The notes under the pieces: generated by a model
Told to the model about the DNA's origin: nothing
The model's input: the letters and a program-made list of their open reading frames with translations, nothing else
Databases searched by the model: none
Position numbers and translations under genes: made by a program
Shown here: positions 1-64,000 of the stretch, piece after piece
Numbering within the stretch: the first letter of the stretch is position 1
Layout: each line of letters opens with the position of its first letter
NCBI GenBank assembly: GCA_026929865.2
Contig: CM049410.1
Coordinates: forward strand, 14,936,501 to 15,000,500
Direction: 5' to 3'
From: Hyperoplus lanceolatus
Taxonomy: Eukaryota > Chordata > Actinopteri > Uranoscopiformes > Ammodytidae
Length of the DNA stretch: 64,000 nucleotides

Positions 1-5
1 CCACC

Positions 6-423
6 ATGACAGTTTTACTAAGTTTCTTCCTCTTGACTCTCATTTCAGGTGAGTGAAGTCCAGTGTACAGCAGAGGAGGAGAAAGTCTGCTGGCTCCCTG
101 TCATCTAAACACTGTGTCTTTTTCAGCTGCTCAGGGCCAGTCCCTCACCTCCTCAGAGCCAGTGGTCAGCAGAGCTGGAGAGCGAGTCACTCTGTCCTGT
201 AAAGTGGAAGGACTTGCTCTGTCTTGGCTGCACTGGATCCGTCAGAAACCTGGCAAGGGACTAGAATGGATCGGACGCATTGATAGCGGAACTGGCACAA
301 TATTTGCCCAAAGTGTCCAAGGCCAGTTTTCCATCACCAAAGACCCTTCCAGAATGCTTGTGTTCTTAGAGGTGAAGAGTCTGAAACAAGAGGACTCTGC
401 AGTTTATTATTGTGCACGAGAGC
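6..423 (+). CDS. ighv: IGHV segment V1 (group D), intact
   Basis: Immunoglobulin heavy-chain V segment, joined to D and J by V(D)J recombination to form the antigen-binding domain of secreted or membrane IgM/IgT. Leader exon 6-48 (MTVLLSFFLLTLIS, GT donor at 49); V exon 127-423 after a TTTTTCAG acceptor. The mature domain starts QGQSLTSSEP, has the first Cys in TLSCK, Trp in [16 protein letters not shown] and ends [10 protein letters not shown]. The RSS follows directly: heptamer CACAGTG 424-430, 22-bp spacer, nonamer ACAAAAACT 453-461. The promoter lies before the window start. V18 is its broken near-copy. Confidence 0.93.
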
Positions 424-461
424 CACAGTGACACACCGGACTACAAAGCTGTACAAAAACT

Positions 462-957
462 GAACAATGATGATCTCTGTATGAGAAGCACTGAGGCATG
501 GCAGGGCCTTGAAAAACAAATTTCCCATTGAATAATGCGCAATTTACAATGGAACTCATTATATCAATGTGTATATTCTTCAGACTGTTGGGAAAGTTTA
601 TCATAACTCTAGGCAACACCTGCATTTATAAGAAGACAACCTAAGTTACTACATCAAATCAACAGTGAAAATGTTGCCTTAAAAACGTCTGTATTATAAA
701 ATGCACTAACTTAAACCGACTTAATAATGAGTTTTAAGACACATTTCTACTGGTAAATCCAATTATAGAAAGGCTTCAAGTAAAATTCAATTATTAATTA
801 CTAGCATAAAGCTTTTGACATTTAGGTCAATATAAGCTCTTTCAAAAATGATGTTATTTAAATGAACAACGATTTCTCTTCCTAGTCTGCTCACTTGAGA
901 AGACACTGTTTACACCTTCAACCGATTTTGAGGAAATTCAAAAGTTCAATCAATAAT
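462..957. other. Intergenic spacer V1-V2
   Basis: AT-rich sequence without a gene. It is homologous to the spacers at 29069-29540 and 40095-40395, which places V1-V2, V18-V19 and the V22-V23 junction in one duplicated lineage. Confidence 0.6.
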
Positions 958-1052
958 ATGCAAATACATGTTACTTATAAGGAAGGGATGTGTGTGTGTC
1001 TGTGTCGGTGAGAGACATAAGAGCTCCCATCAGTTCAGCTTCAACATCGACC

Positions 1053-1501
1053 ATGTTCTCTGTGGCTCTGATACTGCTGCTGGCAGCTGGATCCTGTGAG
1101 GAGCTTTCAGTGGATTCTCACCAATAAACACATTAGAAACACTGAATAGTCAGATGAATGATGGAGATAATGTTGATTTCTGTTTCCACAGGTGTGAATG
1201 GTATTGGTCTCGTCCAGCCAGACTCAATGGTTGTGCAGCCTGGACAGCCTCTGACCATCACCTGTCAGGTCTCTGGTTATTCTTTGACTCATAACAGCTA
1301 TGCAACAGGTTGGATCAGACAGCGTGAAGGAAAACCGATGGACTGGATTTTTCATCAGTGGGGTGGAGGAGAATTTTACCAAAATAATGCTCTGAAGAAC
1401 AAGTTCAGCTACAGCAGAGACACTTCTGCTGCAACAGTGACTATCAAAGGACAGAGTCTGCAGCCTGAGGACACAGCTGTGTATTACTGTGTACGTCGAC
1501 C
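1053..1501 (+). CDS. ighv: IGHV segment V2 (group C), intact
   Basis: Heavy-chain V segment. Octamer ATGCAAAT at 958-965. Leader exon 1053-1095 (MFSVALILLLAAGS), V exon 1192-1501 after TTTCCACAG. Mature domain GLVQPDSMVVQPGQ, first Cys in TITCQV, framework 2 WIRQREGKPMDWI (KPMDW in place of the usual KGLEW, a group C trait), end DTAVYYCVRRP. RSS: CACAGTG 1502-1508, 23-bp spacer, nonamer ACAAATACC 1532-1540. It is the only intact group C gene here; V15, V19, V23 and the 3' half of V9 are broken. Confidence 0.92.
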
Positions 1502-1540
1502 CACAGTGATACAAACCACCAACAGACCTGCACAAATACC

Positions 1541-2194
1541 CAGCAACCAGCAACACCCAACCTCACACATGTTGTAAAGAACATTTCAATAACCCGTCTG
1601 AAGAAGGAACAACAACATGAAACAAATGTAATCAAAAATCAAGTTTGGCTCGGTCACCACTAAAATAGGCAGATGAAGTGTTCACTAAATAAATGACTTT
1701 CATAAATTGAAACTATAGAATTACGTAATTAATCAATTTTTAGACAAAAGTGATCATGAAACAAATATCACCAGAGACAACACATTTGGCTGAATCATAA
1801 CAATAATAATAAAAAACTATATGTCCAAAAAAAAAAAATAAATTGAAAATTTGGATGATGAAATAAAGTAAAATAAATTAAAATAAAATAAAATATTATT
1901 TATACTATGGAATTATGATCTCAAAGTCACTGATGAGAAACTGAGACTTCATATGCTTATTTATGGTTACAATAATTTGCATAAACCATACGTATATTAA
2001 TGTTCTAGATGTCTGAACTAAGACTAACATGTTACATTATGGTTGTGTTGTCAATACGGAAAGTAATTGTACACTGTTTTAAACATGTCTGATACACATC
2101 AAAACAGATTATTTAAAGGTTAAAGGGGGTGAAGGGGAAAGAAATTAATTTATTATCACCAGTCCAGCTGTTTCCTACTGGTAGGGAGGAGTCA
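1541..2194. other. Intergenic spacer V2-V3
   Basis: AT-rich, no gene seen. It aligns with 40963-41593 (V23-V24), including the stretch before the group A promoter. Confidence 0.55.
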
Positions 2195-2274
2195 ATGCAA
2201 AACTCAGATGTCCTCCTCCTCTACTTATGTGACTGCAGAGAGGAGGATAGAGAACAGTGGACACACAGTTTAAC

Positions 2275-2711
2275 ATGATGGACTATAGGACAGGACTGCT
2301 GCTTTTAACTCTCTGCTGGGCAGGTGAAGCTCTTCACTGATCTGTTTTTCTTCATTGTTTTCATTTGTGTCACCAGCTTATTTAACTTGGTGTTCTCTTA
2401 TCCAGGTGTTGATGGTCAGACTCTGACAGAATCTGAACCAGCGGTTAAAAGACCTGGAGAATCCCACAGATTGACCTGTACAGCCTCTGGATTCACATTA
2501 GGCAGCTACCATATGGCCTGGATCAGACAGGCTCCTGGACAAGGACTGGAATGGATGGCTTGGATTAGCACTAGCAGTGGTAGCATCTACTACTCTCAGT
2601 CAGTCCAAGGCCGGTTCACCATCTCCAGAGACAACAGCAAACAGCAGCTGTATCTGCAGATGAACAGTCTGAAGACTGAAGATTCTGCTGTTTATTATTG
2701 TGCTCGAGAGC
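2275..2711 (+). CDS. ighv: IGHV segment V3 (group A), intact
   Basis: Heavy-chain V segment. Octamer-like ATGCAAAA at 2195-2202, about 73 bp before the ATG; group A promoters have a CTTCCTCCTCTACTTATG stretch rather than a clear TATA box. Leader exon 2275-2323 ([17 protein letters not shown]), V exon 2406-2711. CDR1 [10 protein letters not shown], framework 2 ends QGLEWMA (other group A genes have KGLEW), CDR2 ISTSSGSI, end [20 protein letters not shown] 2712-2718, 23-bp spacer, ACAAAATCC 2742-2750. With V4 it is the counterpart of V24-V25. Confidence 0.93.
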
Positions 2712-2750
2712 CACAGTGACTGGAGTTGGTGGAGCAGCTGTACAAAATCC

Positions 2751-3745
2751 TAAAGTACTCATACTTGGGCTGGAGGAGCCCACGCACATCATATATACCA
2801 TAGAACATATTTTATATGATACACTTTTAATTAAACATATATTTGAATGATGTAATGTATGCATACATTTAAAAAAAACTGTTGCTTGTAAATATTCCTA
2901 CCTTTGAAATAAGGCTTTCACAATTGCAATACATAAACAATAAAATACAAATGTATAAAAAGCTAATCTTATCTGGTTTAATATGAGAGTGAAAGAAGTC
3001 CAGTTCCTCTTCCTAGAGGGGTCGTTGTACTAAAAGGAGAAGCTGAGATCTTTTCTTCTCATTCACTTTAACTGACACTGATGTAGTTCTGTCACAGGTT
3101 TTAGTTCCTTCCAGCTGTTTTCCTCTAGAAGCTTCTCTGTACGTCTGTGTCTTCAAACATCTGCAGACACTGACACCATTAAAAGCCTTTATGCAAATCT
3201 GCAAACCAGCAGACCAATACTCAAGTTTTCATGTTCCTGGCTGCTGCTATCTTCTGTTAAATAAAGAATGAAGTACAATGAGTAAGGACAAATATATGTA
3301 CATATATGTAAATACTGTATATTTTCAAATGTCTTTAACTTCCAATATGAATGACCGTTTTTACATGTAAAAAGATATGTGCATATGAAAGTCATTCTTG
3401 GTTATTGCTTTTGTTTCCATGGGTGTACATCATCATTGTTATTGCAATGCTGATTTGAATAAATGTGATTCATTTTTATATTCAGATTATGAAAATTATC
3501 CTGAGTTTCGTTTTCAATTATGCATCTTTACATCTAGGCATTAAAAGTTAACAGTAAACGCAAAGCTAACAGTTATTTTTTGGTAAATTGAGGGGCATAT
3601 TCAAAATGTTTTTAGTGATATTAAAATATATATACATCAGAGATGACTTACAGGCATGTTTTCACTCTGCAGATATAATAACACTGAACTTACTCTTCTA
3701 TTGGCTCCAGTTAGACCAACATTGATGCTTCATATGTTTGATTAT
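2751..3745. other. Intergenic spacer V3-V4 with orphan-octamer block
   Basis: No V exon or leader. At about 3050-3250 it holds a conserved block (CTGTCACAG, then CTTCAAACATCTGCAGACAC, then a perfect octamer ATGCAAAT at 3191-3198) that recurs between V genes across the window. The whole spacer aligns with 42145-43207. Confidence 0.6.
3191..3198 (+). promoter_or_regulatory. Orphan octamer ATGCAAAT in conserved spacer block
   Basis: Perfect Oct-type octamer about 650 bp before the V4 start, with no leader exon in its reach. Paralogous blocks keep it at 14939-14946, 35371-35378, 42631-42638 and 61191-61198; it is altered at about 11646 and about 18311. The context ATGCAAATCTGCAAA resembles the V28 promoter at 47184, so it may be the relic promoter of lost V genes or a retained element. 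Confidence 0.45.
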
Positions 3746-3839
3746 ATGCAAACTCACTGATCCTCCTAGTTACTTGGCTATATAAACTTCCCATCAGGCT
3801 ATCAGGGGAGTTCACAGCACGTCACTGTCAACATAAACA

Positions 3840-4270
3840 ATGTTTCCCGTAGCTCTGCTGCTGTTAGCAGCTGGATGTGAGTCTCTCTGGATTATCAAAG
3901 TTTTAGGCAACAGTTCCACTTTGAAGTTCAACTTGATGATTTCTTACAAAATGCATGTTTTTCTTTTAACAGGTGTGAAGTGTGAACAGTTGACACAGCC
4001 AGCCTCTGTGACTGTGCAGCCAGGTCAACGTCTGGCCATCACCTGTCAGGTCTCTTATTCTGTGGGCAGCCACTACACAGCTTGGATCAGACAGCCTGCA
4101 GGGAAGGGACTGGAGTGGATTGGGATGAAATATACTGGAGCTTCATTCTACAAAGATTCACTGAAGAACAAGTTCAGTATCGACTTAGACTCTTCCAGCA
4201 AGACAGTGACTCTAAATGGACAGAATGTGCAGCCTGAAGACACTGCTGTGTATTACTGTGCCAGAAGAGA
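3840..4270 (+). CDS. ighv: IGHV segment V4 (group B), intact
   Basis: Heavy-chain V segment. Octamer ATGCAAAC 3746-3753 and TATA box TATATAAA 3779-3786. Leader exon 3840-3876 (MFPVALLLLAAG, one Leu shorter than its relatives), V exon 3973-4270. Mature start CVKCEQLTQPASVTVQPGQ, CDR1 SYSVGSHYTA, CDR2 MKYTGAS, end [14 protein letters not shown]: non-consensus heptamer CACAATA 4271-4277, 23-bp spacer, perfect nonamer ACAAAAACC 4301-4309. The CACAATA heptamer is common to all group B genes. Confidence 0.92.
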
Positions 4271-4309
4271 CACAATAACACAAAGCATCAGTAGACCTGT
4301 ACAAAAACC

Positions 4310-4680
4310 CCTCAGTGTCTGAACACTTGTAACATGAAGCCACCAGAGGAGGAGCTATAAGACCACTAACCTTTTCACGATCAGTTCATTGAGGAAAACA
4401 TATATTTAATTTTTTATTTTATTTTTACAGTTTATAAGATGGGGAAAACATTTATTTAAAATAACCTTATAGAGAAAGACATCCAACATATAGATCTTTC
4501 CGATACAAAAATTAATCTCACATGAGTGAACTTATTCAGTAACAACTGTCTATCAACTTAAATATATATACATAATAAAAACGTATAATATTAATTTTGA
4601 TGTATGCATGATTCATGTTTAACAATTATGACCTTTAACAATTGTTTCATATATATGTTGTGGTTGAGGAGGAGGAGTCA
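4310..4680. other. Intergenic spacer V4-V5
   Basis: AT-rich, no gene. From about 4550 it becomes homologous to about 48133 onward, marking the left edge of the large duplication V5-V9 / V29-V32. Confidence 0.55.
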
Positions 4681-4688
4681 ATGTAAAA
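4681..4688 (+). promoter_or_regulatory. Degenerate octamer of V5
   Basis: ATGTAAAA where the paralogue V29 has ATGCAAAA (48274-48281): the invariant C is lost, consistent with the pseudogene state of V5. Confidence 0.6.
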
Positions 4689-4792
4689 CTCTCCATCTCT
4701 TCCAAATGTACACATGTGTTGCAGAGTGAAGGACAGACACTAAATCACAGACATAAACACAGTAGACTGGACAGAGACAACTGACTCTTACA

Positions 4793-5060
4793 ATGATCAG
4801 ATCTCATTATTTGGTTGGTTTCTTCCTCCTGTCAGTTAACTGGGCAGGTAAGAACAATACTTGTTTTCTGGCTCCAAAGACAATATAGCAGCATTACAGT
4901 AACTAATGCGTTGTTTAAATGTCTCTAGGTACTGACAGTCAAACGCTGACTGAGTCTGAACCAGCGATGAATGGGATGGCCTGGAGAATCCCACAGACTG
5001 ACCTGCACATATTCAGGGTTTCAGTCTGAAGACTGAAGATTCTGCTGTTTATTATTGTGC
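4793..5060 (+). pseudogene. ighv: IGHV pseudogene V5 (group E), internally deleted
   Basis: Leader exon 4793-4847 (MIRSHYLVGFFLLSVNWAG) with a good GTAAG donor, then V exon 4929-5060 starting [12 protein letters not shown]. Compared with V29 the exon has a 4-bp length change in framework 1 and loses everything from the end of framework 1 to late framework 3: TCAGGGTTT runs straight into CAGTCTGAAGACTGAAG. The end reads TATTATTGTGCT, but the heptamer is also gone; only a nonamer-like ACAAAATCC at 5080-5088 remains. It is not recombinable. Confidence 0.88.
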
Positions 5061-5088
5061 TCAGCTGTGGAGCAGCTGAACAAAATCC

Positions 5089-5460
5089 TACAGTACTCAA
5101 CTTTACCACAATTATCTCACGTGCTTATATCCCAATGAGAGGAAAATAATATAATGTAGTTACAGATCACTGAGAGATTAAATGCATCAACCAGATTTTC
5201 AACCGTGCACTCAATTGACTGTCCACGTACAAAATCATACTTAATTGTTATATGACTTTAATAAAGATTATCTGATGGATAAACAGGCAGACTTTGTGCT
5301 CCTGTCCTTTTTGTGTATGTAGATTAGAGAATATTAAAAGATTCAGCGCAAAATTGCCTTGGTGCAAATACCACCTAATTCTCAAAGACCAGTGCTTATT
5401 GACACAGCAGTTATACTGGTACAATTTACCACAGCAGAGATGCTTGTACTAAAACACCAC

Positions 5461-5511
<51 letters not shown>

Positions 5512-5609
5512 CATTTTGTCATTTGGCCAACATAAAAATATAAATGAAATGAATGATGAAAATCTATCTGTGTCACATGTTCCCTTTTAAAACCCATAGA
5601 GGGAGGGCT
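5089..5609. other. Intergenic spacer V5-V6
   Basis: No gene. It contains a (CT)n microsatellite at about 5462-5505 and aligns with 49765-50308, which has a (CT)n tract of different length at about 50153-50191. Confidence 0.6.
5462..5505. repeat. (CT)n microsatellite
   Basis: About 22 uninterrupted CT units followed by a T run; the orthologous tract in the second duplication copy (about 50153-50191) is shorter. Confidence 0.9.
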
Positions 5610-5728
5610 ATGCAAACTCTTCCTCTCTTATAAACACACCACCAACAACTTGTGGCAGAACACTGGGACACTTCTAGACATTTCTGAAACACTCAAATCA
5701 GAAAGCACCAAACTACAGTGTGTATTAC

Positions 5729-6183
5729 ATGATGGGAAAAACAATAATCTGGAGTATATTATTTTTAGTTTCTATTCATGGTGAGTAAATCCTTTCTGCT
5801 TTATTTTGTTTGTAAACATCCAATATCCGTGATTTACAAGTTTGTTGGACGATGATCAGAATCTCTTTGTTTGCAGGAGTTTGGAGTGAGATCAAACTGG
5901 AGCAGACTCCTTCTGTGATGAAAAGACCTGGAGAGACAGTGAAGATGTCATGTATAATATCTGGGTTTGACATGACAAGCTACTATATAAGCTGGATACG
6001 ACAGAGGCCAGGGAAAGCTCTGGAGTGGATTGGGCAGATGAACGCTGGTTCAAACTCTGCTAGCTATGCCAGCTCTTTTCAGAATCGTTTCATCATGACT
6101 GAAGATGTGCCCAGCAGCACTCAGTACCTTGAAGTCCAGAGCCTGACAACAGAAGATTCTGCTGTTTACTTCTGTGCTCGAGA
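5729..6183 (+). CDS. ighv: IGHV segment V6 (group F), intact
   Basis: Heavy-chain V segment. Octamer ATGCAAAC 5610-5617, TATAAA 5629-5634. Leader exon 5729-5780 ([18 protein letters not shown]), V exon 5877-6183 after TTTGCAG. Mature start [22 protein letters not shown]1 [10 protein letters not shown], framework 2 [17 protein letters not shown]2 MNAGSNSA, framework 3 with an unusual [18 protein letters not shown], end [10 protein letters not shown] (Phe before Cys). RSS: CACAGTG 6184-6190, 23-bp spacer, ACAAAAACC 6214-6222. Nearly identical to V30. Confidence 0.93.
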
Positions 6184-6517
6184 CACAGTGACTGAAGACA
6201 GTGGAGCAGCTGCACAAAAACCTCCACAGATAACAAACAGCAACGTGATCCTAACAACATCTGGACTTTCTAACACAATCTTGTTTAAAAAGTTGTTTTT
6301 ATACAAGTGTGTCATGTGTGTAACATATTATAATCTCTGAAGATGAACTATGTTATTGTCTATTTATTCAAGAAAACAAACAAACAAACAAAACACATTA
6401 ATTTGACCATATTGGACAGTCAAAGTGCTTTCTGAAACAAGGCCTGGGATGACATTAGACAATAAAAAACTTGTCGTACAAACACACTGAATACATTGCT
6501 GGAGATGATTTGACATA

Positions 6518-8149
6518 CAGTCATATGAAAAAGTTTGGGAACCCCTCTCAGCCGGCATTATAATTGACTCTGCTTTCACAAAAAAAAGATAAAAGTGGTA
6601 TGTCTTTAATTTACCAGGAACAGCTAAGTACTGGGGTGTTTTCCAAACAAAGATTTTTTGAAAAGCAGTATTTGGTTGTATGAAATAAAATAAAATGTGA
6701 ATAACTGGCTGTGCAAAAATATGGGAACCCTTGCGGTCTTGCTGATTTTAATGCCTGTAACAGCATGTAAAACTGATTACTTTAAACACAAAGTTGGTTG
6801 GATTATGTTGTTAAGCCTTGAACCTCATAGAAATGTCTGTTTAATCATGAGAAAAGGTATTTAGGTGCCTAAATGCAAGTTGCACTTCTCTTTGACTCTC
6901 TGCTGAAGTGAGACAGAATGGGATCATCAAAACAGCTCCCGAAAGATCTGAAAAACAAAGATTGTTCATTGTCATGGTTTAGGGGAAGGCTACAAGAAGC
7001 TTTCCCAAAGGTTTCAATTGTCAATTTCGACTGTAGGGAACGTTGTCAGGGAATGGAAGGACACAGGCATAGTGGCAGTTAAACCAAGGCATGGCAGACC
7101 AAGAAAAAAACAGGAGCGGCATAGGTGGAGGATTGTGAGAATGGTTGCACACAATCCACAGATCACCTCCAAAGGCCTGCAAGAACATCTGGCTGCAGAT
7201 TGTGTATCTGTACATCGTTCAACCATTCAGCTCAATTTGCACCAAAACATCTGCTTTTTATAGAGACCAAATAACTTAATTTTTGTCTCATCAGTCCAAA
7301 GCATTTTCTTCCAATATGAATCTGGCTTGTCTAAATGAGCTTTTGCATACTCCATGCAACTGTATCTGTGGCGTGGGCGCAGAAAGGGCTTCCTTCTCAT
7401 CACCCGGCCATACAGATGTTTTGGTGCAAATTGCACTGAATTGTAGAACCATGTACAGATACACAATCTGCAGCCAGATGTTCTTGCAGGTCTTTGGAGG
7501 TGATCTGTGGGTTGTGTGCAACCATTCTCACAATCCGCCGCATATGCCGCTCTTGTACTTTTCTTGGTCTGCTAGACCTGGGTTTAACTGCAACTGTGCC
7601 TGTGTCCTTCCATTCCCTGACAACGTTCCTTACAGTAGAAATTGACAATTCAAACCATTGGGAAAGCTTCTTGTAGCCTTCCGCTAAAGCATGACAATGA
7701 ATAATCTTTGTTTTTAAGATCTTTCGGGAGCTGTTTTGATGATCCCATTCTGTCTCACGTCTGCAGAGAGTCAAAGAGAAGTGGAACTTGCATTTAGGCA
7801 CCTAAAATACCTTTTCTCATGATTAAACAGACCTTTATATGAGGTTCAAGGCTTAACAACATAATCCAACCAATTTTGTGTTTAAAGTCCTCAGTTTTAC
7901 ATGCTGTTACATGCATTAAAATCAGCAAGACCACAAGGGTTCCCATATTTTTGCACAGCCAGTTTTTCACATTTTATTTAATTTCATACAACCAAATACT
8001 GCTTTTCAAAAAATCTTTGTTTGGAAAACATCCCAGTACTTAGCTGTTCCTGGTAAATGAAAGACATACCACTTTTATCTTTTTTGTGTGAAAGCAGAGT
8101 CAATTATAATGCCAGCTGACAGGGGTTCCCAAACTTTTTCATATGATTG
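6518..8149. mobile_element. Foldback derivative of a Tc1-like transposon
   Basis: Ends are CAGTCATATGAAAAAG... and its inverted copy, flanked by TA. The arms (about 6518-7250 and 7425-8149) are inverted copies of the same Tc1 5' half. Each arm encodes the N-terminal helix-turn-helix of Tc1 transposase: 6919-7250 on + and 7801-7430 on -, with KKLSQ-FQLSISTVGNVV and a GRPRK linker. The right arm continues on - (7400-7227) to the first catalytic Asp in MLWTDETKIKLFG; the other two catalytic acids are absent. It is therefore not autonomous. A sister copy is at 51217-52714. Confidence 0.85.
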
Positions 8150-8151
8150 TA

Positions 8152-9197
8152 GATGGTAACTTATGACATTTGAACCTTCACCTTGGTAGATGCTTGAATG
8201 CTTGTTATTAGGGAACAAAAGGGGCTAATAACATGGGACCAGCTGTTATAGAGAGCTCTTCACCTTAGCTATCGTGTGATGATAGTCAACAAATGGGGCC
8301 GCTGATAAACTAATGTGTTTTCCATCCCCTCAAACCCGTCCTTAATGTACTCTCAATTCAGTATTTACAACTTCCAAGTCTAAGAAAATAATAAATATTG
8401 TTTAACCCTCATCCTATCAAGGTATTTTACATACATGGACTACTGACGGGGTCACTAGAGACCCAAGGCAAGAAAACTGAAAGAAACCACCATCAAAGAA
8501 AAATTTGAGAAAAACAACAGTATCATTTCAGGAGAGTTAAAGTTAAATTGCTCAATGCGAACAATGGAATGGAAGTGTTTTAGGCGAATATTAGTGTTTT
8601 AGAGTTACTCTGATGTCTGGAAAGATACACTCAATAAATAGTTATATTTATTAAAATTACCTCAATACATTTGTATTGTTGAAGAGCAGCAAATATAATA
8701 TGATGAGAAACCAATAACATTAAAGGCTGACCATGCAACATTTTCATTAAAACACTAATTATAGAGTCACACAAAAATAATCCGATTCAATTATTACTTC
8801 TGACCCACTAGAATGTGTGGTGGTGTGTTTATCTGCACAAGCCTCAATAGAAATGTTATCATGAACACATTTAAAAGCGAAACTTTCCCAAAATATAACA
8901 TTTTCCGTGGAGAATAAATAAATAAAATATCTGTCCGCCAGGAGAGAAACATGAACGTCAAGTGAAATGTAAGCTGTCCCTAATAGATTGATAGGGAATA
9001 TATATGTAAATAACTCACAAGTCAGTGGCCGTTAAAAAAAACTACTATGTTATGCACTGTGGACCAACGTAGCTATTATACATTTCACTGTGAGACTGGG
9101 TTGGATTAACAATTCCTAGTCATTACAGTTTCACCAGAAATACCGTCACGCAAGCGACATCCAAGTCCAGCTTAATCCTCGATGTGAGGAGGAGTCA
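8152..9197. other. Intergenic spacer before V7
   Basis: No gene or recognised element. Aligns at high identity with 52717-53762 in the second copy of the duplication. Confidence 0.55.
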
Positions 9198-9277
9198 ATG
9201 CAAAACTCTGATGTCTTCCCCCTCTACTTATGTGACTGCAGAGAGGAGGACAGAGAACAGTGGGCACACAGTTTAAC

Positions 9278-9718
9278 ATGATGGACTATAGGACAGGACT
9301 GCTGCTTTTAACTCTCTGCTGGGCAGGTGAAGCTCTTCTCTTTTTCCCCTTTCTTTCATGTTTTTTCAAGTTGTACATTTGTTGCATGTTATGATTTTCT
9401 TTGCTGTCTTGGCAGGTGTTGATGGTCAGACTCTGACACAATCTGAACCAGTGGTAAAAAGACCTGGAGAATCCCACAGATTGACCTGTACAACCTCTGG
9501 ATTGTCATTCAGTAGCTGGTGGATGGCCTGGATCAGACAAGCTCCTGGAAAAGGACTGGAATGGATCGCTACTGACGCTGGTGGCAGCAGCAAATACTAC
9601 TCCCAGTCAGTCCATGGCCGGTTTACCGTCTCCAGAGACAACAGCAAAGAGCAGCTGTATCTGCAGATGAACAGTCTGAAGACTGAAGATTCTGCTGTTT
9701 ATTATTGTGCTCGAGAGC
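9278..9718 (+). CDS. ighv: IGHV segment V7 (group A), intact
   Basis: Heavy-chain V segment. Octamer ATGCAAAA 9198-9205. Leader exon 9278-9326 ([17 protein letters not shown]), V exon 9416-9718. Framework 1 [18 protein letters not shown]1 [13 protein letters not shown]2 [28 protein letters not shown], end [20 protein letters not shown] 9719-9725, 23-bp spacer, ACAAAATCC 9749-9757. Promoter and intron match V31, but from mid framework 1 to the exon end it is essentially the same as V8, which suggests gene conversion. Confidence 0.93.
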
Positions 9719-9757
9719 CACAGTGACTGGAGACGGTGGAGCAGCTGTACAAAATCC

Positions 9758-10236
9758 TACAGAAGTCATCGTACCACTATCTCCCATGATTAATATCCTT
9801 ACTTCTAGTCTGAGAAAACATTCCAAACAGTTACACAAACACTTATTGAGAAACAATTATGTTTGATTGAAATATTTTTAAGCAGAAATATGAATGCAGA
9901 AATTCTGACAAAACATTAAAAACATTCCAAAGTAATTGCAGTCCAATCATCTTGACACCATTCAGAGTTGAAGTAGATTTAGAAACAAATGAGTTGGTCA
10001 CTCTTTGCAGATAGTGGCAGACAACACACACATTAAACAAGTTCAGATTATTAACATTCTTCTTAAACGAAATAACAATATTTTGTGTTCATCCACACTG
10101 AGACATCATTGTTTCTGTCTTTGGTAACATGCTTGTTGATAATAGGGAGCACACACACTGAAGAATAAAAGTTTGTTTTTTAATCACTAGAGGGCAGTCT
10201 GGGTTTGTTATTGTACTGAACATAATAAAGAATGTG
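9758..10236. other. Intergenic spacer V7-V8, left part
   Basis: No gene seen. The V7-V8 interval has no counterpart in the second duplication copy, where V31 stands in place of both genes. Confidence 0.5.
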
Positions 10237-10602
10237 CAGGGTTTCCCATAGTGTATTCCAGACATGGCAGCCCACCTTACCTAAATTGATCCTCCACTAT
10301 GCCAAGCATAGTATAGTTTGTTGTTTTGCCTACTGTTAATATCAGGATATTTGGTGTAAAGAAACCATGAAACTCTACCATGTCTCTGTTGGAAAATAAT
10401 ACATTCCATTACCTAGTTATATTATCAACATGTTATTTTTTTATCACACTATCACATATTGTATATCACATATCACAATATAATACTGTCATGAAAAATA
10501 CAGTGATGTAAATTTGAGGTCATATCTCCCATCCCTTCCTGTGAGCCGCCAACCCCCCTCCAATGCCACCATGTAATAACAACTTCTCTGGCGGAAACCC
10601 TG
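10237..10602. mobile_element. hAT-type MITE
   Basis: A 366-bp element with termini CAGGGTTTCC...GGAAACCCTG (10 identical bases), typical of non-autonomous hAT elements. Flanks share only ATGTG directly, so a full 8-bp target duplication is not evident. No coding capacity. Confidence 0.65.
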
Positions 10603-10785
10603 ATGTGCACTATGGTATCATCAAGCAAAAACAGAGGTTAATCAAATGTCCCTTTTTTCTGTTAAAGATCGGATCAAGCTCAATCCTCCATGTGAGGAGG
10701 AGTCAATGCAAAACTCTGATGTCTTCCTCCTCTACTTAAGTGACTTCAGAGAGGAGGACAGAGAACAGTGGCCACACAGTTTAAC

Positions 10786-11231
10786 ATGATGGACTATAGG
10801 ACAGGGACAGGACTGCTGCTTTTAACTCTCTGCTGGGCAGGTGAAGAGTTTCACTGATCTTGAGTTGAAGTTGTCTTGAAAAAATGTTACCAACTTATAG
10901 TAGATGACTATTTTTCTTGTTCATACAGGTGTTGATGGTCAGACTCTGACAGAATCTGAACCAGCCAATAAAAGACCTGGAGAATCCCACAGATTGACCT
11001 GTACAACCTCTGGATTGTCATTCAGTAGCTGGTGGATGGCCTGGATCAGACAAGCTCCTGGAAAAGGACTGGAATGGATCGCTACTGACGCTGGTGGCAG
11101 CAGCAAATACTACTCCCAGTCAGTCCATGGCCGGTTTACCGTCTCCAGAGACAACAGCAAAGAGCAGCTGTATCTGCAGATGAACAGTCTGAAGACTGAA
11201 GATTCTGCTGTTTATTATTGTGCTCGAGAGC
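10786..11231 (+). CDS. ighv: IGHV segment V8 (group A), intact exon, aberrant RSS
   Basis: Octamer ATGCAAAA 10706-10713. Leader exon 10786-10840 has a 6-bp tandem gain ([19 protein letters not shown]). V exon 10929-11231: framework 1 [15 protein letters not shown], then a body virtually identical to V7 ([18 protein letters not shown]), end CARE. Heptamer CACAGTG 11232-11238 and nonamer ACAAAATCC 11253-11261 are perfect for the group, but the spacer is only 14 bp (11239-11252): 9 bp are missing relative to V7. By the 12/23 rule this should impair normal rearrangement, so V8 is best called an ORF of doubtful function. Confidence 0.88.
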
Positions 11232-11261
11232 CACAGTGACTGGAGTAGCTGTACAAAATCC
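11232..11261 (+). other. RSS of V8 with 14-bp spacer
   Basis: CACAGTG, 14 bp, ACAAAATCC. All other complete V RSSs in the window have 22 or 23 bp. Length is closer to a 12-RSS than to a 23-RSS. Confidence 0.85.
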
Positions 11262-12192
11262 TACAGTACTTTGGGCTGGAGGAGCACAAGCACATCTTAT
11301 ATACCACTTTGTACCTTCCTTTCTATGAATGAGGCTATCACAATTGCAATACAAATGAAGACAACATAATGTCTGTAAAAGAAGTTGAATCTTATCTGCG
11401 TTATAATATGAGAGTGAAATTGAATGTTCCAGCTTCATTTATAAAAACACTAGAGGGCAGTCAGTGTCACTTTCCTCTCTTGTACTAAAAGGAGAAGCTG
11501 AGATATTTTCTTCTCATTCACTTTAACTGACACTGATGTAGTTCTGTCACAGCTTTTAGTTCCTTCCAGCTGTTTTCCTCTAGAAGCTTCTCTGTGCGTC
11601 TGTGTCTTCAAACATCTGCAGACACTGAAACCATTAAAAGCCTTTATGCAATTCCGCAAACCAGCAGACTAATACTCAAGCTGTCATGTTCCTGGCTGCT
11701 TTCACATCTTCTGTTAAAATAAACAGTAAAGTACAATGAGTCAGGACAAATACATGTCTTTAACTTCCAATATAAATAACCTTTTTTAACATGTTAACAA
11801 TAATGTAAAAACCTGAAATAATCTAAACATTGGAAGCAACTAAACTGTACGAACACATTTTGAATCATTTTATCCATTTGTTCATATGAAAACATGCTAA
11901 ACTCACTGTAAACACGGCTCATGGAAATCATCATTCTTGGTTGTTGCTTTTGTTTACATGGATGTACATCATCATTGTTATTGCAATGCTGATTTGAATA
12001 AATATGCTCTCCATTATTCATGATTCTTTTATATTCAGATTATGAAAATTGAGTTTTGATTTCAATTATATTTAATGTCATTACATTTAGGCTTTAATAG
12101 GCATGTTTTCACTCTGCAGACATGAGAACACTGAACAGACTCTCCTATTGGCTCCAGTTAGACCAACATTGATGCTTCATATGTTTGATTAT
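11262..12192. other. Intergenic spacer V8-V9
   Basis: No gene. Carries the conserved block at about 11500-11700, whose octamer has decayed to ATGCAATT (about 11646). The spacer aligns with 60806-61737. Confidence 0.55.
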
Positions 12193-12286
12193 ATGCAAAC
12201 TCACTGACCTTCCTTGTAACTCGGCTATAAAAACTTCCCGTCAGGCTTTCAGTGGAGTTCACAGCAAGTCACTGCCAACATAAACC

Positions 12287-12606
12287 ATGTTTCCTGTAGC
12301 TACGGTGCTGCTGTTAGCAGCTGGATGTGAGTCTCTCTGGATTGTCAAAGTTTTAGTAAACAGTTCCACTTCGAAGTTTAATTTGAGTTTTTTCTTATCA
12401 TTTTTCCCATTCTTTTAACAGATGTGAAGTGTGAACAGTTGACACAGCCAGCCTCTGTGACTGTGGGGTGGAGGTACCCTTCGTCAAAATAATGCTTTGA
12501 AGAACAAGTTCAGCTACAGCAGAGACACTTCTGCTGCAACAGTGACTATCAAAGGACAGAGTCTGCAGCCTGAGGACACAGCTGTGTATTACTGTGTACG
12601 TCAACC
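12287..12606 (+). pseudogene. ighv: IGHV fusion pseudogene V9 (group B 5' / group C 3')
   Basis: Octamer ATGCAAAC 12193-12200, TATA 12226-12233, leader exon 12287-12326 and the start of the V exon (from 12422, EQLTQPASVTV) are group B and closest to V32. At 12463-12465 (shared GTG) the sequence jumps to group C CDR2 (GGTGGAGGTACCC, as in V23) and continues to a group C end, VYYCVRQP, and group C RSS: CACAGTG 12607-12613, 23 bp, ACAAATATC 12637-12645. Framework 1 end to CDR2 is missing and the frame meets a stop soon after the joint. It sits at the edge of a segmental duplication. Confidence 0.9.
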
Positions 12607-12645
12607 CACAGTGATACAAACCACCAACAGGCCTGAACAAATATC

Positions 12646-13374
12646 CCAGCAGCACTCAACCTCACACATGTTGTAAAAGAATATTTAAATAATTCAAATA
12701 TTTACTAGAGTATATGAGGCCTGTTACATCATGGCAGAGAAGTTGTTGACTATTTAAATTACTTTTATAAGTACAAACCATAAATGACATAATTATGGTC
12801 TGAAAAAGGAACAACATGAAACAAATGTCATCAGACAATCCATTTGGCTGGATCATAACAAAATGAGCAAAAAAGAAATGTCCACAGATATGTGGTGGGA
12901 TGACAATTAAGCCATTTTTAGACAATGGTGATCAGAATAAAAACGTATCTATTATTTATTTATTATTTATGTATTATGATCTCATGTGCTGCCCTTTATG
13001 CTCAAATTAACTAATGATAAACTACTTCATATGATGATTCACGATGAATTTGTTTTGACTCGACATCATTGAAAATGAGGGTCACCCCTCAATTGATCTC
13101 TCAAGGATAAATAAAAGTTAAATGAAATGAAATGAAAATCATTTGCATAAACCTTGAATATACTGTATTTGCATGTGTATGTCTGCACAAAGACTAACAT
13201 TTTGTATTTTTACATTATGTGGTTATTTTGTTAATACTTAAAGTACAGTTATTATTGTACACTATTTAAAACATGTCTGAATAACATCAAAACAGCTGAT
13301 TTAAAGGGTTGACTTAAGTTACGTTTCATTTAATATCATCAGTCCAGCTGTTTCCTCCTTGTAAGGAGGAGTCA
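12646..13374. other. Intergenic spacer V9-V10
   Basis: No gene. Aligns with 30130-31436. It contains the empty site TTAA 13266-13269 for the piggyBac-like element present at 30701-31319. Confidence 0.6.
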
Positions 13375-13454
13375 ATGCAAAACTCAGATGTCTTCCTCCT
13401 CTACTTATGTGACTGCAGAGAGGAGGACAGAGAACAGTGGACACACATTTTAAC

Positions 13455-13892
13455 ATGATGGACTATAGGACAGGACTGCTGCTTTTAACTCTCTGCTGGG
13501 CAGGTGAAGCTCTTCACTGATCTGTTTTTACTCCCTTGTTTTAATTTGTGTCACAGGCTTATTTAACTTGGTGTTCTCTTATCCAGGTGTTGATGGTCAG
13601 ACTCTGACAGAATCCGAACCAGCGGTGAAAAGACCTGGAGAATCCCACAGACTGACCTGTACAGCCTCTGGATTCACATTCAGCAGCTATCCAATGAACT
13701 GGATCAGACAGGCTCCTGGAAAAGGACTGGAGTGGATCGCCTTTGTACACACAGGCAGTTCTCACTTCTTTTACTCCCAGTCAGTCCAGGGTAGATTCAC
13801 CATCTCCAGAGATGACTCCAGCAGTAAAGTCTATTTACAGATGAACAGTCTCAAGACTGAAGACACTGCAGTGTATTACTGTGCCAGAGACA
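13455..13892 (+). CDS. ighv: IGHV segment V10 (group A), intact
   Basis: Octamer ATGCAAAA 13375-13382. Leader exon 13455-13503, V exon 13587-13892. Framework 1 [18 protein letters not shown]1 [13 protein letters not shown]2 VHTGSSHF, framework 3 [11 protein letters not shown] (one residue longer than [11 protein letters not shown]), end [20 protein letters not shown] 13893-13899 (one change from CACAGTG), 23-bp spacer, ACAAAAACT 13923-13931. V20 is its interrupted near-twin. Confidence 0.92.
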
Positions 13893-13931
13893 CACAGCGA
13901 GAGACAGTAATAGGACAGCCATACAAAAACT

Positions 13932-15419
13932 ACTTCCTCAATTTACCACCACCATTAGAAACAGTCAAGTGACTCTGTATCATTTAGATAAAACTGTCTA
14001 TTAATGTGATACCCAAATTTACATTTCAATTAGTCAAAAAAACATCCATGTGATTTGTCACACACACATGAAATGGTTCAGAACAGAAGATTCCTGTCAG
14101 TGTATTAGCAAATTTAAGCACCACTGACACATGTACTTAAAGGAATACTTCACCCATACGGAACCGGCGTTCTATCATTATAAAATCGCTATTATGATAT
14201 AATGAATGAGGTTTTTCTTCCCTCAGTCTTTCATCAGTCTTCCCTTGGCCCAGCTGTCCTGTTAATCCTAACCTTACAGTTTGCACAGTTGTGACATCAC
14301 AAACTGTAAGGTTAGACAGTGAGACCATAAAACACTCTTTCTGCCTTTTCTCAGGCTAGGATGAACCGATTTTCAAAATGTTTTGCATATTTGTACTATA
14401 TAGGATCTCAGAGTTCAATACACCTTCATATTCCCACTGGTGAAGTACAGTAGGCCTTTAATGATTGGTTTTACATTTTGTGAGAAGACATTTCTGAAAA
14501 CATATTCATATTTATCTTCAACATAAAACAAAAGAAAAAGAAGACAATCGCAGTTTTTCTTACAAATAATGTTGTTTGATTAAAACAATTTATGAAAGAG
14601 GAGAACAGTGATTTTGAGGTGTAGAAGAAATGTCGCGATGATGGAATATTTAAGTTTACGATTACAAACAAAAGCAATTTACTTGAATCCTACATATATT
14701 TTGGGTGGATATACATTCTTCAAATAGAAAGATATTTTTTTTTGTTTCAAGTGAGTATAACATCAAGGTATTCTTGTCATGTTAATATAAAAAATATATC
14801 AATTACTATAGTTTTTTCTATATGCCAAACAGTTTACGTTTTTGCATTCTGTTTCAGTTCCTGATGTGAGCCACCAAGTTTCTCTGTATGTCTGTGTCTT
14901 CAAACATCTGCAAAGACTGAAACCATTAACTTTAGTTTATGCAAATCTGAAAACCAGCAGCATCAAACTGAAGTTTTCATACTATTTTGATCTTGTTCTT
15001 AATTTAAAACATGCTAAATACACTGTTCACATGGCCAATAGAAATCAACATTCTGGTTGCTCCTTATGTCTCCATGAGTGGTGGATGAGCACTCATTATC
15101 CTTGATTCATGTTTACCTTCAAATTAAAAATAGTAGTTATGATCCTTATTATTATTTTTGTTTACATTTTCCTAATGATATCTAAATCCTCATTACATCA
15201 TACAGTTTTAAGGCACAATTACAGTAGCAACGTTTAAAGTGGTTTAATTTCTGTTAATTCAGGAACATTTTCAAAATATTACAGTTGAGTCTAATATAAT
15301 TTTATATAAGGCATAGGTGACTTCCAGGCATGCTTTCACTCTGCAGATATAATAACACTGAACAGACTCTTCTATTGGCTCCAGTTAGACCAACATTGAT
15401 GCTTCATATGTTTGATTAT
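13932..15419. other. Intergenic spacer V10-V11
   Basis: No gene. Holds a TTAA-flanked MITE (14141-14457) and the conserved spacer block with octamer ATGCAAAT 14939-14946. The spacer aligns with 33754-37963 in the other copy, which has gained further insertions. Confidence 0.55.
14141..14457. mobile_element. TTAA-flanked MITE
   Basis: Bounded by TTAA at 14137-14140 and 14458-14461. Termini AGGAATACTTCACCC and, inverted, AGGCCTACTGTACTTCACC share the AGG...TACTTCACC core. No coding capacity. The paralogous copy at 33963-34900 contains a second element. Confidence 0.65.
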
Positions 15420-15513
15420 ATGCAAACTCACTGACCTTCCTTGATAATCAGCTATATAAACTTCCCGTCAGGCTTTCAGTGGAGTTCACAGCACATCACT
15501 GTCAACATAAACC

Positions 15514-15948
15514 ATGTTTCCTGTTGTTCTTCTGCTGCTGTTGGCAGGTGGATGTGAGTCTCTCTGGATTGTCAAAGTTTAACTAAAGAGTTCCACTTTG
15601 AAGTTTAACTTGAGGATTTCTAACAATTTTTCCCAAAATTTTAACAGGTGTGAAGTGTGAACAGTTGACACAGCCAGCCTCTGTGACTGTGCAGCCAGGT
15701 CAACGTCTGACCATCCCCTGTCAGGTCTCTTATTCGCTGGGCAGCTACTGGACAGCTTGGATCAGACAGCCTGCAGGGAAAGGACTGGAGTGGATTGGAA
15801 TGGAATGTGTTGGATGCACCAAATATTACAAAGATTCACTGAAGAACAAGTTCAGTATCGACTTAGACTCTTCCAGCAAGACAGTGACTCTAAATGGACA
15901 GAATGTGCAGCCTGAAGACACTGCTGTGTATTACTGTGCCAGAAGAGA
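15514..15948 (+). CDS. ighv: IGHV segment V11 (group B), intact, Cys pair in CDR2
   Basis: Octamer ATGCAAAC 15420-15427, TATATAAA 15453-15460. Leader exon 15514-15553 (MFPVVLLLLLAGG), V exon 15648-15948. CDR1 SYSLGSYWTA; CDR2 reads MECVGCTKYY, adding two cysteines three apart where sisters have MKYTGAS-type sequence. End [21 protein letters not shown] 15949-15955, 23-bp spacer, ACAAAAACC 15979-15987. Paralogue of V21. Confidence 0.92.
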
Positions 15949-15987
15949 CACAATAACACAAAGCATCAGTAGACCTGTACAAAAACC

Positions 15988-16813
15988 CCTCAGTGTCTGA
16001 ACACTAGTAACATGAAGCCACCAGAGGAGGAGCTATAAGACCACTAACCTTTTCACAAACAGTTCACTGAGGAAAACATATTTTTTATACAGTATAAAGC
16101 AATAAGATGGTGAAATCATTTATTTAAATAACATTATAGAGAAAGACTTCCATCATACACATTTTCCCGATACAACAATTAATCTCACATGAATGATGAC
16201 ATTGTGAACCTTTTATCAGTAACATATTGAACAGAGTACATGAAACCGTGATGAAGATCGTATCACACTGATGTCACACTTTATACATCTTTGAAGTTTT
16301 CTATGTGTAGATAAAAAAAATACTAGGAGAATCACTTCCTTTATTTTACTTGTTTGTCATTTTAATATTTTACAAAACAATTTCAATGTTACTCTGAATT
16401 GTTAATGCTGTTATTATTTAGATGGGCTAATGTTACATGCTAATTAAAACAGCATTACCGGTTTCAGAGAATCGGTCTGAATGTCACGGAGATGTTAAAA
16501 GCCATCATTTTAAATAATTACTTTGTATGTGGAGGCCAAATGTACATTCCACACTTCCTCATGCAATTTCTTTAGTCAAACACTATACAGAATAAATAAA
16601 AGGTGCTGTACACAAACATCTTTGAAAATTGACATGATATGTTGAGTTACAAATTCCTGATTGAAGTGAAAATTATTTTTAATCTAGCTGATTGTCCATC
16701 CATGTTAAATTCAATATCATATCAATAAATAGAGCATTTTTATTATTATCCAGCTTTGAGCAGAAGACAGCGAAACCATTCCAATGTTCTCTGCTCCCTG
16801 TGAGGAGGAGTCA
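15988..16813. other. Intergenic spacer V11-V12
   Basis: AT-rich, no gene. A spacer type repeated at 25516-27199, 38525-39493 and 62302-63214. The segment around 16661-16745 occurs in reverse orientation upstream of V33. Confidence 0.6.
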
Positions 16814-16893
16814 ATGCAAAACTCAGATGTCTTCCTCCTCTACTTATGTGACTGCAGAGAGGAGGACAGAGAACAGTGGACACACAGTTTAAC

Positions 16894-17339
16894 ATGATGG
16901 ACTATAGGACAGGACTGCTGCTTTTAACTCTCTGCTGGGCAGGTGAAGAGTTTCACTGATCTTGAGTTGAAGTTGTCTTAAAAAAATGTACCAACTTAAA
17001 GTAGCTGACTATTTTTCTTGTTCATTCAGGTGTTGATGGTCAGACTCTGACAGAATCTGAACCAGCAGTTAAAAGACCTGGAGAATCCCACAGACTGACC
17101 TGTACAACCTCTGGATTCACATTCAGCAGCTATGCTATGGCCTGGATCAGACAGGCTCCTGGTAAAGGACTGGAGTGGATCGCTAATATATACACAGGCA
17201 GATCTCCAACAATCTATTACTCCCAGTCATTCCAGGGTAGATTCACCATCTCCAGAGATGACTCCAGCAGTAAAGTCTATCTACAGATGAACAGTCTGAA
17301 GACTGAAGACACTGCAGTGTATTACTGTGCTCGAAGAGA
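16894..17339 (+). CDS. ighv: IGHV segment V12 (group A), intact
   Basis: Octamer ATGCAAAA 16814-16821. Leader exon 16894-16942, V exon 17030-17339 open throughout. [18 protein letters not shown]1 [13 protein letters not shown]2 IYTGRSPTI (one residue longer than in V10), [11 protein letters not shown], end [21 protein letters not shown] 17340-17346, 23-bp spacer, ACAAAAACT 17370-17378. The 3' end, RSS and framework 3 are of the V10/V20 subtype. Confidence 0.92.
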
Positions 17340-17378
17340 CACAGCGAGAGACAGTAATAGGAGAGCCATACAAAAACT

Positions 17379-18831
17379 ACTTCCTCTATTTACCACCAAA
17401 AATAGAAACATTGTCTATGTATCCCTTGTTTGATTAAACTGATGTGGGTCGAATTAGAAGAGTTTCCCTTGGAAAGCAATGTTTAGAATTTTTTTAAACA
17501 TCTTAACCCTCTTTCAAACAAAGCAAAACAAAGTTTCGATTGTCAAAAAAACAACCATGTGATCTGTCACACACACATGAAATGGTTCAGAACAATTGAT
17601 TCCTGTCAGCATATTAGCAAATGTAAGCACCACTGACAAATGTACTGTATGATTTTTTTTTATTTTTTTTTATTTTAAATATTTATTACATTTTTCACAG
17701 ATGGTACATACATGGTTACTAGGTCACAGGATACAGGAACACATAAAACAAATTCATAAATTTCATAGATTCAAATTCATGGATTTCATGGCGGCAGACA
17801 AGAAATTAATTTCCAACCTTAAAAAAATAAAAAATAACAATAAAAGACATTGATACATTGAGATGACATTTCTGAAAAAATACTCATATTTATCCGTAAC
17901 ATAAAACAAATGAAAAAGGAAGAAAATGGCACTTTTTCGGACAAATAATTTAGTTTGATTAAAACCATTTCTGAGAGACGAGAGCAGTGATTTTTAAGTG
18001 TAAAAGAAGTGGAGTGTAGATGGAATATTTAAGTGTCATTTTAAAAAAATAAATGTACTTGAATCCAATTTTGAGTGGAAATACATTCTTCATATAGAAA
18101 GTAGTTTTTTTTGTTTCAAGCAAGTATAACATCAAGGTATTCTTGCCATGTTTATATAAAACATTTATCAATTACCATAGTTTTTTCTCTACACTAAACA
18201 GTTTAAGTTTTTGCATTCTGTTTCAGTTCCTGAGCATGTGAGCCACCACATTTCTCTGTATGTCTGTGTCTTCAAACATCTGCAAAGACTGAAACCATTA
18301 ACTTTAGTTTATACAAATCTGAAAATCAGCAGCATCAGACCAAAGTTTTCATACTATTTACATGGTCCTGTTCTTCATTTAAAACATGCTAAATACACTG
18401 TTCACATGGTCAATAGAAATCAACATTCTGGTTGTTCCTTATGTCTCCATGGGTGCACATCCTCATTGTTATTGCAATCATTCTTTTAATGAATATGTTT
18501 TACATTATCCTTGATTCATGTTTACCTTCAAATTAAAAATAGCAGTTATGATCCGTATTATTATTTTTGATTACATGTTCTTAATGATATCTAAATCATC
18601 ATGACATCATACAGTTTTAAGGCCCAATTACAGTAGCAGCGTTTAAAGTTGTTTAATTTCTGTTAATGCAGGAATATTTTCAAAATATTAAATATTTAGG
18701 AGTCTGTAATATAATTTTATGGGTGACACCCAGGCATATTTTCACTCTGCGGATATAATAACATGGAAATTACTCTTCTATTGACCAACATTGACGTTAG
18801 ACAAACATTGATGCTTCATATGTTTGATTCT
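17379..18831. other. Intergenic spacer V12-V13
   Basis: No gene. A T-rich insert of unknown origin lies at about 17650-17850 relative to the V10-V11 spacer. The conserved block at about 18200-18350 has its octamer changed to ATACAAAT. Confidence 0.5.
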
Positions 18832-19038
18832 ATGCAAACTCACTGACCCTCCTTGTTACTCGGGTATATGAACTTCCCATCAGGCTTTCAGTGGAGTTCA
18901 CAGCACGTCACTGTCAACATAAACCATGTTTCCTGTAGCTATGCTGCTGCTGTTGGCAGCTGGATGTGAGTCACTGGATTTGTCAAAGTTTTAGTCAACA
19001 GTTCCACCAGTTTAAGTTGAATATTTGTTACAAAACAT

Positions 19039-19392
19039 TGAAGTGGATTTAAATAGCTATTCACCAGAGTTGCTGAGCAGATAGACTCTAAAGGTTGGGG
19101 TCACTGGGGAAGTAACGAAAACAATCTATGTAAGGACATGTGTTTGACTTGTTGTGATGAAACGATCTGTCTATTTGTAGAAGATTAAGACACGTGATAC
19201 ACCCCAACACACGATATAAGCCACTGTTCTGTAACTATCAAGAGGTGCCATGCGGCTCTCACTCTGCTATCCTCTGTATGTCTTCTGGAAACTCCTGCAA
19301 TAAACTTGGAACACTGATTCAAAGAGTCCAGTCTGATGCCTCTGTCTTTGTCAGCCTGGGGAACAATTCGGCTACAACAACATTGTCTTCTT
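19039..19392. mobile_element. Inserted sequence, possibly a solo LTR fragment
   Basis: Foreign to the V13 leader intron, which stops matching its relatives near 19038. It has an AATAAA signal near 19300 and a CA-rich end, reminiscent of a solo LTR, but target duplication and exact ends are not clear. Treated as an unassigned fossil. Confidence 0.3.
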
Positions 19393-19396
19393 TTAA

Positions 19397-20555
19397 AGCT
19401 CCCATATTATACACTTTTCGGTTCTATTATACACCATATTATATGGTCTTAGTGGTCCCTAATACGTTTTTCTTTAATTGTTTGCTGAAACAAACTTTCA
19501 GATAATTTATTGTACTATGCTGATGTTCAGCTAATCTCACAATGGCCTATTTTTTAAAAAAGAGCTGCAGCTCCCCTCGTAAATATACAATCTTTGAGCT
19601 CTAATAAAACTATATTATTACACGTGTTCGTTTCTTAAGAGGAAGAGAGGATGCAAAAATGTTGGAGGAGACGAGGGTAAAAAGTTACAATGGATGGTTT
19701 AATGAAAAAGTGATGTCGGCAGTTTACAGCTTATGCAGTAGTCAGATAGACAAAACGAGCAGCAAAAAAGAGAAAGTTTCCGGACTGCAGTTGATATTTA
19801 AACAGTTCAGTTATACATGTTATTGGATGGTTTAGCTTGTCATTCATCAAAATCATCCAATCTTCTGGCTCCTTGCTGACGAACCTGCCCTATGTGGAAG
19901 CCCTACGCTATCTTGCCGATGTTCCTCTATAGCAACATTGTTTCTACCCTATGGTCAGGTCTCCTGACGAGAGTTTTACAGAAGGCCATTGTGAAGAAAA
20001 AGATACATCCTTGCCTCAAGGTGTGGGAAAGTACATAAGGATTTTTCTACAAGTTGTGTTCTGTCTATGTCAGTTTACGAGTTTGTGCTTGTGACTTAAA
20101 GATTTTAGTTGACCTTATACATAACATGCTATCAATGTGCTCAATTGTTAGTTCGATTATATAAGATACATTGCGTAAATGCATTAATGATGGGGGCTAT
20201 TAGACATCATTAAAGTTTAGAAATTAAAATTCTAACAGCTCCCCCCGCCCCCTGTCCGGAAGCGAAGCCAGATACGCCTCGCCCTCTGTCTGTCAGGGCC
20301 GTGGACCAATAAGAAATAGGGGTGTGGGCTGCACAGTGGAAGCTTCTGGCTTTCCAGTTTGTGAGGTCAAAAAAGGGGAGAATTCTGACTGGAGTATATT
20401 GGGTGGGGGAGGGGTGGTGGTTTCAGAAAGGGGGAGAGTGAGAAAAGGAGAGTGTTATTTTTTTAATATTTTGGCAGTCTCTAGGCACACCGTGGACCCA
20501 TGGATATGTTATGTATAACACATTTAAAAAGTGCATTTAGCATAATATGTGACCT
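19397..20555. mobile_element. Non-autonomous TTAA element A in V13 intron
   Basis: Flanked by TTAA (19393-19396 and 20556-20559). Termini AGCTCCCATATTAT and, inverted, AGGTCACATATTAT. Target choice fits the piggyBac or Kolobok superfamilies. No transposase frame seen. It abuts element B and shares the middle TTAA. Confidence 0.6.
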
Positions 20556-20559
20556 TTAA

Positions 20560-21464
20560 AGCCACTACGAGTAACATGGCGTCCCCTTTGGACAAAAGCG
20601 GTAGTATTTTTACGACGCCCGCTGTCGCAAAGCTGTTTTCTAGCTCGTGCCAGGCGCGTGAGTGTGAACTGAGAAGGGAGCAATATAGTGCATGTCCATG
20701 TGTTGAAAGTGTGAGGACTCTTTTCGGCTCCGTGAGAGTGGTTTTGACACTGCATGAACTAATGCCAGTCACTGCCACACGCACCTGATTGCAATGAGTT
20801 GATGCAGCAGTGTCACCTAACTACTCTCTCTCACGGAGCTGAAAGATTACGTGTCCGACTCCTCACAGAAAGCGAATGAACGATAGACGGCAGTTAGTAT
20901 GGATCACAATGAGGTAATGTGTTTATGTTGTTGTAAATATTTACTATTTCAGATAATGGTTATCTGATGATGGTGAAGCAAAGCAAACTTTGTGTTAGTA
21001 CCAACCACTCATTCATTTAGGAGTAAACACTGCAGTCTAGTTTCGCTCTTGTGAAATTGTATACACGTTGCTTGGCAACGCCCTCGTCCCCCCGTAGCCT
21101 TTTCTGCATTGCATTTTCTTTTTTTTCTTTGTTGGTTCAGCCCCGTTATCAGTCATTATGACGAAAAATAACTGTAACAAACAAGGCTCCCGCTCCCCTT
21201 CCCTCACCTGGAGGGATAGGCTTCTCAATTCACGTTGCTGCGCCACACTGAAATCTGCGACCAATACGGATATGTGACCATAGAGCTTGCACGAGCGAAC
21301 CGAAAATCGGACTGGGTGTGCGACCAGACCAAAAGCAGTAATAAAAACTATTAAAAACGTCTTTCTTTGTACTGATGGTCTCGTTTGCTGTTAAAGGTAA
21401 TTTATGATTATCAGAGGAAACATGAGGCTGTTTAAAAGATATTTAAATGTTACTCGTAGCCGCT
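20560..21464. mobile_element. Non-autonomous TTAA element B at V13 splice acceptor
   Basis: Flanked by TTAA 20556-20559 and 21465-21468. Terminal inverted repeats AGCCACTACGAGTAACAT / AGCGGCTACGAGTAACAT (16 of 18 match). Sister genes have the empty sequence CTTTTAACAG at this point, so the target was the TTAA inside the leader 3' splice site. Confidence 0.72.
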
Positions 21465-21806
21465 TTAACAGGTGTGAACTGTGAGCAGTTGACACAGCCA
21501 GCCTCTGTGACTGTGCAGCCAGGTCAACGTCTGACCATCACCTGTCAGGTCTTTTATTCTCTGGGCAGCTATCGCACAGCTTGGATCAGACAGCCTGCAG
21601 GGAAAGGACTGGAGTGGATTGGGATGAGATCCGTATCCACCACATACTACAAAGATTTACTGAAGAACAAGTTCAGTATCGCTTAGACTCTTCCAGTAAC
21701 ACAGTGACTCTAAATGGACAGAATGTGCAGCCTGAAGACACTGCTGTGTATTACTGTGCCAGAGAGTCACAATAACACAAAGCATCAGTAGACCTGTACA
21801 AAAACC

Positions 21807-22494
21807 CCTCAGTGTCTGAACACTTGTAACATGAAGCCACCAGAGGAGGGGCCCTCACACGACTAATGACTTCACTTTAAAAGACAGAAACAGTCTTTAG
21901 ATTTCATAAATGTTCCTTATTAAATTAAAAGGGCTATTAAAGGCTCTGACATTACAGTCACTGATAAATCATTGTATGTATATTTAACCTTTGAAGTTAT
22001 GGAAAACATTCAGTCCAGAACCTGGCTTTAAGAGCTTGTGGTCTTAGAAATGAATTCTCAAAAATAGATTTGCACATTATTCTTTATTTAAAAAAACAAA
22101 CAAGCAGCTACCAGTATTATGTGAATTTATTAAAATGATCTGCTCTATAGGTATTGAATCATACAGTGGCCATCATAGCTCACCACATATTGCAATTCAA
22201 GAAAACACATGCAGGTAGACAAAATGCAAGCATATATAAAACATATCTACATCAATTCAGACAACACATGCACAGTATTTAGAAAATGTGTTTCAAATAG
22301 ATCACAACACACAACACAAAAAACAACTTAAATAATGTATTGTTGAACGTATTACACAAATGATACTAAAACATGTGGAGAGACTCATAGAGGAATTACT
22401 CATGAACAGTTAACATTACAGTACATCTTTAGTTTTACCTGAAAATCAAACTGATACAAGACAAAACAGTGTTACATACAGTGAGGAGGAGTCA
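21807..22494. other. Intergenic spacer V13-V14
   Basis: No gene. Aligns with 43772-44411 (V25-V26). Confidence 0.55.
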
Positions 22495-22574
22495 ATGCAA
22501 AACTGAGATGTCTTCCTCCTCTACTTATGTGACTGCAGAGAGGAGGACAGAGAACAGTGGACACACAGTTTAAC

Positions 22575-23015
22575 ATGATGGACTATAGGACAGGACTGCT
22601 GCTTTTAACTCTCTGCTGGACAGGTGAAGAGTCAAACTGATCTTAATGTTCCCATTTTTTTCATTTGTGTCACCAGCTTATTTTACTTGATGTTTTCTTA
22701 TATTGACAGGTGTTGATGGTCAGACTCTGACAGAATCTGAACCAGCTGTCAAAATACCTGGAGAATCCCACAGATTGACCTGTACAACGTCTGGATTGTC
22801 ATTCAGCAGCTATTCTATGGCCTGGATCAGACAGGCTCCTGGAAAAGGACTGGAGTGGATTGCTGCTATCAATTCTAACAGTAAAGGCAAATACTACTCT
22901 CAGTCAGTCCAAGGACGGTTTACCATCTCCAGAGACAACAGCAAAGAGCAGCTGTATCTGCAGATGAACAGTCTGAAGACTGAAGATTCTGCTGTTTATT
23001 ATTGTGCTCGAGAGC
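22575..23015 (+). CDS. ighv: IGHV segment V14 (group A), intact
   Basis: Octamer ATGCAAAA 22495-22502. Leader exon 22575-22623 (ends LCWTG), V exon 22710-23015. [15 protein letters not shown] (Ile for the usual Arg), CDR1 [13 protein letters not shown]2 [19 protein letters not shown], end [20 protein letters not shown] 23016-23022, 23-bp spacer, ACAAAATCC 23046-23054. Confidence 0.93.
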
Positions 23016-23239
23016 CACAGTGACTGGAGTTGGTGGAGCAGCTGTACAAAATCCTACAGTCGTCGTCTTTACAAGATGAATAGCTAATGAAAAAACCCAG
23101 ATATTTTAAATCATCTGTTGTTGTTGTTTAAAGTAAAATCTTGAAAAGTGGCCATGAGAAAGATCATTGACCAGCTAACAAAACATTGACCTAGACAACA
23201 AAAACAAACAAACAAAAAACTTAAAGACTAGACTGTAAT

Positions 23240-23243
<4 letters not shown>

Positions 23244-23281
<38 letters not shown>

Positions 23282-23858
23282 AGTCGTCCTCAGAGGGCCC
23301 TCCATCGTTGCTTCCAGTCATCCCGATTCTCCATACATCTGGCCAGTTCATTGGTACTTTGCGCTCCTGCATCCTTCTTGAGTATATCCACGTATGTTAG
23401 TGTAGGACGTCCTCGAGACCGATGACTATGATTTGGTTCCCATAGTACCAATTTGCTGGCTGGCAGCTCTTGGTGTCTTTGGCAGTGTCCCGCCAGTCTC
23501 ATTCTTCTAGAAGCTACTTTCTCGCTAACCCTTGGTATTCCTTCATACAGGATACTGTTGGTTACATGAGTACACTTGCTGATGTTAACTACTGCACGCA
23601 GCATCCTGGTGTCTAGAGACTTCTGCAAGGTTGGCTTCAGGGATCAGCATTCGCTGCCGTAGAGGAGAACAGACTCTACCGTTGCATAGAAGAAGCTGAG
23701 TTTGATTTGACGGGGGAGGTTAGAGTTCCAAACACAGGTCATTACGTTCAGGGCCCTCCATGCGAGTGCCTTCCTCACCTTTAGGTCCTGCTCGGTTGAG
23801 TTGACCCATGAGCCCAGATATTGAAGTCCTCGACTTCCTTCAGCACAGAGCCACAGAG
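23244..23858 (-). mobile_element. 5'-truncated LINE fragment (RT C-terminus)
   Basis: Flanked by a 10-bp target duplication TGTAATGATC (23234-23243, 23859-23868). On the - strand it reads the C-terminal part of a non-LTR reverse transcriptase: a YLGSWVNSTEQDLKVRKALA-like stretch, ESVLLYGSEC followed by a stop, then an open frame 23628-23290 with RRMRLAGHCQRH and a RGRPTLTYVD motif. It ends in a (GA)n tail, which is the (CT)n tract on + at 23243-23280. RTE-like by style; clade not certain. Confidence 0.8.
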
Positions 23859-23868
23859 TGTAATGATC

Positions 23869-24267
23869 ACTTCATCACAAAACATCCAAGGACAATAGAA
23901 AAAGCTACAATCATTGTCTAGTTGAATAAAATGCATAAACACATTTCAGCCATATTCATGTTTATATTATTTAGATTATAAAGTGGGTCACAGTATAGGA
24001 GTGAAATATGCTGGGTGCCCGTGATCCTATAAAGACACACTCAGATCTATTTATCTCATTGATCTGAACTGACTTAATTGTTCTTCATCTCTCACTTTAC
24101 TCACTCTCTATCTCACATGCACATGCATAAACAACTCACAAAACACACAAAGTAGAGATACTGAATAACCCCATCATTGTTTTAAGACAGCTTTAGTCTC
24201 AACACTGTAACTCCAAAACGTCCAACTAGTAAAATGCAAAACCACAGACTGATGCACAGACCCCTCC
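23869..24267. other. Intergenic spacer before V15
   Basis: No gene seen; AT-rich. No leader exon for V15 can be recognised here. Confidence 0.5.
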
Positions 24268-24503
24268 CAGCCTGGACAGTATGATGTTCTCCTGGCTATT
24301 CTTTGAATAATGGCACAGATCCGAAGATCAGTGTGAAGGAAAACTATTGAATGGGACTTTTGATGAGTGGAGTGGAGGTAGTATTCATCATAATTATGTT
24401 CTTCAGCTACACTACTGCAGAGACACTTTTACTTGGACAGTGACTATAAAAGGACAGAGTCTACGGTCTGAGAACCCAGCAGTGTATTACTGTGTACATC
24501 AAC
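24268..24503 (+). pseudogene. ighv: IGHV relic V15 (group C)
   Basis: Degenerate V exon recognised by its similarity to V2 and V23 from CAGCCTGGACAGT onward. It retains GTGAAGGAAAA of framework 2, a GAGTGGAGTGGAGG CDR2, GGACAGAGTCTACGG framework 3 and a VYYCVHQ end. Leader and framework 1 start are absent, there is an early stop and the frame is disturbed. The heptamer position (24504-24510) reads GTGCATC, so no RSS; a nonamer-like ACAAATACA remains at 24534-24542. Confidence 0.8.
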
Positions 24504-24542
24504 GTGCATCATACAAACCAGCAACAGACCTGCACAAATACA

Positions 24543-24956
24543 GCAACCATTAAGACTCACCTCATACACGTTGTAATTGATCATTATACTTGATTCATGT
24601 TAACATTCACTTTAAGGAAATAAATTATGATTATGATTTTTGTTTTTATTTAGAGAAACATTTCAAAAAAAATCTTATCCTGAATTGTTATCTACTTTAG
24701 ATTTAGGCATTTACAGTTTACAGTAAAAGTAGTGTCAAACATTCTTTAATTTCTGTAAATACAGGAACATTTTCAAAATATTGGAGGTCAGTGGGTAATA
24801 CAATTTAAATATATATTTAATTTAATTAAAATTTTTTATTGGCTGGTAATTAATTAATGTCCAGGTACATTGTCACTCTGCATATATAATAACACTGAAC
24901 AGACTGTTATCTTGGCTCCAGTTGGACCAACATTGATGCTTAATATGTTTGATTAT
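24543..24956. other. Intergenic spacer V15-V16
   Basis: AT-rich, no gene; it merges into the group B promoter region of V16. Confidence 0.5.
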
Positions 24957-25050
24957 ATGCAAACTCACTGACCCTCCTTGTTACTCGGCTATAAAAATGT
25001 CCTGTCAGACTTTCAGTGGAGTTCACAGCAAGTCACTGCCAACATCAACC

Positions 25051-25476
25051 ATGTTTCCTGTAGCTTTGCTGCTGCTGTTAGCAGCTGGATGTGAGTCTCT
25101 CTGGATTGTCAAAGTCAACAGTTCCACTTTAAAGTTTAACTTGAGGATGTATTACTATTTTTCCCATTCTTTTAACAGGTGTAATGTGAGCTTACAGTTG
25201 ACACAGCCAGCCTCTGTGACTGTGCAGCCAGGTCAACGTCTGACCATCACCTGTCAGGTCTCTTATTCTCTGGGCCTACTACACAGCTTGGATCAGACAG
25301 CCTGCAGGGAAAGGACTGGAGTGGATTGGGATGAAAGATACTTCTAGCTCTCACTACAAAGATTCACTGAAGAACAAGTTCAGTATCGACTTAGACTCTT
25401 CCAGCAAGACAGTGACTCTAAATGGACAGAATGTGCAGCCTGAAGACACTGCTGTGTATTACTGTGCCAGAAGAGA
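25051..25476 (+). pseudogene. ighv: IGHV pseudogene V16 (group B), frameshifted
   Basis: Octamer ATGCAAAC 24957-24964, TATAAAAA 24990-24997, intact leader exon 25051-25090. V exon 25179-25476 has a disturbed start (GTGTAATGTGAGC in place of GTGTGAAGTGTGAAC), giving a stop at once, and an extra C in CDR1 (GGGCCTACTAC versus GGGCTACTAC in V21). Otherwise it is very close to V21, including CDR2 MKDTSSSHYK. RSS: CACAATA 25477-25483, 23-bp spacer, ACAAAAACC 25507-25515. Confidence 0.9.
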
Positions 25477-25515
25477 CACAATAACACAAAGCATCAGTAG
25501 ACCTGTACAAAAACC

Positions 25516-25913
25516 CCTCAGTGTCTGAACACTTGTAACATGAAGCCACCAGAGGAGGAGCTATAAGACCACTTACCTTTTCACAAACAGTTCACTGAGG
25601 AAAACATATTTTTTATACAGTATCAAGCAATAAGATGGTGAAATAATTTATTTAAATAACATTATAGAGAAAGACTTCCATCATACACATTTTCCCGATA
25701 TAAAAATGAATCTCACATGAATGATGACATTGTGAACCTTTTATCAGTAACATATTGAACATAGTACATGAATCCGTGATGAAGATCGTATGACAGTGAT
25801 GTCACCCTTTATACATCTTTGAAGTTTTCTATGTGTAGATAAAAAAATACTGGGAGAATCACTTTCTTTATTTTACTTGTTTGTCATTTAAATATGTTAC
25901 AAAACAATTTCAA
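25516..25913. other. Intergenic spacer V16-V17, left part
   Basis: Same spacer family as 15988-16380 and 38525-39010; no gene. It is interrupted by the retroposon that starts at 25914. Confidence 0.6.
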
Positions 25914-26712
25914 AACGTAATTTGGTTACGCACAGGATAGCTGGAAAGAATGGAAAGTGGTTTGCCTGGCTGCTTTGGACATTGAGGATGTTGAAGATGT
26001 ATACATCTTCGCTGGCATGACGGTGGGGATGCTTGCTTTGGGATTTGCTCTGTATGTCCAGTACCGCAAACTGAAGAAACTGATTGTTGCACAAGCGGAT
26101 GGGAGTGACGGAAGATTTACAGCGCTGAAAGATATGGATGGAACAGCTGTTCGGGAGGGGATAGCAAAAATTGTATCCAGCATTGCATCTATCAAAGGAG
26201 ACATCACAGCTATCAAAGGAAAAGTCGCTGGAATCGATAACATGAAAGGAGACATCGCTGTTATCAAAGGAGACATCGAAAAAATGGCTACAGTGGAAGG
26301 AGAGGATAACAATGAGTAATTAAAATTCATCGGGAAAATGGAAAGCATGTCAGTTGTGCAAGGTCAATAAATAAGGAGAATGAAAATTGACTGGGTATTG
26401 AACTGCAGCTTAACAGACAAAAAAAAAATAAAAATGCAAAATTGTGTGTTTTCTTCCTTTTTTTTTTTTTTTTTTATATATTTTTTTTTTTTTTTTCTTT
26501 TCTTTTTTCTTTTTAGTTTTTCTTTTCTTTTCTGTGATCAGTAAATGTGTATCTGATTCTGAATCTGATGAAATTGGGGGCGGGACTCGATAAGCCTTAG
26601 GCTTCTTCCGTCACCCTTCGGACAACACTAATTAAGATGTATGATGTGAAAGAGATAGTTGTGTATTGTGTGGAATTGTCCGAAAGAATAATAAATAAAT
26701 AAATAAATAAAT
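25914..26712 (+). mobile_element. 5'-truncated retroposon with an open reading frame
   Basis: Absent from the paralogous spacers, which read AATTTCAATGTTACTC without a break. Here AATTTCA is duplicated at both ends (25907-25913, 26713-26719). The 3' end has long T-rich tracts, a stem-like GGACAAC...TTGTCCG stretch and an (ATAA)n tail, as in LINE-derived retroposons that do not use poly(A). A + frame is open from 25921 to 26319. Confidence 0.7.
25921..26319 (+). CDS. Unidentified ORF, membrane segment plus coiled-coil repeats
   Basis: Open for about 132 codons, starting close to the retroposon's 5' break; the first ATG is at 26017. Residues about 25-50 include VYIFAGMTVGMLALGFALYV, a likely transmembrane segment, followed by basic QYRKLKKL. 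The C-terminal half repeats IKGD-type units (IKGDITAIKGK, MKGDIAVIKGDIEKM), suggesting a short coiled coil. I do not recognise the family. It may be the C-terminus of a longer protein, from a LINE or a retroposed host transcript. Nothing shows it is expressed. Confidence 0.45.
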   Translation, partial: FGYAQDSWKEWKVVCLAALDIEDVEDVYIFAGMTVGMLALGFALYVQYRKLKKLIVAQADGSDGRFTALKDMDGTAVREGIAKIVSSIASIKGDITAIKGKVAGIDNMKGDIAVIKGDIEKMATVEGEDNNE

Positions 26713-26719
26713 AAATTTC

Positions 26720-27199
26720 AATGTTACTCTGAATTGTTAATGCTGTTATTATTTAGATCGGCTAATGTTAAATCCTAATTAAATTAGCATTACCGGTTTC
26801 TGAGAATCGGTCTGAATGTCATGGAGATGTTAAGAACTGAAACTAAGGTTCATGTATGACTTTCTCTTCCTGTGAGTGAAAGAATAAAAGCCATAATTCT
26901 AAATAATTACTTTGTATGTGGAGGCCAAATGTACAGTCCACACATCCTCAGGAAATTTCAAACAATCTAAAAAATAAATAAATGGTGCTGTACACAAACA
27001 TCTTTGAAAATTGACATGATATTTTGTTGAATTACAAATTCCTGGTTGAAGTGAATATTAATTTTAATCTAGCTGATTGTCCATCCATGTTCAATTCAAT
27101 ATCATATCAATAAATAGAGCATTTTTATGATTACCCAGTTTTGTGTAGAAGATAGCAAAATCCACTCCAAAGTTCTCTGCTTTCTGTGAGGAGGAGTCA
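26720..27199. other. Intergenic spacer V16-V17, right part
   Basis: Resumes the spacer seen at 39010-39493 and 16390-16813; no gene. Confidence 0.6.
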
Positions 27200-27207
27200 A
27201 CGCAAAA
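27200..27207 (+). promoter_or_regulatory. Variant octamer ACGCAAAA of V17
   Basis: Other group A genes have ATGCAAAA in the same AGGAGGAGTCA context. The T to C change is shared with V22 (39494-39501), so it predates their duplication. Confidence 0.7.
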
Positions 27208-27279
27208 CTGAGATGTCTTCCTCCTCTATTTATGTGACTGCAGAGAGGAGGACAGAGAACAGTGGACACACAGTTTAAC

Positions 27280-27715
27280 ATGATGGACTATAGGACAGGA
27301 CTGCTGCTTCTAACTCTCTGCTGGACAGGTGAAGAGTGATCTTGAGTTGAAGTTGTATTGAAAGAGGTTACTGATTTAAAGCAATTTAACATTTCCCTTG
27401 TTTTTACAGGTGTTGATGGTCAGACTCTGACACAATCTGAACCAGTGGTTAAAACGCCTGGAGAATCCCACAGACTGACCTGTACAACCTCTGGATTGTC
27501 ATTCAGCAGCTATGGGATGTCCTGGATCAGACAGGCTCCTGGAAAAGGACTGGAATGGATTGCTTATATCAGCAGTGGCAGTAGCAGCATCTACTACTCT
27601 CAGTCAGTCCAAGGACGGTTTACCATCTCCAGAGACAACAGCAAAGAGCAGCTGTATCTGCAGATGAACAGTCTGAAGACTGAAGATTCTGCTGTTTATT
27701 ATTGTGCTCGAGAGC
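27280..27715 (+). CDS. ighv: IGHV segment V17 (group A), intact
   Basis: Leader exon 27280-27328 (LCWTG end), V exon 27410-27715. [18 protein letters not shown]1 [13 protein letters not shown]2 [19 protein letters not shown], end [20 protein letters not shown] 27716-27722, 23-bp spacer, nonamer ACAAAATCA 27746-27754 (last base differs from the group). The promoter octamer is the ACGCAAAA variant. Closest relative V22, which has the same intron and promoter but a different 3' end. Confidence 0.92.
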
Positions 27716-27754
27716 CACAGTGACTGTAGTTGGTGGAGCAGCTGTACAAAATCA

Positions 27755-28537
27755 TGGAGTACTTATCTTCAGTGGCAAATTAGAAACAATTATCTTGTCG
27801 TTGGTTATTATATTTCTTGAAAACTGCATGGGAAAGATCATCATGAACCAACAACAGTAATCATTAAACACACACAAAACGACTTACTTTAGAAATCACC
27901 TGCTCAGAAAACATTCAAGGATAGGGATCTGCTGAAATCACTGTAAATAAAATAAAATAAACAGTGCATGTGCAAATTTCAGCCAAATTTATGTTTATAT
28001 TAATTGGAAATAAAAAAATTCCACACTAGGGAAATGAAAAACTATTTTGTAGTTTTCAAAATAAAACCACTAGATGGCAGTCAATGTCAAGTCTGTCCCT
28101 CCTGTGTCACTACGAGGAGTCACTGTTCCGACTCAAACCCTGGAGTGTCCTATAGTTTTAGAACATTTTAGATGCTGGGTCAGCAGTGACAGCAGCTTAA
28201 TGTTTTCACTAAGTTATAGTTTACCATCTCATCATATCATATCGATTCCAAGGTAAACAGCTAGAAGCCTGAATGAACTGCTGTTTATTGTTTTTCTTCT
28301 GAGACGTGTTGCTGAAACCTGAATGGATAAATTAGACTGGTATTGGATGACATTTAATTTCCTGGACTCTTGGAGGAGAAATGGTTTTCCTTTGTCAGAT
28401 TTGTTTGTTCTTAGCAAATAAAAAAACTCACTGAGATGACCACATATTTAAAAAAAAATTCTAATACTAAAAAGTATTTTCTGATATATTTAGTCTTGTT
28501 GTATCAAACTCTATCTCCACAATGTCCAACTGGTAAA
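27755..28537. other. Intergenic spacer V17-V18
   Basis: No gene or recognised repeat. Short reading frames here have no recognisable content. Confidence 0.5.
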
Positions 28538-28640
28538 ATGCAAATTCCCACTCTGATGCTTCATCTCCACCCATTCTGCCTGCACGATATATATCCTTCA
28601 TCATTGCCATTGCAGTTGCAGACTCATTCAAGCTCCCACC

Positions 28641-29030
28641 ATGACAGTTTTACTAAGTTTCTTCCTCTTGGCTCTCATTTCAGGTCAGTGAAGTCCAGTG
28701 TACAGCAGAGGAGGAGAAAGTCTGCTGGCTCCCTGTCATCTAAACACTGTGTCTTTTTCAGCTGCTCAGGGCCAGTCCCTCACCTCCTCAGAGCCAGTGG
28801 TCAGCAGAGCTGGAGAGCGAGTCACTCTGTCCTGTAAAGTGGAAGGACTTGCTCTGTCTTGGCTGCACTGGATCCGATCGGACACATTGATAGCGGAAAT
28901 GACACAATATTTGCCCAAAGTGTCCAAGGCCAGTTTTCCATCACCAAAGACCCTTCCAGAATGCTTGTGTTCTTAGAGGTGAAGAGTCTGAAACAAGAGG
29001 ACTCTGCAGTTTATTATTGTGCACAAGAGC
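28641..29030 (+). pseudogene. ighv: IGHV pseudogene V18 (group D), 28-bp deletion
   Basis: Octamer ATGCAAAT 28538-28545. Leader exon 28641-28683, V exon 28762-29030. Almost identical to V1, but 28 bp of framework 2 are missing: GGATCCG runs into ATCGGAC, probably by slippage between the GGATC copies present in V1. The deletion shifts the frame and removes the Trp-containing strand. RSS intact: CACAGTG 29031-29037, 22-bp spacer, ACAAAAACT 29060-29068. Confidence 0.92.
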
Positions 29031-29068
29031 CACAGTGACACACCGGACTACAAAGCTGTACAAAAACT

Positions 29069-29540
29069 GAACAATGATGATCTCTGTATGAGAAGCACTG
29101 AGGCGTGGCAGGGCCTTGAAAACAAATCTCCCATTAAATAATGGGCAATTGACAATGGAACTTCTTTTATCAATATGTGTGTACTCGTCAGACTGTTTAG
29201 AAAGTTTATCATAACTCACGGCAACACCTGCATTCTTCAGAAGACAACCTTAAATTCAACAGTGAAAATCTTGCTTTAATAACCTCTGTATCATACATGT
29301 TATTAACCTAAACCCACTTGAGTATGAGTTTTAAGACATATCTCTATGGTAATTCAAATCATAGAAGAGCTACATGTAAAAATATTTAGGTTATTATTTA
29401 GGTGGGCCATTCTATATAAGATCTTTCAAAAATGTAATTTAAATAAACTATGATTTCCTTTCCTTGTCTGCTCACTTGAGAAGACACCCTGTTGACACTT
29501 TCAATGGTTTTGAATGAAATTTAAAAAGTAATTTTATCAT
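29069..29540. other. Intergenic spacer V18-V19
   Basis: No gene. Paralogue of 462-957 and 40095-40395. Confidence 0.55.
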
Positions 29541-29635
29541 ATGCAAATACATGTTACTTATAAGGAAGGGAAGTGTGTGTGCCTGTGTCAGTGAGAGACA
29601 GAAGAGCTCACATCAGTTCAGCTTCAACATCGACC

Positions 29636-30090
29636 ATGTTCTCTGTGGCTCTGATACTGCTGCTGGCAGCTGGATCCTGTGAGGAGCTTTCAGTGGATTC
29701 ACACCAATAAACACATTAGAAATGCTGAATAGTCAGATGATTGATGGAGATAATGTTGATTTCTGTTTCCACAGGTGTGAATGGTATTGGTCTCGTCCAG
29801 CCAGACTCAATGGTTGTGCAGCCTGGACAGTCTCTGACCATCACCTGTCAGGTCTCTGGTTATTCTTTGACTGATAACAGCTATGCACCAGGTTGGATCA
29901 GACAGCGTGAAGGAAAACCGATGGACTGGATTTTTCATCAGTGAGGTGGAGGTGGAGGAAGCGTTTACGAAAATAATGCTTTGAAGAACAAGTTCAGCCA
30001 CAGCAGAGACACTTCTGCTGCAACAGTGACTATCATAGGACAGAGTCTGCAGCCTGAGGACACAGCTGTGTGTTTCTGTGTACGTCGACC
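29636..30090 (+). pseudogene. ighv: IGHV pseudogene V19 (group C), single nonsense codon
   Basis: Octamer ATGCAAAT 29541-29548. Leader exon 29636-29678, V exon 29775-30090. It is close to V2 but the HQW tryptophan codon at the start of CDR2 is TGA. Downstream frame is kept, with two extra codons in CDR2 (GGGGGSVYENN-like). The terminal YYC is changed to CFC. RSS: CACAGTG 30091-30097, 23-bp spacer, ACAAATACC 30121-30129. Confidence 0.9.
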
Positions 30091-30129
30091 CACAGTGATA
30101 CAAACCACCAACAGACCTGCACAAATACC

Positions 30130-30696
30130 CAGCAACCAGCAACACTCAACCTCACACATGTTGTAAAATAATATTTAAATAATTCAAATATAGAGTATAT
30201 GACGCCTGTTACATCATGGCAGAGAAGTTGTTGACTATTTAAATTTATTTTATAAGTACCAACCATAAATGACATAATTATGGTCTGAAAAAGGAACAAC
30301 ATGAAACAAATGTCATCAGACAATCCATTTGGCTGGATCGTAAAAAAATGAGCAAAGGCGAAATGTCCACAGATCAAAATACAGTATACACTTTGGTTGA
30401 TGGGAGTACGTGGTGGGATGAGAATTAAGCCATTTTTAGACAATGGTGATCAGAATACAAACGTATCTATTATTTATTTTATTATGTATGCATTATGATC
30501 TCATGTGCTGCCCTTTATGCTCAAATTAACTAATGATAAACTACTTCATATGATGATTCATGATTCAAATCATTTGCATAAACCTTGAATATACTGTATT
30601 TGTATGTGTATGTCTGCACAAAGACTAACATTTTGTATTTTTACATTATGTGGTTATTTTGTTAATACTGAAAGTACAGTTGTTATTGTACACTAT
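30130..30696. other. Intergenic spacer V19-V20, left part
   Basis: No gene. Aligns with 12646-13265. Confidence 0.55.
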
Positions 30697-30700
30697 TTAA

Positions 30701-31319
30701 CCCATTGATGACGGCTGCTGCGCGATGCCACATTGGCTCTCCTGCCTGATGCTGCATCGCGCAGCATTATTACTTTATCTAATTTTCATGGCATTCCCAG
30801 CATAGAATGCATTGTCATTGGTTCAAATACACATGAGGTGGGTTTTGTTGATTTTTTTAAGACCACGTGACCACCCAAAAGTTGTGTGGTTTGCCGAAAA
30901 TCACGTCAATCAAAAAAATAAAAAATAAAAAAATAAAACAAAATAATAAAAAAAATACGCCGGCTGTGTCGGCGACGGAACAGTTAGTGGCGTTTGGTGC
31001 GCAGAATCAAGGTCTACTATAGACTACTGACGAAAATCACACAACACATTGCATCTATTTATTAACAATATTTAATAATTTTCTAATTTATCTAATTTTG
31101 ATGATTTTTAGAAATATTTGTTGGTTTGTAAGCGCTAAGGGAGCATGTTTAAATAAAACCTGTGAACCTTAACTTTTAAATGTATTTTATTTCATGTTTC
31201 TATGTGCTACACAGGCTTAGATATTAAGGTTTTGGTAGACTTGACAATTCGTACTATTTTTTCAGAAAACCCTCAGGCATTAAGGACATGCATCCTAGAT
31301 TGCCATAGTCATCAATGGG
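30701..31319. mobile_element. piggyBac-like MITE
   Basis: A 619-bp element flanked by TTAA (30697-30700, 31320-31323) with terminal inverted repeats CCCATTGATGAC / GTCATCAATGGG. The CCC start and TTAA target are typical of piggyBac. The paralogous empty site with one TTAA is at 13266-13269. An inner inverted GCTGCGCGATG / CATCGCGCAGC pair lies near 30717-30766. No transposase frame. Confidence 0.82.
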
Positions 31320-31718
31320 TTAAAACATGTCTGAATAACATAAAAACAGCTGATTTAAAGGGTTGACTTTGGACACTAATTTACGTTTCATTTAATATCA
31401 TCAGTCCAGCTGTTTCCTACTGGTAAGGAGGAGTCAATGCAAAACTCAGATGTCTTCCTCCTCTACTTATGTGACTGCAGAGAGGAGGACAGAGAACAGT
31501 GGACACACAGTTTAACATGATGGACTATAGGACAGGACTGCTGCTTTTAACTCTCTGCTGCGCAGGAGAAGAGCTTCACTGATCTGTTTTTACCTCCTTG
31601 TTTTCATTTGTGTCACCTGTTTATTTAACTTGGTGTTCTCTTATCCAGGTGTTGATGGTCAGACTCTGACAGAATCTGAACCAGCGGTTAAAAGACCTGG
31701 AGAATCCCACAGACTGAC

Positions 31719-33472
31719 TGTTACGGCCGGCCATCCCAGGCTCGTTCAGCCGGCCAGTAAACATGCAAATAAACCAAATGAAACCATGAATCCAAGTTAA
31801 ACCATAAGGTAATTTATTAAATCAATCCCAAACTCAACCGGAGGGCAGTAAAAGAAGGAAAAGAGGAAAAACGGGAGGAAGCCTGGGACAGCCACAGTTG
31901 GACTGCGTTATTGCCCAGGTCTTCCTCCAACTAAAACTATACCCCGGCCCCTCTAAAGCTACGATGGAAACTAGGGCTGCAACAACGAATCAATAAAATC
32001 GATTAAAATCGAGTACTAAAAGCGTTGGCAACGAATTTGGTCATCGATTCGTTGAGTCGCGCGATTAATAAGTCACTTGCAGGCGCGGCACTGTTTACAT
32101 CCAGCCGCCGACAGGTTCAAGCACGCCCACAGCGAGCCTTCCGCACGTGAAGGCTCGCTTCACGTGCGGGAAAGCTATAGTGTGAGCGGCCACAGCTTGT
32201 ATTTTGGTCATATCTAACACTGGACTGCAGGCCTATATAAAAGTGTTGTACCTTTGCTTCCTTTGGGTTTAAAAAAACTCCTTCAACTCAGTATCCGTCT
32301 AGTCCAAAAAAACTCTGTCAGCTGCTGCTGCTGCAGACGGTGTGCAGACGTGCTCGGAGAGTCGGCATCGGCGCATCAACAGTCATTCAAAGCAGCGGCA
32401 GTAATCACACAACCGAACGGTGTAGAAAGTCCCGTCAGTTAAAAATAGTGATCCAGATTTTAAATCCATGTTAAAATCGGAAGGATATAGAGCTAGTTAG
32501 CTTAAAAAAAGTAGCAAACATGTCAACTGTGATGTGTTCAGGCCGGCTCAGTAATATGATTGATGTGTTCAAATGCAACACAAAAAAAAGGAAATTTGAG
32601 ATTTTGGCGAAACTTGTTTTCCCAGCAATATAAAATAGATAGTAAAGATGGAATTATGACCTGTTTAATGTCCTATCTTGAGCTATGATCTTATCAGCAA
32701 TTAAAGCAATAATACAAGTTCTATTTCAACACAATAATAGAAAATTATCAATTGTGATATCAATAAAGACTTTGATCGTTAAGGAGTCTTGAAAATGGTA
32801 TCAATATCAATACAAATTAACGATCTCCTGTCATCTGAGAGAAATTAAGACGATTTAATTTTTTTAACCGTTAGTATTTACCGGTTAAAAATATTATCGG
32901 TTGACTGGTTTACCATGGACATCCCTTAAATACTATATAAATGTATATCATACATTGTATGTTTTTTTTGTGTTATCCCAGTTAAGTTTATTTTTAATTT
33001 TTTATCATTTAATATTACTTTTAATAGTTCCGGGACATTGGAGCAATAACCTGGTGTTTTGACACTGCAGTCTACACTGTGAATTTGAAGTAATGTTCAG
33101 TTTTTGAATAAAGATGCGGCATTTACAAATGTTTCTTTTTTTTATCCGATTCATCGATTAATCGAAAAAATAATCGACCGATTCATCGATTATTGAAATA
33201 ATCGTTAGTTGCAGCCCTAATGGAAACAAAACAAAACACAACCTAACAGCCCTCCATAAACTAAATCATAGGACAAAACAAGAGCAGCAACACAGGCAGG
33301 TCAGCAGCTGGAAGCAGTTCGCGCTCAGTGAGAGACAGCCAGCAGCCCAGGCCACGCCTTTATGCTCCGCAGGAGCTGGAGCACCTGCCCCCAATCAAGC
33401 TCCAGAGCACCTGAGAGAGAGAGAGTGTAGGAGGGAAGAGGAGGGAGGAGCAGAAAGGTGGGAGCGCGTAAC
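31719..33472 (-). mobile_element. Solo-LTR-like element in V20, split by a hAT
   Basis: Termini TGTTACG...CGTAACA, flanked by ACTGAC on both sides (31713-31718, 33473-33478); V10 shows the empty site. Without the nested hAT it is about 500 bp. Read on -, it has a TATA-like GCATAAAGG and an AATAAA signal in LTR order. Best explained as a solo LTR fossil; family not assigned. Confidence 0.55.
31972..33219. mobile_element. hAT element nested in the V20 insertion
   Basis: A 1248-bp element with an 8-bp target duplication ATGGAAAC (31964-31971, 33220-33227). Terminal inverted repeats TAGGGCTGCAAC...GTTGCAGCCCTA, the widespread vertebrate hAT signature, with sub-terminal ATCGAT repeats. No transposase frame found, so non-autonomous. 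Confidence 0.85.
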
Positions 33473-33962
33473 ACTGACCTGTACAGCTGCTGGATTCACA
33501 TTCAGCAGCTATCCAATGAACTGGATCAGACAGGCTCCTGGAAAAGGACTGGAGTGGATCGCCTTTGTACACACAGGCAGTTCTCACTTCTATTACTCCC
33601 AGTCAGTCCAAGGTAGATTCACCATCTCCAGAGATGACTCCAGCAGTAAAGTCTATCTACAGATGAACAGTCTCAAGACTGAAGACACTGCAGTGTATTA
33701 CTGTGCCAGAGAGACACAGTGAGAGACAGTAATAGGACAGCCATACAAAAACTACTTCCTTTATTTACCACCACCATTAGAAACCGTCAATTGACTCTGC
33801 ATCATTTAGGACAAACTGTCTATTAATGTGATACCCAAATTTACATTTCAATTAGTCAAAAAATCAACTATGTGATTTGTCACACACACATGAAATGGTT
33901 CAGAACAGAAGATTCCTGACAGTGTATTAGCAAATTTAAGCACCACTGACAAATGTACTTAA

Positions 33963-34900
33963 AGGAATACTTCATCCATACGGAACCGGCGTTCTATCAT
34001 TATAAAATCGTTATTATAATATAATGAATGAGGTTTTTCTTCCCTCAGTCTTTCATCAGTCTTCCCTTGGCCCAGCTGTCCTGTTAATCCTAACCTTACA
34101 GTTTGCACAGTTGTGACATTACAACTGTGTAAACTGTAGGGTTATACAGTGAGACCCTGAGCAGCTGAAAAAGACACAGGCTGTATCTCGATTCAGGGGT
34201 TGCGGTCTACGAAGGCTGCATTTGAAGACCGATTGCGTCATAGCGGCGCGCAAAGGTTGTTCCATTTGCAAGGCTCCTTGCAAGGCTCCTCATGCAGCCG
34301 TGAAATGCAGCCTTCGTTTCACGGTTTTGAAGGCTGCATCAGATGTATCCTTCGCAGCCCAACATATCCCATGATTCATTGCGTTTTTTTCAGAGATGGC
34401 ATACAATAAAATAAAAAATAACAAAACAGCAACATGTTGCTCCATCTTCTTTATCTTCCTTTCTTTTTTTCTTGTACTTTTTTTTCTTTTCATCTGGTAG
34501 GCAACTTCTTTTTCTTTTTTCCTCTGTTGACAAGGCTGTTTCCGTTGGCAGCTATCAGGGTTGCTAGGCAGCACAGGAGCGGCGAGTCCTCACGCAAGGT
34601 AACGGCTTGTTACGCAAACTGGAAATGCTCGTAAACGGAGACCTGCGGAGACCGTCCCGTTTAACAACGCTCGTTCGGTCCTGGTTCGGCCTTCGAATCG
34701 GCCTTCATAGGCTATAGCTTTCATAGACCGCGAAACCGCGTCCTACCAAGGAGGCGGTCTCTGTAATGGGATACAGCCTCTTTCTGCCTTTTCTCAGGCT
34801 AGGATGAACCGATCTTCAAAATGTTTTGCATATTTATACTATATAGGATCTCAGAGTTCAATACACCTTCATATTCCCACTGGTGAAGTACAGTAGGGCT
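33963..34900. mobile_element. TTAA-flanked MITE, copy 2, with nested MITE
   Basis: Same element as 14141-14457 (TTAA at 33959-33962 and 34901-34904), enlarged by another element at 34178-34779. Confidence 0.62.
34178..34779. mobile_element. MITE with AGGCTGTATC termini
   Basis: Inverted termini AGGCTGTATC / GATACAGCCT and sub-terminal inverted GGTCTACG / GACCGC-type sequences; GC-richer than its surroundings and absent from the copy at 14300. Superfamily not clear. Confidence 0.6.
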
Positions 34901-35667
34901 TTAATGATTGGTTTTACATTTTGTCAGAAGCCATATTCATATTTATCTGAGACATAAAACAAATGAAAAAGACAATCGCAGTTTTTCGTACAAATAATGT
35001 AGTTTGATTAAAACAATTTATGAGAGAGGAGAACAGTGATTTTGAGGTGTAGAAGAAGTGTCGCGATGATGGAATATTTAAATTTACGATTACAAACAAA
35101 AGCAATTTACTTGAATGCTACATATATTTTGGGTGGAGATACATTCTTCAAATAGAAAGTTTTTTTGTTTTTGTTTCAGTGAGTATAACATCAAGGTATA
35201 CTTGTCATGTTAATATAAAAAAATATATAAATTACCATAGTTTTTTCTATATGCTAAACAGTTTACATTTTTGCATTCTGTTTCAGTTCCTGAGCATGTG
35301 AGCCACCAAGTTTCTCTGTATGTCTGTGTCTTCAAACATCTGCAAAGACTGAAACCATGAACTTTAGTTTATGCAAATCTGAAAACCAGCAGCATCAGAC
35401 TAAAGTTTTCATACTATTTTGATCTTGTTCTTAATTTAAAACATGCTAAATACACTGTTCACATGGCCAATAGAAATCAACACTCTGGTTGCTCCTTATG
35501 TCTCCATGAGTGGACGTGCACTCATTATCTTTGATTCCTGTTTACCTTCAAATTAAAAATAGTAGTTATGATCCTTATTATTATTTTTGATTACATTTTC
35601 CTAATGATATCTAAATCATCATTACATCACACAGTTTTAAGGCACAATTACAGTAGCAACGTTTAAA

Positions 35668-37776
35668 ACGTCTGTACAAATATTAATATGCAACTATATG
35701 CTGATGACGCTGTATTGTACTGCCATGCCAGCTCTATTCAAGAAGCTGCTGCAATGCTTTCAGGAGCTATGGTACCAGTGTCCCATTGGCTCCAGAGCTG
35801 CTGTCTGCATTTGAATATAAGGAAAACAGTTTGTATGTTGTTCTCTCGACGGCCAACAGACGGACAGCAACCTTCTGTCATGGTGGGTGGAGAGAGGCTT
35901 GAAGTTGTTGATCATTTTAAGTACCTTGGGGTCATTTTTGATTCTGGTCTGAACTTTGAGCGGCATGTTAAGAAGGTTAGAAATACAATTACATTTAATT
36001 TCTTAACTTCAAGCATATAAGACCTTTCCTGACCATGGAGACGGCAAAGACTTATATGCATGCATTGATTTTTGCCCATATCTCGTACTGTTATACAACA
36101 TGGTCACACACATCTGAGACCACCCTTAAACCAATCAAATCTCTATTCAAAAGAACACTTAAAATACTAGACAAAAAACCCATATCCTACCACTATTGTA
36201 AAATTGTTAATAAGTATAAAATCATGGACCTTGATAGTTTTCAACAGTTTTTGGATGTTTGTTTAATTTATAAGGTTTTAAACGTTCTAGCCCCTCCACC
36301 ACTACAGAACTACATAAAGAAAAAATCCCCTAGAGTAAACACCAGGGCTATAACTAGAGGTGACTGTGAAATACAACGGCGCAGAACCAAATTTGGCCAA
36401 ATGGTCCTGTCCATCAGAGGAACACAGTCCTGGAATAAATTGCCAGCTCAAGTCAGAGACTGTACCACCTACACCACCTTTAAAAAGACCCTCAAAGAGT
36501 GGTTAGTAGCAAGCCAGACCTGTTCTCATGCATAACTTTTTTTTTTTTTTTTTTTTTTTTTTTCATCCTGATGTTGTTTTGTTTCTTTCGTCTTTTCTAA
36601 CCGCCTATACTGATTGGGTGTCAGTGTAAAACTGTATTTTAGCTAGTTGTGAATTAACTGTGTAAAATTGTTTCATGTAGCTGTAGGGGAGAACGGGGTA
36701 ATTTGTCACACGGGTTGGTTGTCACAATCGTTATATCTCGGAACCAGAAGGCGCTGTCTGTGAAATTTTGATATGTAAATATCCAGAATTGGCATCAGAG
36801 GTCACCTACATAGTCTTCCTTGGAGTTAGACTGCTGCATTTGAGGAGAGAGGACTGTTTGTGTTTTTCATGTCAAATTGAAAATATTTAGCTCCTCAGTA
36901 TTTTTCTTCTAGGCTTTTACACAATGGGTTTATAACAAAACACTTGTTACCCATACAAATTGTGAAGGATAAACTCTAGTTTAGATTGTGGTTAGCAAGC
37001 TAATTAATTGTCAGATGGTTGTTGGCCTTGATGCTAGCAAGAAATTCAAGTTGGGGTTGGTCGTCAAATTTTTTGGGGGGTTGGTTGTCACATGTTAACT
37101 CAAGGCTGCAGCCAGAAAAGGAACCCAATAACGAAATAAATTGTCAAGCTGTATCTTCACTGACACCCCAGAGAAGGAAAGAATAGAGCAGGAAAAGGCA
37201 GCTAGCAAGCAAAAGAAAAAAGGGCAACAAAATCAAAACAACCCAGTGCATCCCAAACTAGACCAGCTGCCAAGGCTACAGAACGTAATGTAGGCCTATT
37301 TGTCAACTTGACAATGCAATTAAACTTTCAAATTTAGTTCTACTTTCTTGCCTTCTTTTTAAGATGATTCCCATTAAGATTACATTGTGACAAACAACCC
37401 CATAGTGTTTGACAACCTACCCCTTGATGGGGTTGGTTGTCACAATGTGTAAGGGTGTCTTTGATGATTAATTTCTTCTTTATTACAATAAGACAGAAAA
37501 AGTGAGGGGTACACATTTCAAGCCAACACCTTAAGCTTCAATTTAATATAGGAATGACTATTGAAAGATGTTTAGGTGATAAGCAATTCTCACTAGAGTA
37601 AAAAGTGTGCCTACTTACCCCGTTTTCCCCTATATTGATGTATTGATGACTTGCCTTAGGACTACGGATGCGAATTAGCATTTATGCTAACTCCGGCATA
37701 TTTACATTGATGCTTTGCTGACATGTTGATTAATATGCACTGTCCTAATCAAATAAAACTAATAATAATAATAATA
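35668..37776 (+). mobile_element. 5'-truncated LINE, itself carrying a MITE
   Basis: Inserted in a spacer whose empty form (GTTTAAAGTGG) is at about 15230. Frame 35688-36020 starts MQLYADDAVLYC, the catalytic YADD box of reverse transcriptase, and reaches FKYLGVIFDSGLNF. Frame 36035-36535 carries the C-terminus (HISYCYTTWSHT, QSWNKLPAQVRD, FKKTLKEWL); the two are separated by a frame break. The 3' UTR ends in CTAATCAAATAAA and (AAT)n. CR1/L2/Rex-like in style; clade not certain. Confidence 0.82.
36684..37632. mobile_element. MITE nested in the LINE 3' UTR
   Basis: Terminal inverted repeats TAGGGGAGAACGGGGTAA / TTACCCCGTTTTCCCCTA with TA at each edge. The interior repeats GGTTGGTTGTCACA several times. 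No coding frame. Confidence 0.7.
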
Positions 37777-38057
37777 AAAGTGGTTTAATTTCTGTTAATT
37801 CAGGAACATTTTCAAAATATTACAGTTGAGTCTAATATAATTTTATACAAGGCATATAGGTGACTTCCAGGCATGCTTTCACTCTGCAGATATAATAACA
37901 CTGAACAGACTCTTCTATTGGCTCCAGTTAGACCAACATTGATGCTTCATTATGTTTGATTATATGCAAACTCACTGACCTTCCTTGATAATCAGCTATA
38001 TAAACTTCCCGTCAGGCTTTCAGTGGAGTTCACAGCACATCACTGTCAACATAAACC

Positions 38058-38485
38058 ATGTTTCCTGTTGTTCTTCTGCTGCTGTTGGCAGGTGGATGTG
38101 AGTCTCTCTGGATTGTCAAAGTTTAAGTAAAGAGTTCCACTTTGAAGTTTAACTTGAGGATTTCATACAATTTTTCCCAATATTTTAACAGGTGTGAAGT
38201 GTGAACAGTTGACACAGCCAGCCTCTGTGACTGTGCAGCCAGGTCAACGTCTGACCATCACCTGTCAGGTCTCTTATTCTCTGGGCTACTACACAGCTTG
38301 GATCAGACAGCCTGCAGGGAAAGGACTGGAGTGGATTGGGATGAAAGATACTTCTAGCTCTTACTACAAAGATTCACTGAAGAACAAGTTCAGTATCGAC
38401 TTAGAATCTTCCAGCAAGACAGTGACTCTAAATGGATAGAATGTGCAGCCTGAAGACACTGCTGTGTATTACTGTGCCAGAGAGC
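38058..38485 (+). pseudogene. ighv: IGHV pseudogene V21 (group B), single nonsense codon
   Basis: Octamer ATGCAAAC 37964-37971, TATATAAA 37997-38004. Leader exon 38058-38097 (MFPVVLLLLLAGG, as V11), V exon 38192-38485. Framework 3 reads TLNG then TAG where every sister has CAG (NGQNVQPED); the rest of the frame is intact, ending YYCAREP. CDR2 MKDTSSSYYK. RSS: CACAATA 38486-38492, 23-bp spacer, ACAAAAACC 38516-38524. A single base change separates it from an open exon. Confidence 0.92.
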
Positions 38486-38524
38486 CACAATAACACAAAG
38501 CATCAGTAGACCTGTACAAAAACC

Positions 38525-39493
38525 CCTCAGTGTCTGAACACTAGTAACATGAAGCCACCAGAGGAGGAGCTATAAGACCACTTACCTTTTCACAAACAGT
38601 TCATTGCGGAAAACATATTTTTGTTATACAGTATAAAGCAATAAGATGGTGAAATCATTTATTTAAATAACATTATAGAGAAAGACTTCCATCATACACA
38701 TTTTCCCGATACAACAATTAATCTCACATGAATGATGACATTGTGAACCTTTTATTAGTAACATATTGAACAGAGTACACGAAACCGTGATGAAGATTGT
38801 ATGACACTGATGTCACACTTTACACATCTTTGAAGTTTTCTATGTGCAAAGCATGAGATACAATTGCCCCCCAAAAATGTTACAGTTGCAGAAAAAGGGC
38901 AAGAATCAAACTGAATTTTATCTAAAAAGCATTCTGTAGATACAAAAAATACTAGAAGACCCACTTTCTTTATTTTACTTGTTTGTCATTTAAATATGTT
39001 ACAAAATAATTTCAATGTTACTCTGAATTGTTAATTCTGTTATTATTTAGATAGGCTAATGTTAAATCCTAATTGAATTAGCATTACTGGTTTCTGGCAA
39101 TCGGTCTGAATGTCATGGAGATGTTAAAAACTGAAACTAAGGTTCATGTATGACTTTCTCTTCCTGTGAGTGAAAGAATAAAAGCCATAATTCTAAATAA
39201 TTACTTTGTATGTGGAGGCCAAATGTACAGTCCACACATCCTCAGGAAATTTCAAACAATCTACAAAATAAATAAATGGTGCTGTACACAAACATCTTTG
39301 AAAATTGACATGATATTTTGTTGAATTACAAATTCCTGGTTGACGTGAATATTAATTTTAATCTAGCTGACTGTCCATCCATGTTCAATTCAATATCATA
39401 TCAATAAATAGAGCATTTTTATGATTACCCAGTTTTGTGTAGAAGATAGCAAAATCCACTCCAAAGTTCTCTGCTTTCTGTGAGGAGGAGTCA
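38525..39493. other. Intergenic spacer V21-V22
   Basis: No gene; empty-site version of the V16-V17 spacer (no retroposon). Confidence 0.6.
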
Positions 39494-39501
39494 ACGCAAA
39501 A
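39494..39501 (+). promoter_or_regulatory. Variant octamer ACGCAAAA of V22
   Basis: Same one-base variant as V17 at 27200-27207. Confidence 0.7.
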
Positions 39502-39573
39502 CTGAGATGTCTTCCTCCTCTATTTATGTGACTGCAGAGAGGAGGACAGAGAACAGTGGACACACAGTTTAAC

Positions 39574-40010
39574 ATGATGGACTATAGGACAGGACTGCTG
39601 CTTTTAACTCTCTGCTGGACAGGTGAAGAGTGATCTTGAGTTGAAGTTGTATTGAAAGAGGTTACTGATTTAAAGCAATTTAACATTTCCCTTGTTTTTA
39701 CAGGTGTTGATGGTCAGACTCTGACAGAATCTGAACCAATGGTTAAAACGCCTGGAGAATCCCACAGACTGACCTGTACAACGTCTGGATTGTCATTCAG
39801 CAGCTATGGGATGGCCTGGATCAGACAGGCTCCTGGAAAAGGACTGGAATGGATTGCTTATATCAACAGTGGCAGTAGCAGCAAATACTACTCTCAGTCA
39901 GTCCAAGGACGGTTTACCATCTCCAGAGACAACAGCAAAGAGCAGCTGTATCTGCAGATGAACAGTCTGAAGACTGAAGATTCTGCAGTGTATTACTGTG
40001 CTCGAAGAGA
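39574..40010 (+). CDS. ighv: IGHV segment V22 (group A), intact mosaic
   Basis: Leader exon 39574-39622, V exon 39704-40010. [18 protein letters not shown]1 [13 protein letters not shown]2 INSGSSSK. Promoter, intron and most of the exon match V17; from about 39985 (CTGCAGTGTATTACTG) to about 40090 it matches V26 instead, with end CARRD and RSS CACAGTG 40011-40017, 23-bp spacer, ACAAAAACT 40041-40049. After about 40095 it switches to the sequence downstream of V18. Confidence 0.92.
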
Positions 40011-40049
40011 CACAGTGAGAGACAATAATAGAAGACCCATACAAAAACT

Positions 40050-40395
40050 AATTCCTCTTTTTTTCTCCACCATAAGAAATGTGTACTTGTCAACAGTGAA
40101 ACAGTCAAATTCAACAGTGAAAATCTTGCTTTAATAACCTCTGCATCATACATGTTATTAACCTAAACCCACTTGAGTATGAGTTTTAAGACATATCTTT
40201 ATGGTAATTCAAATCATAGAAGAGCTACATGTAAAAATATTTAGGTTATTATTTAGGTGGGCCATTCTATATAAGATCTTTCAAAAATGTAATTTAAATA
40301 AACTATGATTTCCTTTCCTTGTCTGCTCACTTGAGAAGACACCCTGTTGACACTTTCAATGGTTTTGAATTCAATTTAAAAAGTAATTTAATCAT
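40050..40395. other. Intergenic spacer V22-V23
   Basis: No gene; contains the V26-like to V18-like junction near 40090-40100. Confidence 0.55.
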
Positions 40396-40490
40396 ATGCA
40401 AATACATGTTACTTATAAGGAAGGGAAGTGTGTGTGTCTGTGTCAGTGAGAGACAGAAGAGCTCACATCAGTTCAGCTTCAACATCGACC

Positions 40491-40923
40491 ATGTTCTCTG
40501 TGGCTCTGATACTGCTGCTGGCAGCTGGATCCTGTGAGGAGCTTTCAGTGGATTTACACCAATAAACACATTAGAAATGCTGAATAGTCAGATGATTGAT
40601 GGAGATAATGTTGATTTCTGTTTCCACAGGTGTGAATGGTATTAGTCTCGTCCAGCCAGACTCAATGGTTGTGCAGCCTGGACAGTCTCTGACCATCACC
40701 TGTCAGGTTATTCTTTGACTGATAACAGCTATGCAACAGGTTGGATCAGCGTGAAGGAAAACCGATGGACTGGATTTTTCATCAGTGGGGTGGAGGTACC
40801 CTTTGTCAAAATAATGCTTTGAAGAACAGGTTCAGCTACAGCAGAGACACCTCTGTTGCAATAGTGACTATCAAAGGACAGAGTCTGCAGCCTGAGGCCT
40901 GTGTATTACTGTGTACGTCAACC
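40491..40923 (+). pseudogene. ighv: IGHV pseudogene V23 (group C), several small deletions
   Basis: Octamer ATGCAAAT 40396-40403, leader exon 40491-40533 intact, V exon 40630-40923. Compared with V2 it lost 7 bp before CDR1 (CAGGTTATTC), 4 bp in framework 2 (GGATCAGCGTG) and a few bases near the end (GAGGCCTGTG), so the frame is broken. RSS is sound: CACAGTG 40924-40930, 23-bp spacer, ACAAATACC 40954-40962. Confidence 0.9.
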
Positions 40924-40962
40924 CACAGTGATACAAACCACCGATAGACCTGCACAAATACC

Positions 40963-41593
40963 CAGCAACCAGCAACACTCAAACCTTTCACATGTTGTTA
41001 AAGAACATTTAAATAATTCAAATATGTACTAGAGTATGCATGGCCTGTTACATCCTGGCAGATAAGTGTTTGACTATTTGAATGACTTTCATAAATTCAA
41101 ACCATAAATTTCATAATTCTGGTTTGAAAAAAGGAACATGAAACAAATATCACCAGAGACAACCCATTTGGCTGGATCATAAAAAAATCAGCAAAGGCGT
41201 TATGTCCACAAAACAAAAAATATTTGAAAATTTGGATGATGGGATGAAGTTGTGGGGATTATTTTTAAACTGTAGATTATTTATACTATGGAATTATGAT
41301 CTCAAAGTGACTAATGAGAAACTGAGACTTTATATGATGATTCATGATTAAAATAATTTGCATAAACATAAATATATTAAAGTATTAGATGTCTGAACTA
41401 AGACCGAGATTTTGTATTATTACATTATGTTGTTATGTTGTTAATACTGAAATTACAGTTGTAATTGTACACTGTTTAAAATATGTCTGACAAACATCAA
41501 AAAAGATAATTGGAAGGGTTCACTCTTGGACACTAATTCAAGTTTCATTGAATATCACCAGTCCAGCTGTTTCCTCCTTGTGAGGAGGAGTCA
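40963..41593. other. Intergenic spacer V23-V24
   Basis: No gene; paralogue of 1541-2194. Confidence 0.55.
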
Positions 41594-41675
41594 ATGCAAA
41601 ACTCAGATGTCTTCTTCTACTTATGTGACTGCAGAGAGGAGGACAGAGAACAGTGGACTGGACACACAGTTTAAC

Positions 41676-42105
41676 ATGATGGACTATAGGACAGGACTGC
41701 TGCTTTTAACTCTGTGCTGGGCAGGTGAAGAGCTTCACTGATCATTCATTGTTTTTATTTCTATCACCAGCTTATTTAACTTGGCGTTCTCTTATCCAGG
41801 TGTTGATGGTCAGACTCTGACACAATCTGAACCAGTGGTTAAAAGACCTGGAGAATCCCACAGACTGACCTGTACAACCTCTGGATTCACATTCAGTAGC
41901 TACTGGATGGCCTGGATCAGACAGGCTCCTGGAAAAGGACTGGAGTGGATCTCATTCATTTATTCTGACAGTAGCGGCAAATTCTACTCTCAGTCGGTTC
42001 AAGGCCGGTTTACCATCTCCAGAGACAACAGCAAACAGCAGCTGTATCTGCAGATGAACAGTCTGAAGACTGAAGATTCTGCTGTTTATTATTGTGCTCG
42101 AGAGC
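41676..42105 (+). CDS. ighv: IGHV segment V24 (group A), intact
   Basis: Octamer ATGCAAAA 41594-41601. Leader exon 41676-41724, V exon 41800-42105. [18 protein letters not shown]1 [13 protein letters not shown]2 [19 protein letters not shown], end [20 protein letters not shown] 42106-42112, 23-bp spacer, ACAAAATCC 42136-42144. Positional counterpart of V3. Confidence 0.93.
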
Positions 42106-42144
42106 CACAGTGACTGAAGTTGGTGGAGCAGCTGTACAAAATCC

Positions 42145-43207
42145 TAAAGTACTTATACTTGGGCTGGAGGAGCCCACGCACATTATACCATAGTACACAT
42201 TTTATATTTTACTCTTTTAATTAAACATATATTTGAATAATGTAATGTATACATACATTTATAAAACGGTTGCTTGTAAATATTCCTTCATTTGAAATAA
42301 GTCTTTCACAATTGCATTACATAAAACAAATCAAGACACATCTTTTACATACAAGATGTATGCAAAAGAAGCTGAATCTTATCTGCGTTATAATATGAGA
42401 GTGAAATTGAATGTTCCAGCTTCATCTATACAATCACTAGAGGGCAGTCAGTGTAAAGTTTATCTCGTACTAAAAGGAGAAGCTGAGATCTTCTCTTCTC
42501 ATTCACTTTAACTGACACTGATGTAGTTCTGTCACAGCTTTTAGTTCCTTCCCGCTGTTTTCCTCTAGAAGCTTCTCTGTGCGTCTGTGTCTTCAAACAT
42601 CTGCAGACACTGACACCATTAAAAGTCTTTATGCAAATCCGCAAACCAGCAGACTAAGGCTCAAGTTTTCATGTTCCTGGCTGCTTTCACATCTTCTGTT
42701 AAATAAATAAAGTACAATGAGTCACAAATATATGTAAATATATGTAAATACTGTATGTTTTCAAATGTCTTTAACTTCCAATATAAATGACCATTTTTAC
42801 ATGTAAAAAGATATGTGTATATGAAAGTCATTCTTGGTTATTGCTTTTGTTTACATGGATGTACATCATCATTGTTATTGCAATGCTAATTTGAATAAAT
42901 ATGCTCGCCATTATTCATGATTCATTTTTATATTCAGATTATGAAAATTATCCTGAGTTTTGTTTTCAATGATGCATCTTTAATTACATTACATGTAGGC
43001 ATTAATAGTTAACAGTAAACGCAAAGCTAACAGTTATTTTTCGGTAAGTTGAGGGGCATACTCTAAATGTTTTTAGTGATCTAAAAATATATATACATCG
43101 GAGATGACTTCCAGGCATGTTTTCACTCTGCATATATAATAACACTGAACCTACTCTTCTAATGGCTATTGTTTAGACTAACATTGATGCTTAATATGTT
43201 TGATTAT
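42145..43207. other. Intergenic spacer V24-V25
   Basis: No gene; conserved block with octamer ATGCAAAT 42631-42638. Aligns with 2751-3745. Confidence 0.55.
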
Positions 43208-43301
43208 ATGCAAACTCACTGACCCTCCTAGTTACTTGGCTATATAAACGTCCCATCAGGCTTTCAGTGGAGTTCACAGCACGTCACTTTCAACATAAAC
43301 C

Positions 43302-43732
43302 ATGTTTCCTGTAGCTCTGCTGCTGCTGTTAGCAGCTGGATGTGAGTCTCTCTGGACTGTCAAAGTCTTAGTCAACAGTTCCACTTTGAAGTTCAACTTG
43401 ATGATTTCTTACAAAATATATTCTTCTTTTAACAGGTGTGAAGTGTGAACAGTTGACACAGCCAGCCTCTGTGACTGTGCAGCCAAGTCAACGTCTGACC
43501 ATCACCTGTCAGGTCTCTTATTCTCTGGGCAGCTATCGCACAGCTTGGATCAGACAGCCTGCAGGGAAAGGACTGGAGTGGATTGGGATGAAATATACGG
43601 GAGATTCATTCTACAAAGATTCACTGAAGAACAAGTTCAGTATCGACTTAGACTCTTCCAGCAAGACAGTGACTCTAAATGGACAGAATGTGCAGCCTGA
43701 AGACACTGCTGTGTATTACTGTGCCAGAGAGT
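43302..43732 (+). CDS. ighv: IGHV segment V25 (group B), intact
   Basis: Octamer ATGCAAAC 43208-43215, TATATAAA 43241-43248. Leader exon 43302-43341 (MFPVALLLLLAAG), V exon 43436-43732. VTVQPSQR (Ser for Gly), CDR1 SYSLGSYRTA, CDR2 MKYTGDS, end [21 protein letters not shown] 43733-43739, 23-bp spacer, ACAAAAACC 43763-43771. Confidence 0.93.
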
Positions 43733-43771
43733 CACAATAACACAAAGCATCAGTAGACCTGTACAAAAACC

Positions 43772-44411
43772 CCTCAGTGTCTGAACACTTGTAACATGAA
43801 GCCACCAGAGGAGGAGCTCTCCGACCACTAATGAGTTCTCTTTCAAAGACCGAAACAGTCTTTCAATTAAATTAAAAAGGCTATCAATTTGAATGCTCTG
43901 ACATTACAGTCACTGATAAATCATTGCATGTATATTTAACTTTTGAAGTGATGGAATACATTCAGTCCAGAACTTGGCTTTAAGGGCTTTTGGTCTTAGA
44001 AAGGAATTCTCAAAAAGTCAGTTTTTCTAATTTTTCTTTATTTAAAAACAAACAAACATGCAGCTACCAGTATTATGTGAATCTTATCTGCACTATAGTT
44101 TCTGAATCATATGGTGGCCATATATGGCTCACCACATATTGCAGTTCAAAAAATCATATGCAGGTAGACAAAACACAAGCATACTGTCTTTAAAAGATAT
44201 CTTCATCAATTTGACAACACATGCACAGTATTTAGAAAACGCGATTCAAATAGATCACACCATTATTACACAAATGATACTAAAACATGTGAAGAGACTC
44301 ATAGAGGAATTACTTATTATGAACAGTTAATATTACAGTAAAGCTTTAGTTGTACCTGAAAATCACACTGATACAAAACATATTCAGGTTACATACTGTG
44401 AGGAGGAGTCA
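43772..44411. other. Intergenic spacer V25-V26
   Basis: No gene; aligns with 21807-22494. Confidence 0.55.
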
Positions 44412-44491
44412 ATGCAAAACTCAGATGTCTTCCTCCTCTACTTATGTGACTGCAGAGAGGAGGACAGAGAACAGTGGACACACAGTTTAAC

Positions 44492-44923
44492 ATGATGGAC
44501 TATAGGACAGGACTGCTGCTTTTAACTCTCTGCTGGACAGGTGAAGCTCTTCAGTGATCTGTTTCATTCATTGTTTTTATTTGTGTCTTCAGCTTTTTTT
44601 AACTTGGTGTTTTTGTATCCAGGTGTTGATGGTCAGACTCTGACAGAATCTGAACCAGCGGTTAAAAGGCCTGGAGAATCCCACAGATTGACCTGTACAG
44701 GCTCTGGATTCACATTCAGCAGCTACCAGATGGCCTGGATCAGGCAGGCTCCTGGAAAAGGACTGGAGTGGATCTCATTAATCGACGTTACCAGCATCTA
44801 CTACTCTCAGTCAGTTCAGGGCCGGTTTACCATCTCCAGAGACAACAGCAAACAGCAGGTGTATCTGCAGATGAACAGTCTGAAGACCGAAGACACTGCA
44901 GTGTATTACTGTGCTCGAAGAGA
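44492..44923 (+). CDS. ighv: IGHV segment V26 (group A), intact, short CDR2
   Basis: Octamer ATGCAAAA 44412-44419. Leader exon 44492-44540, V exon 44623-44923. [18 protein letters not shown]1 [13 protein letters not shown]2 [10 protein letters not shown], shorter than in the other group A genes. [11 protein letters not shown], end [21 protein letters not shown] 44924-44930, 23-bp spacer, ACAAAAACT 44954-44962. Its 3' end is shared with V22. Confidence 0.93.
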
Positions 44924-45244
44924 CACAGTGAGAGACAATAATAGAAGACCCATACAAAAACTAATTCCTCTTTTTTTCTCCACCATAAGAAATGTGTACT
45001 TGTCTCAGAATTTGGGAAAACTGATCTTTTGAATTAGATAAAAAAGGTTTTTTACACCTAACATTGGTTTAGTGAATTTTCCTTTCGAATGCAATGTTTA
45101 GAAAACAGGTAAAAAATGAATCCCTCAATCAAACAAAGCAACAACTGAGTTTCTCTGTATCCTGATGCTAAAACTCTTTATTAATGTGATACAAATATGT
45201 ACTTTTCAATAAGTCAAAAAAACAATCATGTGATTTTTTACATA

Positions 45245-45351
<107 letters not shown>

Positions 45352-46010
45352 CAACATGGTTCAGAACAGCATATTCCTGTAATTTAACGGGCAAACGTTA
45401 TGTCCACTGGATTCCAGATAAGTTCATTATATTTCTTGTTTCAAAATTAAAATATGTTTTCTTCAAAGACACAGTCTTGCTGAAATATGGCTTTTACAAT
45501 AACAATTCTTTAAAGAAAAGACAAATAATTTCTGTAAATCATGTTTGATCTTATCTGAGTAATAATATGAGACTCAAACCATCAAAAGTCATTTATGCAA
45601 GTTTGCAAACCAGCAGACTAAGACTGATCTTTTCATGTTCCTGGCTGATCTCACTACTTCTTTTAAATGAACAAGTAAGTACAATGATTCAGGGTATATG
45701 TAAATAAATACATATATTGTTGAATGTCTTTAACTTACAATATAAGTATCCTTGTTTACATATAAACAATAATGTGAATAATAAACTAATAACCTGAGGG
45801 TATTTAAACTCCATGGGTGTACATCATAATTGTTATTGTAATCCTGATGTTTAATAAATATGTTCTCCAATATTCATTAATCATGTTTATTTGAAGATTA
45901 TATATACTAATACTGGTCTTCAGTTTTGTTTTAAATTATATTTCTTTAATTACAATACATTTTGGCATTAATAGTTAACAATAAACTTTAAAAAATGTTG
46001 AGGGGCATTG

Positions 46011-46080
46011 ACATCAGTATTTCACCCTGCAGATATGACAACACTACATCAGTATTTCACCCTGCAGATATGACAACACT
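46011..46080. repeat. 35-bp tandem duplication upstream of V27
   Basis: Two exact adjacent copies beginning ACATCAGTATTTCACCCTGC, just before the group B promoter of V27. Confidence 0.85.
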
Positions 46081-46230
46081 ACACTCTTCTAATGGCTCAA
46101 GTTAGACTAACATTGATACTTAATGTGTTTGATTATATGCAAACTCACTGACCCTCCTTGTTATTCGGCTATAAAAACTTCCCATCACACTTTCAGTGGA
46201 GTTCACAGCACGTCAATTTCAACATAAGCC

Positions 46231-46652
46231 ATGTTTCCTGTAGTTCTGCTGCTGCTGCTGGCAGCTGGATGTGAGTCTCTGTTTTCTTTTTCTTAGGTGA
46301 TAGTTCAGAATTTTAACGAGATGATTTGTTACAAAACATTTTTTCCTTGAACAGGTGTGAAGTGTGAACAGTTGACACAGCCAGCCTCTGTGACTGTGCA
46401 GCCAGGTCAACGTCTGACCATTACATGTCAGGTCTCTTATTCTCTGGGCGGCTACTACACAGCTTGGATCAGACAGCCTGAAGGGAAAGGACTGGAGTGG
46501 ATTGGAATTAAATTCACTGGAGCTTCATACTACAAAGATTCACTGAAGAACAAGTTCAGTATCGACTTAGACACTTCCAGTAAGACAGTGACTCTAAATG
46601 GACAGAATGTGCAGCCTGAAGACACTGCTGTGTATTACTGTGCCAGAAGAGA
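46231..46652 (+). CDS. ighv: IGHV segment V27 (group B), intact
   Basis: Octamer ATGCAAAC 46137-46144, TATAAAAA 46170-46177. Leader exon 46231-46270 (MFPVVLLLLLAAG), short 84-bp intron, V exon 46355-46652. CDR1 SYSLGGYYTA, framework 2 WIRQPEGKGLEWIG (Glu for the usual Ala), CDR2 IKFTGAS, end [21 protein letters not shown] 46653-46659, 23-bp spacer, ACAAAAACC 46683-46691. Confidence 0.93.
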
Positions 46653-46691
46653 CACAATAACACAAAGCATCAGTAGACCTGTACAAAAACC

Positions 46692-47183
46692 CCTCAATGT
46701 CTGAATACTAGTAACATGAAGCCACCAGAGGAGGAGCCATAGACTACTAACATTTTCACACTTATTTAATTGAGGAAAACATATTTGTGTATACTATATA
46801 TAAAAATAAGATTGGGGGAAAATTGGTTTAAATAACAATATGGAGAAAGACAGCCATCATATAATTTTTTTCTGATACAAAAGCAAATCTCACATGAATG
46901 TTGACATGATGAACTTCTCACAAGTAACACATTTGAATTTGAACAGCTAACATGAATCCGTGATGAAGTTTGTATCACACTGATGTTCTTTATAAATCTT
47001 ACCTTATTGTAAAGTGTTACCTTAAAGTTTTCTATATGCCAGACAGAAGATAAAATGTAAATTTCCAAAAAAAAAAAATTTTTTAACATGGATGGACAAT
47101 CAGTTGCAATAAAAAATAACATTAAGAAAAACTAAACTATGACACACTGCCTTCATGAGCCCCTCCCTCCCAAAGAAATCCAG
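46692..47183. other. Intergenic spacer V27-V28
   Basis: No gene. Near 47080-47110 a short piece (AACATGGATGGACAATCAGT) is the reverse complement of a segment in the V11-V12 spacer. Confidence 0.5.
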
Positions 47184-47262
47184 ATGCAAATCTGCAAATG
47201 TGCAGTGTACTTGTGTCTCGTACTTTGTGTGGAGCATCAGAGATCACATCTCCAACCTCAGG

Positions 47263-47751
47263 ATGATGAACACACTCGCTCTGCTGCTGGTTGCTCTCTC
47301 TCTGCCCTGTGAGTTCTCCTGCTTCTTTCTGGTTTACCTTAAATCAGGCAACATGGACTGATGGTCAGACAGGTTATAGCACCAAAAACAGATGACTGTC
47401 TCACTGTCTTCTGTGGTTCCTCTCTCCTTTCATCTCACCAGGTTGTGCAGGTCAGAGTATGGAGTCCATTCCTTCCAGTTCAGTAGTGAAAAGACCTGGG
47501 GAGACTCTGAGTCTCTCCTGCAGGGGATCTGGCTTCACTTTTAGCTGCTGCAGCATGCACTGGATTAGACAACCTGAAGGAAAAGCTCTGGAATGGATAG
47601 GGCGCGTGAACAGCGATGCAAGTAGAACAGATTATGCCAGCAGTGTAAATGGACAAATAGAAGTTACCAGAGATAATAGCAACAGCATGGTGTATCTGAA
47701 AATGTCCAACCTAAAGCCAGAGGACTCTGTTGTGTATTACTGTGCCAAACA
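47263..47751 (+). CDS. ighv: IGHV segment V28 (group G), intact
   Basis: Octamer ATGCAAAT 47184-47191. Leader exon 47263-47308 (MMNTLALLLVALSLP), V exon 47442-47751. Mature region GQSMESIPSSSVVKRPGE, first Cys in LSLSCRGS, CDR1 GFTFSCCSMH with two adjacent cysteines, framework 2 [17 protein letters not shown]2 VNSDASRT, end DSVVYYCAKH. RSS: CACACTG 47752-47758 (fifth base differs from consensus), 23-bp spacer, ACAAAAACT 47782-47790. Paralogue V33. Confidence 0.92.
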
Positions 47752-47790
47752 CACACTGGTTAAGGGAAACAGTGAGGCCTTACAAAAACT

Positions 47791-48273
47791 CCACATAACA
47801 TTTGTTCATAGAGACCTACAGGTGGCAGTAGAAGATATGAAGCCATAAGACACTGACTGAGGAGAGTATTACAGTGCCTCTAAGCACACACATCCACACT
47901 ATTAAATCAGCAGCTGATGTTGTGGTTTTTATCGTCCTGTTTCTAAGTGGTACTTGAAACATGTAGCCTGCTTTTCGACCAAAAATAATGGGCAATATTG
48001 TAAGTATGGTTCAGGTGTTATGAATAGCGTTGGACCTTTTTGGATGGTATATCCAGTATATGGATGGCCCAGCTAGTGCTGCTGAGCAATACATAGACAC
48101 ATCAAATTTGGGTATAAACCAACTGTACGGTCGATCAACTTAAATATATATAGGCCTACATTATAAAAAAAGATAATATTAATGTTGATGTATGCATGAT
48201 TCATGTTTAAAATTATGACCTTGAAAATGTTTTTCATATATCTGTTGTGGTTCTCTGTGAGGAGGAGGAGTCA
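47791..48273. other. Intergenic spacer V28-V29
   Basis: No gene; from about 48133 it aligns with the V4-V5 spacer. Confidence 0.5.
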
Positions 48274-48388
48274 ATGCAAAACTCAGACCTCTTCCATCTG
48301 TACAAATGTGTTGCAGAGTGAAGGGCAGACACTAAATCACAGACATACGTAAATGCTGTAGACTGGACAGAGACAACTGGCTCCTACA

Positions 48389-48823
48389 ATGATCAGACCT
48401 CATTATTTGGTTGGTTTCTTCCTCCTGTCAGTTAACTGGGCAGGTAAGAACAATACTTGTTTTCTGGCTCCAAAGACAATATAGCAGCATTACAGTAACT
48501 AATGAGCTGTGTAAATGTCTCTAGGTACTGACAGTCAAACGCTGACTGAGTCTGAACCAGCAGTGAAAAGGCCTGGAGAATCCCACAGACTGACCTGCAC
48601 ATATTCAGGGTTTGGTGGTCATTCTAGCAATGTTTGGATCAGACAGGCTCCTGGAAAAAGACTGGAGTGGATGGCCTATAACAACAGTGGCAGTGGGACT
48701 GTATACGCTCAGTCAATGCAAGGCCGGTTTACCATCTCCAGAGACAACAGCAAACAGCAGGTGTATCTGCAGATGAACAGTCTGAAGACTGAAGATTCTG
48801 CTGTTTATTATTGTGCTCGAGAG
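48389..48823 (+). pseudogene. ighv: IGHV segment V29 (group E), exon open but cut off from its RSS
   Basis: Octamer ATGCAAAA 48274-48281. Leader exon 48389-48443 (MIRSHYLVGFFLLSVNWAG), V exon 48525-48823, open: [21 protein letters not shown]1 GFGGHSSN, framework 2 [18 protein letters not shown]2 NNSGSGT, end [11 protein letters not shown] hAT element (48824-49716) follows directly after CTCGAGAG. The true RSS now lies 893 bp away: CACAGTG 49726-49732, 23-bp spacer, ACAAAATCC 49756-49764. Normal V-D joining of this exon is therefore not expected. Confidence 0.88.
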
Positions 48824-49716
48824 CACAGCCGGCCCAAGCCTTCTGGGGGCCCTAAGCGAAATATGATTAGGGGGCCCCCCTCCAATGTTAGCGCTGCTGA
48901 AACTCTAGATCTTTGTTAAATATCATTCACACACCCAGTGTTTTCTGTGTGTTTACTGTGCGGCTGTGCGAAAATATTAGACAGCCGAGATTCAGACCCT
49001 CCTAGGGGGGTCCGGGGGTATGCCCCCCCGGGAGATTTTTTTAACCTTTTTAAAGTGAAATGTATGAATCTGGTGCACTTTGAGAGGAAAATTAAGAGGC
49101 TAAATCTGAGAAATCTTGTGTGAACAAATAATTTGGAGACACTGGGTCAGATGAATTAGAAGCTATTGAAGAAGGACACATGGATTTTCCATAAAAATAT
49201 TAATATAAAATAAAATATTATGGGTTGGGCATGGAGCTCTTTTTCTTTTACGGGACATATTTCTCTGTAATATAGTGAATGCATTTAAATGCATTGTGAG
49301 GAACGAAGCAGAAGAACTCTGTTATCCAGCTACTGTATCTTTTTTTCCACAGACAAGGCTGAAATAGGCTATAGACTATACACAGTGCATGGGCAACTGA
49401 GGGCAGCCCCATTTCCAATTGTTTTTAAATAAACTCAATACACACTGTGCATGGATGTGAACGTGACATGATCAGATAATTTCGGATTTCCTCCGAGATG
49501 AACTGATTACATTTTTAGGCTATTAATTATCTAGACCAAAACATTGTATTCCTTTTTTTTGTATGATAACTCACATTTGCATAGTATGATGTTAATATCA
49601 AACACACCAACTAAAAAAAAAAAAAAATTTTTTTTTTTTTTTTTTTTAGGGGGCCCCCCAGGCAGTCGGGGGCCCTAAGCGGCCACTTAGTTCGCTTATG
49701 CCTCGGGCCGGCTCTG
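48824..49716. mobile_element. hAT element between V29 and its RSS
   Basis: An 893-bp element with 8-bp target duplication CTCGAGAG (48816-48823, 49717-49724), which is the V29 coding end. Terminal inverted repeats CACAGCCGGCCC / GGGCCGGCTCTG, then repeated GGGGGCCCTAAGCG near both ends. An A-run/T-run hairpin at about 49612-49645. No transposase frame. Confidence 0.88.
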
Positions 49717-49725
49717 CTCGAGAGC

Positions 49726-49764
49726 CACAGTGACTGGAGTTGGTGGAGCAGCTGTACAAAATCC
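49726..49764 (+). other. Orphan RSS of V29
   Basis: Complete 23-RSS (CACAGTG, 23 bp, ACAAAATCC) preceded only by the duplicated CTCGAGAGC and the hAT end, with no V exon attached. Confidence 0.85.
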
Positions 49765-50150
49765 TTCAGTACTCAACTTTACCACAATTATCTCACGTGC
49801 TTATATCCCAATGAGAGGAAAATAATATAATGTAGTTACAGTTCACTGAGAGATTAAATGCATCTACCAGATTTTCAACCGTGCACTCAATTAACTGTCC
49901 ACGTACAAAATCATACTTAATTGTTATATACAAAATTACTTTAATAAAGATTATCTGATGGATAAACAGGCAGACTTTGTGCTCCTGTCCTATTTGTGTA
50001 TGTAGATTAGAGAATATTAAAAGAGCCCCCTTCCTATGCAAATAAGCCTTGGTGCAAATACCACCTAATTCTCAAAGACCAGTGCTTATTGACACAGCAG
50101 TTATACTGGTGCAATTTACCACAGCAGAGATGCTTGTACTAAAACAACGA

Positions 50151-50195
<45 letters not shown>

Positions 50196-50308
50196 CTTCA
50201 TTTTGTCATTTGGCCAACATAAAAATTCAAATGAAATGAATGATGAAATGAATGATGAAAATCTATCTGTGTCACATGTTCCCTTTTAAAACCCATAGAG
50301 GGAGGGCT
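49765..50308. other. Intergenic spacer V29-V30
   Basis: No gene; (CT)n at about 50153-50191. Paralogue of 5089-5609. Confidence 0.6.
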
Positions 50309-50427
50309 ATGCAAACTCTTCCTCTCTTATAAACACACCACCAACAACTTGTGGCAGAACACTGGGACACTTCTAGACATTTCTGAAACACTCAAATCAG
50401 AAAGCACCAAACTGCAGTGTGTATTAC

Positions 50428-50882
50428 ATGATGGGAAAAACAATAATCTGGAGTTTATTATTTTTAGTTTCTATTCATGGTGAGTAAATCCTTTCTGTTT
50501 TATTTTGTTTGTAAATATCCAATATCCGTGATTTACAAGTTTGTTGGACGGTGATCAGAATCTCTTTGTTTGCAGGAGTTTGGAGTGAGATCAAACTGGA
50601 GCAGACTCCTTCTGTGATGAAAAGACCTGGAGAGACAGTGAAGATGTCATGTACAATATCTGGGTTTGACATGACAAGCTACTATATAAGCTGGATACGA
50701 CAGAGGCCAGGGAACGCTCTGGAGTGGATTGGGCAGATGAACGCTGGTTCAAACTCTGCTAGCTATGCCAGCTCTTTTCAGAACGGTTTCATCATGACTG
50801 AAGATGTGCCCAGCAGCACTCAGTACCTTGAAGTCCAGAGCCTGACAACAGAAGATTCTGCTGTTTACTTCTGTGCTCGAGA
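50428..50882 (+). CDS. ighv: IGHV segment V30 (group F), intact
   Basis: Octamer ATGCAAAC 50309-50316, TATAAA 50328-50333. Leader exon 50428-50479, V exon 50576-50882. Differs from V6 by only a few residues: SCTISGF versus SCIISGF, PGNALEW versus [15 protein letters not shown] versus SFQNRFIM. End [20 protein letters not shown] 50883-50889, 23-bp spacer, ACAAAAACC 50913-50921. The Arg to Gly change at the start of framework 3 removes a usually conserved basic residue. Confidence 0.93.
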
Positions 50883-51216
50883 CACAGTGACTGAAGACAG
50901 TGGAGCAGCTGCACAAAAACCTCCACAGATAACAAACAGCAACGTGATCCTAACAACATCTGGACTTTCTAACACAATCTTGTTTAAAAAGTTGTTTTTA
51001 TACAAGTGTGTCATGTGTGTAATATATTATAATCTCTGAAGATGAACTATGTTATTGTCTATGTATTCAAGAAAACAAACAAACAAACAAAACACATTAA
51101 TTTGACCATATTGGACAGTCAACTTGCTTTCTGAAACAAGGCCTGGGATGACATTAGACAATAAAAAACTTGTCGTACAAACACACTGAATACATTGCTG
51201 GAGATGATTTGACATA

Positions 51217-52714
51217 CAGTCATATGAAAAAGTTTGGGAACCCCTCTCAGCCGGCATTATAATTGACTCTGCTTTCACAAAAAAAAGATAAAAGTGGTAT
51301 GTCTTTAATTTACCAGGAACAGCTAAGTACTGGGGTGTTTTCCAAACAAAGATTTTTTGAAAAGCAGTATTTGGTTGTATGAAATAAAATAAAATGTGAA
51401 TAACTGGCTGTGCAAAAATATGGGAACCCTTGCGGTCTTGCTGATTTTAATGCCTGTAACAGCATGTAAAACTGATTACTTTAAACACAAAGTTGGTTGG
51501 ATTATGTTGTTAAGCCTTGAACCTCATAGAAATGTCTGTTTAATCATGAGAAAAGGTATTTAGGTGCCTAAATGCAAGTTGCACTTCTCTTTGACTCTCT
51601 GCTGAAGTGAGACAGAATGGGATCATCAAAACAGCTCCCGAAAGATCTGAAAAACAAAGATTGTTCATTGTCATGGTTTAGGGAAGGCTACAAGAAGCTT
51701 TCCCAAAGGTTTCAATTGTCAATTTCGACTGTAGGGAACGTTGTCAGGAAATGGAAGGACACAGGCATAGTGGCAGTTAAACCAAGGCATGGCAGACCAA
51801 GAAAAAAACAGGAGCGGCATAGGTGGAGGATTGTGAGAATGGTTGCACACAATCCACAGATCACCTCCAAAGGCCTGCAAGAACATCTGGCTGCAGATTG
51901 TGTATCTGTACATCGTTCAACCATTCAGCTCAATTTGCACCAAAACATCTGCTTTTTATAGAGACCAAATAACTTAATTTTTGTCTCATCAGTCCAAAGC
52001 ATTTTCTTCCAATATGAATCTGGCTTGTCTAAATGAGCTTTTGCATACTCCATGCAACTGTATCTGTGGCGTGGGCGCAGAAAGGGCTTCCTTCTCATCA
52101 CCCGGCCATACAGATGTTTTGGTGCAAATTGCACTGAATTGTAGAACCATGTACAGATACACAATCTGCAGCCAGATGTTCTTGCAGGTCTTTGGAGGTG
52201 ATCTGTGGGTTGTGTGCAACCATTCTCACAATCCGCCGCATATGCCGCTCTTGTACTTTTCTTGGTCTGCTAGACCTGGGTTTAACTGCAACTGTGCCTG
52301 TGTCCTTCCATTCCCTGACAACGTTCCTTACAGTAGAAATTGACAATTCAAACTTTTGGGAAAGCTTCTTGTAGCCTTCCGCTAAAGCATGACAATGAAT
52401 AATCTTTGTTTTTAAGATCTTTCGGGAGCTGTTTTGATGATCCCATTCTGTCTCACGTCTGCAGAGAGTCAAAGAGAAGTGCAACTTGCATTTAGGCACC
52501 TAAAATACCTTTTCTCATGATTAAACAGACCTTTATATGAGGTTCAAGGCTTAACAACATAATCCAACCAATTTTGTGTTTAAAGTCCTCAGTTTTACAT
52601 GCTGTTACATGCATTAAAATCAGCAAGACCACAAGGGTTCCCATATTTTTGCACAGCCAGTTTTTCACATTTTATTTAATTTCATACAACCAAATACTGC
52701 TTTTCATATGATTG
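51217..52714. mobile_element. Foldback Tc1-like element, copy 2, right end shortened
   Basis: Duplicate of 6518-8149 carried by the segmental duplication. About 133 bp are missing near the right end, between two copies of TTTTCA, leaving the last bases CATATGATTG and TA. Transposase N-terminal fragments remain on + (51617-51961, slightly longer open frame than in copy 1) and - (52499-52098, 52164-51925). Confidence 0.85.
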
Positions 52715-52716
52715 TA

Positions 52717-53762
52717 GATGGTAACTTATGACATTTGAACCTTCACCTTGGTAGATGCTTGAATGCTTGTTATTAGGGAACAGAAGGGGCTAATAACATG
52801 GGACCAGCTGTTATAGAGAGCTCTTCACCTTAGCTATCGTGTGATGATAGTCAACAAATGGGGCCGCTGATAAACTAATGTGTTTTCCATCCCCTCAAAC
52901 CCGTCCTTAATGTACTCTCAATTCAGTATTTACAACTTCCAAGTCTAAGAAAATAATAAATATTGTTTAACCCTCATCCTATCAAGGTATTTTACATACA
53001 TGGACTACTGACGGGGTCACTAGAGACCCAAGGCAAGAAAACTGAAAGAAACCACCATCAAAGAAAAATTTGAGAAAAACAACAGTATCATTTCAGGAGA
53101 GTTAAAGTTAAATTGCTCAATGCGAACAATGGAATGGAAGTGTTTTAGGCCAATATTAGTGTTTTAAAGTTACTCTGATGTCTGGAAAGATACACTCAAT
53201 AAATAGATATATTTATTAAAATTACCTCAATACATTTGTATTGTTGAAGAGCAGCAAATATAATATGATGAGAAACCAATAACATTAAAGGCTGACCATG
53301 CAACATTTTCATTAAAAAACCAATTGTAGAGTCACACAAAAATAATCCGATTCAATTATCACTTCTGACCCACTAAAATGTGTGGTGGTGTGCTTATCTG
53401 CACAAGCCTCAATAGAAATGTTATCATGAACACATTTAAAAGCGAAACTTTCCCAAAATATTACATTTTCCGTGGAGAATAAATAAATAAAATATCTGTC
53501 CGCCAGGAGAGAAACTTGAACGTCAAGTGAAATGTAAGCTGTCCCTAATAAATTGATAGGGAATATAAATGTAAATAACTCACAAGTCAGTGGCCGTTAA
53601 AAAAAACTACTATGTTATGCACTGTGGACCAACGTAGCTATTATACATTTCACTGTGAGACTGGGTTGGATTAACAATTCCTAGTCATTAAAGTTTCACC
53701 AGAAATACCGTCACGCAAGCGACATCCAAGTCCAGCTTAATCCTCCATGTGAGGAGGAGTCA
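52717..53762. other. Intergenic spacer before V31
   Basis: No gene; paralogue of 8152-9197. Confidence 0.55.
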
Positions 53763-54142
53763 ATGCAAAACTCTGATGTCTTCCTCCTCTACTTATGTGA
53801 CTGCAGAGAGGAGGACAGAGAACAGTGGACACACAGTTTAACATGATGGACTATAGGACAGGACTGCTGCTTTTAACTCTCTGCTGGGCAGGTGAAGCTC
53901 TTCACTTTTTCCCCTTTCTTTCATGTTTTTTCAAGTTGTACATTTGTTGCATGTTATGATTTTCTTTGCTGTCTTGGCAGGTGTTGATGGTCAGACTCTG
54001 ACACAATCTGAACCAGTGGTAAAAAGACCTGGAGAATCCCACAGATTGACCTGTACAACCTCTGGATTCACATTCAGTAGCTACTGGATGCACTGGATCA
54101 AACAGGCTCCTGGAAAAGGACTGGAGTGGGTCGCTGCTATGT

Positions 54143-55282
54143 CAACCCTTTCTCATCAAAATTACGTTCCCAGAGGACTATTCGGCATTCTCAATTACGT
54201 TTGACCATTTACGTATTTTGTCCGTGATTACGTTTTTATGAACATATTCGGCATTCTCAATTACGTTTGACTGAAAAACGTATTTTGTCCGAAATTACGT
54301 TTTTATGAACATATCGCAAACAAGTTCGTTCTCAGCCTAGAGCTGTTCAGGATGCTCAATTACGTTTGGCTACAAAACGTATTGATTACGTTTTAATAAA
54401 CATATCGCATACATTCGTTCTCAGCCTATTTTTTGCCATTTATTTACCTCTAGGCTTATGTTTGGTTGAAGTGTGCATTGTCTGGTCGGCTGCCTGAACT
54501 ACAGCGCTGCAGGAAATTAATATGTTCCATAGATATGTTCACATGTTTCTTCATTCATTCATTCATTCATTCAAACAAACTGGTGAAGGCAATCAACGTT
54601 CCGACATGGCCACGCCCCCTTTGGGTGGAAAACAAAGCGATTTTGACTATAATGCAAAATTGCGGTCCAAAACAGCACAAAAAGAAAACGATCAGAGATA
54701 AATAAGTTAAAATTTAACCGACAGACACAATGTTAAGATCCTTTACAACAACTCTGCCAGCTAGATAACGTTAAATGATTAATTTGATCAATCTAAAACT
54801 ATGTGTGTCTAGTCTCTCAGCATCAATCTGGCGCAATGATCCGACCCATTGGCCAGAGATATCATGCCCTGATGTATATATTCACCTCACTGAGTCTCTA
54901 TGTAAGCTGATTACACGTGAACTAATTGTTCGTTACGATAGCAAACTCCCACTGAATGCAGAGCGCAGCCGGGAGCCTCCTGCTGTCATACAGCCCTTCT
55001 TTAGGGGAATTTTTGGGGGCATGGCAAAGGAATAAAACCATGATGTTTGTTTTTTACTTTGTAAACCACAAAACAGCTCAGGACATTGCAGATTTGAGCT
55101 ATAACGCTTATTTTGAATGATCGCGCTGTCTTTGAGTACTGCCACGAGAGTTCTGTCTAGATGACGTATTGCCGACCTGAGGAAGGGTGACGTCAGACGC
55201 ACGCCCCTCTACAAACCAATCAATGTCGAGGAATGTCACGTGACGCGAAACGAGCCTATAGCGGCAGCCCTGAGCTACGAAG
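54143..55282 (+). repeat. Left inverted-repeat arm of the V31 transposon
   Basis: Two blocks, 54143-54776 and 55181-55282, pair with the right arm. The about 400-bp stretch between them is absent from the right arm. It holds a short + frame 54775-55035 with a WPEISCPDVYIHL stretch that faintly resembles the WP-I-PDIYNYL motif of fish transposon-linked proteins; this is a weak hint only. Confidence 0.75.
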
Positions 55283-56686
55283 AGCATAAATCGTTGTGAG
55301 ATGATCATTGTTGTTTGTGAGAAATGCAACACAATCGTCACTCAGTAAATGTGCACGATGTAGTTTGATGGTTATCACGAATAAGGAGTTGTAGGCGGCC
55401 TTTACAGTTAAATAAGCAGGACAACTACAACCATAATCCCACTTTGCTTGTCTTTTTACCTCTGTATAACCTTGTGGATTAAATTACTTCTATTTTCTTC
55501 AGTATTTTACATTAAATGATCTTTGAAGTAAGATATCATTCACAACTTTTTTATATATATATATCTCACCTGCACAATATGTTGCCTTTTAAAAAATGTT
55601 TTATATTTTATATTTCTGTGGCCAATGTTCTTTGTTGTTTTTATTGTGCAAATAAATTAAATCTAATCAAAAGCATGGTGGTGAATTGTAGGTGTGTTTA
55701 AATGTAAAATTGTACAATCTTCACACTCTCAACATTAGCACCTTTCCAGCAATGTATTCAGTTGGTGTTCTTTACCGCAAGGTTGATTTTATGATCAATT
55801 TGAAGGCCCAATATGGAAAATTAAGCTTTTTGTTTGCTCATTTGTTTTCTTGTGGAAATAGTAAACCAAAAGGTGTGTCCTTCAGAGATTATAATACAGA
55901 ACCCATATGCATAGGCGTTGTTTAAATATACCTGCATGGATGGATGGACTTATAGATGGATAATGTACTTTATTTATTGCCATAGGGAAAGTGTGGCATT
56001 GTAGTAGCAGTTATTGTGGATTGTATCAGGAATGACTTTCTGTAGTGGTCAAATAGCTGAAGGTGATGCTGTCCATCATCTTCAGCAGCTTGTGCATTAT
56101 CATTCTCTCCACAACCAACTGGGCTTAGTAACAGGTTGATAAGGATTTGCTCATGAAGTAGAGTCTGCGCTGTCCCTTCATGCAGTCTGTTGTTTAATTA
56201 AATGCCCAGGTTTCTGTAGCCCTCCATCAACTCAACCTCTTCTCCCAGAATGGAGATTTAGCCTAGTCCTCCTGGTCCTCCCAAAATCCATATCCATCTC
56301 TCAACCTTGGTTAAATTTAAGAGGTGTGTAGCTCCTACCATGCCCGAACACTACTGTCCACCTGTTCCCTGTCCCTGTAAACTGTCCTGTGAACTGCACA
56401 CAGAACTGACACACCTTGCATCTGCTGAATCATCTGAATATTTATTTAAAATAGGCCCATGTGAAAGTGACAGGTGCTAATTGAGGGATGTGAAATACAA
56501 AGGCAGTTTGAACAAAATAGGCTAGAGTCATTGGAAAAACTGTTATAGAGGGATCTTAACCTTGCAGATTAAATCAGGGCGCTGTCAAGGCTTCCTCGCC
56601 CAATGCTACACCACAGGTCCAGCGCGATACATACGTGGAATGTCGCTGCCCGTATGAAAAGAACAAGAATAAATCTCTTATCAATA
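55283..56686. other. Interior of the V31 transposon, left
   Basis: No intact gene. A region of about 55930-56400 read on - resembles a badly decayed LINE reverse-transcriptase tail (GEEVELMEGYRNLG), with low confidence. Confidence 0.4.
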
Positions 56687-57024
56687 CAGGTGAAACTCGA
56701 AAAATTAGAATATCGTGCAAAAGTTCATTTATTTCAGTAATTCAACCTAAATGGTGAAACTAATTTATTATATAGACTCATTACATTCAAAGTGAGATAT
56801 TTCAAGCCTTTATTTGTTATAATTGTGATTATTATGGCTTACAGCTTATGAAAACCCCAAATTCTAAATCTCAGAAAATTTGAATATTACATAAAATCAA
56901 TAAAAAAAGGATTTTAAATACAAAAATGTCGGCCCTCTATAAAGTATAATCATGCATATGTACTAAGTACTTGGTTTGGGCCCCCTTTGCACAAATTATT
57001 GCCTAAATGCGGTGTGGCATGGAT

Positions 57025-57109
57025 GTAAGTAAGTAAGTAAGTAAGTAAGCTTTTATTTATATAGCGCCCTTCACAGACCAGGGTCACAAGGCGCTTCACA
57101 ATGCGCTTC
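57025..57109. repeat. (GTAA)n and short repeat in the nested Tc1
   Basis: Six GTAA units followed by CTTTTATTTATATAGCGCCC and a GGGTCACAAGGCGCTTCACA stretch, a sequence common at the tails of fish short interspersed repeats. Confidence 0.55.
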
Positions 57110-58021
57110 CAAAGGATGCTATCTGTCTGTGGCACTGCTGAGGTGTTATGGAAGCCCAGGTTGCTTTGATAGTGGCCTTCAGCTCCTCTGTATTGTTGGG
57201 TCTGGTGTGTATCATCTTCCTCTTGACAATAGTCCATAGTTTCTCTATTGGGTTCAGGTCAGGAGAGTTGTCTGGCCAATCAACACAGTAATACCATGGT
57301 CAGTCAACCAGTTACTTGTGGTTTTGGCACTGTGGACAGGTGTCAAGTCTTGCTGGAAAAAGTAATTCAGCATCTCCATAAAGCTTGTCAACAGACAGAA
57401 GCATGAAGTGCTCTAAAATCTCCTGGTAGACAGCTGGTGGTGACTTTGGACTTGATAACACAGTGGACCAACACCATCAGATGACATGGTGCCTCAAATC
57501 ATCACTGACTGTTGAAACTTGACAGTGGTCTTCAAGCCCCTTGGATGTTGTGCCCCTCCACTCTTCCTCTAGACTGTGGAACCTTGATTTCCAAATGAAA
57601 CGCAACATTTAATTTGGATCAGTGATGATTTGAGGTATCATGTCATCCGCTGCTGTTGGTCCACTGTGTTATCAAGTCCAAAGTCACCACAGCCATCTAC
57701 CAGAAGATTTTGGAGCACTTCATGCTTCTGTCTGTTGACAAGCTTTATGGAGATGACAATTTCCATTTCCAGCTAGACTTGGCACCTGCCCACGGTACCA
57801 TAAACCACTGGTAACTGGTTGACTGACCATGGTATTACTCTGCATGAATTGCCAGACAACTCTCCTGACCTGAACTCCATAGAGAAACTATGGACTATTG
57901 TCAAGAGGAAGATGATACACACCAGACCCAACGATACAGAGGAGCTGAAGGCCACATCAAAGCAACCCAGGGGCTTCCATAGCACCTCAGCAGTGCCACA
58001 GACTGATAGCATCCATGCCAC

Positions 58022-58180
58022 GCCGCTTTTTTTTTTCTTTTTTTTTTTTTAACCTTTATTTAACCAGGAAAGTTCCATTGAGATTTAAAACCTCTTTTTC
58101 AAGGGAGTCCTGGCCAAGAGACAGCAACAAGTTACATGTTCACTCACAATAATACACTCACAACATATAGAGGCAATATT
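58022..58180. repeat. T-rich interspersed repeat in the nested Tc1
   Basis: T run followed by AACCTTTATTTAACCAGGAA and a TTTTTCAAGGGAGTCCTGGC stretch, breaking the Tc1 right arm; a dispersed repeat copy by style. Confidence 0.55.
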
Positions 58181-58490
58181 TAGGCAATAATTCATGCAAA
58201 AGGGGCCCAAACCAAGTACTTAGTACATATGCATGATTATACTTTCTAGAGGGCCGACAGTTCTGTATTTAAAATCCTTTTTTTATTGATTTTATGTAAT
58301 ATTCTAATTTTCTGAGATTTAGAATTTGGGGTTTTTATAAACTGTAAGCCATAATAATCACAATTATAAAAAATAAAGGCTTCACATATCTCACTTTGTA
58401 TGTAATGAGTCTGTATAAGATATTATTTTCACCTATAAAGTTGAATTACTGAAATAAATGAACTTTTGCACGATATTCAAATTTCACCTG

Positions 58491-58875
58491 TATATCATGC
58501 CAAGTGTGTGGTGGACAAACCGCCCAAGACCACTTACCATTAAGACAGGGGACAATATACTGAGTCAACTGCATATGCAGAAAATAATAAACACTGCCAC
58601 ACCACACCGCAAACACTGATTAAGCACTGTTCATAAGACTGCCTAAAATTCTACCTTTTTAAGGTCAAAATCATGAATAAAGCAATCTTTAAACTACTCC
58701 CATTTGAGTAACTGGCCTACTCCTTCCAAATACTTTCAGTTGCAGGATTCACATTCAATATGCACCTAGTTTTATATTATGTGTAGGCTATGCACAATTT
58801 ATAGCAACATTTAATATCATTAACTAAAAGAAAACAACCAAATCCCTGTCAGGGTAGGCTACAAGATGTGACACA

Positions 58876-58920
<45 letters not shown>

Positions 58921-59886
58921 GCATTGTAGAGTACTGCTTTAGTAAGTTCAAGAAGCCTATTCAATGAAATTTTAAACTGTACATTTAATTGTTTTATAAT
59001 TTCATGTATAATCCGCCACATATTTGATCAGAAACTTTAAATTATACAACCACAAAGGCTATAAAACACATTTTTCTTACAGAAATAGTTTCCCTAGCCT
59101 ACATGCTTTAAGGTTTAGGGTAGGCCTATAAAGAATGTGTTCAATTCAAGTTATTTTATTAATTTTTTGGTAGTGCAGCATGTTTCTGTAAGTGGTTCCA
59201 TTATTCCTAAGGGCCCTTATGATGTTTCTGTGTGGAAACGGGGACGTTTCGGAGGAGGGGAATAATGTAACCTACTTCCTGTTAAGTTTTTTTTATTATG
59301 ATGGAGCAGAACGGAAGTGTCAGCCGTGTGAACATGTCTGACTTGTGGTTTTACGGCGGAGGCCCTGAATTGTAAATGGAATGCGCCCTGAATCGGCAGA
59401 CACTCTGATAGGAGTCGAACGGGTCCACCCAGCCCTAAAAAGGATGATGGGAAATGTAGGATTACATAGCAACGGTGGTAAATACGTCAGCAAACTAACC
59501 AAATAGAGATCAGATACTCCCAATTACCGAATATAATGATATTCTGATGTATTTCTCGCTAGATATGTTTTCAAAACATATGTTTATGCACTTACTAGCT
59601 GAAGTGTGACGTATTTGTGTCACCATGATAACCCTTGACTTCAAAAATTTGCTCTGGGAAAAAAAACTCGGCGGCGGGTGGAGGGAGGGAGGGAGCGCTC
59701 TTGTCAGCTGTGTGTGTGTGTGCTATCTTTGATTGTGTCCAGTTGATCAACAGCTTGGCACGTAGCCTATTTGTGTACCGAACATTTCTTGAGAATTAGC
59801 CTATCAGACTTCAGACAGATCATATGAATTCGCAATATCAAGATTATGAAAATAAAGTACATAGGTCTCGCTAGAAATCTTTTTAG
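58491..59886. other. Interior of the V31 transposon, right
   Basis: No gene recognised. Contains a (ACGC)n(AC)n microsatellite at about 58870-58921 and a GC-rich GGCGGCGGGTGGAGGGAGGG stretch near 59670. Confidence 0.5.
58870..58921. repeat. (ACGC)n/(AC)n microsatellite
   Basis: Several CACG units followed by about 14 AC units. Confidence 0.9.
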
Positions 59887-60618
59887 CTCAGGGCTGCCGA
59901 TAGGCTCGTTTAGCATTCCTCGATACTGATTGGTTTGTAGAGGGGCGTGCGTCTGACGTCACCCTATTTTCCCTGCAGCCCTGTGTAGTTCCGTAGTCTA
60001 GTTTAACGTTATCTAGCTGGCAGAGTAGTTGTAAAGGATCTTAACATTGTGTCTGTCGGTCAAATTGTAACTTATTTACCTCTGATCGTTTTCTTTTTGT
60101 GCTGTTTTGGACCGCAATTTTTTGCATTATAGTCAAAATCGCTTTGTTTTCCACCCAAAGGGGGCGTGGCCATGTCGGAACGTCGATTTCCTGTTTGAAT
60201 GAATGAATGAAGAAACATGTGAACATATCTATGGAACATATTAATTTCCTGCAGCGCTGTAGTTCAGGCAGCCGCCCAGACAATGCACACTTCAACCAAA
60301 CATAATCCTAGAGGTAAATAAATGGCAAAAAATAGGCTGAGAACGAATGTATGCGATATGTTTATTAAAACGTAATCAATACGTTTTGTAGCCAAACGTA
60401 ATTGAGCATCCTGAACAGCTCTAGGCTGAGAACGAACTTGTTTGCGATATGTTCATAAAAACGTAATTTCGGACAAAATACGTTTTTCAGTCAAACGTAA
60501 TTGAGAATGCCGAATATGTTCATAAAAACGTAATCACGGACAAAATACGTAAATGGTCAAACGTAATTGAGAATGCCGAATAGTCCTCTGGGAACGTAAT
60601 TTTGATGAGAAAGGGTTG
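59887..60618 (-). repeat. Right inverted-repeat arm of the V31 transposon
   Basis: Reverse complement of the two left blocks, here contiguous, ending in GATGAGAAAGGGTTG. Confidence 0.85.
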
Positions 60619-60805
60619 GCTATGTACAACAGTGGTAGCATCTACTACTCTCAGTCAGTCCAAGGCCGGTTTACCATCTCCAGAGACAACAGCAAAGAGC
60701 AGCTGTATCTGCAGATGAACAGTCTGAAGACTGAAGATTCTGCTGTTTATTATTGTGCTCGAGAGCCACAGTGACTGGAGACGGTGGAGCAGCTGTACAA
60801 AATCC

Positions 60806-61737
60806 TACAGTACTTTGGGCTGGAGGAGCACAAGCACATCATATATACCACTTTGTACCTTCCTTCCTATGAATGAGGCTATCACAATTGCAATACAAAT
60901 GAAGACAACATAATGTCTGTTAAAGAAGTTGAATCTTATCTGCGTTATAATATGAGAGTGAAATTGAATGTTCCAGTTTCATTTATAAAAACACTAGAGG
61001 GCAGTCAGTGTCACTTTCCTCTCTTGTACTAAAAGGAGAACCTGAGATCTTTTCTTCTCATTCACTTTAACTGACACTGATGTAGTTCTGTCACAGCTTT
61101 TAGTTCCTTCCAGCTGTTTTCCTCTAGAAGCCTCTCTGTACGTCTGTGTCTTCAAACATCTGCAGGCACTGAAACCATTAAAAGTTGTTTATGCAAATCC
61201 GCAAACCAGCAGACCAATACTCAAGTTGTCATGTTCCTGGCTGCTTTCACATCTTCTGTTAAAATAAACAGTAAAGTACAATGAGTCAGGACAAATACAT
61301 GTCTTTAACATCCAATATAAATAACCTTTTTTAACATGTTAACAATAATGTAAAAACCTGAAGGAATCTAAACATTGGAAGCAACGAAACTGTACGAACA
61401 CATTTTGAATCATTTTATCCATTTGTTCATTTGAAAACATGCTAAACTCACTGTAAACACGGCTCATGGAAATCATCATTCTTGGTTATTGCTTTTGTTT
61501 ACATGGATGTATATCATCATTGTTATTGCAATGCTAATTTGAATAAATATGCTCTCCATTATTCATGATTCTTTTATATTCAGATTATGAAAATTGAGTT
61601 TTGATTTCAATTATATTTAATGTCATTACATTTAGGCTTTAATAGGCATGTTTTCACTCTGCAGACATGAGAACCCTGAACAGACTCTCCTATTGGCTCC
61701 AGTTAGACCAACATTGATGCTTCATATGTTTGATTAT
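60806..61737. other. Intergenic spacer V31-V32
   Basis: No gene; conserved block with octamer ATGCAAAT 61191-61198. Paralogue of the V8-V9 spacer. Confidence 0.6.
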
Positions 61738-61831
61738 ATGCAAACTCACTGACCTTCCTTGTTACTCGGCTATAAAAACTTCCCGTCAGGCTTTCAGTGG
61801 AGTTCACAGCAAGTCACTGCCAACATAAACC

Positions 61832-62262
61832 ATGTTTCCTGTAGCTACGGTGCTGCTGTTAGCAGCTGGATGTGAGTCTCTCTGGATTGTCAAAGTTTTA
61901 GTAAACAGTTCCACTTCAAAGTTTAATTTGAGGTTTTCTTACCATTTTTCCCATTCTTTTAACAGATGTGAAGTGTGAACAGTTGACACAGCCAGCCTCT
62001 GTGACTGTGCAGCCAGGTCAACGTCTGACCATCACCTGTCAGGTCTCTTATTCTCTGGGCAGCTACTACACAGCTTGGATCAGACAGCCTGCAGGGAAAG
62101 GACTGGAGTGGATTGGGATGAAATATACCGGAGGCTCTTACTACAAAGATTCACTGAAGAACAAGTTCAGTATCGACTTAGACTCTTCCAGTAACACAGT
62201 GACTCTAAATGGACAGAATGTGCAGCCTGAAGACACTGCTGTGTATTACTGTGCCAGAGAGT
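61832..62262 (+). CDS. ighv: IGHV segment V32 (group B), intact
   Basis: Octamer ATGCAAAC 61738-61745, TATAAAAA 61771-61778. Leader exon 61832-61871 (MFPVATVLLLAAG), V exon 61966-62262, whose first codon is Tyr where sisters have Cys (ATGTGAAGTG). CDR1 SYSLGSYYTA, CDR2 MKYTGGS, end [21 protein letters not shown] 62263-62269, 23-bp spacer, ACAAAAACC 62293-62301. It shows the unbroken form of the gene whose 5' part survives in V9. Confidence 0.93.
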
Positions 62263-62301
62263 CACAATAACACAAAACATCAGTAGACCTGTACAAAAAC
62301 C

Positions 62302-63214
62302 CCTCAGTGTCTGAACACTTGTAACATGAAGCCACCAGAGGAGGAGCTCTCAGACCACTAACCTTTTCACGAACAGTTCATTGAGGAGAACATCTTTGTT
62401 TTTACAGTATATAAGGGGAAAACATTTATTTAAATAACATTATAGAGAAAGAGATCCATCAAATACATTTTTCCGATACAAAAATAATCTCACATAAATG
62501 TTGACATCATGAACTTTTAATCAGTAACGTATTGAACAGTGTACATGAATCCGAGATGAGGATTGTATCACACTGATGTTCTTTATACATCTTTAAGGTT
62601 TCTATGTGCAAAACACGAGATAAAATTGCCCTGAAAATATGTATTAAAGTTGCAGAAAAGTCCTAAAGGGCAAGAATTAAACTCAATTTCATTTAAAAAG
62701 CATTCTGTACATTAGTTCAAACATGTACATTCAGTATAAATTACTAGGAGACTCACTTTCTTTATTTAACTTGTTTGTCATTTTAATACTTTAATAGAAC
62801 ATTTCTTCTTGTTACTCTGAATTGTTAAAGCTGTTATTATTTTGATCGGCTAATGTTTCATCCTAATTAAAACAGCAGTACCGGTTTCAGAGAATAGGTC
62901 TGAATGTCAATGAGATGTTAAATACTGAATCTAAAGTTCATGTACGACTTTCTCTTCCTGTGAATGAAAGAATAAGAGCCATCATATTAAGTAATTACTT
63001 TGTACGTGGAGGCCAAATGTAGAGTCCAAACTTCCTCATCAAATTTCTTTGGTCAAACACTATACAAAATAAATAAAAAGGTTTAAAAATGCCCTATTTA
63101 TTGATATGATATTGAATTTAACATGGATGGACAATCAGTTAGATTAAAATGAATATTAAACAACTAGACGATGACACAGTGCCTGTTCATGAGCCCCTCC
63201 CCAAAGAAATCCAG
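62302..63214. other. Intergenic spacer V32-V33 with local inversion
   Basis: No gene. Follows the V11-V12 spacer in direct orientation up to about 63081; then about 63082-63160 is the reverse complement of 16661-16745. Confidence 0.65.
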
Positions 63215-63222
63215 ATGTAAAT
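63215..63222 (+). promoter_or_regulatory. Variant octamer ATGTAAAT of V33
   Basis: V28 has ATGCAAAT in the same AAATCCAG context; the C is changed to T here. Confidence 0.65.
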
Positions 63223-63293
63223 CTGCAAATGTGCAGTGTACTTGTGTCTTGTACTTTGTGTGGAGCATCAGAGATCACATCTCCAACCTCAGG

Positions 63294-63778
63294 ATGATGA
63301 ACACACTCGCTCTGCTGCTGGTTGTTCTCTCTCTGCCCTGTGAGTTCTCCTGCTTCTTTCTGGTACCTTTAATCAGCCAACATGGACTGATGGTCAGACA
63401 GGTTTTACCACCAAAAACAGATGACTGTCTCACTGTCTTCTGTGGTCCCTCTCTCCTTTCATCTCACCAGGTTGTGCAGGTCAGAGTATGGAATCCATTC
63501 CTTCCAGTTCAGTAGTGAAAAGACCTGGGGAGACTCTGAGTCTCTCCTGCAGGGGATCTGGCTTCACTTTTAGCTGCTGTGTTATGAGGTGGATAAGACA
63601 ACCTGAAGGAAAAGCTCTGGAATGGATAGGGAGCAGCTTCTCTGATGCCAGCAAAAACAGTTATGCCAGCAGTGTTAGAGCACGTGCAGAAGTCAGTCGA
63701 AGTGATAGCAACAGCATGGTGTATCTGACACTGTCCAACCTAAAGCCAGAGGACTCTGCTGTGTATTACTGTGCCAGA
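63294..63778 (+). CDS. ighv: IGHV segment V33 (group G), intact
   Basis: Leader exon 63294-63339 (MMNTLALLLVVLSLP), V exon 63471-63778. GQSMESIPSSSVVKRPGE, CDR1 GFTFSCCVMR with the same adjacent cysteines as V28, CDR2 FSDASKN, framework 3 start VRARAEVSRSDSNSMVYL, diverged from V28 (VNGQIEVTRDNSNSMVYL). End [20 protein letters not shown] 63779-63785, 23-bp spacer, ACAAAAACT 63809-63817. The promoter octamer is altered. Confidence 0.92.
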
Positions 63779-63817
63779 CACACTGGTTAAAGGAGGCAGA
63801 GAGGCCATACAAAAACT

Positions 63818-64000
63818 CCACAGAACATTTGTTTGTTGAGACCTACAGGTGGCAGTAGAAGATATGAAGTCAGAAGACACTGACTGAGGACAGTATTACA
63901 ATGCCTCTAAATACACACGTATACACACTATTAAAGTAACAGCTGACGTTTCTTTTTTTAAATCTGTAACTTCCGTTTCTACCAAAAATATGGTTATAAT
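63818..64000. other. Sequence downstream of V33
   Basis: No gene; similar to the sequence after V28 (47791 onward) up to the window end. Confidence 0.5.

Follow-up and report, generated by a model that had tools for sequence, protein, structure and literature searches.

A probable non-autonomous foldback-type DNA transposon within an immunoglobulin V exon of Hyperoplus lanceolatus

An insertion in the CDR2 region of a V exon

The window, that is, the whole 64,000-nucleotide stretch of contig CM049410.1 that was analysed, contains a 6,476-bp element (positions 54143-60618) that interrupts an immunoglobulin V exon in its CDR2 region; apart from this insertion the exon is intact. The host gene and the junctions of the element comprise the following features:

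53843..53891, plus strand: leader exon of the host V gene (16 residues and one base), as read from the sequence
53981..54142, plus strand: interrupted V exon, part one, including the left target-site duplication; aligns to the other V exons of the window
54136..54142, plus strand: left target-site duplication (TSD), GCTATGT
60619..60625, plus strand: right target-site duplication, GCTATGT
60626..60766, plus strand: interrupted V exon, part two; intact frame when joined to part one
60767..60805, plus strand: CACAGTG, 23-bp spacer and ACAAAATCC, which by the general motif rule we take to be the recombination signal sequence (RSS) of the interrupted V gene

GCTATGT abuts both ends of the element, and a junction test of TSD lengths from 2 to 12 gave a match at 7 only. 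The outermost 20 bases on the left and right are perfect inverted repeats, with the ends reading CAACCCTTTCTCATC...GATGAGAAAGGGTTG. The original prediction had given exact ends, a 7-bp GCTATGT duplication and a size of 6.48 kb, all of which were borne out, with its coordinates exact. In the window, the exact 15-bp end occurs twice, both times at the termini of the element. A window scan allowing up to 3 mismatches returned 5 matches (shuffle mean 2.26; at least 5 in 8 of 100 shuffles), and the 3 extra matches, each with 3 mismatches, are at chance level.

Taking out the element together with one GCTATGT copy restored the V reading frame, and a single in-frame V protein can be read from the joined exon, accompanied by a leader and an RSS. 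Eight other V exons in the window aligned to the joined flanks along all 160 bp. V exons without the element also occur in the window. The DNA flanking the element is 97.98% identical to positions 8136-9570 and 96.87% identical to positions 11102-12465, neither of which carries the element. No Rfam family reached the gathering score in 53700-61000.

Segmental and inverted duplications abound at this locus, and a second palindrome lies in the window (6516-8151, with arms of 739 alignment columns); such a setting could favour an assembly error or a local inverted duplication with no insertion at all. Against that reading, which we consider highly improbable, stand the base-exact TSD, the exact ends, the paralogous V exons that are in frame and free of the element, and the arms themselves, for which BLAST found no match elsewhere in the window at an E value of 1e-3. 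A simple inverted duplication was rejected on the exact TSD and ends. The insertion clearly exemplifies how a transposon can inactivate a V segment, whose function should return if the element were excised cleanly.

Structure of the arms

The element itself is divided as follows:

54143..54432, plus strand: outer left arm, tandem array
54433..55283, plus strand: inner left arm; less and less identical to the right arm towards the interior
about 54776-55156, plus strand: left-only block of about 380 bp; borders approximate, near repeated CTAGATRACGT
55284..56686, no strand: left interior; open reading frames (ORFs) of at least 45 aa without Pfam match above cut-off
56687..58490, no strand: nested Tc1-like palindrome flanked by TA, with DDE_3 relics on both sides, inverted
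58491..59877, no strand: right interior, including an (AC)n tract; ORFs of at least 45 aa without Pfam match above cut-off
59878..60328, minus strand: inner right arm; pairs with the inner left arm minus the left-only block
60329..60618, minus strand: outer right arm, equal to the outer left arm

The right arm (59878-60618) measures 741 bp and the left arm, which runs to about 55283, some 1,141 bp, close to the predicted inverted arms of about 730 bp with about 400 bp present on the left and missing from the right. The left-only block may be an insertion in the left arm or a deletion in the right one; neither inverted ends nor a duplication of the kind expected for a nested transposon was found at its borders.

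Similarity between the arms falls off from the ends inward. The outermost 312 bp contain no mismatches and the next 111 bp contain 2 (54455 and 54486), so that the 100% identity given over 423 nt in one alignment is a matter of rounding. Over the following 210 left-arm positions there are 8 mismatches, an 18-base indel and a 2-base indel (three gaps in the BLAST alignment of the same stretch), and the innermost 100 alignment columns are 83% identical, with 5 mismatches and the remainder gaps. Were mismatches to occur at a uniform rate, a split of 0 over the outer 312 bp and 8 over the inner 210 bp would have a probability of 5e-6. We infer that the identity of the arms results from conversion or recent copying.

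Each outer 290 bp contains seven ATTACGTT words and ten ACGT cores. In the outer left arm, the ATTACGTT words start at 54161, 54194, 54227, 54260, 54294, 54359 and 54385, giving spacings of 33, 33, 33, 34, 65 and 26 with four in succession at 33-34 bp; 3 further occurrences of the word lie in the window outside these arrays. Base-by-base autocorrelation supported a period of 66 bp but not one of 33 bp, as the value at lag 33 stayed under the shuffle maximum. The ATTACGTTT sub-repeats that had been predicted inside the arms are real. ACGT reaches 10 per 290 bp in each outer arm, compared with at most 3 in any such length outside the element, and the arms are far richer in CpG than the interior (observed/expected ratio 1.99 for the outer left arm, against 0.35 for the window and 0.22 for the nested element).

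Coding content and relatives

All 53 stop-to-stop ORFs of at least 45 aa were checked against Pfam cut-offs, and the only matches were two DDE_3 relics, both in the nested Tc1-like palindrome, which makes up 1.8 kb of the interior and was absent from the original account. No transposase of the element's own was found among the 53 ORFs, a piecewise scan that a badly decayed or finely split gene could escape. The same set contained no THAP or P-type transposase, as expected of a non-autonomous copy, no KDZ (Kyakuja-Dileera-Zisupton) domain, an absence with which non-autonomous copies are likewise compatible, and no Mutator-like element (MULE) domain. In the inner right arm, the minus-strand stretch 60173-60071 (ATGGCCACG... 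to GGTAAATAAG) may be a first exon; neither it nor its left-arm counterpart matched a Pfam family.

The terminal pattern and the inner-arm pattern had no matches in viral contigs or in bacterial and archaeal genome contigs, collections without fish in which zero matches say little. The 19-base sub-repeat had one match among the viral contigs, a 26-base exact stretch that falls within a 270-aa ORF on L001, a phage-like contig, with similarity extending no further; we judge this match to be probably chance, although 26 bases is long for chance. The 15-mer end gave no literature match in either orientation, and none of the 13 papers listed for one or other of the two shorter end and sub-repeat strings looked transposon-related. 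Nor did titles or abstracts among the matches listed for Galileo, TSD lengths, superfamilies, fish P, foldback and KDZ elements and V-gene insertions contain a description of the element.

Proposed mode of transposition

Together, these features make it very probable that we are dealing with a cut-and-paste DNA transposon of the foldback type which is non-autonomous and depends on an enzyme acting in trans with a 7-bp stagger. The ends, the TSD length and the mobility all derive from a single insertion, the one copy in the window. We suggest that the transposase would be supplied from another genomic site and would recognize the CAACCCTTTCTCATC ends and the ATTACGTT arrays of both outer arms, the ATTACGTT words being putative binding sites; their 3 occurrences outside the arrays and the unsupported 33-bp period weigh against this reading. 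After bringing both ends together, the transposase would cut out all 6.5 kb, including the nested Tc1-like palindrome, and reinsert this unit through 7-bp staggered cuts that leave GCTATGT on each side. By this scheme the composite presumably moved as one unit, and an active transposase partner should exist or have existed.

Superfamily assignment

The prediction of a long-inverted-repeat DNA transposon within a V exon is supported, and the tests described here leave several candidates for its superfamily, which was called unclear at the outset. piggyBac duplicates TTAA at its target. Tc1/mariner and piggyBac, both already set aside in the original prediction, were rejected because the flank is GCTATGT rather than TA or TTAA, with TA flanks only at the nested element. 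Dada elements resemble this one in having a 6-7 bp TSD and in occurring in fish, but Dada-U6 and Dada-U1 lack TIRs and their targets are mostly snRNA and tRNA genes. Dada was rejected in view of the long TIRs and the V-exon target, of which the target alone would not exclude it, since a single Dada copy has been recorded at a site other than an RNA gene.

The P superfamily gives the best fit, unproven and held tentatively at somewhat less than an even chance. Its TSDs are 7 or 8 bp, and here 7 bp was found; its long, repeated TIRs have a counterpart in the 741-bp and ~1,141-bp arms with their 66-bp tandem array. Under this reading, the element is a Galileo-type member with long, internally repeated TIRs, served in trans by a THAP-domain transposase. 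As described for Drosophila, Galileo has 7-bp TSDs (8 bp in three D. willistoni copies), TIRs of 0.5-1.2 kb with tandem repeats, some with extra THAP binding sites, and TIRs that incorporate internal sequence and nested elements (PMC4168063, PMC3688188); many of its copies are non-autonomous, like the present one, which has a fish and not a fly as host. P-like elements described as mobile occur in zebrafish (PMC10983969), and a review mentions a non-autonomous P element, Izanagi, with another element within it, in medaka (PMC7599744).

Several points weigh against a P-type origin. The scan yielded no THAP or P transposase, GCTATGT differs from the Galileo consensus GTANTAC, and palindromic matches at the insertion site are few (4 of 15 positions, with no match possible at the centre), although this is one site and a preference can be judged only from many. 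Zebrafish Pdre2 likewise has a fish host and CA..TG ends, and its TSD is close in length, but it is described with a 13-bp TIR (CATACCTGTCAAC), 12-bp subterminal repeats and an 8-bp TSD; its ends have nothing beyond CA in common with those found here, and the passages concerned describe no long arms (PMC10983969). In assays with zebrafish THAP9, Pdre2 was reported as excised and not transposed (PMC10983969).

A KDZ element is an unlikely alternative that draws on the fungal Kyakuja, for which CA..TG ends and 7-bp TSDs are described (PMC12730594), on Cryptococcus KDZ elements with TIRs of 139-241 bp and TSDs of 4-8 bp (PMC12810828) and on the record of Zisupton in ray-finned fishes (PMC7599744). 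However, the described Kyakuja families are fungal, and both are given as lacking TIRs, Zisupton is assigned an 8-bp TSD (PMC12730594), and no KDZ domain was detected here.

Still less probable is a MULE foldback element, despite architectural parallels. MULE TIRs are typically described as longer than 100 bp, subterminal tandem repeats occur in 10 of the 12 long-TIR families of Aedes aegypti, Muta1 is termed a type-2 foldback element, and non-autonomous copies vary in their interiors (PMC5225508, PMC3169594). Muta1 and Tm1 share the composite TIRs, subterminal tandem repeats and varied interiors, whereas their repeat units are 12-15 bp rather than 33/66 bp; MULE TSDs are given as 8-10 bp (PMC5225508, PMC3169594), and lengths 8, 9 and 10 did not match at the junction, nor did any ORF carry a MULE domain. 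Another or a new superfamily is about as improbable as a MULE. We rate hAT as the least likely: its TSD is usually 8 bp, with 5, 6 or 7 bp in special lineages, such as the 7-bp hAT7 from rust fungi (PMC12730594), and length 8 was unmatched here.

The P superfamily was not among the candidates of the original prediction, despite the 7-bp TSDs and long, internally repeated TIRs of Galileo. A broader possibility, rather less likely than not, is that the element represents a vertebrate foldback lineage, either a Galileo-like P branch or an undescribed superfamily with 7-bp TSDs. In such a lineage the CpG-rich ATTACGTT arrays of both arms, with a spacing of about 33 bp or roughly three turns of the helix, would form a multi-site docking platform for the transposase, and movement would have been so recent that the interrupted V segment is intact in all other respects. 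A family already present in a repeat library would make the finding an ordinary annotation. If the element is P-type, the foldback architecture of Drosophila Galileo would be shared by fish P elements, and the CpG-rich arrays would offer a ready test of repeated sites in long TIRs as a source of transposase specificity, a role proposed for Galileo (PMC3688188).

Insertion into a V exon

The original prediction placed a 6.48-kb long-inverted-repeat element at 54143–60618 with GCTATGT immediately outside each end, and the window sequence bears out both, giving an element of 6,476 bp. Its 5′ end reads CAACCCTTTCTCATC and the opposite end is the exact complement. For k = 2 to 12, the k bases immediately preceding the element were compared with the k bases immediately following it, and k = 7 was the sole match; by simple arithmetic, identity of seven bases at fixed positions is a 1 in 16,384 event. 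Scanning of the window found the exact 15-base end at the two element ends only, and allowing up to 3 mismatches gave 5 matches, the 3 non-terminal ones being at chance level. The element is known from one copy, that in the window; the terminal and inner-arm patterns had 0 matches in viral contigs and bacterial and archaeal genomes, collections that hold no fish genomes.

Next, 80 bases from each side were joined with a single copy of the 7-bp target-site duplication (TSD). Eight other V exons in the window aligned with the joined target across all 160 bases, and further ones partially. The joined exon has an unbroken V domain reading frame that includes YYCARE, and the insertion point lies in its CDR2 region. 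These comparisons demonstrate the insertion, its TSD and V exons free of the element. Two features accompany the exon:

Before the joined V exon: leader exon
After the V exon: recombination signal, CACAGTG-23-ACAAAATCC

Together with the fish-type Tc1 sequences, the V-exon features suggest an immunoglobulin heavy-chain V cluster, probably of a fish. The left flank matches 8136–9570 (97.98% identity, 1,435 bp) and the right flank, from 60637 onward, matches 11102–12465 (96.87%, 1,374 aligned columns), the element being absent from both; because these two best paralogues come from different V units, flank divergence gives a loose upper age bound only. The V cluster has recently undergone segmental duplication (5067–8008 with 49743–52706 and 8136–9573 with 52701–54138, ~98% identical), and this supplies the element-free comparison site for the left flank.

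Arms and repeated sites

An end-to-end alignment of the arms (inverted repeats) is free of mismatches over the outermost 312 bp; the following 111 bp contain 2 (54455, 54486), and the 210 left-arm positions after that contain 8 together with two indels, a region where BLAST opens three gaps; the innermost 100 alignment columns are 83% identical. If the inner rate (8 in 210) applied throughout, 312 mismatch-free positions would have p = 5e-6, which argues for more recent homogenisation or copying of the outer arms than of the inner parts, or for selection on the outer arms. The left arm is longer (~1,141 bp, right arm 741 bp) because of a ~380-bp block present there only. Inspection of the block borders revealed no inverted ends and no duplication, and a CTAGATRACGT word lies near each; the sequence fits insertion into the left arm and deletion from the right equally.

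The outer arm, the terminal 290 bp, carries seven copies of ATTACGTT in a single orientation (distances from the end: +19, +52, +85, +118, +152, +217, +243; spacings: 33, 33, 33, 34, 65, 26), in an array of alternating unit types; beyond the two arms the window holds 3 occurrences. There are ten ACGT cores per outer 290 bp, and beyond the element 85 in 57,524 bp, with at most 3 per 290 bp. The outer left arm has a CpG observed/expected ratio of 1.99, the window one of 0.35. In a base-by-base autocorrelation, lag 66 exceeded all 1,000 shuffles and lag 33 did not, so the 33-bp spacing is that of the ATTACGTT word alone. We liken the array, as putative transposase binding sites, to the THAP sites of Galileo, for which a footprint has located one site (+63 to +80) and a further two are described in tandem repeats of the terminal inverted repeat (TIR; PMC3688188).

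Both inner arms also contain a frame starting ATGGCCACGCCC (60071–60173, minus strand; 54606–54706, plus strand). In the right arm it continues into GGTAAATAAG, a possible splice donor, with GATAAATAAG as the left-arm counterpart; the frame could be what is left of a first exon, or it could have arisen by chance. A stretch common to both arms (55184–55235 and 59914–59965), with TGACGTCA and a CCAAT-like word, has a promoter-like look, and GC is 0.55 in 55158–55283.

Interior

The interior holds a nested element:

56687–58490: nested Tc1-like palindrome, TA on both sides

In a Pfam scan of all 53 stop-to-stop ORFs of at least 45 aa in the element, nothing exceeded the curated cut-offs except two DDE_3 relics in the nested element, in opposite orientations (E 9.5e-07 and 1.4e-08); Rfam at gathering score found no family in 53700–61000. 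With no transposase match beyond these relics, this copy looks non-autonomous. The nested element is a palindrome of two inverted 3′ halves, each arm having a SPDLN.IEKLW transposase end, and is interrupted by repeats of SINE-like appearance. About 100 bp of interior at 55796–55896 is, inverted, 72–75% identical to 6326–6427 and 51012–51126 and is probably an old dispersed repeat.

A decayed, CpG-poor nested element (CpG observed/expected 0.22) within identical, CpG-rich arms suggests that the composite moved as one unit; in-place conversion between the arms would give the identical picture. In the most likely mechanism, a transposase supplied from elsewhere would bind the element ends and the site arrays, the two arms would be brought together as a pair, and the whole unit would be excised and then inserted via 7-bp staggered cuts. 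We infer this enzyme, its binding, the pairing of the arms and the reason why the arms are identical.

Superfamily

The element is a real and well-formed DNA transposon of the non-autonomous foldback type, and probably young. We tentatively rank a Galileo-like P affiliation first, at somewhat less than even likelihood, and do not file the element as a P member because the defining trait is the transposase, seen for no copy here. Galileo, of the P superfamily, is described with a TSD of 7, rarely 8 bp, and long, tandem-repeated TIRs (PMC4168063), and Izanagi of medaka is named as a non-autonomous P element (PMC7599744). Against a Galileo-like P element, the target is hardly palindromic (4/15 positions, at a single site) and unlike the Galileo GTANTAC, and the ends have only CA in common with zebrafish Pdre2, which is described with a 13-bp TIR and 8-bp TSD (PMC10983969). 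MULEs share the arm architecture, but their reported duplications are 8–10 bp (PMC5225508, PMC3169594) rather than 7. Duplications of 7 bp are also described for Kyakuja (KDZ), with CA..TG ends and without TIRs, and for fungal hAT7 (both PMC12730594); the descriptions give 4–8 bp for Cryptococcus KDZ elements (PMC12810828) and 6–7 bp for Dada, which targets mostly small-RNA genes and whose Dada-U6 and Dada-U1 are without TIRs (PMC3706591). Repbase or Dfam may already list this family. A P-type or new-superfamily reading, if confirmed, would raise the significance of the element.

Finally, the window contains a second palindrome at 6516–8151 (739-column arms, 93.8% identical; 159-bp loop), with a related copy at ~51215–52706. 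Its ORFs seem to resemble the N-terminal helix-turn-helix half of a Tc1 transposase, suggesting a palindrome built from two Tc1 5′ halves in inverted orientation.
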